A DNA stretch of 40,178 nucleotides. It comes from Methylococcales bacterium (GTDB taxonomy: Bacteria > Pseudomonadota > Gammaproteobacteria > Methylococcales > Methylomonadaceae). Position 1 is the stretch's first letter; every line of letters starts with the position of its first letter. The stretch lies in the NCBI GenBank assembly GCA_003584875.1, contig QVQD01000171.1, forward strand, positions 1-40,178, in the 5' to 3' direction. The notes beneath the pieces were generated by a model. That model was not told where the DNA came from. It saw only the letters and a program-made list of their open reading frames with translations, and did no database searches. The position numbers and the translations under genes are program-made. This document shows positions 1 to 40,178 of the stretch, piece after piece.

Positions 1-758
1 TTTTCACCTTCAATCTTGCCTTCAATCTTGCCTTCACTCTTACCATCAGCAAACGCAGTATCAGTGACTGCTTTTGCCTCATTGTAGGACAGCACGCTTT
101 TTAAATAGTCATCATATTGCTCAGTACTCAAATGCGATACCTCAGCGATATCAAAGCCTTTCTGAAAGACGGGTTCGTTTAGAATGACAGGAATATGATC
201 CATATCTTCTAAATGTTTTAAGAAGTACACCCACTTGTCAAAATGGCTTTCTAGTTCATGTTCTGTTTTATTGAACAACGGCATTTGCAAGAATTTAAAA
301 TGCAATTTATCGTAGAAAACATCCCCATCTTGATCTTTTAAACAGACATCACGTCTAAATTTACGCTCGTCTTCTTGTTCATCGTAAATAAAATCCAAAA
401 TGGCAATGAAATATACTGGCAGTAAACGAAAATCCCATACACCTTTTTGGCCTTGCTCACGAATCGGAAATGTCGAATAAAACAAAGACCGATCTTTGAA
501 AAAATGCATTTTAGCTTTTTGCATTTCGACGATAAATCGCTCACCGCTAGCGCTTTCACAGTAGATGTCAAAAATAGCTTTGCGCTCTTCAACAGTACTT
601 GAGAAGTTTTCTGGATTCTTAAAACTAAGCTGTGCAATTTGGTGATGAGTCGGCAAGAGCTGATTAAGGAAATCAATCAATAAGTCTTTGCTACCTTCTT
701 CACCAAAAAGCTTTTTGAAGCCAAAGTCAGTATAGGGATTGAAATATTTGCTAATCAT
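1..758 (-). CDS. Rpn family recombination-promoting nuclease / PD-(D/E)XK nuclease family putative transposase (3' end truncated by window edge)
   Basis: Reverse-strand reading from ATG at 756-758 gives MISKYFNPYTDFGFKKLFGEEGSKDLLIDFLNQLLP...FSSTVEERKAIFDIYCESASGERFIVEMQ..., typical of the family. The frame is open to the window edge, so it is missing from the ORF track. Confidence 0.88.
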   Translation of the reverse strand, partial: MISKYFNPYTDFGFKKLFGEEGSKDLLIDFLNQLLPTHHQIAQLSFKNPENFSSTVEERKAIFDIYCESASGERFIVEMQKAKMHFFKDRSLFYSTFPIREQGQKGVWDFRLLPVYFIAILDFIYDEQEDERKFRRDVCLKDQDGDVFYDKLHFKFLQMPLFNKTEHELESHFDKWVYFLKHLEDMDHIPVILNEPVFQKGFDIAEVSHLSTEQYDDYLKSVLSYNEAKAVTDTAFADGKSEGKIEGKIEGE

Positions 759-990
759 GAATGGCTATAACTGGAATGGATATTATTGTTAATGACATAA
801 TACCACGACACACAAGAAGCCCCAAAACTAGAGCATGTCATTCACTAGACATCACATCATTCCAATGAAAACCAAAAAATAATCGAATCAGGCCTAATGC
901 CATTGTAAATATAACTTTACTCTGACCCCAGTTATTACAACCATCATGAAAAGATCCCCTAGATATGGGATCATGTGTCAAAACAATCGG

Positions 991-1136
991 ATGCGACCCA
1001 ATGTCATTAAGTTAAGGGCTGGGGAAAAGCAAATAATCTGTAGGGGCGAATTTGTTGCCCAGTAACTCAGTCATCAAGGATACTGGGCGAATGTGTCGCC
1101 CCTACAAATCCTTAACTTAATGACATTGGGATGCGA
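991..1136. mobile_element. MITE-like palindromic element with 21-bp terminal inverted repeats and flanking ATGCGA direct repeats
   Basis: CCCAATGTCATTAAGTTAAGG at 997-1017 is the perfect reverse complement of 1110-1130. ATGCGA at 991-996 is repeated at 1131-1136. Internal GTAGGGGCGAA / TTCGCCC-type arms. Confidence 0.75.
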
Positions 1137-1476
1137 CCCTTTTATTCTTGTCAATCGTAACCCAAAGATCTTCGTACTCCCTTAGTTGTAAAATGTAACG
1201 ATAATTCAATTTTAAATATGCAGATGACTAGACTCGCAAGAAAGAGGACTGGAGGTTTTAATATAACTAACGATTTTATCGCACCCGGACAAATATCTAA
1301 TCATTCCCACGCGGAGTATGGCAACGATAAATATTTTCTATTATTTAAAACCGATAAAAGAATTTCCCCCACAACTCATCATTTAATTACCCGAACTGTT
1401 ATTTTTTACTTTACATGTGACTTTGTTACGATTTTAATATTATCTTTATATTGTTAAATCGATCGAGGCTATACAA

Positions 1477-1689
1477 ATGTCTAAAGCATCTTCTAAAGCA
1501 GACACTACTCACAATCCAGAAACTGGAGATGAAGACATTTTTGAAGGCGGTGAATTTGCTTCTTTAACTGAAAGCTTAGAAGAAGTTGACGTTAAAAGAG
1601 ACGCCCGCCGAAAAATTGAAATCTATTGGGAAAAAAAGCGTTTAAAAGAGCAATTTGATGATTTTGATGAATCAGAATTTGGCTTTTAA
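1477..1689 (+). CDS. PA3496-family small protein (putative envelope integrity protein)
   Basis: 70 aa; acidic N-terminus followed by RDARRKIEIYWEKKRLKEQFDDF, the typical PA3496-family signature. Confidence 0.7.
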   Translation: MSKASSKADTTHNPETGDEDIFEGGEFASLTESLEEVDVKRDARRKIEIYWEKKRLKEQFDDFDESEFGF

Positions 1690-2174
1690 GCTTTAATTGA
1701 ATCCGCCAAGCCTTTAAGAGCTATCACTACGGTTTGGCGTCTAATTTCTTGTCTATCACCGCTAAGATTTTCTTGTAGCACTTTATAACCATTAAGCCTA
1801 CTTGTCCAAGCAACAAATACTGTACCGACTGGTTTTTGCTTCGTTCCTCCGCTAGGCCCTGCGATACCTGTTACTGCTAACGCAAAATCAGCATCACTAT
1901 GAATCAAAGCTCCTGTAACCATTTCCGATACCGTTTCAGCACTCACTGCCCCATAAAGCTCTAATGTTAGAGGATTTACTCCAAGCATTTGTATTTTTGC
2001 AGCGTTACTGTAGGTTACAAAGCCTCTATCAAACCAAAGTGAACTTCCAGACACATCGGTTAATGCTTGCGAAATCCAGCCCCCTGTGCAAGATTCAGCA
2101 GTTACCAGCTTCTTTTGTTGTGTTTGCAATGCGTGCCCAACAATTTGAGCTAGTGTAAAAATTTCATGATCCAT
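1686..2174 (-). CDS. pncC: CinA family protein, nicotinamide-nucleotide amidohydrolase
   Basis: MDHEIFTLAQIVGHALQTQQKKLVTAESCTGGWISQALTDVSGSS...GIAGPSGGTKQKPVGTVFVAW is a classic CinA C-terminal domain. Start chosen at 2174 rather than 2225, because the longer form overlaps mutS. Confidence 0.9.
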   Translation of the reverse strand: MDHEIFTLAQIVGHALQTQQKKLVTAESCTGGWISQALTDVSGSSLWFDRGFVTYSNAAKIQMLGVNPLTLELYGAVSAETVSEMVTGALIHSDADFALAVTGIAGPSGGTKQKPVGTVFVAWTSRLNGYKVLQENLSGDRQEIRRQTVVIALKGLADSIKA

Positions 2175-2210
2175 GATGTGACCTTCGTTAACTTCGGCTA
2201 AAATAGCATA

Positions 2211-4790
2211 ATGACAATAAAACAAACATCACATGCCCCAAACACCCCGATGATGCAGCAATATTTGCGTATCAAAGCGGATCACCCCGATACCTTATTA
2301 TTTTATCGTATGGGCGATTTTTATGAACTATTCTTTGACGATGCCAAGCAAGCATCTCAATTACTCGATATTACTTTAACCAGCCGAGGTCAATCAGCAG
2401 GCTTACCTATTCCCATGGCAGGCATCCCCTATCACTCAGCTGAAGGTTATTTAGCTAAGTTATTAAAAAAAGGCGTCTCAGTTGCTATATGTGAACAAAT
2501 TGGAAATCCTGCGACCACTAAAGGACCAGTCGAACGTAAAGTCGTTCGCATAGTAACACCTGGTACAGTTACCGATGAAGCCTTATTGGATGATCGAAAA
2601 GATAATTTACTCGTTGCAATCAGTTCAGTAGCCAATAATGACCAACAATACGGCATTGCCAGTTTAGATTTAACCAGTGGCCGTTTTATTTTGCAACAAG
2701 TCGATTCAAAAGATCAATTATTGAGTGAATTAGGCCGCTTAAATCCAGCCGAACTACTTTTTAGTGAAGACTGGCAATTACCCGCCAGCTTACAATCACG
2801 CAGCGGTTTATGCCGTCGCTTACCTTGGCATTTTGATTTAGAAAGCGCTAGACAACGCATATTACAACAATTTAATACTTTAGACTTAAAGGGTTTTGGT
2901 TGTGAAAACTTAACTAGCGCTATCTCTGCAGCTGGGGCATTATTGCTCTATGTTAAAGAAACCCAGCAGACTGCCCTGCCCCATATCCAAGGCATTTGTA
3001 CTGAAAATACTGACGACAGCATTATACTTGACGCCTCCAGTCGACGAAATCTTGAATTGGATTATCATCCTTCGGGGCAATTACAATACACATTGTTTGG
3101 TGTTTTGGATAAAACCTCCACAGCGATGGGCAGTCGCTGCCTAAGACGCTGGATCAATCGACCATTACGTGATGTTCAGTGCCTCAATGATCGTTACGCC
3201 TGTATCGAAAATTTACTAAAAGATAGTCTCTATCAAGCCCTACAAAACCAATTACGTCGAGTAGGTGATATTGAACGCATCAGTTCACGTATCGCCTTAA
3301 AATCAGCGCGTCCTCGTGACTTATTAGTGCTACGTTCAACCTTGGCAGTGTTACCCGAATTACAACAAAGTTTGGCAACTAGCGATAATTCGCAACTGAC
3401 TCATATTGCCCAGCAAATAGACGAACATCCTGAAATTTTAGGTTTGCTACAAAAAGCTTTAATTGATAATCCACCCGTGCTTATTCGCGATGGGGGTGTT
3501 ATTGCTCCAGGCTACCATCAAGATTTAGATGAGCTAAGAAACTTAAGCCAAAACGCTGATCAGTTCCTGATTGACATGGAAAACAGGGAGAAAGCGGCTA
3601 CCGGCATTAGTACGCTTAAAGTTAACTATAATCGTGTCCATGGTTATTACATTGAAATATCACACTTACACGCCGATAAAATACCGCTACATTACACGCG
3701 CAAACAAACGCTAAAAGGTGCAGAACGTTATATTACTGAAGAATTAAAAAGCTTTGAAGACAAGGTGCTTAGCGCAAAAGATAAAGCCTTGTCTTTTGAG
3801 AAATTTCTTTACGAAGAATTACTTAACATTATCGCTGCGGACTTAATCCCATTACAACAGTGTGCAGCGGCTCTTGCGGAACTAGATGTTATTAATACTT
3901 TTGCCGAACGTGCAGTGACTCTAAATTTATCTGCGCCTACTTTGACAAATGAGCCTGGCATAAATATTGAGGGTGGACGCCATTTGGTCATTGAACAGGT
4001 CTCTGACATTCCTTTTGTGCCTAATGATTTACTTTTTACAGATCAACGCAGAATGTTAGTCGTTACAGGCCCCAATATGGGCGGTAAATCAACCTATATG
4101 CGCCAAGCTGCACTCATTGTGTTAATCGCTCACATTGGCAGCTATGTGCCAGCTAAACAATTAATCTGCGGGCCTATCGATAAAATATATACCCGCATAG
4201 GCGCTTCAGATGATTTATCAAGTGGGCGCTCTACTTTTATGGTGGAAATGTCAGAAACAGCTAATATCTTGCATAATGCCACAGAAAAAAGCTTGATACT
4301 CATGGATGAAATAGGCCGAGGTACCAGTACTTTTGATGGCTTATCTTTAGCGTGGGCTTGTGCAGATCATTTGGCTAAAAAAACCAAAGCCTTTACTCTG
4401 TTTGCTACTCATTATTTTGAACTCACTACGCTAGCCGATGAACAAGATATCATCTATAACGTACATTTGGATGCGATGGAACACGGAGACAAAATCATCT
4501 TTTTACATGCCGTTAAAGACGGCCCTGCCAATCAAAGTTATGGCTTGCAAGTCGCCGCTTTAGCGGGTGTACCTAAATCAGTCATTGAAAAAGCAAAAAC
4601 TAAATTACGGCATTTAGAAGATCATGCTTATAAAGAACAACAAAGTGCAACTGACGTAAAGCAACTGGACTTATTTTCATCGCCAGAAGATCACCCTGCC
4701 GTTACTTTGCTAGAAGAAACGCTACCAGATGATCTTAGCCCAAAACAAGCCTTAGATTTACTTTATAAGCTTAAGGCTTTAGTGGTATAG
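2211..4790 (+). CDS. mutS: DNA mismatch repair protein MutS
   Basis: 859 aa; [32 protein letters not shown] and Walker [15 protein letters not shown], plus [17 protein letters not shown] and FATHYFELT. Confidence 0.98.
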
Positions 4791-4830
4791 GTATAGCTAT
4801 CTAGATCAGTTTTAAATAAAGTGCTGAAGT

Positions 4831-5244
4831 GTAGGATGGATAAGCGATAAAGACTGTGAAAGTATTCTTTTTTCCCCCTCTTTAGCCGTAGGTATCTTCA
4901 CAAGTTTCTTATCGGCGTGGAAACGATAAAAATCACCGTTGGGTTGTATTGCATACGCCCAATATCGAAAGTCCAATGTTATAGAGCTTATTTTATAAGG
5001 GCGTATGCAATACGCCCCTACGATCTTCACCACAATGTTATCGTTCTGCGTGGGAATGCTAACAATTATTTTTGTAGATACCTATGCTCTTTAGCAAAGA
5101 GGGGTTAAGGCAGATTTGGGCTATTAAAAATAATCATTAAATATTATTAGCCTATAACACAAAAAATCCCCTCAGCCCCCCTTTTACAAAGGGGGAAGCT
5201 AAAATCACAATACTTTCACAGTCTCTGGCGCTTATCCACCCTAC
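4831..5244. repeat. Long inverted-repeat element (GTAGGATGGATAAGCG...ACTGTGAAAGTATT ends), interrupted by a nested MITE
   Basis: gtaggatggataagcgataaagactgtgaaagtatt at 4831 onward is an imperfect reverse complement of aatactttcacagtctctggcgcttatccaccctac ending at 5244. Confidence 0.75.
4878..5095. mobile_element. CATAGGTATC-family MITE, copy 1 (long form), with 9-bp target duplication
   Basis: Element 4887-5086 runs cgtaggtatcttcacaa...ttttgtagatacctatg. Direct repeat CTCTTTAGC at 4878-4886 and 5087-5095. Confidence 0.85.
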
Positions 5245-5267
5245 AAAAACTTAACTGTGGGCATCAA

Positions 5268-5348
5268 GTAGCCTCGATGAAACGCAGTGGAATCGAGCAA
5301 ATCGGAGCTCAGTAAATACTCGATTCCGCGTTGCTTCATCGAGGCTAC
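5268..5348. repeat. Palindromic intergenic repeat (gtagcctcgatgaaacgcagtggaatcgag ... ctcgattccgcgttgcttcatcgaggctac)
   Basis: About 30-nt near-perfect inverted arms around a short spacer, just downstream of oadB. Confidence 0.8.
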
Positions 5349-5363
5349 GGACTGATAGCTGAT

Positions 5364-6491
5364 TTATTTAACCAAACTTAACAAGACACCGGCAGCAACC
5401 GCAGACCCAATAACACCCGCAACATTAGGTCCCATTGCATGCATTAATAAGAAGTTATGCGGATTACTTTCTAAACCTAGCTTATTGGCAACTCTAGCCG
5501 CCATAGGTACTGCAGACACACCAGCCGCGCCAATCAATGGATTAATGGGCGTATCACTAAATCTATTCATAATTTTTGCCATAATAACCCCAGAAGCGGT
5601 ACCGATGGCAAAAGCGACAGCACCTAAGGCTAAAATACCCAAGGTTTGTAATTGTAAAAATGCGGCTGCGCTGAGCTTAGAACCCACAGCTAAGCCTAAA
5701 AATATAGTCACTATATTAATCAGCTCGTTTTGAGCCGTTTGACTTAAACGCTCTACAACGCCACAGGCATTCATTAAATTACCTAAGGCAAACATACCTA
5801 TTAAGGGCGTAGCAGAAGGTAGTAAAAGTATAGATAACACGAGCAACATTAATGGAAAAACAATCTTTTCAGTTTTGCTAACCACACGCATTTGCTTCAT
5901 TTCAATTTTGCGTTCATCTTCTGTAGTTAAGGCACGCATAATCGGAGGCTGAATTAGAGGAACTAAGGCCATGTATGAATAAGCTGCAACAGCGATAGCG
6001 CCCAATAAATCAGGTGCTAATTTTGAAGCGACATAAATAGCAGTAGGGCCATCAGCTCCTCCAATAATGCCAATAGCGGCAGCATCTTTCAAACTAAATT
6101 CTAGTCCTGGCACCACGTTAAGGGCTAACGCGCCTAGCAAAGAAGCAAATATACCAAATTGCGCGGCCGCTCCTAATAATAAAGTTTTAGGATTGGCCAA
6201 CATAGGACCAAAATCAGTCATTGCCCCAACACCCATAAAAATGAGTAGAGGGAATATACCGGCTTTAATTCCAAAATAAAGGTAAGACAATAAACCACCC
6301 TCTTCAGCTATACCTGCCACAGGTATATTACTGAGTATGGCTCCAAAACCTATGGGTAGTAATAAAAGTGGCTCGAAGCCTTTTTTAATTGCCAAAAACA
6401 ATAACAAAAAGCCAACCAACATCATAAATGCCTGGCCACTCGTAAAATTATACAGACCAGTGCTTTGCCAGAGTGCCGTCAAATTTTCCAT
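5364..6491 (-). CDS. oadB: Sodium ion-translocating decarboxylase subunit beta
   Basis: Multi-TM protein [57 protein letters not shown]...[54 protein letters not shown], characteristic of OadB/GcdB. Start at 6491. Confidence 0.95.
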
Positions 6492-6519
6492 AATATTTCT
6501 CTTAATGCAACATTTTGAG

Positions 6520-8307
6520 CTATAAAGAAACCAAGGCGTTACCACCAGCGACAGCGCCGCCTTCCTTGATATGAACTGCACTCACTATGCCGCTAAATTT
6601 AGATCTAACTTCTGTTTCCATTTTCATGGCTTCCATAATAACAACCACATCACCTTCTGCTACAGTGCTACCCACTTCAACAAGAATTTTAAGGATATTG
6701 CCTGCCATTGGCGCATAAACTTCAGCACCTGACGAAACGATTGGCTCTATAACAGTATTTTCAGTAACTGTAGGCTTTATAGCTAATGGAGTACCAGGAG
6801 GACCGACAATGACATTAAAGTTTCTACCATCGACGTTAACAATATAGGCTTGTGTAGCAGAGTTAACCGCTGAGGGTTTAACAGGCGCTTCTGAACTAAT
6901 GGCAGCAACATCTGGCGCAGCTTCAAAAGCAGAAGCATTTCCACGATTAACTAAGAATTTCCAGCCGACTTGAGCAAACATGCCGTTAATTAAAGCATCT
7001 TCTTCAATATCATTAGATAGCTTTACATTTTCAGACAAGGCTTTTTCTTTGACTTCAGTAATCAACTTATCCATTTCTGGTTCGATTAAATCCGCTGGCC
7101 TACAAGTTATTGCTTTCGCACCATCTAGCACTCTATCTTGCAATTGTTTGTTAACCGGTGCGGGAGTTGCCCCATATTCACCCTTTAACACCCCCGCTGT
7201 TTCTTTGGTTATAGTTTTATAGCGCTCACCGTTCAAGACATTCATCACGGCTTGGGTACCTACGATTTGTGAAGTAGGCGTTACGAGAGGAATGAAGCCT
7301 AAATCTTCACGCACACGAGGGATTTCATGCATCACTTCATCAAACTTATCTGCAGCCCCTTGCTCTTTTAATTGACTTTCCATGTTGGTCAACATGCCAC
7401 CAGGCACTTGAGAAATTAAAATACGTCCATCAACACCTTTTAGGCTGCCTTCATATTGAGCATACTTTTTACGAATATCTCTGAAATAATGCGCAATTTC
7501 CTCTAATTTAGCCAAATCCAAACCAGTAGAACGACCCGTACCTTCAAGACTAGCAACGATAGTCTCAGTAGCACTATGACCATAAGTCATACTCATGGAA
7601 GAAATAGCGGTATCAACGTTATCGATACCTGCTTCAGCCGCTTTAATCAACGTGGCAACACTTAAACCAGTAGTGGCATGACAATGAAGATGAATGGGGA
7701 TTTTTGTACTTTTCTTTAGACGACTCACTAATTCATAAGCATCATAAGGCTTTAATAAACCTGCCATGTCTTTAATACAAATTGAATGAGCACCCATATC
7801 TTCAATCTGCTTACCTAAATCCACCCAAACATTAAGAGTATGGACTGGGCTTGTGGTGTAAGAAATTGTACCTTGAGCATGCGCATCAGTATTCAACACC
7901 GCTTTAACAGCATGTTCAATATTACGCATATCATTCATGGCATCAAAAATCCTAAAGACATCAATACCATTAACAGCACTACGCTCTACAAATTTATCAA
8001 CGACATCATCAGCATAATGCCGATATCCTAAAAGGTTCTGGCCTCTTAACAACATTTGTTGAGGCGTATTAGGCATGGCGGTTTTTAATAAACGCAATCT
8101 TTCCCAGGGATCTTCACCTAAATAACGGATACAAGCATCAAACGTCGCTCCACCCCATGATTCGATAGACCAATAACCTATTTGATCTATTTTTCCACAG
8201 ATTGGGAGCATATCTTCTATGCGTAAACGAGTGGCTAAGATGGATTGATGTGCATCACGTAAAACAACTTCAGTAATGCTTAGGGGCTTTTTTTTATCTT
8301 GGGCCAT
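6520..8307 (-). CDS. oadA: Sodium-extruding oxaloacetate decarboxylase subunit alpha (biotin-dependent carboxyltransferase)
   Basis: [31 protein letters not shown]...; C-terminal biotinyl motif [13 protein letters not shown]. Confidence 0.95.
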
Positions 8308-8523
8308 TGTTACTAGTTCTCCGATAACCTTATAAAGGTGTTTAATCTATTGACCTTTTGAGTCGTTCACATTCATTCTATAATAAAAGCTTGATTAAGG
8401 CATTTTCATAATGTTGTCACGGCACTATTACTAGCACCAAAACAGTATTTTCTTAATCTTTAAGGGTTATTTAAAACCAAGATAACCATAAACATTCGGT
8501 ATGTAAATCAGTAATCAGTGCTT

Positions 8524-8760
8524 TTATTGTTGTTTATTACGATGCTGATGCACGGCTGCAGTAATTGCAGCAATAATATTTTTATCAATGCCACTCGATG
8601 AGGTCGCTGCTGTTCCAGCTATGTTTGGCGTTTCTGGAAAAAATCTTTCTATCAACGATGACATCATATTAATGGCAACCACTAACATAGTCAAAAACAG
8701 GAATACTATAGTCATTCCTGCCAACATTAGCTCAATTCCTTTACTCATTAATTCTGTCAT
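8524..8760 (-). CDS. oadG: OadG family protein (oxaloacetate decarboxylase gamma chain)
   Basis: 78-aa single-TM protein ELMLAGMTIVFLFLTMLVVAINMMS located directly upstream of oadA-oadB. Confidence 0.85.
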   Translation of the reverse strand: MTELMSKGIELMLAGMTIVFLFLTMLVVAINMMSSLIERFFPETPNIAGTAATSSSGIDKNIIAAITAAVHQHRNKQQ

Positions 8761-9054
8761 AATCCCCTGCCTTGTATTGAAACGATTAAATCAACTTTTA
8801 AATCATCAATTCGTGTTTACATTATCCATAAAAGCACATCGCTAAACAAACTAAAAGATAGGTAACTCCCTAGGTTTATAGATTCTTAGGATACACACAA
8901 ATTTTATTGATTAGCCTTAATCCATAATTAATTATCTATTCTATCTAAATTGACCTAGGCATACACATCAAATAACCCGATTAATATTAAACCTGAACAA
9001 TCAGTAAGAACTAAAATACTTAACAAACAACCGAGTTATACAGCCAAATAAAAA

Positions 9055-9357
9055 AGGCTCTATGTGAATCGTAGCGAGTAATCATTGTGAACTCTTATGA
9101 AGAGTAACAATGTTTTATTGTAGGGGCGAATTCATTCGCCAACTACAAAAAGGATTAAATACTTGGCGAATGAATTCGCCCCTACAAGATAATGATCCAC
9201 CTATCAAGGCTTACATCATGCAAGGTATTATCATATAGCGTTTTTGATAATAGATAATATTAATGAATCAATAAACATAAATAATGAAATGGTAAACAAA
9301 AGTTTCACCAATGAGTCGATTTTATTTGAACGCTAGCCAGTAGGATCACATAGAGCC
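9055..9357. mobile_element. Non-autonomous element with GGCTCTATGTGA terminal inverted repeats and near-perfect 8-bp target duplication
   Basis: ggctctatgtgaatc at 9055 and gatcacatagagcc ending at 9357. Flanks ataaaaaa (9047-9054) and gtaaaaaa (9358-9365). Confidence 0.65.
9119..9188. repeat. Perfect long hairpin TTGTAGGGGCGAATTCATTCGCCAA ... TTGGCGAATGAATTCGCCCCTACAA
   Basis: About 24-nt inverted arms inside the 9055-9357 element. Confidence 0.85.
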
Positions 9358-9496
9358 GTAAAAAAGATTAAAAACTTACTTTTAGACAGGGGTAAATAAG
9401 GAGGAATTATAGGGATAACACTACAACCACTTAGTCTGGATGTAGATTCTTGGAAAAGTCTATTTAAGTGCTTAATTTAATGAGAAATAACTTTAT

Positions 9497-9533
9497 AAAA
9501 AAAAGCCCTCCCAATTACTGAGCGGGAGGACTT
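9497..9533 (-). terminator. Rho-independent terminator on the minus strand with no ORF upstream
   Basis: Minus-strand RNA AAGUCCUCCC-gcucaguaauu-GGGAGGGCUU followed by a U run (plus-strand a-tract 9497-9504). Confidence 0.75.
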
Positions 9534-9722
9534 ATAGAGGAGGACATTTAGTCAATTCACTTTTCGTCAATATAATTGATGAACTTTAAAAATCTTAAAA
9601 AGGTTTTGTCCTAACGACTGTGTTAATAAATTACTCGCCAAAGTTGATTTTGTCAAATAATAATTGGACAAAACATGTACAATATTTTTTCTGGAAATCA
9701 TTTACTACTAGAGGAACACGCA

Positions 9723-10628
9723 ATGAATATATTAATTACTGGCGGTACCGGCTTTATTGGCCGCACCTTAATCAAGAATCTACAAAAAGAGAGTCATAAA
9801 ATAACGGTCTTAAGCCGCACACCTGACACCATCAATAAAATATTCAGCAATGAAGTTACAGCATTATCGAATATCGATCTGTTGAGGCCAGACCATAACT
9901 TTGAAATCATTATTAATCTTGCTGGCGCAGCCATTTTTGATCATCACTGGAGCGATGCCCGAAAACAAGTAATCAGAGACAGCAGAATTAAGCTCACCGA
10001 ACAATTAATAACTTACATAGAACAAGCCACCATTAAACCCGAATTATTAATCAGTAGCTCTGCGATTGGCTATTATGGCGATCAAGGCAATCAGAAATTA
10101 AACGAATCATCGCCCGTAAAAGCTGATTTTTCACAGCACTTATGTGCCGACTGGGAAAGCGCCGCGCTTCAAGCAGAAAAATTTGGCGTCAGAGTTTGCC
10201 TGATTAGAACGGGGTTAGTATTAGCCCATGACGGAGGCTTATTGCATCGTATGCAAGTTCCTTTTAAGTTAGGATTGGGTGGAATTCTGGGTAATGGCCA
10301 GCAATGGATGTCATGGATACACAGAGCTGATTGGATCAATATCGCAAAACTCATGATCAACAATAAGTCTATGCAAGGCGCTTACAATGCAACAGCACCT
10401 TATCCAGTGACCAATAGTGATTTTACAAAAATTTTGTCCAAGCATTTAAAGCGACCTGCTTTATTACCGGCACCCGCATGGCTATTAAAAATGCTCTTAG
10501 GTGAAAGGTCAGATTTAGTTTTAGCAAGTCAGCGAGTGCTACCTGAACGCTTATTAGCTGAAAATTTTCATTTTGAATATTCTGAACTTTTATCAGCCTT
10601 AACAGAAATTAGCTCACATCATGAATAA
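9723..10628 (+). CDS. TIGR01777 family SDR-like epimerase
   Basis: MNILITGGTGFIGRTLIKNL...INLAGAAIFDHHWSDARKQVIRDSRIKLT...ISSSAIGYYGDQG...WISWIHRADWI-type signature. Confidence 0.92.
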   Translation: MNILITGGTGFIGRTLIKNLQKESHKITVLSRTPDTINKIFSNEVTALSNIDLLRPDHNFEIIINLAGAAIFDHHWSDARKQVIRDSRIKLTEQLITYIEQATIKPELLISSSAIGYYGDQGNQKLNESSPVKADFSQHLCADWESAALQAEKFGVRVCLIRTGLVLAHDGGLLHRMQVPFKLGLGGILGNGQQWMSWIHRADWINIAKLMINNKSMQGAYNATAPYPVTNSDFTKILSKHLKRPALLPAPAWLLKMLLGERSDLVLASQRVLPERLLAENFHFEYSELLSALTEISSHHE

Positions 10629-10851
10629 GCTTGTCTACACGCAGATTAATCCTGAAAAACTAATACTCAGCAAATGGACCTCGGTAAATCCAAAACATAA
10701 AGAAAAGCACTTTATAGTCACTGAAGTCATTAGAAATGAGCAAGAACAAATCATCGCCTGCCTATTAGAAGCAGTCATTAACCACAACCAATATGAACTT
10801 GATTGGAGAGATTTAAAAGACCTTAGCTGTTGGCTGCCAAGCTGGCGTTAA
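10621..10851 (+). CDS. TIGR02450 family Trp-rich protein
   Basis: INPEKLILSKWTSVNPKHKEKHFIVTEVI...LEAVINHNQYELDWRDLKDLSCWLPSWR matches the family layout. Start overlaps the previous stop. Confidence 0.88.
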   Translation: MNKLVYTQINPEKLILSKWTSVNPKHKEKHFIVTEVIRNEQEQIIACLLEAVINHNQYELDWRDLKDLSCWLPSWR

Positions 10852-11006
10852 ACTTTTGCCGCATAAAGCTTATCAACAAGGTTTTTAAACCATAAAGGTC
10901 TCGCTAATAATACATACATGGCAATAAAACCGACCACTGGAACGGGGGCCGTATCTAAAATCATAAGCAGTAGCAACACAAAAAAACATTTTATTCGAAG
11001 CATCAT
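10848..11006 (-). CDS. Small hydrophobic protein of 52 aa (below the ORF-track cutoff)
   Basis: Translated by hand: MMLRIKCFFVLLLLMILDTAPVPVVGFIAMYVLLARPLWFKNLVDKLYAAKV. Stop codon overlaps that of the convergent TIGR02450 gene. Confidence 0.55.
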   Translation of the reverse strand: MMLRIKCFFVLLLLMILDTAPVPVVGFIAMYVLLARPLWFKNLVDKLYAAKV

Positions 11007-11162
11007 AACTGAAGCAGTTTAATAAAATCGACATAATGAGTGGGACTATTGTTTATCATTTCATTATTTATGCTTATTGATCAATAAATATTATTTTCAA
11101 TCAAAATCGAAATATTATAATGCCTAGTCTAATGATAGCCTTGATACGAAGATTGTGATCTT

Positions 11163-11229
11163 GTAGGGGAGAATTCATTCGCCGCGTACATTCGCATGTT
11201 AAAACTAGGCGAATGTATTCCCCCCCCTA
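11163..11229. repeat. Degenerate copy of the GTAGGGGCGAATTCATTCGCC palindrome
   Basis: gtaggggagaattcattcgccgcg ... aggcgaatgtattcccccccctaa. Confidence 0.65.
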
Positions 11230-11459
11230 AAAATAAACATTAAATCCACTGCATAAGAGCACCAAATTTACATGGAACCAGTTCATTTTTAGCTAAAAAA
11301 TAACTTATCTAGTGTCAGTATAGTAATTTAATTGTATCTTGTTAGCTTTATATTTTACAATTCAAAGCGGTATATAAGTTAACCGGACGATAATTAGGCT
11401 ACACAGAACAAAAATCGGCCTCAAACTGATCACACATAAAATAATATTTGGAGGATAGT

Positions 11460-12464
11460 ATGTTTAAAATTCGTGCACTGGTAACAGCGCTAACCCTAAT
11501 AGGTTCTATTTCCGTAGCGACGGCTTGGGAAACATTACCCACTTCAGCACCCGCTCCTGCTGACAACCCAACGACAGAAGAAAAAGTTGAACTAGGCAAA
11601 ATGCTATATCATGACCCTCGCCTTTCTTCTACTGGCACTGTCTCTTGCGCCTCTTGCCACAATACTATGTTAGGTGGCGAAGACAATCGTCCTAACTCTA
11701 TGGGCGTAAATGGTCAAACCGGTGGTCGCAGCGCACCTACCGTTTGGAATTCAGCTTTTAATGCAGTTCAGTTTTGGGACGGCAGAGCTGCTAGCCTTGA
11801 AGCGCAAGCAGCAGGTCCAGTTACCAATCCTATTGAAATGGGTATGAAAAGTTGGGATGAAGTCGTTGCCCGCTTAAAAAGCATCGATGGTTACGCTAAA
11901 GCTTTTGAACTCGCATTTGGCAAGGATTCTATTTCTAAAGACAACGCGACTAAAGCTATTGCCGCTTATGAAAGAACCTTAATCACTCCTCACAGCCCTT
12001 ATGATAAATATGTCGCAGGCGATAAATCTGCTTTGACAGAACAACAAGTGCGCGGAATGAATAGTGTGCAAGAGTTGGGCTGTACTAGTTGCCATAGTGG
12101 TCCAGCATTTAATGGCCCAGGCATGTTCCAACCTTTCCCTATGCATAGCAATCCTTATTTTGCTGCCAAATATCATTTTAAAAATGATAAAGGACTAGCA
12201 GAAGTGACCAAAAAAGCCGAAGACGAACATGTATGGAAAGTCCCGACTTTACGCAATATTGCTTTAACTGCTCCTTATTTTCATAACGGTGCTGTTAAAA
12301 CTTTAGATGAAGCGGTACTCATTATGGGAAAACTGCAACTGGATAAAGATTTAAGTAAAGAGCAAGTTGCTGATATCGTGGCTTTTTTGAATAGCTTAAC
12401 AGGTGAATTCCCTAAACAAAAAATGCCAGTTTTACCTGCTACTCCTGGCACAACTTTCAACTAA
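11460..12464 (+). CDS. Di-heme cytochrome c peroxidase (CcpA/MauG family)
   Basis: Signal peptide, EEKVELGKMLYHDPRLSSTGTVSCASCHN (first CXXCH), ELGCTSCHSGPAFNGPGM (second CXXCH), VPTLRNIALTAPYFHNGAVKTLDEAV. ggagg RBS upstream. Confidence 0.95.
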   Translation: MFKIRALVTALTLIGSISVATAWETLPTSAPAPADNPTTEEKVELGKMLYHDPRLSSTGTVSCASCHNTMLGGEDNRPNSMGVNGQTGGRSAPTVWNSAFNAVQFWDGRAASLEAQAAGPVTNPIEMGMKSWDEVVARLKSIDGYAKAFELAFGKDSISKDNATKAIAAYERTLITPHSPYDKYVAGDKSALTEQQVRGMNSVQELGCTSCHSGPAFNGPGMFQPFPMHSNPYFAAKYHFKNDKGLAEVTKKAEDEHVWKVPTLRNIALTAPYFHNGAVKTLDEAVLIMGKLQLDKDLSKEQVADIVAFLNSLTGEFPKQKMPVLPATPGTTFN

Positions 12465-12486
12465 AAACTTGAAGATATAGCTTACA

Positions 12487-12523
12487 GTGGGAGCGAAATA
12501 CATGAAAATAAAGTCGCTCCCAC
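12487..12523. repeat. Hairpin GTGGGAGCGA...TCGCTCCCAC downstream of the peroxidase gene (terminator or repeat)
   Basis: 10-bp perfect inverted arms; no U-tract. Confidence 0.55.
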
Positions 12524-12985
12524 TTAACAACAAAGCTACAAATTGATTATTATTGAACTCTAGCATTGATTGGAACATATATTAGAACCAATAATCTCGG
12601 CATGGATTGCTCAGACTTAGTACCACAAAAGCCAACTACCTAAACGCTTTCAATACCTCGTAAATAAGCATAAATATTATTATGCTAAGCTGCCGATTAA
12701 ACCCCACCTAAAAAGAGTCAAAAATATTCGTTTATTATTGTGTCTCAACTTAAATTGTTAAGCTATTTAAAAGTAGAAGATTAACATCAATCGATTTCTA
12801 AAGAATCAGCCCAATAGCGTCAGAAATTTTTACACGCCAATCTGATCTATCATTCTAGTTTTTCACAAAAAACAATCCTATCTAACCATAAAAATCAAAA
12901 TCGTAACCTCATCATCCGTTGTTAAATCTCTTAAAACATAGACTTTTAAGGCCATCAAGCAATATAAAACACTGATAATTGTTAG

Positions 12986-13028
12986 CACTTTTGAATCAAT
13001 ACTAACGTCAAAAGTGTCTATTTTTTTT
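12986..13028 (+). terminator. Terminator-like hairpin CACTTTTGA/TCAAAAGTG followed by T8
   Basis: Perfect 9-bp stem 12986-12994 / 13008-13016, then tctatttttttt. Confidence 0.6.
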
Positions 13029-13115
13029 ACAACTCTGACAATCAATAACCTAAGCTTAGTCTTTATCTCAAACAGATTAATCCAATCAACTGTAACTATT
13101 AGTTTTTATTATATC

Positions 13116-13131
13116 TGGCATAAATTGTGCT
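13116..13131 (+). promoter_or_regulatory. Putative sigma-54 (-24/-12) promoter for the PEP-CTERM gene
   Basis: TGGCATAAATTGTGCT: GG-N10-GC spacing; matches TGGCAC-N5-TTGCW except at two positions; 135 bp upstream of the start codon. Confidence 0.6.
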
Positions 13132-13265
13132 TTAAACACAATGTACAGTATTTGTACCCCGGCGTCCTTACCACCAAATTCACCGGCAGTTTTAAATTGA
13201 CCTACCTTCTAACCCTAAGACAGATGCTATGTCTGTTAACGAGTTGATTACTTTTGGAGAAATCT

Positions 13266-14132
13266 ATGAATAACTTTAATAAATCGTTGCTATCACTAGC
13301 ATTAGCAGCAACTCTGACTATCACTAGCACAACCACCATGGCCTACCCTACATTCACAATAAACCCTACAAACACAGGTGTTTCAGGGGAAAGCCCATCG
13401 ACCGTCGGCGACCTAACTGGAGACAAATTGGTAGGTGGTTACAATGAAATAGTTACCTTAAATACCAACGGCACTTTTAATGCGTCAATCCTTTGGAACG
13501 CTGGACAACTCTTTGATATCGGACTTGGTAACAGTTATACACTACCAATAGGTCTGTGGTTAACAGACCAATTTAATGGCACTTTTTCTACTGTTGCAGG
13601 AACAACAACATTCCATCCAGATGGCACTAGCACTCAAAGCTCAGCTCTTAGCATTTACTATACTAGTGGAGCCACAGGAATGAACGTAGGAATCTTACCC
13701 GTTAATGGGAGTAGCGTATTTACACCAACATTTACCGGATCAACTGGCACTACACTGATAGGTACCGGACAAGAACTTGCTTGGCCCCCCTATTACGGCT
13801 CGGCACTAGGAGGCGGCACCGTTTTTGGCCAAGGCTCTTTTGCTTTAGGTACCACTCTAAGCTTAATATCAACGGCTACTAATAACTATTTCGTCGATCC
13901 AAGCCCATTTTACAATTTATCATTACAATCTGGGCAATATAATACCTTGACTTTTAAAAGCACAGACCCAGTCACTGGAAGCAATACTTTTTCAAACAAC
14001 GGCTCTGCCGACATTATATTTAGCAATGCAAGCGTACCAGAACCAACCAGCCTTGCTTTAGTAGGCTTAGGCTTACTCGGCTTAGGTGCTATTAGACGTA
14101 AAAAACAATCTAATTCATCAATACGCGCTTAG
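13266..14132 (+). CDS. PEP-CTERM sorting domain-containing secreted protein
   Basis: N-terminal signal MNNFNKSLLSLALAATLTITSTTTMA; C-terminal VPEPTSLALVGLGLLGLGAIRRKKQ. Confidence 0.95.
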   Translation: MNNFNKSLLSLALAATLTITSTTTMAYPTFTINPTNTGVSGESPSTVGDLTGDKLVGGYNEIVTLNTNGTFNASILWNAGQLFDIGLGNSYTLPIGLWLTDQFNGTFSTVAGTTTFHPDGTSTQSSALSIYYTSGATGMNVGILPVNGSSVFTPTFTGSTGTTLIGTGQELAWPPYYGSALGGGTVFGQGSFALGTTLSLISTATNNYFVDPSPFYNLSLQSGQYNTLTFKSTDPVTGSNTFSNNGSADIIFSNASVPEPTSLALVGLGLLGLGAIRRKKQSNSSIRA

Positions 14133-14300
14133 TTTTGTATTGGAAAGGGTATGGCGCTATCAAGTTAATCAGCTCTTGTGTTAACCCTTTTCACATAGTT
14201 TAAGTGAAACTTGGCGACCTTATTTATTTGAACAACTGTTGCTACTTAGCTCATATCTCCTTAGGGTGAAGTAGCATCAGTTCGATCAAGCAGGTGTAAT

Positions 14301-15440
14301 ATGCAAGACGGTGTCAGATTTTCGGCAACAGAACAAGAATTAAAAGCCTCCTATCAATTACGCTATAAAGTATACGTTGAATATATGGGACGCTTTAAAG
14401 ACATGGGCGACCATGAGCTTAAAGAATTAAAAGATGAGTATGATGACTATGCTAGAGCTGTCATTGCCGTAAAAGATGGCGCAGCCATTGGTACGCTAAG
14501 ATTGTTTTGGGGACGAGATAAAGATTTTCCACCCCTAATGATTGATGCCTATCATTTATCGCCTTTTTTAGACAAACTGGAACAACAACAGATTTGTATT
14601 GTTGAGCGACTGATGGTGGATAAACATTATCGAGGCGGGAGTGCAACTTTACGTATGTATAAAGAAGTTATGCATTTTGTACTTGATCATCATATAGAAG
14701 CGGTGTTACTGAATTGCGAACCACACCACCTTAATTCATACTTAAAACTGGGCTTTAGACCTTTTACTCAAACCTATTCTTACCCAGGGATTGGCCTTGT
14801 GATTCCGATGGTTTTAATCACCGGTGATTATGAACATCTACAACGCGTGGGGTCACCATTTTATATGTTAACTAGAGAAGAAGATTTTAGCCATTGCCGC
14901 TTTGTAAGCGTATTGCAAAACACAATTGCTCAACATCCAAGTATAGTCAGCCAAACAACTTTAGGTAAAGCAGATTTTCTTAAACAAATTTATGACAGCG
15001 CCGATCCATTGGTAACCACTGAAGCTAAAATTTTCAGTGCCCTAGATCAAGACGAAATTGAACGCATGTTAGAGAAAAGCCATATCATTGAATGCAAAAA
15101 AGGCACTCATATTATTCAGAAAGATAATGCTGCAAAAACCATGTTTATTTTGCTCTCAGGCATATTAGAAATATTACGTGACGGTCAATTACAAGCTGTT
15201 ATTTATCCTGGTGATGTTATTGGAGAAATTTCTTTTTTCTTACATGTACCAAGGACTGCCGACATTATTGCTGCGACTGAAAATGTTAAATTATTAAGCC
15301 TTGATGAAGCCTCCTTGTCGCGCTTATTAAAATACGATCATACTCTTGCCAATAAGATATTAATGAATATATGTCGCAACTTATGTACACGAGTAATGGG
15401 TACCGAAATCCAACAACTCGCCAGTAAAAGTAGCGCTTAA
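14301..15440 (+). CDS. FeeM/autoinducer-synthase-like GNAT acyltransferase fused to a C-terminal cyclic nucleotide-binding domain
   Basis: N-half: LKASYQLRYKVYVEYMG...DDYARAVIAVKDGAAIGTLRLF...CIVERLMVDKHYRGG...LKLGFRPF. C-half: AKTMFILLSGILEILRDG...YPGDVIGEISFFLHVPRTADIIAATE (cNMP phosphate-binding-cassette-like). Confidence 0.82.
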   Translation: MQDGVRFSATEQELKASYQLRYKVYVEYMGRFKDMGDHELKELKDEYDDYARAVIAVKDGAAIGTLRLFWGRDKDFPPLMIDAYHLSPFLDKLEQQQICIVERLMVDKHYRGGSATLRMYKEVMHFVLDHHIEAVLLNCEPHHLNSYLKLGFRPFTQTYSYPGIGLVIPMVLITGDYEHLQRVGSPFYMLTREEDFSHCRFVSVLQNTIAQHPSIVSQTTLGKADFLKQIYDSADPLVTTEAKIFSALDQDEIERMLEKSHIIECKKGTHIIQKDNAAKTMFILLSGILEILRDGQLQAVIYPGDVIGEISFFLHVPRTADIIAATENVKLLSLDEASLSRLLKYDHTLANKILMNICRNLCTRVMGTEIQQLASKSSA

Positions 15441-15493
15441 TATCCATTAATAAAATCAGAAATATTCGTTATATATTATTCAGGATAGTCGGC

Positions 15494-15991
15494 GTGGACA
15501 CATCAACATCTAAAAAAACAACCAATATTGATCAATGTATTCGTCAATTGAATAAAATTCATAAGCAACGTTTAGGAGCTATAGGACCTTTGTTGGGCAT
15601 GTTTCTTATTCTATTGTTTGCTTGTGCGCTATTGCCTTTGTATTTGTTTCTCATATTTTTTAATGTTGTGTACTTTTGGATACGACGACAAAAACGCATT
15701 GACTCTAAACCTTATTTTAATTTTGATCGCCATCGATTGAACCACTTACGCTTTGCCGATAAAGTCTGGTGCGAATATTGTGAGTGGGCAAATGGTTCAT
15801 TGCAATGGGCCTTAGCCATAACTAATGAAATTGAACGCCGCTATTGTCCCATCCAAAACCAATGCCATCCACATTGTGAGAAGGCAAAAAGCTGGCGTGA
15901 TGAGTTTCTAGCCTACCAACATAATCCTGAAGAGATCAATCAGTATTACCGTGAGCGGTATTTAAAAGAATCAAAATTAGACGATAGCTAA
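15494..15991 (+). CDS. Uncharacterised membrane protein with C-terminal Cys-rich segment
   Basis: GTG start; hydrophobic segment GPLLGMFLILLFACALLPLYLFLIFFNVVYFWI; then WCEYCEWANG and RYCPIQNQCHPHCEKA. Confidence 0.75.
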   Translation: MDTSTSKKTTNIDQCIRQLNKIHKQRLGAIGPLLGMFLILLFACALLPLYLFLIFFNVVYFWIRRQKRIDSKPYFNFDRHRLNHLRFADKVWCEYCEWANGSLQWALAITNEIERRYCPIQNQCHPHCEKAKSWRDEFLAYQHNPEEINQYYRERYLKESKLDDS

Positions 15992-16039
15992 GACGTCGTA
16001 TAAACATCTCTTTATTTCATCCATCAATAGGACTGTAAC

Positions 16040-16897
16040 ATGCCAACTTTTGATTATGACCTAGCTTTTTCCAGAAACCATGGCATCACTAGCGCCACCG
16101 ATCAAGCCCACTTAAAAAATGCGACCTTTGCAATTGCTGGTATGGGTGGCGTAGGAGGTGATTACTTAATTACTTTATTACGTGCAGGCATAGGGCATTT
16201 TAAGCTATCAGACTTTGACTCATTTGAAATGGCTAACTTTAATCGTCAGTATGGTGCCACCATGTCAACGGTGGGTGTTAAAAAACTGGATGTTATGATT
16301 AAGCTTGCTTTAGATATTAATCCAGATGCCCAACTAAAAACCTACGAGGAAGGCATCAATGATCAAAATGTTGATGATTTCTTAACTGGAGTCGATGTTT
16401 TTATTGATGCCGTTGAGTTTTTTGAAATCAAGATACACCGATTACTCATTAACACCTGCATGAAACGAAATATACCGGTCATCTTTGGCGTACCCATGGG
16501 CTTTGGTGTTGGTGTTTTAGTATTTAAACCAGAAGGCATGAGTTTTGACGACTACTTTAATATTAATTACAAAGATGATTTAGGCCTGCAGGCTTTGAAA
16601 ATGGCTTTGGCTGCAGCACCAGCCGGCTTTCATCTCAAATATATACTGCCTGCCGCTTTCGATCTTGATAGCCGCAAAGCACCTAGCATCTCAAGTGGCT
16701 GTAAATTGGCAACAGGTATCGTTATTAGCAAGGCGATCTTAGCTTTATTACATCCTAAAGAACTTAAATCAGTCCCTCACTACACTTGTTATGATGCTCG
16801 ATTGAATCGATTAAAAAATGGTTATTTATGGAGAGGGAACAAAAACCTGTTACAGCAATTAAAATTTTTTATGGCTCGAAAGCGACTAGGTATTTAA
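16040..16897 (+). CDS. ThiF/MoeB/E1-like adenylyltransferase family protein
   Basis: FAIAGMGGVGGDYLITLLRAGIGHFKLSDFDSFEMANFNRQYGATMSTVGVKKLDVM: GxGGxG, D, NxxRQ and K motifs of the E1 superfamily. Confidence 0.88.
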   Translation: MPTFDYDLAFSRNHGITSATDQAHLKNATFAIAGMGGVGGDYLITLLRAGIGHFKLSDFDSFEMANFNRQYGATMSTVGVKKLDVMIKLALDINPDAQLKTYEEGINDQNVDDFLTGVDVFIDAVEFFEIKIHRLLINTCMKRNIPVIFGVPMGFGVGVLVFKPEGMSFDDYFNINYKDDLGLQALKMALAAAPAGFHLKYILPAAFDLDSRKAPSISSGCKLATGIVISKAILALLHPKELKSVPHYTCYDARLNRLKNGYLWRGNKNLLQQLKFFMARKRLGI

Positions 16898-16946
16898 GAA
16901 CGCAATAGCATCACTATAAGCTTGTAGCACATCATAAGGAGCCCTA

Positions 16947-17633
16947 ATGACACTTGAATCGCAAAACCCTAACAACTCTATCGCTCAATCAAAAGGCGCT
17001 GATGCCTATCGTGACCCTTCTTGGTGGTATGACATACGAGGTTTTTTTATTTTAATGGGTACTTATCAGGTAATGATTTGGACTCACTTAGCATTTTTTG
17101 CCAAAAACCTGGGTAATAAACACCTAGAAGCCGCTATAGGTTCTGGAACTTTTCTAGCATTAACTCTACTCACTAAGAAAATACTAGGTGGCAAACTACC
17201 TGAAGAAATTATAGGTATAGACTACGCTGAACGCATGCTCCAGGGTGCCCAAATATTATTCAAAAGCAACAAAAGCGTAAAGTTAGTTCAGGCAGACCTA
17301 GGCAATATCAACTATCCTGATGCCTATTTCGATTCAGTCAATATTGCTCATTCCTTTCATGCCTTTCCTGACCCTGACAAAGTGCTTAAAGAACTGAATA
17401 GAGTTATGAAACCGAAAGCTCATCTTTATGCTGATGTTTTACTTGCGCCACGAGGAGGTTGTTTGAGACGCGCCATTGCCACACGAGTCAACCGCTTCTG
17501 TTTTAAGAAAGGCATTTTAGCTAGAACCTGTGACCCAGAAACAACTAAGGCACAATTTGAAAGCAATCACTTTAATGTGATTAACAGCTATATAAAAGGT
17601 AATACTTACCACATAATCGCGGAGAAAGATTAA
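16947..17633 (+). CDS. Class I SAM-dependent methyltransferase
   Basis: LEAAIGSGTFLALTLL, IIGIDYAERMLQGAQ, VKLVQADLGNINYPDAYFDSVNIAHSFHAFPDPDKVLKELNRVMKP. Confidence 0.88.
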   Translation: MTLESQNPNNSIAQSKGADAYRDPSWWYDIRGFFILMGTYQVMIWTHLAFFAKNLGNKHLEAAIGSGTFLALTLLTKKILGGKLPEEIIGIDYAERMLQGAQILFKSNKSVKLVQADLGNINYPDAYFDSVNIAHSFHAFPDPDKVLKELNRVMKPKAHLYADVLLAPRGGCLRRAIATRVNRFCFKKGILARTCDPETTKAQFESNHFNVINSYIKGNTYHIIAEKD

Positions 17634-17681
17634 GGCTTAAAGTCAAACAACTTAAGGCGCAGAGCTAGACTTAACTCTTCC

Positions 17682-17779
17682 CCTTTAGCCTTTCGCCTTT
17701 CGCCTTTCGCCTTTAGCCTTTCGCCTTTCGCCTTTCGCCTTTAGCCTTTAGCCTTTAGCCTTTAGCCTTTAGCCTTTAG
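17682..17779. repeat. Tandem heptamer array (CCTTTAG / CCTTTCG), 14 units
   Basis: Counted directly: 14 contiguous 7-bp units, 98 bp, alternating only A/C at position 6. Confidence 0.95.
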
Positions 17780-17795
17780 CCTGTATTAAAAAAAA

Positions 17796-17940
17796 CATAG
17801 GTATCTACACAAGTTTCTTATCGGCGTGGAAACGATAAAAAAACACCGTAGGGGCGTATGCAATACGCCCCTACGATCTTCACCACAATGTTATCGTTCG
17901 CGCGTGGGAATGCTAACAATTATTTGTGTAGATACCTATG
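17796..17940. mobile_element. CATAGGTATC-family MITE, copy 2 (short form, 145 bp)
   Basis: cataggtatctacacaa ... ttgtgtagatacctatg perfect 17-bp TIRs; central perfect palindrome gtaggggcgtatgcaatacgcccctac. Confidence 0.85.
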
Positions 17941-17993
17941 AACTAAAAGAGAGCTTAAGCCAAACTGTCGCGCATTAAACTAGTAGCCGATTG

Positions 17994-20005
<2,012 letters not shown>

Positions 20006-20080
20006 TACGGATGTCGGACTAAGTTAAAGGATAATGCTTCAGATTGCAAGCAAGACCCATGCAGACAACAATAAAACCAT

Positions 20081-20111
20081 GATTAGCCCTTATAACTTAT
20101 AGGGGCTAATC
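20081..20111 (-). terminator. Long hairpin between galU and the thiC leader, probable galU terminator
   Basis: GATTAGCCC-t-TATAA-c-TTATA-g-GGGCTAATC; 31-nt near-perfect palindrome. Confidence 0.5.
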
Positions 20112-20171
20112 ATCAACAACGATAATTGAATTACGCTTAATATTCTTAGCAACTTTTATTCAAAATTAATG

Positions 20172-21062
20172 TTAAGAGATTTTATGCTCTTTACAAAAGT
20201 CTTTTAAATAGGCTAAAAAGTCATCTTTTAAGTCTTTATGTAGCAATGCTTGTTCGACTGTTGCTATTAAAAATCCTAGCTTAGAACCGCAATCATAACG
20301 CTTACCTTCAAACTCATAAGCTAATACGGTTTCATCTTTTAATAAGCTTGCAATAGCATCGGTTAATTGAATTTCTCCACCGGCACCACGCTCGGTGTGC
20401 TCAAGCTTTTCAAAAATTGCAGGGGTTAAAATATAACGACCTACTACAGCCAAATTTGATGGCGCATTTTCGGGCTTAGGCTTTTCAACAATCAATTCTA
20501 TTGGAGCTGATTTTTCTACAAACTCATTAATCTTAACGATTCCATAACTAGCCGATTGTGCAGGATCAATACGTTCAACGCCTATTACAGATGTTTGTTT
20601 TTTATCATGAAGCTCAACCATCTGCGCCATACATCCACGCGAACCATCTTCGACCATATCATCTGCCAAGATCACGGCAAATGGCTCATCACCAATAACA
20701 GGGCGAGCACAATAAACCGCATGCCCCAAACCTAAAGCTTCTGCTTGACGAATAAAGACATAAGAAACATTAGACGGCACAATGCTCTTTAACAGAGCTA
20801 ACAATTCTGTCTTATTTTTTGCTTCTAATTCTTTTTCAAGCTCATAAGCCTTGTCAAAATGATCCATAATGACATTTTTACTACGTCCAGTAACAAATAT
20901 CATAGTATCAATACCTGCTGCAACAGCTTCCTCTACTGCATATTGAATCAAGGGCTTATCAACAATAGGTAACATTTCCTTTGGAGTAGCTTTGGTTGCC
21001 GGTAAAAAGCGCGTACCTAAACCAGCCACTGGAAAAACAGCTTTAGTAATTTTTTTGCTCAT
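20172..21062 (-). CDS. galU: UTP--glucose-1-phosphate uridylyltransferase
   Basis: KKITKAVFPVAGLGTRFLPATKATPKEMLPIVDKPLIQYAVEEAV...FAVILADDMV. Confidence 0.97.
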   Translation of the reverse strand: MSKKITKAVFPVAGLGTRFLPATKATPKEMLPIVDKPLIQYAVEEAVAAGIDTMIFVTGRSKNVIMDHFDKAYELEKELEAKNKTELLALLKSIVPSNVSYVFIRQAEALGLGHAVYCARPVIGDEPFAVILADDMVEDGSRGCMAQMVELHDKKQTSVIGVERIDPAQSASYGIVKINEFVEKSAPIELIVEKPKPENAPSNLAVVGRYILTPAIFEKLEHTERGAGGEIQLTDAIASLLKDETVLAYEFEGKRYDCGSKLGFLIATVEQALLHKDLKDDFLAYLKDFCKEHKIS

Positions 21063-21137
21063 TTTCTACTTCCATTATTTTAATTAATAAGAAATAAGAA
21101 ATAGCTCTTAAATCTTAATTTGAAATTTTATATCGTA

Positions 21138-22538
21138 CTAAGCCCGACCATATTGATCGTCAAAACGAACGATATCATCTTCACCCAAATAACTACCTGA
21201 TTGAACTTCGACAATTTCCAAGGGAATAACGCCAGGATTTTCAAGACAATGAACAACACCCAAAGGAATATAGGTTGATTCATTTTCAGTTATTAATAAT
21301 GTCTCTTTCCCCTTAGTAACCAAGGCTGTACCCTTAACAACCACCCAATGCTCTGCGCGATGATGATGCCGCTGCAAAGACAGTTTAGCACCAGGCTTGA
21401 CTATTATACGTTTAGTCTGATGTCGCTCACCATAATCGACTAAATCATAATTACCCCAAGGTCGAGATGCTTTTCTATGTAAGTCTGCTTCACTACGACC
21501 CAACTGCTTTAATTGATCGACAATTTGCTTGACCTCTTGAACCCTATCTTTTGGTGCAATCATTACTGCATCAGCCGTTTCTACAACCACTAAATCATTT
21601 ACTCCAATAAGCGCTACTAATTTACTTTGAGCATGAATAAACGAATTATGACTATCAACCGTCAATACATCACCACTAATCGCATTACCATGAGCATCTT
21701 TTTCGGTAACATCCCATAAAGCAGACCATGAACCTACATCATTCCAACCGGCATCCAGTGGAATAACAACCGCTTTATCCGTTTTTTCCATGACGGCATA
21801 ATCGATAGAATCAGCAGGACAAGTCCCGAACAATTTTTTATCTAAGCGCACAAAATCCAAATCAACTTTTGCAGCATTTAATGCTTGTCGACAAACACTT
21901 AGCATCTCCGGATTAAATTTTTCCAGCTCACTCAAAAAAGTTCCAGCCTGAAAAGCAAACATACCACTATTCCAGTAATAATCACCACTATTCACATACT
22001 CTTTTGCAGTCTCTGCATCTGGCTTTTCAACAAAGGCAGCCACGCCAAAAGCGGCGCCATGTTGAACGGCATCCCTTTTGATATAACCATAGCCTGTTTC
22101 CGGTTGATTAGGAACAATACCAAAGGTCACCATAAAGCCTTGCTCAGCTAAAATTTTTGCTTGTTCAACAGCTTTATGAAAAGCAACTAAATCGGCAATA
22201 ACATGATCTGCAGGTAAAATCAGTATCACATCTTTTTCTGATGTTGCGCTGAGAGCTGCCATTGTTACAGCGGGCGCGGTATTTTTACCCATTGGCTCGA
22301 GAATAATAGCAGATGGCTTTGCTCCTATTTCTAACAATTGCTCAGCCATCATAAAACGATGATTTTCATTACAAACTGCAATCGGTGCTTTTAATTCTGG
22401 CACACCATTCAATCTGAGTAATGTTTCCTGAATCATAGTGTGATTAGAAACTAATGGCAGAAATTGTTTTGGATATTGTCCGCGAGAAAGCGGCCATAGG
22501 CGCGTTCCTGAACCACCTGATAAAATAACGGGAATCAT
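21138..22538 (-). CDS. manC: Mannose-1-phosphate guanylyltransferase / mannose-6-phosphate isomerase
   Basis: MIPVILSGGSGTRLWPLSRGQYPKQFLPL...; C-terminal cupin KRIIVKPGAKLSLQRHHHRAEHWVVVKGTALVT. Confidence 0.95.
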   Translation of the reverse strand: MIPVILSGGSGTRLWPLSRGQYPKQFLPLVSNHTMIQETLLRLNGVPELKAPIAVCNENHRFMMAEQLLEIGAKPSAIILEPMGKNTAPAVTMAALSATSEKDVILILPADHVIADLVAFHKAVEQAKILAEQGFMVTFGIVPNQPETGYGYIKRDAVQHGAAFGVAAFVEKPDAETAKEYVNSGDYYWNSGMFAFQAGTFLSELEKFNPEMLSVCRQALNAAKVDLDFVRLDKKLFGTCPADSIDYAVMEKTDKAVVIPLDAGWNDVGSWSALWDVTEKDAHGNAISGDVLTVDSHNSFIHAQSKLVALIGVNDLVVVETADAVMIAPKDRVQEVKQIVDQLKQLGRSEADLHRKASRPWGNYDLVDYGERHQTKRIIVKPGAKLSLQRHHHRAEHWVVVKGTALVTKGKETLLITENESTYIPLGVVHCLENPGVIPLEIVEVQSGSYLGEDDIVRFDDQYGRA

Positions 22539-22643
22539 AATTATTTCCTTAAACCTTGGAGTGTGAGTAAATCATTCACTGTTTTTATTTTAACATTGCT
22601 TAAACGTATACAGTAAATATGTTAAACATTTATGTTACGGATA

Positions 22644-23258
22644 TTAGTCAACTATTTTTATCAATCCTCGCTGCACTAGCAACTTAATCACAAGCTCAAC
22701 ACTTTCCGATAGTGTTTGCTCATGAGTATTAACTATTAACTCTGGATTCTCTGGTACTTCATAAGGCGAATCAATGCCGGTAAAAAATGGTATTTCACCA
22801 GCTCTAGCTTTTTTATATAAGCCTTTTACATCACGTTGCTCACAAGTTTCAATAGGACATGAACAATATATTTCTAAAAAATCACCTGAAGGGACTAGTT
22901 TCCTAGCTATATCACGATCGGATATGAACGGCGAAATAAAGGCCGTCAAAGTAATAATTCCGGCCTCAGTCATTAACTTAGCCAGTTCACCTATCCGCCT
23001 AATATTTTCAGTGCGATCGCTATCAGTAAAACCAAGATCGCCACATAGGCCTTGGCGAACATTATCTCCATCAAGCACATAGGTCGAAATTCCCTTGCTA
23101 TATAGATAATTTTCTACCGCATGGGCTAATGTTGATTTACCAGATCCAGATAAACCGGTAAACCAAAGAATTACACTTTTATGGGCATGCAAGGCCTCCC
23201 TATCTGCCCGAGAAACGCTTGAATGATGCCAAACTATATTTGTACTTTTTATTTTCAT
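22644..23258 (-). CDS. cysC: Adenylyl-sulfate kinase
   Basis: [68 protein letters not shown]. Confidence 0.95.
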
Positions 23259-23288
23259 AGGAAGATTAAACAATCATATTAAGTGCAT

Positions 23289-24245
23289 TTAAGAATATTT
23301 TTTTTCAAACTCAGCAATAAACAAAGGCAATTGTTCATAAGGCAAATGATTAATTCCAGCCGCACCTTTACGGCCACCACCCGTAGCAAACAATGAACAT
23401 AACTCATCAGCCCCAACCTTATTAACTAATGGTGCACGCAAACTAATTTGATAACCTCCAAGTGAATTGTAACTAATGAGGGCATGAGCACGAATAGGCA
23501 TTTTATTAGCCAATTCATTAGCAAATACTCCACTAATTCGCCTTGCCCAAGCCTCATCAGGCAATCTATAAAGTGCAATACTGGCCGTGCAGTATTCTTC
23601 TTTTACAGTTTGCGCTTTAGCTATATCTTCTGCGTAACCTTCTAAGAGCTGGAGGTAACTGCTATTATTAGCCGCCATATAATCAAAAGGTGATTCGTAA
23701 GCCACTAATTCTTTATATAAAACATCAGGACTAAAATGTAAATCACTGACCAAGCTACCACAAGCATTATAATTCAGACAGACCCCTAAACGTCTAAGCT
23801 CATTAAGTTGCCTAGCCGATATTGATAGATGCAAAGCAAGTCGCTCCGCACTTGTAATAAGATTATCACCATAAGCTGCAGCCACAGCCCATGCTCTGTA
23901 TTTGCCATCCAAAAATTGATCAACCAACAAACTTGTACAGGTATTAGCCCCAGTATCAATTAAAGTGATCAGCCTTTCATGTTGAGGAATTTCTCCTGCC
24001 TCATGATGATCAACATAAAATACCGACGCGCCTTGCTTTAGTATTCTATCTAAATCAGTGCGATTTTTTTGTAAAGAAATATCCAATATTGTCACAACAT
24101 CATCTACTTGAGCTTCTACTTGCTTCAATAGTTGAATATCTCTTTTTACGCCAGTTACCAATTTAGTCTGAGCAGGCTTTGCCAAGCGTAACTGTATAAG
24201 CGCACAAATACCATCTGCATCACCATTAAAAACATCAATTAACAC
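23289..24245 (-). CDS. DHH/DHHA1 family phosphoesterase
   Basis: MLIDVFNGDADGICA, VFYVDHHEAGE, and C-terminal ATGGGRKGAAGIN (DHHA1-like). Confidence 0.85.
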   Translation of the reverse strand: MLIDVFNGDADGICALIQLRLAKPAQTKLVTGVKRDIQLLKQVEAQVDDVVTILDISLQKNRTDLDRILKQGASVFYVDHHEAGEIPQHERLITLIDTGANTCTSLLVDQFLDGKYRAWAVAAAYGDNLITSAERLALHLSISARQLNELRRLGVCLNYNACGSLVSDLHFSPDVLYKELVAYESPFDYMAANNSSYLQLLEGYAEDIAKAQTVKEEYCTASIALYRLPDEAWARRISGVFANELANKMPIRAHALISYNSLGGYQISLRAPLVNKVGADELCSLFATGGGRKGAAGINHLPYEQLPLFIAEFEKKYS

Positions 24246-24373
24246 TCATTACTCCCACCTTAATTGCCGCTGAGCATTTTACCTGAGTATTGTTGCAAAT
24301 AAAAACTTCATAACGATAAATACACTTTTAGAGGTAAAATACTTTAAAAATATAGACCTAAACTCTTATCTTT

Positions 24374-25477
24374 ATGACAACCCAAACATCCACTTTAAGC
24401 TTACGTTTTTTTTCTGCTTCATTAAATCGCATACTTCCTAATGCACAAGCTATTTATTTAGCGATTATTTTAATTGTTACTTTTGTTTTAATTTACAGCT
24501 TATCTGACTTATTGATGCCTGTTTTTGCTTCTATCGTCTTCGCTTACCTGCTAGAAGGCTTGGTAGGTAAAGTCATAAACTTAGGCTTATCTCGAATAGT
24601 TTCGGTGTACTTAGTTTTCTCTTGCTTCATGACTTGCTTAGGTTTCTTATTATTTTATTTGATGCCAATAGTTTCACAACAAGCAGTTGAACTTATACAA
24701 AATATCCCCGTTATTATTAACCGAACTCAAACACTAGTAATGCGTTTACCAGAACTATACCCCAAATTAATTTCAGAAAATAAAATTCAACAAATGACTT
24801 TTGCCATACAACAAGAGTTATTAACCTATGGTCAAAATGTACTTTCTTTATCTGCTGCCTCTGTAGTTGGCATTGTCAGCGCCATGATTTATTTATTTTT
24901 AGTACCCATGATGGTTTTTTTCTTCTTAAAAGATAAAAAACTACTAATAGATTGGTTTTTACAGTTTATGCCTAAGCAAAGACATTTAACTGTACGTGTA
25001 TGGGAAGAAGTTGATATACAAATTGGCAATTATGTCCGAGGCAAATTTTCTGAGGTACTGATTCTTTGGTTTGTTAGTTTCATCACCTTTACAAGCATGG
25101 ACTTAAATTACGCCATGCTATTAGCCGTATTAATGGGGATACAGGTCATCATTCCTTATATAGGCGCGACACTTATTACGTTTCCTGTGCTTGGAGTTGC
25201 TTATTTCCAATGGGGACTAAGTGGCGACCAATTCATGTACCTTGTGATTGCCTATTCAATTATTCAAGCATTAGATGGTGTTGTTCTAGTTCCAGTATTA
25301 TTTTCCGAAGCAGTCAATTTACATGCCGTAGCTATTATCGTAGCCATTTTATTCTTTGGCGGAGTATGGGGCTTTTGGGGGGTTTTCTTTGCTATTCCAT
25401 TAGCGACTGTTGTTAAAGCTGTCCTAACAGCTTGGCCAAGATTGGGTGATACAGATACGGAGATTTATTCAGCTTAG
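24374..25477 (+). CDS. AI-2E family transporter (PerM-like)
   Basis: Multi-TM protein; VVSAMIYLFLVPMMVFFFLKDKKLL...GNYVRGKFSEVLILWFVSF...GGVWGFWGVFFAIPLATVVKAVLTAWP. Confidence 0.9.
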   Translation: MTTQTSTLSLRFFSASLNRILPNAQAIYLAIILIVTFVLIYSLSDLLMPVFASIVFAYLLEGLVGKVINLGLSRIVSVYLVFSCFMTCLGFLLFYLMPIVSQQAVELIQNIPVIINRTQTLVMRLPELYPKLISENKIQQMTFAIQQELLTYGQNVLSLSAASVVGIVSAMIYLFLVPMMVFFFLKDKKLLIDWFLQFMPKQRHLTVRVWEEVDIQIGNYVRGKFSEVLILWFVSFITFTSMDLNYAMLLAVLMGIQVIIPYIGATLITFPVLGVAYFQWGLSGDQFMYLVIAYSIIQALDGVVLVPVLFSEAVNLHAVAIIVAILFFGGVWGFWGVFFAIPLATVVKAVLTAWPRLGDTDTEIYSA

Positions 25478-25634
25478 GCTCTTCAGTCATAATGCGACTG
25501 ATCAACTTATGCGCTATTTTTTGAAAGTGCATTAAGAAACTTTGTTTAAATTATACTGGGGCGTGCGTGCAGGAAGGTTTTTTCAGCCCATTTCTAGAGA
25601 TGCCCACAGTTCAAATATTTGCACCTACATTAAG

Positions 25635-26109
25635 TGTAGGCTGGATAAACACTAGAGACTTTGTAAGTATTCATTAATTTCATTAATTGCCCACAGTTGA
25701 GGGCAAGAAAAAAGATTCGGTTTTAGGGCATAGGCATCTACACAAATAATTGTTAGCATTCCCACGCGCGAACGATAACATTGTGGTGAAGATCGTAGGG
25801 GCGTATTGCATACGCCCTTATAAAATAAGCTCTATAACATTGGACTTTCGATGTTGGGCGTATGCAATACGCCCCTACGGTGTTTTTTGTCGTTTCCACG
25901 CCGACAAGAAACTTGTGTAATTACCTATGGTTTTAGGGGTGACAGATTCGCCTAGTAATCCGATGTCCCAAAATACAGGGCAAATTTGTCGCCCCTACAA
26001 ATGCTTAACTTTGAGTAGTGAGGGTTGGTGCGGGATAGTATCCAGGGCTAATGATATCGTTTTTGATGATTATGAAAAATACTTTCACAGTCTCGCTAGC
26101 GCATCCACC
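25635..26109. repeat. Second long element of the GGATAAGCG/ACTTTCACAGTCTC family, interrupted by a nested MITE
   Basis: gtaggctggataaacactagagactttgtaagtatt at the left; aatactttcacagtctcgctagcgcatccacc at the right, as inverted arms. Confidence 0.6.
25720..25938. mobile_element. CATAGGTATC-family MITE, copy 3 (long form, opposite orientation), with 9-bp target duplication
   Basis: Element 25729-25929; perfect direct repeat GTTTTAGGG at 25720-25728 and 25930-25938. Confidence 0.9.
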
Positions 26110-26221
26110 AAGACAATGAATGGTATAAGACACTTAACAAATTAATAAACTAACCGATTTCGACCTAAACGGTGGATGCGCTGACGCTTATCCACCCTAT
26201 AATATTATTAGGTCAGCTTAA

Positions 26222-26527
26222 TTAATCTGCTATTTCATATTGATCCCTAGCATCGTCTACGCGATCACGTAATTCTTTGCCAGGCTTAAAGTGTGGAACA
26301 TGCTTTTCAGACAAGCTTACAGACTCACCTGTTTTTGGATTTCGGCCAATTCTAGGAGGTCGCTTATGCAGAGAAAAGCTACCAAACCCTCTAATCTCAA
26401 TTCTATTGCCAGTAGATAAAGCCTGATTCATTTTTTCAATCAAACACTTTACAGCGAGCTCTACCTCTTTCAATGCTAAAAGGGGTTGTTTTTTAGCGAG
26501 CGCTTCAATTAACTCTGATTTTGTCAC
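26222..26527 (-). CDS. ihfB: Integration host factor subunit beta
   Basis: [70 protein letters not shown]; located downstream of rpsA. Confidence 0.96.
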
Positions 26528-26539
26528 ATATTATCCTGT

Positions 26540-26577
26540 AAAAAAACAAGAGGCTCTGCAATAAAACAGAGCCTCTT
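26540..26577 (-). terminator. Rho-independent terminator of rpsA
   Basis: Minus strand AAGAGGCTCTG-ttttattg-CAGAGCCTCTT followed by GTTTTTTT. Confidence 0.85.
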
Positions 26578-26592
26578 TATTACTTGATTAAT

Positions 26593-28254
26593 TTATTTTT
26601 CTAACTGCTTAAAAAGGTCAGCCATCGTAGGTGTTCCAACTGATTGTTGGGTATGATCCTTAATGGTATGAGTTTCTTCATCTTGATCTTTTGCTTTAAT
26701 TGACAATGAGATCGACTTGCTCTTCTTATCAACACCGATGAATTTAGCCTCAAGTACATCGCCTTCTTTCAGTAAAGTACGAGCATCTTCAACGCGATCA
26801 CGTTGTATTTCAGAAGCGCGTAAATAACCTTCAACATTATCAGCTAATAAAATAATTGCGCCTTTAGCGTCAACTTCTTTGATAGTACCTTTTACCAAAC
26901 TACCTTTTTCATTGGTCGCTAAGAAATTTTGGAAAGGATCTTGTTCTAACTGCTTAATGCCTAGAGAGATACGTTCACGCTCAGAATCTACCGCTAAAAT
27001 AACAGTTTCTAATTCATCACCTTTCTTAAACTCACGTACTGAGTTTTCGCCATCATCTGCCCATGAAATATCAGACATGTGGACTAAACCATCAATACCG
27101 CCATCTAAGCCGATGAAAATACCGAAATCAGTAATAGATTTGATTTTTCCTGAGATTTTATCGCCTTTGTTATGAGTTGCTGCAAATTCATCCCATGGAT
27201 TAGTTTTGCATTGTTTCATACCTAAAGAAATACGACGACGCTCTTCATCAATTTCGATAACCATAACTTCAACGTCATCACCTAACTGAACTAATTTAGA
27301 TGGATTAACATTTTTGTTGGTCCAATCCATTTCAGAAACGTGAACCAAACCTTCAACACCCTCTTCAATTTCAACAAAGCAACCATAGTCGGTTAAGTTA
27401 TTTACTTTACCGAATACACGTGTACCGGCTGGGTATCTACGAGCAATGTTTTGCCATGGATCTTCACCCATTTGCTTCATGCCCAATGAAACACGGTTTT
27501 TATCTTTATCGTATTTCAAGACTTTAACTTTGATTTCTTGACCGATTTCAACACATTCAGATGGGTGACGTACGCGTCTCCATGCCATATCAGTAATATG
27601 TAACAGACCGTCAATACCGCCCAAATCAATAAACGCGCCGTAATCAGTAAGATTTTTAACAACACCGGTAACTACTGCACCTTCTTCCAGTGTTTTCAGC
27701 AATTCTTCTCTTTCTGCGCTGTATTCTTTTTCTACAACCGCACGACGAGATAAAACAACGTTATTACGTTTCTGATCGATTTTAATAACTTTGAATTCAA
27801 GATCACGATTTTCTAAGAAAGTCGTATCTCTGATAGGACGAACGTCAACTAAAGAACCTGGTAAGAAGGCACGCAATGCGCCAACAGATACTGTGAAACC
27901 GCCACGGACTTTGCCAGTGATTTGACCCACAATAGTGGCTTCTTTTTCAAATGCAGTTTCAAGTTCGAACCAAGCCTTATTTTTCTTCGCTTTATCTCTA
28001 GAAAGAAGCGTAGCGCCTAAACCATCTTCGAACAAATCCAAAGCAACTTCAACTTCATCGCCAATTGAAACTTCCAATTCACCAGCGTTGTTTAAAAATT
28101 GCCATTTAGGAATAACGCCTTCAGATTTAGAATGCGTACTAACAATAACCATGTCATTTTCAATATCAATGACTGTACCGATCAACATGGCACCAGGACT
28201 CATCTTAGTTCTGGTTAAACTTTCTTCTAGTAATGCAGCAAAGCTTTCGCTCAT
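26593..28254 (-). CDS. rpsA: 30S ribosomal protein S1
   Basis: Six S1 repeats (e.g. [37 protein letters not shown]); start [13 protein letters not shown] at 28254. Confidence 0.98.
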
Positions 28255-28309
28255 TTTATTATTTCCCAAGCTTATCGAAACTCGAACAAGCCTTTTCTTT
28301 ATCAAAGTT

Positions 28310-28338
28310 AAAAAAAACCACACTTACAAATAGTGTAG
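28310..28338 (-). terminator. Intrinsic terminator/attenuator in the cmk-rpsA intergenic leader
   Basis: Minus strand CTACACT-atttgta-AGTGTGG followed by TTTTTTTT. Confidence 0.65.
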
Positions 28339-28353
28339 CCATATGAAAAATCC

Positions 28354-29010
28354 TTAACGGATTAAATTTAAAACCTCTTCAATGACTGAATCTATAGTCA
28401 TCTCGGAAGAATCAATATAAAGGGATCCACTCGCCATAGCTAATGGAGCGGTTTCACGTTCCATATCGCGGCGATCACGAGCTTCGATCTCACTTTTTAT
28501 TTCGGCAAGATTAGCATCAATTTCTTTTTCTTTCAACTGTTTATATCTTCTTTCCGCTCTTTTTTCTGCGCTAGCAGTTAAAAATACTTTATTTTTAGCG
28601 TCTGGAAAAACAACCGTACCCATATCTCGACCATCAGCAACCAAGCCAGGCAACTGCCTAAAATCTTTCTGCTTCTGCAGCAATACCGCCCTAACTTCAG
28701 GTATAACTGCTATTCGAGAAGCGATATTTCCAGTACTTTCAAGCCCTAACTGATCAGTAATATCTTTGCCATTAAGCTTAACTATTAGGGTATCGCCACA
28801 CTCGAACTCTAACACCATAGATTGCGTTACTTTAATAATGTCACCGATATTAGCCAAATCAACAGAAGCATTTTGAATCGCAATAGCCACTGATCTATAA
28901 ATAGAACCGCTATCCAAATAATGCCAGCCTAGTTTTTTTGCCACTAAGCGACTAACAGTACCTTTACCCGCCCCACTAGGACCATCTATCGTTAAGACAG
29001 GTGCTAGCAT
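28354..29010 (-). CDS. cmk: (d)CMP kinase
   Basis: MLAPVLTIDGPSGAGKGTVSRLVAKKLGWHYLDSGSIYRSVA...VADGRDMGTVVFPDA. Confidence 0.97.
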   Translation of the reverse strand: MLAPVLTIDGPSGAGKGTVSRLVAKKLGWHYLDSGSIYRSVAIAIQNASVDLANIGDIIKVTQSMVLEFECGDTLIVKLNGKDITDQLGLESTGNIASRIAVIPEVRAVLLQKQKDFRQLPGLVADGRDMGTVVFPDAKNKVFLTASAEKRAERRYKQLKEKEIDANLAEIKSEIEARDRRDMERETAPLAMASGSLYIDSSEMTIDSVIEEVLNLIR

Positions 29011-31205
29011 TAAGACTCCTCACAAACCAAAGCTAAACCTAAGCGATGCACCAAATCTTTGAATTCAGGAAAAGAGGTATTCACATTAGCACAATCTAAA
29101 ATAGTGATATCTGCATTAGCACGTAATCCAGCTATAGAAAACGCCATAGCAATACGATGATCACCATGTGAAGTCACTGTTCCTCCACCTATCGCACCAC
29201 CTTGAATAACCATACCATCATGAGTCGGTTGCGCGTCTACACCTAATATTTGCAAGCCATCCGCCATCACTTGAATTCGATCTGATTCTTTAACCCTCAA
29301 TTCTTCAGCACCGCTTAAGCGCGTCTGACCTTTTGCGCAAGCAGCGGCAACAAATAATACGGGGAATTCATCAATCGCTAAGGGCACCAATGCTTCAGGA
29401 ATATCAATACCTGTTAACGGACTATAAACTACATGTAAATCAGCGACTGGCTCACCACCGACAATACGCTCATTCAACACTTCAATATTTGCACCCATTA
29501 AACGTAAAATATCAATCACGCCAGTACGGGTAGGATTGATTCCCACATGCTTTAGCAATAAATCAGAACCTGGTGCAATTGATGCGCCGACCAAAAAGAA
29601 AGCCGCCGAAGAAATATCACTAGGCACATCAATATCAGCAGCTGTTAACTTACCCTCAGCGGTAATACTGACCTTGCTACCCTGTTGTTTAACAGGATAA
29701 GAGAATCCTGACAACATACGTTCGGTATGATCACGAGTAGGCGCTGGCTCAGTCACGCTAGTCTCTCCAGCAGCATACATACCGGCCAACAACAAACACG
29801 ATTTTACCTGAGCACTAGCCATAGGCATTACATAATCAATGCCATGCAACTGACCTGCCTTACCAGTAATGTAAAGAGGTGCAGTACCATTTTCGGTCGC
29901 TTTTATATCAGCACCCATTAGTGCTAATGGCTCAGTAACTCGCTTCATGGGTCTGCCAGATAAAGACTTATCACCGGTCAACACTGAATTAAAAGACTGC
30001 CCCGCTAACAATCCGCTCAACAAGCGCATGGAAGTTCCTGAATTACCTAGATACAAATCGTTTTTAGGTGCTTTCAAACCGTGTTTACCCACACCATGAA
30101 TAGTCAAACAACCATCAACAGGCCCTTCGATCTCAACACCCATATCGCGAAAAGCTTGCAAGGTCGCCAAGGCATCTTCAGCCTCTAAAAAACCTTTAAC
30201 ATGAGTAACACCGTCAGCCAATGAACCTAGCATAATAGAACGATGTGACATAGACTTATCACCCGGTACTCGCGCTTCACCCTGCAACATCCCGCCCGGC
30301 TGAACTTTAAATGTAATTGTTTTAGTCATATTACCTTCAAACTGATTAAGAAAGCGCTGCCTTGCAGTGTTGGCATACGCAAAGATTTCAAAAAGCTGCT
30401 GGCCATCATCATGTTCCAACAGAGACTGTATTTTTTCGAGCTGTGCTCTGGTTTGTTGCAGTAAAGGGATAATTTCATTTTTATTTGCTAAACAAATATC
30501 TCGCCACATTGTAGGGTCGCTAGATGCGATCCGCGTAAAATCTCTAAAGCCACCTGCCGCATAATTAAAAATCTCATTTTGCTCATCTTGATGACCCAGC
30601 ATCTCAACTAAAGCAAAAGCCAGTACATGTGGCAAATGACTGGTTGCCGCCAATATCGCATCATGCTTCTCCACATCCATCAAAGACACTTCAGAACCAC
30701 AACGTTCCCAGAAGCTTCGTATTTGTTGCAATGCATCTTGGCAAGTATGATTAAGTGGTGAAATAATCAAACGCTTATTGACGAACAAATCATCAACAGC
30801 CGCCTCAACCCCACTTTGCTCGCCACCAGCGATAGGATGTGCCAATACAAAATTACTAGGCACTACACCAAAAACTCTCTGCGCTGCAGCAACGACACTG
30901 CCTTTAGTGCTACCAACATCGGTATAAATTGTGCGATCTGACCAAACAGGCTGCAACAAAGCAAGTATGCTTTCAATAGATTCAACTGGAGTAGCAATAA
31001 CGACACAATCTGCATCTTTTACTGCCTCCTCTATGTGCAGAGTGTAATTATCTATAACACCTAAACGCTTTGCAGCTTCTAAGTTTTCAAGATCCTCTAA
31101 ACGACCATAACCAAGTATATTGTTACTTAAAGCGTTTATTCTGGCTGCACGGGCGACTGAGCCACCCATTAAGCCAACACCAATAACACAAAGTTTATCG
31201 AACAT
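29010..31205 (-). CDS. tyrA-aroA: Bifunctional prephenate dehydrogenase / 3-phosphoshikimate 1-carboxyvinyltransferase (TyrA-AroA fusion)
   Basis: N-terminal CVIGVGLMGGSVARAAR (TyrA); C-terminal VPGDKSMSHRSIMLGSLADG, GNSGTSMRLLSGLLAGQ, DHRIAMAFSIAGL (EPSP synthase) in one uninterrupted 731-aa frame. Confidence 0.95.
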   Translation of the reverse strand: MFDKLCVIGVGLMGGSVARAARINALSNNILGYGRLEDLENLEAAKRLGVIDNYTLHIEEAVKDADCVVIATPVESIESILALLQPVWSDRTIYTDVGSTKGSVVAAAQRVFGVVPSNFVLAHPIAGGEQSGVEAAVDDLFVNKRLIISPLNHTCQDALQQIRSFWERCGSEVSLMDVEKHDAILAATSHLPHVLAFALVEMLGHQDEQNEIFNYAAGGFRDFTRIASSDPTMWRDICLANKNEIIPLLQQTRAQLEKIQSLLEHDDGQQLFEIFAYANTARQRFLNQFEGNMTKTITFKVQPGGMLQGEARVPGDKSMSHRSIMLGSLADGVTHVKGFLEAEDALATLQAFRDMGVEIEGPVDGCLTIHGVGKHGLKAPKNDLYLGNSGTSMRLLSGLLAGQSFNSVLTGDKSLSGRPMKRVTEPLALMGADIKATENGTAPLYITGKAGQLHGIDYVMPMASAQVKSCLLLAGMYAAGETSVTEPAPTRDHTERMLSGFSYPVKQQGSKVSITAEGKLTAADIDVPSDISSAAFFLVGASIAPGSDLLLKHVGINPTRTGVIDILRLMGANIEVLNERIVGGEPVADLHVVYSPLTGIDIPEALVPLAIDEFPVLFVAAACAKGQTRLSGAEELRVKESDRIQVMADGLQILGVDAQPTHDGMVIQGGAIGGGTVTSHGDHRIAMAFSIAGLRANADITILDCANVNTSFPEFKDLVHRLGLALVCEES

Positions 31206-32310
31206 CAGCCAATATTTCAGTTAACGCGTCAAGAAATAACTGATTCTCTGTTTTTGTGCCTATGCTGATGCGCAAATGATTTGGTAATTCATACACACCT
31301 ACCGGCCTAACAATAACACCCTTGCGTAGCAAAGCTTCATAAATGGGCATTCCAGCTTGCTTCAAGTCTACTAAAACAAAATTTCCTGCTGAAGAGATCC
31401 ACTCTAAGCCTAAAGCTTTAAAACCATCGACTAATTGCTGCATACCTTGGGTATTGACTGAAATAGTGTCTTGCAAATGCTCATCATCACTCAATGCTGC
31501 TAAGGCTGCCACTAAAGCTAAATTGTTATTATTAAAGGGTTGACGCACACGATTAAGAATATCGGCCATTTGAGGACTCGATAAACCATAACCAACGCGT
31601 AATCCAGCCAAACCATAAGCCTTAGAAAAAGTACGAGTAATCAATAAATTAGGATAGTCTTTTAACCAAGCTATAGAATTGATAGGCTCTGCACTATTAA
31701 CAAATTCAAAGTAAGCCTCATCCAACACACAAATACAGGTCTCTGGCAGAGCATCTATAAATCGCACCAAACTAGCTTGGCTCAGCAAAGTCCCCGTTGG
31801 ATTATTAGGATTAGCAATAAACACCAAGCGTGTTTTTTCAGTGACAGCCAACAGCATGGCATCCAGATCATGACCATAATTTAATGCCGGAACCACAACT
31901 CCCGTCGCACCAACGGCTTGAGTCACGATAGGATAGACCGCAAAGGCATGTTGCGAAAAAACTGCTTCATGTTCGGGCGTTAAAAAGGCTCTAGCCACCA
32001 GCTCTAATATTTCATTAGAACCATTACCTAAGGTAATTTGACTATCGTCTACTGCATATTTATTTGCCAGAGCTTGCTTTAATAAAAAACCACTACCATC
32101 AGGATAAAGCGCTAATTCAGACAAAGCAGAAGCAATAGCATCCAAGGCTTTTTTTCCTGGACCTAAAGGATTTTCATTAGAGGCTAGCTTGGTAATTTGA
32201 GTAAGCCCCAACTCTCGCTCTAACTCTTCAATCGGTTTGCCCGCTTTATAAGGTATGAGGCGCTGCACGCCAGCTGCTGCAAGCGTATAAATATTATCGG
32301 AATTATTCAT
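31195..32310 (-). CDS. hisC: Histidinol-phosphate aminotransferase
   Basis: LIPYKAGKPIEELERELGLTQITKLASNENPLGPGKKAL...ITRTFSKAYGLAGLRVGYGLSS. Confidence 0.95.
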   Translation of the reverse strand: MNNSDNIYTLAAAGVQRLIPYKAGKPIEELERELGLTQITKLASNENPLGPGKKALDAIASALSELALYPDGSGFLLKQALANKYAVDDSQITLGNGSNEILELVARAFLTPEHEAVFSQHAFAVYPIVTQAVGATGVVVPALNYGHDLDAMLLAVTEKTRLVFIANPNNPTGTLLSQASLVRFIDALPETCICVLDEAYFEFVNSAEPINSIAWLKDYPNLLITRTFSKAYGLAGLRVGYGLSSPQMADILNRVRQPFNNNNLALVAALAALSDDEHLQDTISVNTQGMQQLVDGFKALGLEWISSAGNFVLVDLKQAGMPIYEALLRKGVIVRPVGVYELPNHLRISIGTKTENQLFLDALTEILADVR

Positions 32311-32355
32311 GATTTTAATTAATAGAATTTAATGATTGCAAACACTACTTGCCAT

Positions 32356-33441
32356 TTAAAGCACAGCTTTAGGATAAGATCCTAATAACTTAAACATCTT
32401 AACGTTGTCTTTAACGCTCTCCAAAGCTTCAGCAATAAGCTTATCTTCACTATGCCCTTCTACATCAATAAAGAACACATAATCCCATAAACCCTGACGT
32501 GAAGGCCTAGATTCAATTTGCACCATGCCTATACCATATTTAGCAAAAGGCTCAAGAATCTTATATAAAGCACCCGGTTGATTGCCGGTAGAAACAACTA
32601 ATGAGGTTTTATCATTACCGGTAGGCGACGATAATTGTTGGCCGATAATAATAAATCGAGTGGTATTATTTGGCTCATCTTCAATATTCTTAGCAATGAT
32701 TGCTAAATTATAAACTTCAGCAGCAACCTTACCCGCAATGGCTGCACTATGTTTATTATCTATGGCTAGACGTGCCGCTTCAGCGTTGCTATTCACAGCT
32801 GTCAAACGCGCATGAGGCAAGTGCTTATCTAACCATTGTCTACACTGTGCTAATGATTGCTGATGAGAATAAACATCGGTTATTTCATCGAGACTAGTTG
32901 CATGACCCATCAAATTTTGATGCACTCTAATCTCAACTTCACCGCATATTTTTAGCGGCGAAGCCAGAAAACGATCTAAAGTATGACTAATCACACCCTC
33001 AGTTGAATTTTCAACAGGAACCACTCCAAATTGGCAATACTCAGATTCCACCGCATTAAATATTTCGTTAATGGTAGTTGCCGGTATTGCTTTAACAGCA
33101 TGACCAAAGTGCTTAAAGACTGCTTGCTGGGTAAAAGTTCCTTCAGGCCCTAAAAACGCGACATCCATTGGCTTTTCTAGCGCCAGACAAGCCGACATCA
33201 ATTCTCTAAAAAAACCAGCAGCCACCTCATCAGAGAGCGGCCCCTGATTTAACTCCATAATGCGTCTTAATACCAATGACTCACGATCTGGACGATAAAA
33301 AGTACCTTGTTCGCCTTGAGCAATTTTGGTTTTAGCAACCTCTATAGCACAAGACGCACGCTGGTTGATCAACTGCAAAATCTTTTCATCAATTGCATCG
33401 ATTTTGTCTCTTAATTCAGAAAGTGGGATCACTGAGGTCAT
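32356..33441 (-). CDS. pheA: Chorismate mutase / prephenate dehydratase (P-protein)
   Basis: LRDKIDAIDEKILQLINQRASCAIEVAKTK; VAFLGPEGTFTQQAVFKHFG; VPVENSTEGVISHTLD; ESRPSRQGLWDYVFFIDVEGH. Confidence 0.96.
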   Translation of the reverse strand: MTSVIPLSELRDKIDAIDEKILQLINQRASCAIEVAKTKIAQGEQGTFYRPDRESLVLRRIMELNQGPLSDEVAAGFFRELMSACLALEKPMDVAFLGPEGTFTQQAVFKHFGHAVKAIPATTINEIFNAVESEYCQFGVVPVENSTEGVISHTLDRFLASPLKICGEVEIRVHQNLMGHATSLDEITDVYSHQQSLAQCRQWLDKHLPHARLTAVNSNAEAARLAIDNKHSAAIAGKVAAEVYNLAIIAKNIEDEPNNTTRFIIIGQQLSSPTGNDKTSLVVSTGNQPGALYKILEPFAKYGIGMVQIESRPSRQGLWDYVFFIDVEGHSEDKLIAEALESVKDNVKMFKLLGSYPKAVL

Positions 33442-33469
33442 GGCGTGGGTCTATATTGATACGTTGCAA

Positions 33470-34549
33470 TTAATGAGTGCGTTCAAATTCAGCCATAAAA
33501 TCTATCAAAGCTTTTACACCCGCTTCTGTCATCGCATTGTAAATACTTGCTCGCATTCCACCAACAGAACGATGACCTTTTAACTCAAATAAACCTTGTG
33601 CTTCGGCTGCTTGCAAAAAGGGCTTATCCAAACTCTCATCAGCTAAAATAAACGGAACATTCATACGTGAACGCACTGCAACATCAACCGGATTTGAATA
33701 CAACGCTGATTGATCAATCGCTTGATAAAGCTTAGTCGACTTAGCAATATTATGTTGCTCAATCGCGGCAACACCGCCTTGAGCTTTTAGCCATTTCAAC
33801 ACTAAACCCACCAAATACCAATTATAAGTAGCTGGGGTATTTAACATAGATTGGTTTTTTGCCTGTTCAGAATAATTAAATACCGAAGGCACTGCTTTAC
33901 CAGCATGTCCGATCAAGTCATCTCTGACTATAACCACTGTTACACCAGCTGGACCCATATTTTTTTGAGTTCCCGCATAAATCAATCCATACTGACTAAC
34001 ATCAATATGACGCGATAAGATATTCGATGACATATCCGAAACCAAGGTTAAACCCTTAGCATCAGGAATATTTTGAAACTCCACACCATGTATAGTCTCA
34101 TTAGACGTGTAATGTAAATAAGCCGCTTGCTCATCCAGTTCCCAAGTAGCTGCATCTGGAATACTAGTGAATTTAGACTCTTCAGAACTAGCACTAACCA
34201 ACACGTCACAATAACTTTGCGCATCTTTAACGGCTTTTTCAGACCATGCGCCTGTTTTAAGATAACAAGCCTTAGTTTTACCGTTTAAAAGATTTTGTGG
34301 TATGAATGAGAACTGTGCTGAGGCACCACCTTGCAAAAACAATACCTTATAATTATCAGGTATCGCCATCAAACCACGTAAATCGCTTTCTAACTCTTCA
34401 GCAATAATAGAGAAATGTTTGCCTCTGTGACTCATTTCCATCACTGACATGCCACTGTCTCGCCATTCCAACATTTCCTGCTGAGCTTGCAACAACACTG
34501 ATTCTGGGAATGCAGAAGGACCGGCACTAAAGTTAAATACTCTGGACAT
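33470..34549 (-). CDS. serC: 3-phosphoserine/phosphohydroxythreonine transaminase
   Basis: VFNFSAGPSAFPESVLLQAQQEMLEWRDSGMSVMEMSHRGKHF...GTQKNMGPAGVTVVIVRDDLIG. Confidence 0.97.
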   Translation of the reverse strand: MSRVFNFSAGPSAFPESVLLQAQQEMLEWRDSGMSVMEMSHRGKHFSIIAEELESDLRGLMAIPDNYKVLFLQGGASAQFSFIPQNLLNGKTKACYLKTGAWSEKAVKDAQSYCDVLVSASSEESKFTSIPDAATWELDEQAAYLHYTSNETIHGVEFQNIPDAKGLTLVSDMSSNILSRHIDVSQYGLIYAGTQKNMGPAGVTVVIVRDDLIGHAGKAVPSVFNYSEQAKNQSMLNTPATYNWYLVGLVLKWLKAQGGVAAIEQHNIAKSTKLYQAIDQSALYSNPVDVAVRSRMNVPFILADESLDKPFLQAAEAQGLFELKGHRSVGGMRASIYNAMTEAGVKALIDFMAEFERTH

Positions 34550-34701
34550 AATTTTCTCGTCGTTAAATTTTAAAAAGGAATTCTTTAGCCATCTAGGTAT
34601 TATTTTTCGCTGGTCATTACAACCATTAAGTGTTCATAAATACAGCAAATTAACACTAAAACACTGATTAAATCTATCAAAAAAAGACTAAGTAATTAAA
34701 T

Positions 34702-34920
34702 GTTGGCTTACGCTACCGACACTATAAAAGTATTATGATTTTAGCATTCCCTTTTAAAAAAAGAGGGAGTGCAAAGCAAGAGGGCAAAGGGGGATTTCTT
34801 AAAATCATAAGCTACTAATGTTTTGTGATTATTTTTAATAGATTAAATCTCCCCTAACCCCTCTTTGTTAAAGAGGGGAAATCAAAGCAATACTTTCACA
34901 GCCTCTATCGCTAAGCCAAC
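34702..34920. repeat. Third member of the GGCTTAGCG/GTGAAAGTATT inverted-repeat element family
   Basis: gttggcttacgctaccgacactataaaagtatt at the left versus aatactttcacagcctctatcgctaagccaac at the right. Confidence 0.65.
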
Positions 34921-34928
34921 CCACATAA

Positions 34929-37571
34929 CTACTCTTGATCTATTTCATCCTCTGCATTAGAGACTAAATCTGCCGCATCAATAATCACTTCATTAGCATC
35001 TAATGAACTATCTAAATCTGCATCTTCTTCAATATCATCGATACCCGCCAAACCTTCAATGCGATCAACACCGATGACTTTTTCATTCTTACCTAAACGA
35101 ATAATAGTGACGCCTTGGGTATTACGTCCGACTACCGAAATTTCGTCAACACGGGTGCGCACCAAAGTACCACCATCGGTAATCAACATGATCTCATCGT
35201 TATCATTAACCAATACCGCACCGACAACAGCACCATTACGCTCAGAAGTTTGTATAGCAATTAAGCCCTGCCCTCCTCGTTTATGGCAAGTAAATTCTTC
35301 TAACTTAGTGCGTTTACCATAACCATTTTCAGTAATATTAAGTACCGTACCTTCCGATGCAATAATCAAAGAAATGATTTTTTGGCCTGGATGCAAGCGC
35401 ATACCGCGAACACCAGAAGCAGTTCTACCCATAGAGCGCACATCAGCTTCATTAAAGCACACGGCTTTACCAGTACTACCGAACAATAAGACATTTTGCT
35501 GGCCATCAGTCACGGCAACACCGACTAAAGTATCGTCTTCTCTTAAATCGATAGCGATTTTACCGGTAGCACGTTGACGTTCAAACTCGGTTAATGGCGT
35601 CTTTTTAACAGTACCTGCTGAAGTCGCCATAAAAATAAATTTATTTTCAGTAAATTCACGGATAGGCAAGATTGCATTAATTTTCTCACCCTGCTCTAGC
35701 GGCAATAAATTAACAAAAGGCTTGCCTCGTGCAGCACGACTAGCCACTGGCAATTGATAAACTTTCATCCAGTAGACTTTGCCGCGTGAAGAGAAGCATA
35801 GAATAGTATCGTGAGTATTAGCGACAATTAACTTATCGACATAATCCAATTCTTTAGTCGCAGTCGCTGATTTACCGCGTCCACCGCGTCGTTGCGCTTT
35901 GTAATCGCTTAATGGCTGAGACTTAACGTAACCTTCATGAGACATGGTTACTACCATATCTTCTTCAGTAATTAAATCTTGCTCAGATAAATCCAACTGG
36001 TTTTTTATAATTTCTGTGCGACGCGCATCGGAATACTGATCTTTAATGGCAACCAGTTCTTCTCTGATAATTTCCATCAAACGGATGTCACTACTCAAAA
36101 TAAACAAATACTCATCAATTTGTTCTAACAACTGCTTATATTCATTAACGATTTTATCTTGCTCTAAACCCGTTAAACGATGCAAACGTAAATCAAGTAT
36201 GGCTTGCGCCTGTGTTTCTGAAAGACGATAAATACCTTCAAAAATACCAAACTCATCACCTAAATCTTCTGGCCTTGAACGACTCGCATCGGCGCGTTCC
36301 AATAAAGAAGAAACTAATCCAGCATCCCAAGTTCTTGCCAACAAGCCTTCTTTGGCTTCGGCAGGATTGCTCGCTGCTTTAATCAGCGCAATCATTTCAT
36401 CGATATTGGCTAAAGCAACGGCAAGACCTTCTAAGATATGCGCTCTTTCACGGGCACGACGAAGTAAATAGATAGTTCTGCGTGTAACAATTTCGCGTCT
36501 ATGGTTAATGAACGCACTAAGAATCTCTAGCAAATTCATACAATGCGGACGACCGTCCAGCAAAGCCACCATATTAATGCCGAAGACAGTCTGGAATTGA
36601 GTCTGCTTATAAAGATTGTTCAATACAACTTCTGGCACCTCACCACGACGCAATTCGATCACCATGCGCATACCGTCTTTATCAGATTCATCACGCAAAC
36701 CTGAAATACCTTCAAGCTTACCTTCCTTAACTAACTCGGCAATTTTTTCAAGCAAACGCGCTTTGTTAACTTGATAAGGCAACTCAGTAGTAATAATCGC
36801 TTGTCGACTACTGTCACCTATATCTTCAAAGTGACATCGAGCTCGCAAATAAATCTTGCCCCTACCTGTGGTATAGGCATTATAAATACCTGCAGCACCA
36901 TTGATAAAAGCAGCTGTAGGAAAATCAGGGCCCGGAATATATTCCATTAACTCCAGAATACTAATATCCGGATTATCAATCATCGCCAAACAGGCACTGA
37001 CCACTTCCGTCATATTATGCGGAGGGATATTAGTTGCCATACCCACGGCAATACCAGACGAGCCATTCACCAATAAATTAGGAACGCGAGTGGGTAATAC
37101 TTCAGGTTGAATTTCTGATTCGTCGTAGTTAGGAATGAAATCAACCGTCTCTTTATCGAGATCGGCTAACAATTCATGGGCAATTTTTGCCATACGTACT
37201 TCGGTATAACGCATTGCCGCAGGAGGGTCACCATCAACCGAACCAAAGTTTCCTTGGCCGTCGATCAACATATAACGCATCGAAAAAGGTTGCGCCATAC
37301 GTACCATAGTGTCATAGACTGCGGTATCACCATGAGGGTGATACTTACCGATAACATCACCGACGATACGCGCCGACTTTTTATAGGGCTTATTCCAATC
37401 GTTACCCAACTCACTCATCGCGTATAACACGCGGCGATGCACTGGTTTTAGGCCATCCCTAACATCAGGTAGAGCTCGGCCCACAATAACGCTCATTGCG
37501 TAATCGAGATAGGACTGTTTCATCTCGTCTTCGAGATTGACAGGTATAATTTCTTTAGCGAAGTTTGACAT
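34929..37571 (-). CDS. gyrA: DNA gyrase subunit A
   Basis: 880 aa; [40 protein letters not shown]...[15 protein letters not shown]...AMRYTEVRM. Confidence 0.98.
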
Positions 37572-37879
37572 TGATCCCTAGATAAACAGTGTGCCGGAAT
37601 ACTTTATCGGCATGGTTTTTTGACTAAAATTAAGCGCATCACTTCATTCCATGCAATAAATGCGCTCTACAACTTTAAATAACACGAGATTATACCAAAT
37701 AGTCAAAATTTTGATGATTAAATGTGACTAAAACTTAAGATGGGGCAGTTTAGCTTAATCGTTCACTTTAAGACAGGGCTCTCAAATGCAGACAAAAGGC
37801 CAAAGCTTAAAGGCGAAAAGTTAATTCCAGCATCTGTTTTAGCTGAAATTATCTCTCTTTAAGTAGCTATCTATTAATG

Positions 37880-38599
37880 TTAAGCAAAAACTTCGGCTAA
37901 GAAATTTTTCATAGCTTGCCATGAACGATGATCAGCAAGCGTACGATAAACCATGCCATTCTCAGGATCATTAGCTACTGGATTAGTAAAAGCATGAGCG
38001 GTATGTCCATAACAGTGCAATTGCCAATCCACACCCACCGAGGTCATTTCTTGCTCAAAAGCTAACACCTGATCAGGCGTTGCCAAGGGATCATCATGAC
38101 CATGCAAGGCCAAAACTTTAGCTTTAATCGACTTATCCAAACTATGACTGGGCGCATTCAACATACCATGAAAACTTACGACACCTTTCACATCAGCACC
38201 AGATCTAGCCAAATCTAAAACACATAAGCCGCCAAAACAAAAACCGATGGCGGCAATATTATGATCATCAACCCAAGGCAATAACTTAACCGCATACAAA
38301 GCCGCCAGTAGACGTTTTTGTAACAACGCTCTATCTTCCATAAAAGGCTGCATCAAGGCTGAGTTTTGTTCAGGGCTCGTTCCGACTATACCTTTACCAT
38401 ACATATCAACAGCAAACCCTACATAACCCAACTCTGCCAGCTTTATCGCCTTTTCGGCTACAAAATTATCTCTACCCACCCAAGTATGATTAATTAAAAC
38501 CGCTGGTCTACGTCCAACTAGAGCTTCATCAAAAGCAAAAAAAGCTTCCAACACCACACCCCCATCCATATAGCTTACGGTATTCGATATTATTGCCAT
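37880..38599 (-). CDS. Dienelactone hydrolase family protein
   Basis: RPAVLINHTWVGRDNFVAEKAIKLAELGYVGFAVDMYGKG...IAAIGFCFGGLCVLDLARSG...VLALHGHDDPLATPDQV. Confidence 0.93.
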   Translation of the reverse strand: MAIISNTVSYMDGGVVLEAFFAFDEALVGRRPAVLINHTWVGRDNFVAEKAIKLAELGYVGFAVDMYGKGIVGTSPEQNSALMQPFMEDRALLQKRLLAALYAVKLLPWVDDHNIAAIGFCFGGLCVLDLARSGADVKGVVSFHGMLNAPSHSLDKSIKAKVLALHGHDDPLATPDQVLAFEQEMTSVGVDWQLHCYGHTAHAFTNPVANDPENGMVYRTLADHRSWQAMKNFLAEVFA

Positions 38600-38635
38600 G
38601 CTCTCACCTTAATTTATTGTAAATATTTAGTGCAC

Positions 38636-38687
38636 ATGCCGGAAACGCTTTACTCGCTTTCGCTAGCAAAGTCTTATTCCGGCCTAC
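38636..38687. repeat. Palindromic repeat ATGCCGGAA...GCTAGC...TTCCGGCCTAC, copy 1
   Basis: Reverse complement is gtaggccggaataagactttgctagcgaaagcgagtaaagcgtttccggcat. Confidence 0.75.
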
Positions 38688-38708
38688 AAAAAACATAAAT
38701 ACTGTTGC

Positions 38709-39191
38709 TTATTTCAAACCTGTGGCCTTTAAGGACTCTAAAAAGCCCACCGATGCTTCTTCGATTAAATCTAATACCCGCTCAAAGCCATAAGTACCAC
38801 CATAATAAGGGTCAGGCACTTCACGCACACCCAAATGCGGTGCAAAATCTAAGAAATAATGAATCTTAGCTTTATATTGTTCAGGGCAAGCATTCATTAG
38901 CACAGCATAATTATCATCATCCATCGCCAACAAATAATCAAAATCTTCAAAATCACCCATCACCACTTTTCTAGCTCGTAAATGCGCTAATTTTACATCA
39001 CGCAACAGAGCAGCCTGTTGTGAACGTGAGTCAGGCACTTCGCCAATATGATAAGCATGAGTTCCAGCCGAATCGACTCTAAAAGATGCTTCTAAAGCCC
39101 TATCTTTGATAAGCTTTACAAAAACACCCTCCGCAGTGGGTGACCTGCAAATATTACCCATACAAACAAATAAAACTTTTATTTTTTCCAT
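38709..39191 (-). CDS. Low molecular weight protein-tyrosine-phosphatase
   Basis: VLFVCMGNICRSPTAEGVF (C(X)5R loop), DSAGTHAYHIGE, VPDPYYGG. Confidence 0.96.
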   Translation of the reverse strand: MEKIKVLFVCMGNICRSPTAEGVFVKLIKDRALEASFRVDSAGTHAYHIGEVPDSRSQQAALLRDVKLAHLRARKVVMGDFEDFDYLLAMDDDNYAVLMNACPEQYKAKIHYFLDFAPHLGVREVPDPYYGGTYGFERVLDLIEEASVGFLESLKATGLK

Positions 39192-39446
39192 GACAATGCT
39201 GATTGACTAATGACTATTTAAAATTAAACACTACCTTGGTAGCCCTATTTTGCCGATGCGAAATGATAGCAATACTAAAGACACTGAGTCTACCATTAGA
39301 ACTATATGACGATACACTTAAACACAAAGAACTTTCACAGGAATCTGCTTTAGTTGTATAGTTCAATCTCTCCCTATGCAACGCCCTACAAGCAAACCTA
39401 GACCATTATCCGTTAACATTTAATTTTATAACTCCGAGGTGACCTA

Positions 39447-40022
39447 ATGAACACATTAAAATATTCCGTTTTTGTAGCCTTAATATCGACTTTAATTTGG
39501 ACTAGCGTTACTTTGGCGGCCGACAAAGTAGCCGGAGAGCAATTAGCTACTAACTGCATAGGCTGCCATGGCTCTATAGGTCATGGAGGACACGCTGATC
39601 ATAATCCAGCGCCCAATCTCTTTGCACAACAACCCACTTATCTTATTAATCAGCTAAATGCCTTCAAATCAGGAGCACGTAGCAATGGCATTATGAAAGC
39701 AATGGCCAGTAACTTAAGCGATGATGACATTAAAAATATTGCTGCTTATTTTTCCAGCGTGCCCGCCGCCAAAACAGAAAGTAATTTACCTTTAGCAAAA
39801 ATCGGCAAAGAAAAAGCGAGCATGTGCCTTGGCTGTCATGGCTCTAATGCAGAAGGTAACGGTCAATACCCTAGATTAGCGGGTCAACGCGCCGACTATT
39901 TAGCCAATCAATTAGCTAGTTTTAAAGCCGGTATAAGAAAGAATGGTCAGATGCAAGCGATTGCCAATATGCTCAGTGAACAAGACATGCAAGCATTGGC
40001 CGCCTATTTTAGTGGTTTATAA
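39447..40022 (+). CDS. Di-heme cytochrome c (cytochrome c4-like)
   Basis: Signal peptide plus two CXXCH motifs (CIGCHGS, CLGCHGS) in duplicated domains, each with a YLxNQLxxFKxGxRxNGxMxAxAxxLS pattern. Confidence 0.92.
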   Translation: MNTLKYSVFVALISTLIWTSVTLAADKVAGEQLATNCIGCHGSIGHGGHADHNPAPNLFAQQPTYLINQLNAFKSGARSNGIMKAMASNLSDDDIKNIAAYFSSVPAAKTESNLPLAKIGKEKASMCLGCHGSNAEGNGQYPRLAGQRADYLANQLASFKAGIRKNGQMQAIANMLSEQDMQALAAYFSGL

Positions 40023-40114
40023 ATTGATAGCTTAGGGTGTAACGTCCACCCATAATTTAAATTTTACGGCGTTTTAAAATGATAACCCTACACGACAAAA
40101 GTTGTAGCAAAACC

Positions 40115-40169
40115 GTAGGCCGGAATAAGGCTTTGCTAGCGTAAGCGAGCAAAGCCTTATTCCGGCATG
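40115..40169. repeat. Palindromic repeat GTAGGCCGGAATAAGGC...GCCTTATTCCGGCATG, copy 2 (opposite orientation to copy 1)
   Basis: gtaggccggaataaggctttgctagcgtaagcgagcaaagccttattccggcatg forms a nearly perfect hairpin. Confidence 0.85.
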
Positions 40170-40178
40170 ACTCTGCTC

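Follow-up and report, generated by a model that had tools for sequence, protein, structure and literature searches.

The window analysed here is a 40,178-nucleotide stretch of the genome of a Methylococcales bacterium (contig QVQD01000171.1), whose nearest named relatives are Methylococcaceae and Crenothrix polyspora assemblies. Four open reading frames in the ORF list of the window, all on the + strand, occupy positions 14301–17633 and are separated by 53, 48 and 49 nt, which reproduces exactly the coordinates and gaps of the four co-directional genes described in an earlier note on this DNA. All four genes are under purifying selection (dN/dS 0.04–0.12 against two related genomes). A gene for a PepA-like PEP-CTERM protein lies 168 nt upstream of the first of them on the same strand, with the ATG at 13266 as its likely start. 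Downstream, the cluster meets a convergent thiC, after which galU, a mannose-1-phosphate guanylyltransferase/isomerase gene and apsK follow, also on the opposite strand. The pepA gene of Aquincola is RpoN-dependent (PMC9850573); no sigma-54 promoter motif was matched in the window with up to two mismatches allowed, and scans of the window for sigma-70 promoters and terminators gave no more than in shuffled sequences.

Table 1. Genes of the cluster and its upstream neighbour, with the basis of each assignment.
Feature	Position	Length	Strand	Basis
PEP-CTERM surface protein, PepA-like (flocculation-associated family)	13254..14132		+	NF033554, 107.1 bits vs cut-off 80
NAS-cNMP: predicted FeeM-type N-acyl amino acid synthase (NAS) with cyclic-nucleotide-binding (cNMP) domain	14301..15440	379 aa	+	PF21926, PF00027, model
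CYS: membrane-anchored Cys-conserved protein (GTG start)	15494..15991	165 aa	+	invariant residues in homologues
E1: ThiF/E1-type adenylyltransferase	16040..16897	285 aa	+	NF006077 (PRK08223), ATP-site residues, tree
MT: class I SAM-dependent methyltransferase, UbiE-like	16947..17633	228 aa	+	Methyltransf_11, 62.4 bits

We surveyed how these genes associate across 201 family genomes, taking proteins of at least 67% identity as the window E1 clade. The fused synthase was present in 18 genomes and the window E1 clade in 15, all of which were among the 18 (hypergeometric 5e-20, before correcting for relatedness). CYS was found in six of the 201 genomes, one of them bearing a divergent E1 (38%), and adjoined a NAS-like or E1 gene in 6/6. 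MT homologues, again in six genomes, adjoined E1 in 5/6, two of these with an E1 of the 40% type. The genes are arranged differently from lineage to lineage (MT–E1–PEP-CTERM–GNAT in L168, for instance), so the association is more than inherited synteny. Taken together, the figures for GNAT-cNMP with E1 (15/15), CYS (6/6) and MT (5/6) agree with the proposal of the earlier note that the four genes could form one pathway with a lipidated product; they do belong together, and a lipidated small molecule is what they most likely make. All four genes, whose co-occurrence the earlier note had asked about, were present together in four genomes only, that of the window and those of its close relatives L082, L083 and L084, and this marks the full set as a locally restricted version of a broader module. 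A congener, L085, has synthase and E1 only, at the same place and without CYS and MT; several relatives have E1 far from NAS or on another contig (G139, G121, G068), and in L088, from Methylomonas lenta, a 74% E1 stands alone within 10 kb.

The wider neighbourhood of E1 also has recurrent members. A PEP-CTERM gene lies within 6 kb of E1 at 8 of 11 window-clade loci and at 18 of 27 other E1 loci, and genes for TPR (PrsT-like) proteins, an MMPL exporter and LolA-like proteins recur there too. The flanks of the cluster had been read as a PEP-CTERM gene on one side and a convergent thiC on the other; the recurrence of PEP-CTERM genes near E1 makes the PEP-CTERM gene probably a part of the system.

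Within the first protein, the FeeM-type part covers approximately residues 1–235, and a C-terminal cNMP domain (approximately residues 245–345) is followed by a terminal helix. The GNAT half matched PF21926 (FeeM) over profile positions 2–155 of 158 with 44.9 bits, above the Pfam gathering score of 27, and the same protein matched PF00027 (cNMP_binding) with 55.3 bits against 27.5. A sequence profile search against the PDB gave cNMP-domain proteins only, and the GNAT fold was therefore identified by structure. In an AlphaFold model (pLDDT 86), the GNAT half matched the acyl-HSL synthase BjaI (5w8e, E 5.9e-9), which is also among the nearest structural relatives named for TyzA (PMC10404671), while the C-terminal half matched the cNMP domain 3gyd (E 1e-9). 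The FeeM score and the BjaI match bear out an assignment to FeeM/LuxI-like GNATs, and we predict from these similarities that the protein is a FeeM-type NAS. Its score fell under the TIGR03694 cut-off (35.5 versus 111.95 bits; 36.5 in the genome search), which leaves its substrate class uncertain. The TIGR03694 search of the window genome found no second NAS, and a search for a plasmid relative of GNAT-cNMP returned none.

The phosphate-binding-cassette Glu and Arg are present in the cNMP domain (GEISFFLHVPRTA), and the Gly-Glu and Arg of the cassette are kept in 17/17 aligned fusion homologues. Two class III nucleotide cyclases (PF00211) are encoded in the window genome, which makes a cyclic-nucleotide ligand plausible only. 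Within an open-access library, no paper was found that treats a cyclic-nucleotide-binding domain together with FeeM or an N-acyl amino acid synthase, and the fusion of a predicted NAS to such a domain with an intact motif is new. The cAMP-dependent protein acetyltransferase Pat of mycobacteria likewise joins a cNMP domain to a GNAT, and the window protein showed a weak NF058543 match; in Pat, however, the order of the domains is reversed, and the GNAT of the window appears to be FeeM-type and no protein acetyltransferase.

The E1 protein falls within NCBIfam NF006077 (302.8 bits against a cut-off of 266), the same model to which the ThiF of Thalassotalea sp. PP2-459 belongs (404 bits); the two proteins are 42% identical over residues 4–285. 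E1 is closest to PRK08223, not to the Rv1355c family PRK07877, and its best sequence matches in the PDB are 9egb/9egc. The ATP-site residues G34/36/37/39 (GxGGxG), D58, D60, R69, K82 and D123 are conserved in 50–51 of 51 sequences, and the Asp of the motif mutated in TrzS (D217) would correspond to one of these conserved Asp residues. In a tree of 59 proteins (built without the TyzB, OxzB, TrzS and Stieleria neptunia sequences), NAS-linked ThiFs formed one group apart from MoeB-like proteins. The window E1 was placed inside that group, within an 18-member methanotroph clade with support of 100/99, near which two long-branch rows (L072, L191) joined with unsure placement.

ThiF-type E1s pair with NASs in the tyz, trz, oxz, thalassotalic acid and stieleriacine clusters, where they act without a ubiquitin-like carrier (PMC10404671, PMC12856293, PMC12479983). 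No ThiS-, MoaD-, E2- or JAB-like protein was evident near the window E1 among the ORFs of ≥90 aa in the 11–21 kb region. The view that this enzyme is an orphan outside the known E1 pathways has to be given up: it is a PRK08223 member, like the ThiF of the thalassotalic-acid producer, and its sequence places it among the ThiFs that have N-acyl amino acid synthases as partners. Mycobacterium TyzB and the ThiF part of TrzS carry out an ATP-dependent cyclisation of N-acyl Tyr/Trp to oxazolones (PMC10404671, PMC12856293), and the window E1 is predicted to be a cyclase that activates the carboxyl group of N-acyl amino acids. A 989-aa protein of Nitratidesulfovibrio, a triple fusion of FeeM, ThiF and nitroreductase in an XrtA/PEP-CTERM polysaccharide locus, links exactly the families of the first and third genes of the window.

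The Methyltransf_11 match and UbiE-like character of the fourth protein confirm it as a class I SAM methyltransferase; it also showed weak similarity to phospholipid N-methyltransferase models and a weak match to the fatty-acid O-methyltransferase Mtf2. A role of MT in quinone biosynthesis was judged unlikely from the gene context. In the congener L072, E1 is fused to a methyltransferase domain. Searches with nitroreductase-type flavin oxidase (FDO) proteins found none genome-wide in the window genome or in the other MT-bearing genomes, and PF00881 (nitroreductase) had no match in the window genome, which is 97.6% complete. As to oxidase or METHYLTRANSFERASE, 38 E1 loci flanked by at least 3 kb in each direction could be compared: 19 had an FDO gene, six a methyltransferase gene and none had both. 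This exclusion has a p of 0.01 and becomes statistically weak with the window genus collapsed (p ~0.04). Within one genus, the slot between MauG and thiC holds either the window cluster or a TIGR03694–ThiF–FDO set; in the congener L066, it contains two TIGR03694-type synthases together with ThiF and FDO. A UbiE-like MT in the place of FDO, which is absent from the genome, is new. We infer, as the weakest part of our argument, that MT and FDO both act on the ThiF product, with methylation here replacing desaturation.

The second protein lies outside the known families: neither it nor its ~200-aa relatives matched Pfam, it had no NCBIfam match, and its AF2 model (pLDDT 72) gave no Foldseek match. 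Across 32 homologues, C93xxC96, N100, E114 and C118-P-I are invariant, and the C-termini are variable and not glycine-ended. The ~200-aa relatives occur widely across the order but beside unrelated genes, so they give no functional clue. A Cys-conserved membrane protein of this kind, tied by its gene context to NAS and E1 genes, is new.

Comparison with described systems places the core of the cluster among a characterised kind. The window shares the pairing of acyltransferase and ThiF-like cyclase genes of the oxazolone clusters tyzACB, trzAS and oxzAB, whose cyclases act on N-acyl amino acids (PMC10404671, PMC12856293); those clusters, however, need an FDO for desaturation. Thalassotalea sp. 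PP2-459 (L094) has a synthase–ThiF–FDO operon, the arrangement described for the thalassotalic-acid producer (PMC12479983). Its ThiF shares NCBIfam equivalog and tree group with the window E1 and adjoins a NAS, but this NAS is of the TIGR03694 type without a cNMP domain, and the operon includes FDO and neither a methyltransferase nor CYS. The stieleriacine-type cluster of S. neptunia has a NAS, a UbiE-like methyltransferase, ThiF and a nitroreductase (PMC12479983), and a PEP-CTERM gene is present in the S. maiorica equivalent (PMC12479983, PMC7293339). As described, it resembles the window in its NAS, ThiF and UbiE-like methyltransferase, and differs in its nitroreductase and in that no cNMP domain or CYS is reported. 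Stieleria has both genes of the MT–FDO pair, counter to their exclusion at the surveyed loci (PMC12479983). In the thalassotalic acid and stieleriacine producers no oxazolone was seen, and the role of ThiF there is unproven (PMC12479983). With the TIGR03694 synthases of PEP-CTERM/exosortase systems, the window synthase shares the PEP-CTERM neighbour, the branch of the GNAT superfamily and, in congeners, the chromosomal slot; unlike them, it scores below the cut-off and carries a cNMP domain. The link between NAS and PEP-CTERM goes back to Craig 2011, as cited in PMC11072679 and PMC7293339, and the polysaccharide band of Methylomonas LW13 depends on a PEP-CTERM NAS (PMC11072679).

The module is real and conserved, and its core chemistry is predictable. 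With a probability of roughly 70%, the cluster would make a tailored N-acyl amino acid lipid that is activated by the ThiF-type enzyme and methylated in place of being oxidised. In the first step, the FeeM-type GNAT would use acyl-ACP or acyl-CoA to N-acylate an amino acid, by analogy an aromatic one, a reaction that the fused cNMP domain probably switches with cAMP or cGMP. E1 would then adenylate the N-acyl amino acid at its carboxyl group, again without a ubiquitin-like carrier, and either close an oxazolone (azlactone) or hand on the activated species. In the third step, MT may methylate the ThiF product at ring C4, or trap it by O-methylation or as a methyl ester; methylation of the aromatic side chain, as in stieleriacines, would be less likely. 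The Cys-conserved protein may tether the enzymes to the membrane or act in metal binding. The cluster can thus be described as an N-acyl amino acid/oxazolone-type lipid cluster tied to PEP-CTERM/exopolysaccharide genes, whose presumed product would serve the PEP-CTERM/exopolysaccharide programme of flocculation and biofilm; a role in exopolysaccharide or flocculation is our best guess.

Other readings of the four genes were weighed against this pathway. MT could act directly on the carboxyl group or aromatic ring of the N-acyl amino acid, with E1 having a minor or different part. Such a scheme would suit the stieleriacines, which are O- or C-methylated N-acyl tyrosines, with NAS, ThiF, a UbiE-like methyltransferase and a nitroreductase in the S. 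neptunia cluster (PMC12479983), the N-acyl alanine methyl esters of Roseovarius, for which the genes are unknown (PMC11580390), and the weak Mtf2 match of MT; we nevertheless regard it as unlikely, since MT adjoins or is fused with E1, not NAS, and since its replacement of a Cα-acting oxidase fits action on the ThiF product better. Less probable still is an aminolipid route, in which an OlsB-like GNAT makes an ornithine/lysine-type lipid head and E1 and MT modify the membrane lipid. OlsB is indeed the best NCBIfam match of the GNAT by E-value (8.8e-11), the recurrent MMPL and LolA-like genes would serve lipid export, and MT resembles phospholipid N-methyltransferases weakly; but the OlsB match reaches 42 bits against a cut-off of 350, the cluster has no OlsA-like O-acyltransferase, and E1 comes from the group found in company with NASs.

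The fold of E1 and the inclusion of CYS, a small conserved membrane protein with Cys residues, would also suit protein or peptide modification, with E1 activating a small protein, perhaps CYS or a peptide missing from the annotation, at its C-terminus, and GNAT and MT lipidating and methylating it. The C-termini of CYS, the NAS-linked affinity of the E1 clade and the lack of CYS at most of the loci that share this E1 and GNAT make this very improbable. A chance neighbourhood of four unrelated genes, for which the confinement of the full set to four closely related genomes and the differing order in L168 might speak, is hardly credible beside the 15/15 pairing of GNAT-cNMP with the E1 clade, the adjacency of CYS to NAS-like/E1 genes and of MT to E1, and the E1–methyltransferase and FeeM–ThiF–nitroreductase fusions.

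Lipids of the N-acyl amino acid and oxazolone types occur widely, and what they do and how they are controlled is still being asked (PMC12856293). The parts of the predicted lipid pathway most worth experiment are the cyclic-nucleotide domain of the synthase, the MT that stands where relatives have the oxidase, and the Cys-conserved membrane protein, which fits no family. A synthase that carries a cyclic-nucleotide domain of its own and has been kept, with its own ThiF partner, in one methanotroph lineage would offer a direct, testable handle on the timing of lipid production. The recurrent ThiF–methyltransferase pair, which seems to replace the flavin oxidase, points to a class of products still to be sought. 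In these bacteria, an effect on polysaccharide formation has already been established for a related synthase (PMC11072679).

The membrane-anchored, Cys-conserved protein (CYS) of the four-gene cluster is a divergent, short member of a family of ~200-aa proteins that is common across Methylococcales (L076, L079 and L080, among other loci compared with the window). This family, for which there is no Pfam model, is characterised by a TM hairpin together with the motif CxYCxYxNG...EIAxRTExxWCPIKH.

Fusion proteins were seen in other genomes. In a congener, a PRK08223-like E1 is joined to a class I methyltransferase. The setting of a FeeM-ThiF-nitroreductase triple fusion is an XrtA/PEP-CTERM polysaccharide locus. 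MMPL exporter genes adjoin ThiF genes linked to N-acyl amino acid synthases (NAS) in L206, L069, L075, L169, L174, L177 and L201, accompanied in the first three by a LolA-like gene, which suggests that the lipid product of these loci is exported. The MauG/MbnH-like gene of the window may be more than a passive neighbour of the cluster, since in another genus a MauG/MbnH-like gene (81% identity; L206, 14426-15433) also adjoins PEP-CTERM-type synthases.

Features of the window and fusion genes in other genomes
Feature	Locus	Positions	Setting
MauG/MbnH-like di-haem protein gene	window	11448-12464	upstream of four-gene cluster
E1-methyltransferase fusion, 484 aa	L072	8637-10091	congener
FeeM-ThiF-nitroreductase triple fusion	L209	7068-10037	plasmid, Nitratidesulfovibrio vulgaris DP4
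MITE-like element, copy 1	window	4887-5086	
MITE-like element, copy 2	window	17796-17940	
MITE-like element, copy 3	window	25729-25929	
Tandem array, 7-nt unit	window	17690-17790	directly 3' of four-gene cluster

The MITE-like element is present in the window as three copies of 145-201 bp. Its terminal inverted repeats (CATAGGTATCTACACAA) are 17 nt long, with 6 repeat ends observed versus 0.03 expected, and a palindrome (GTAGGGGCGTATGCAATACGCCCCTAC) lies inside the element. The tandem array comprises ~14 copies of CTTTCGC/CTTTAGC.
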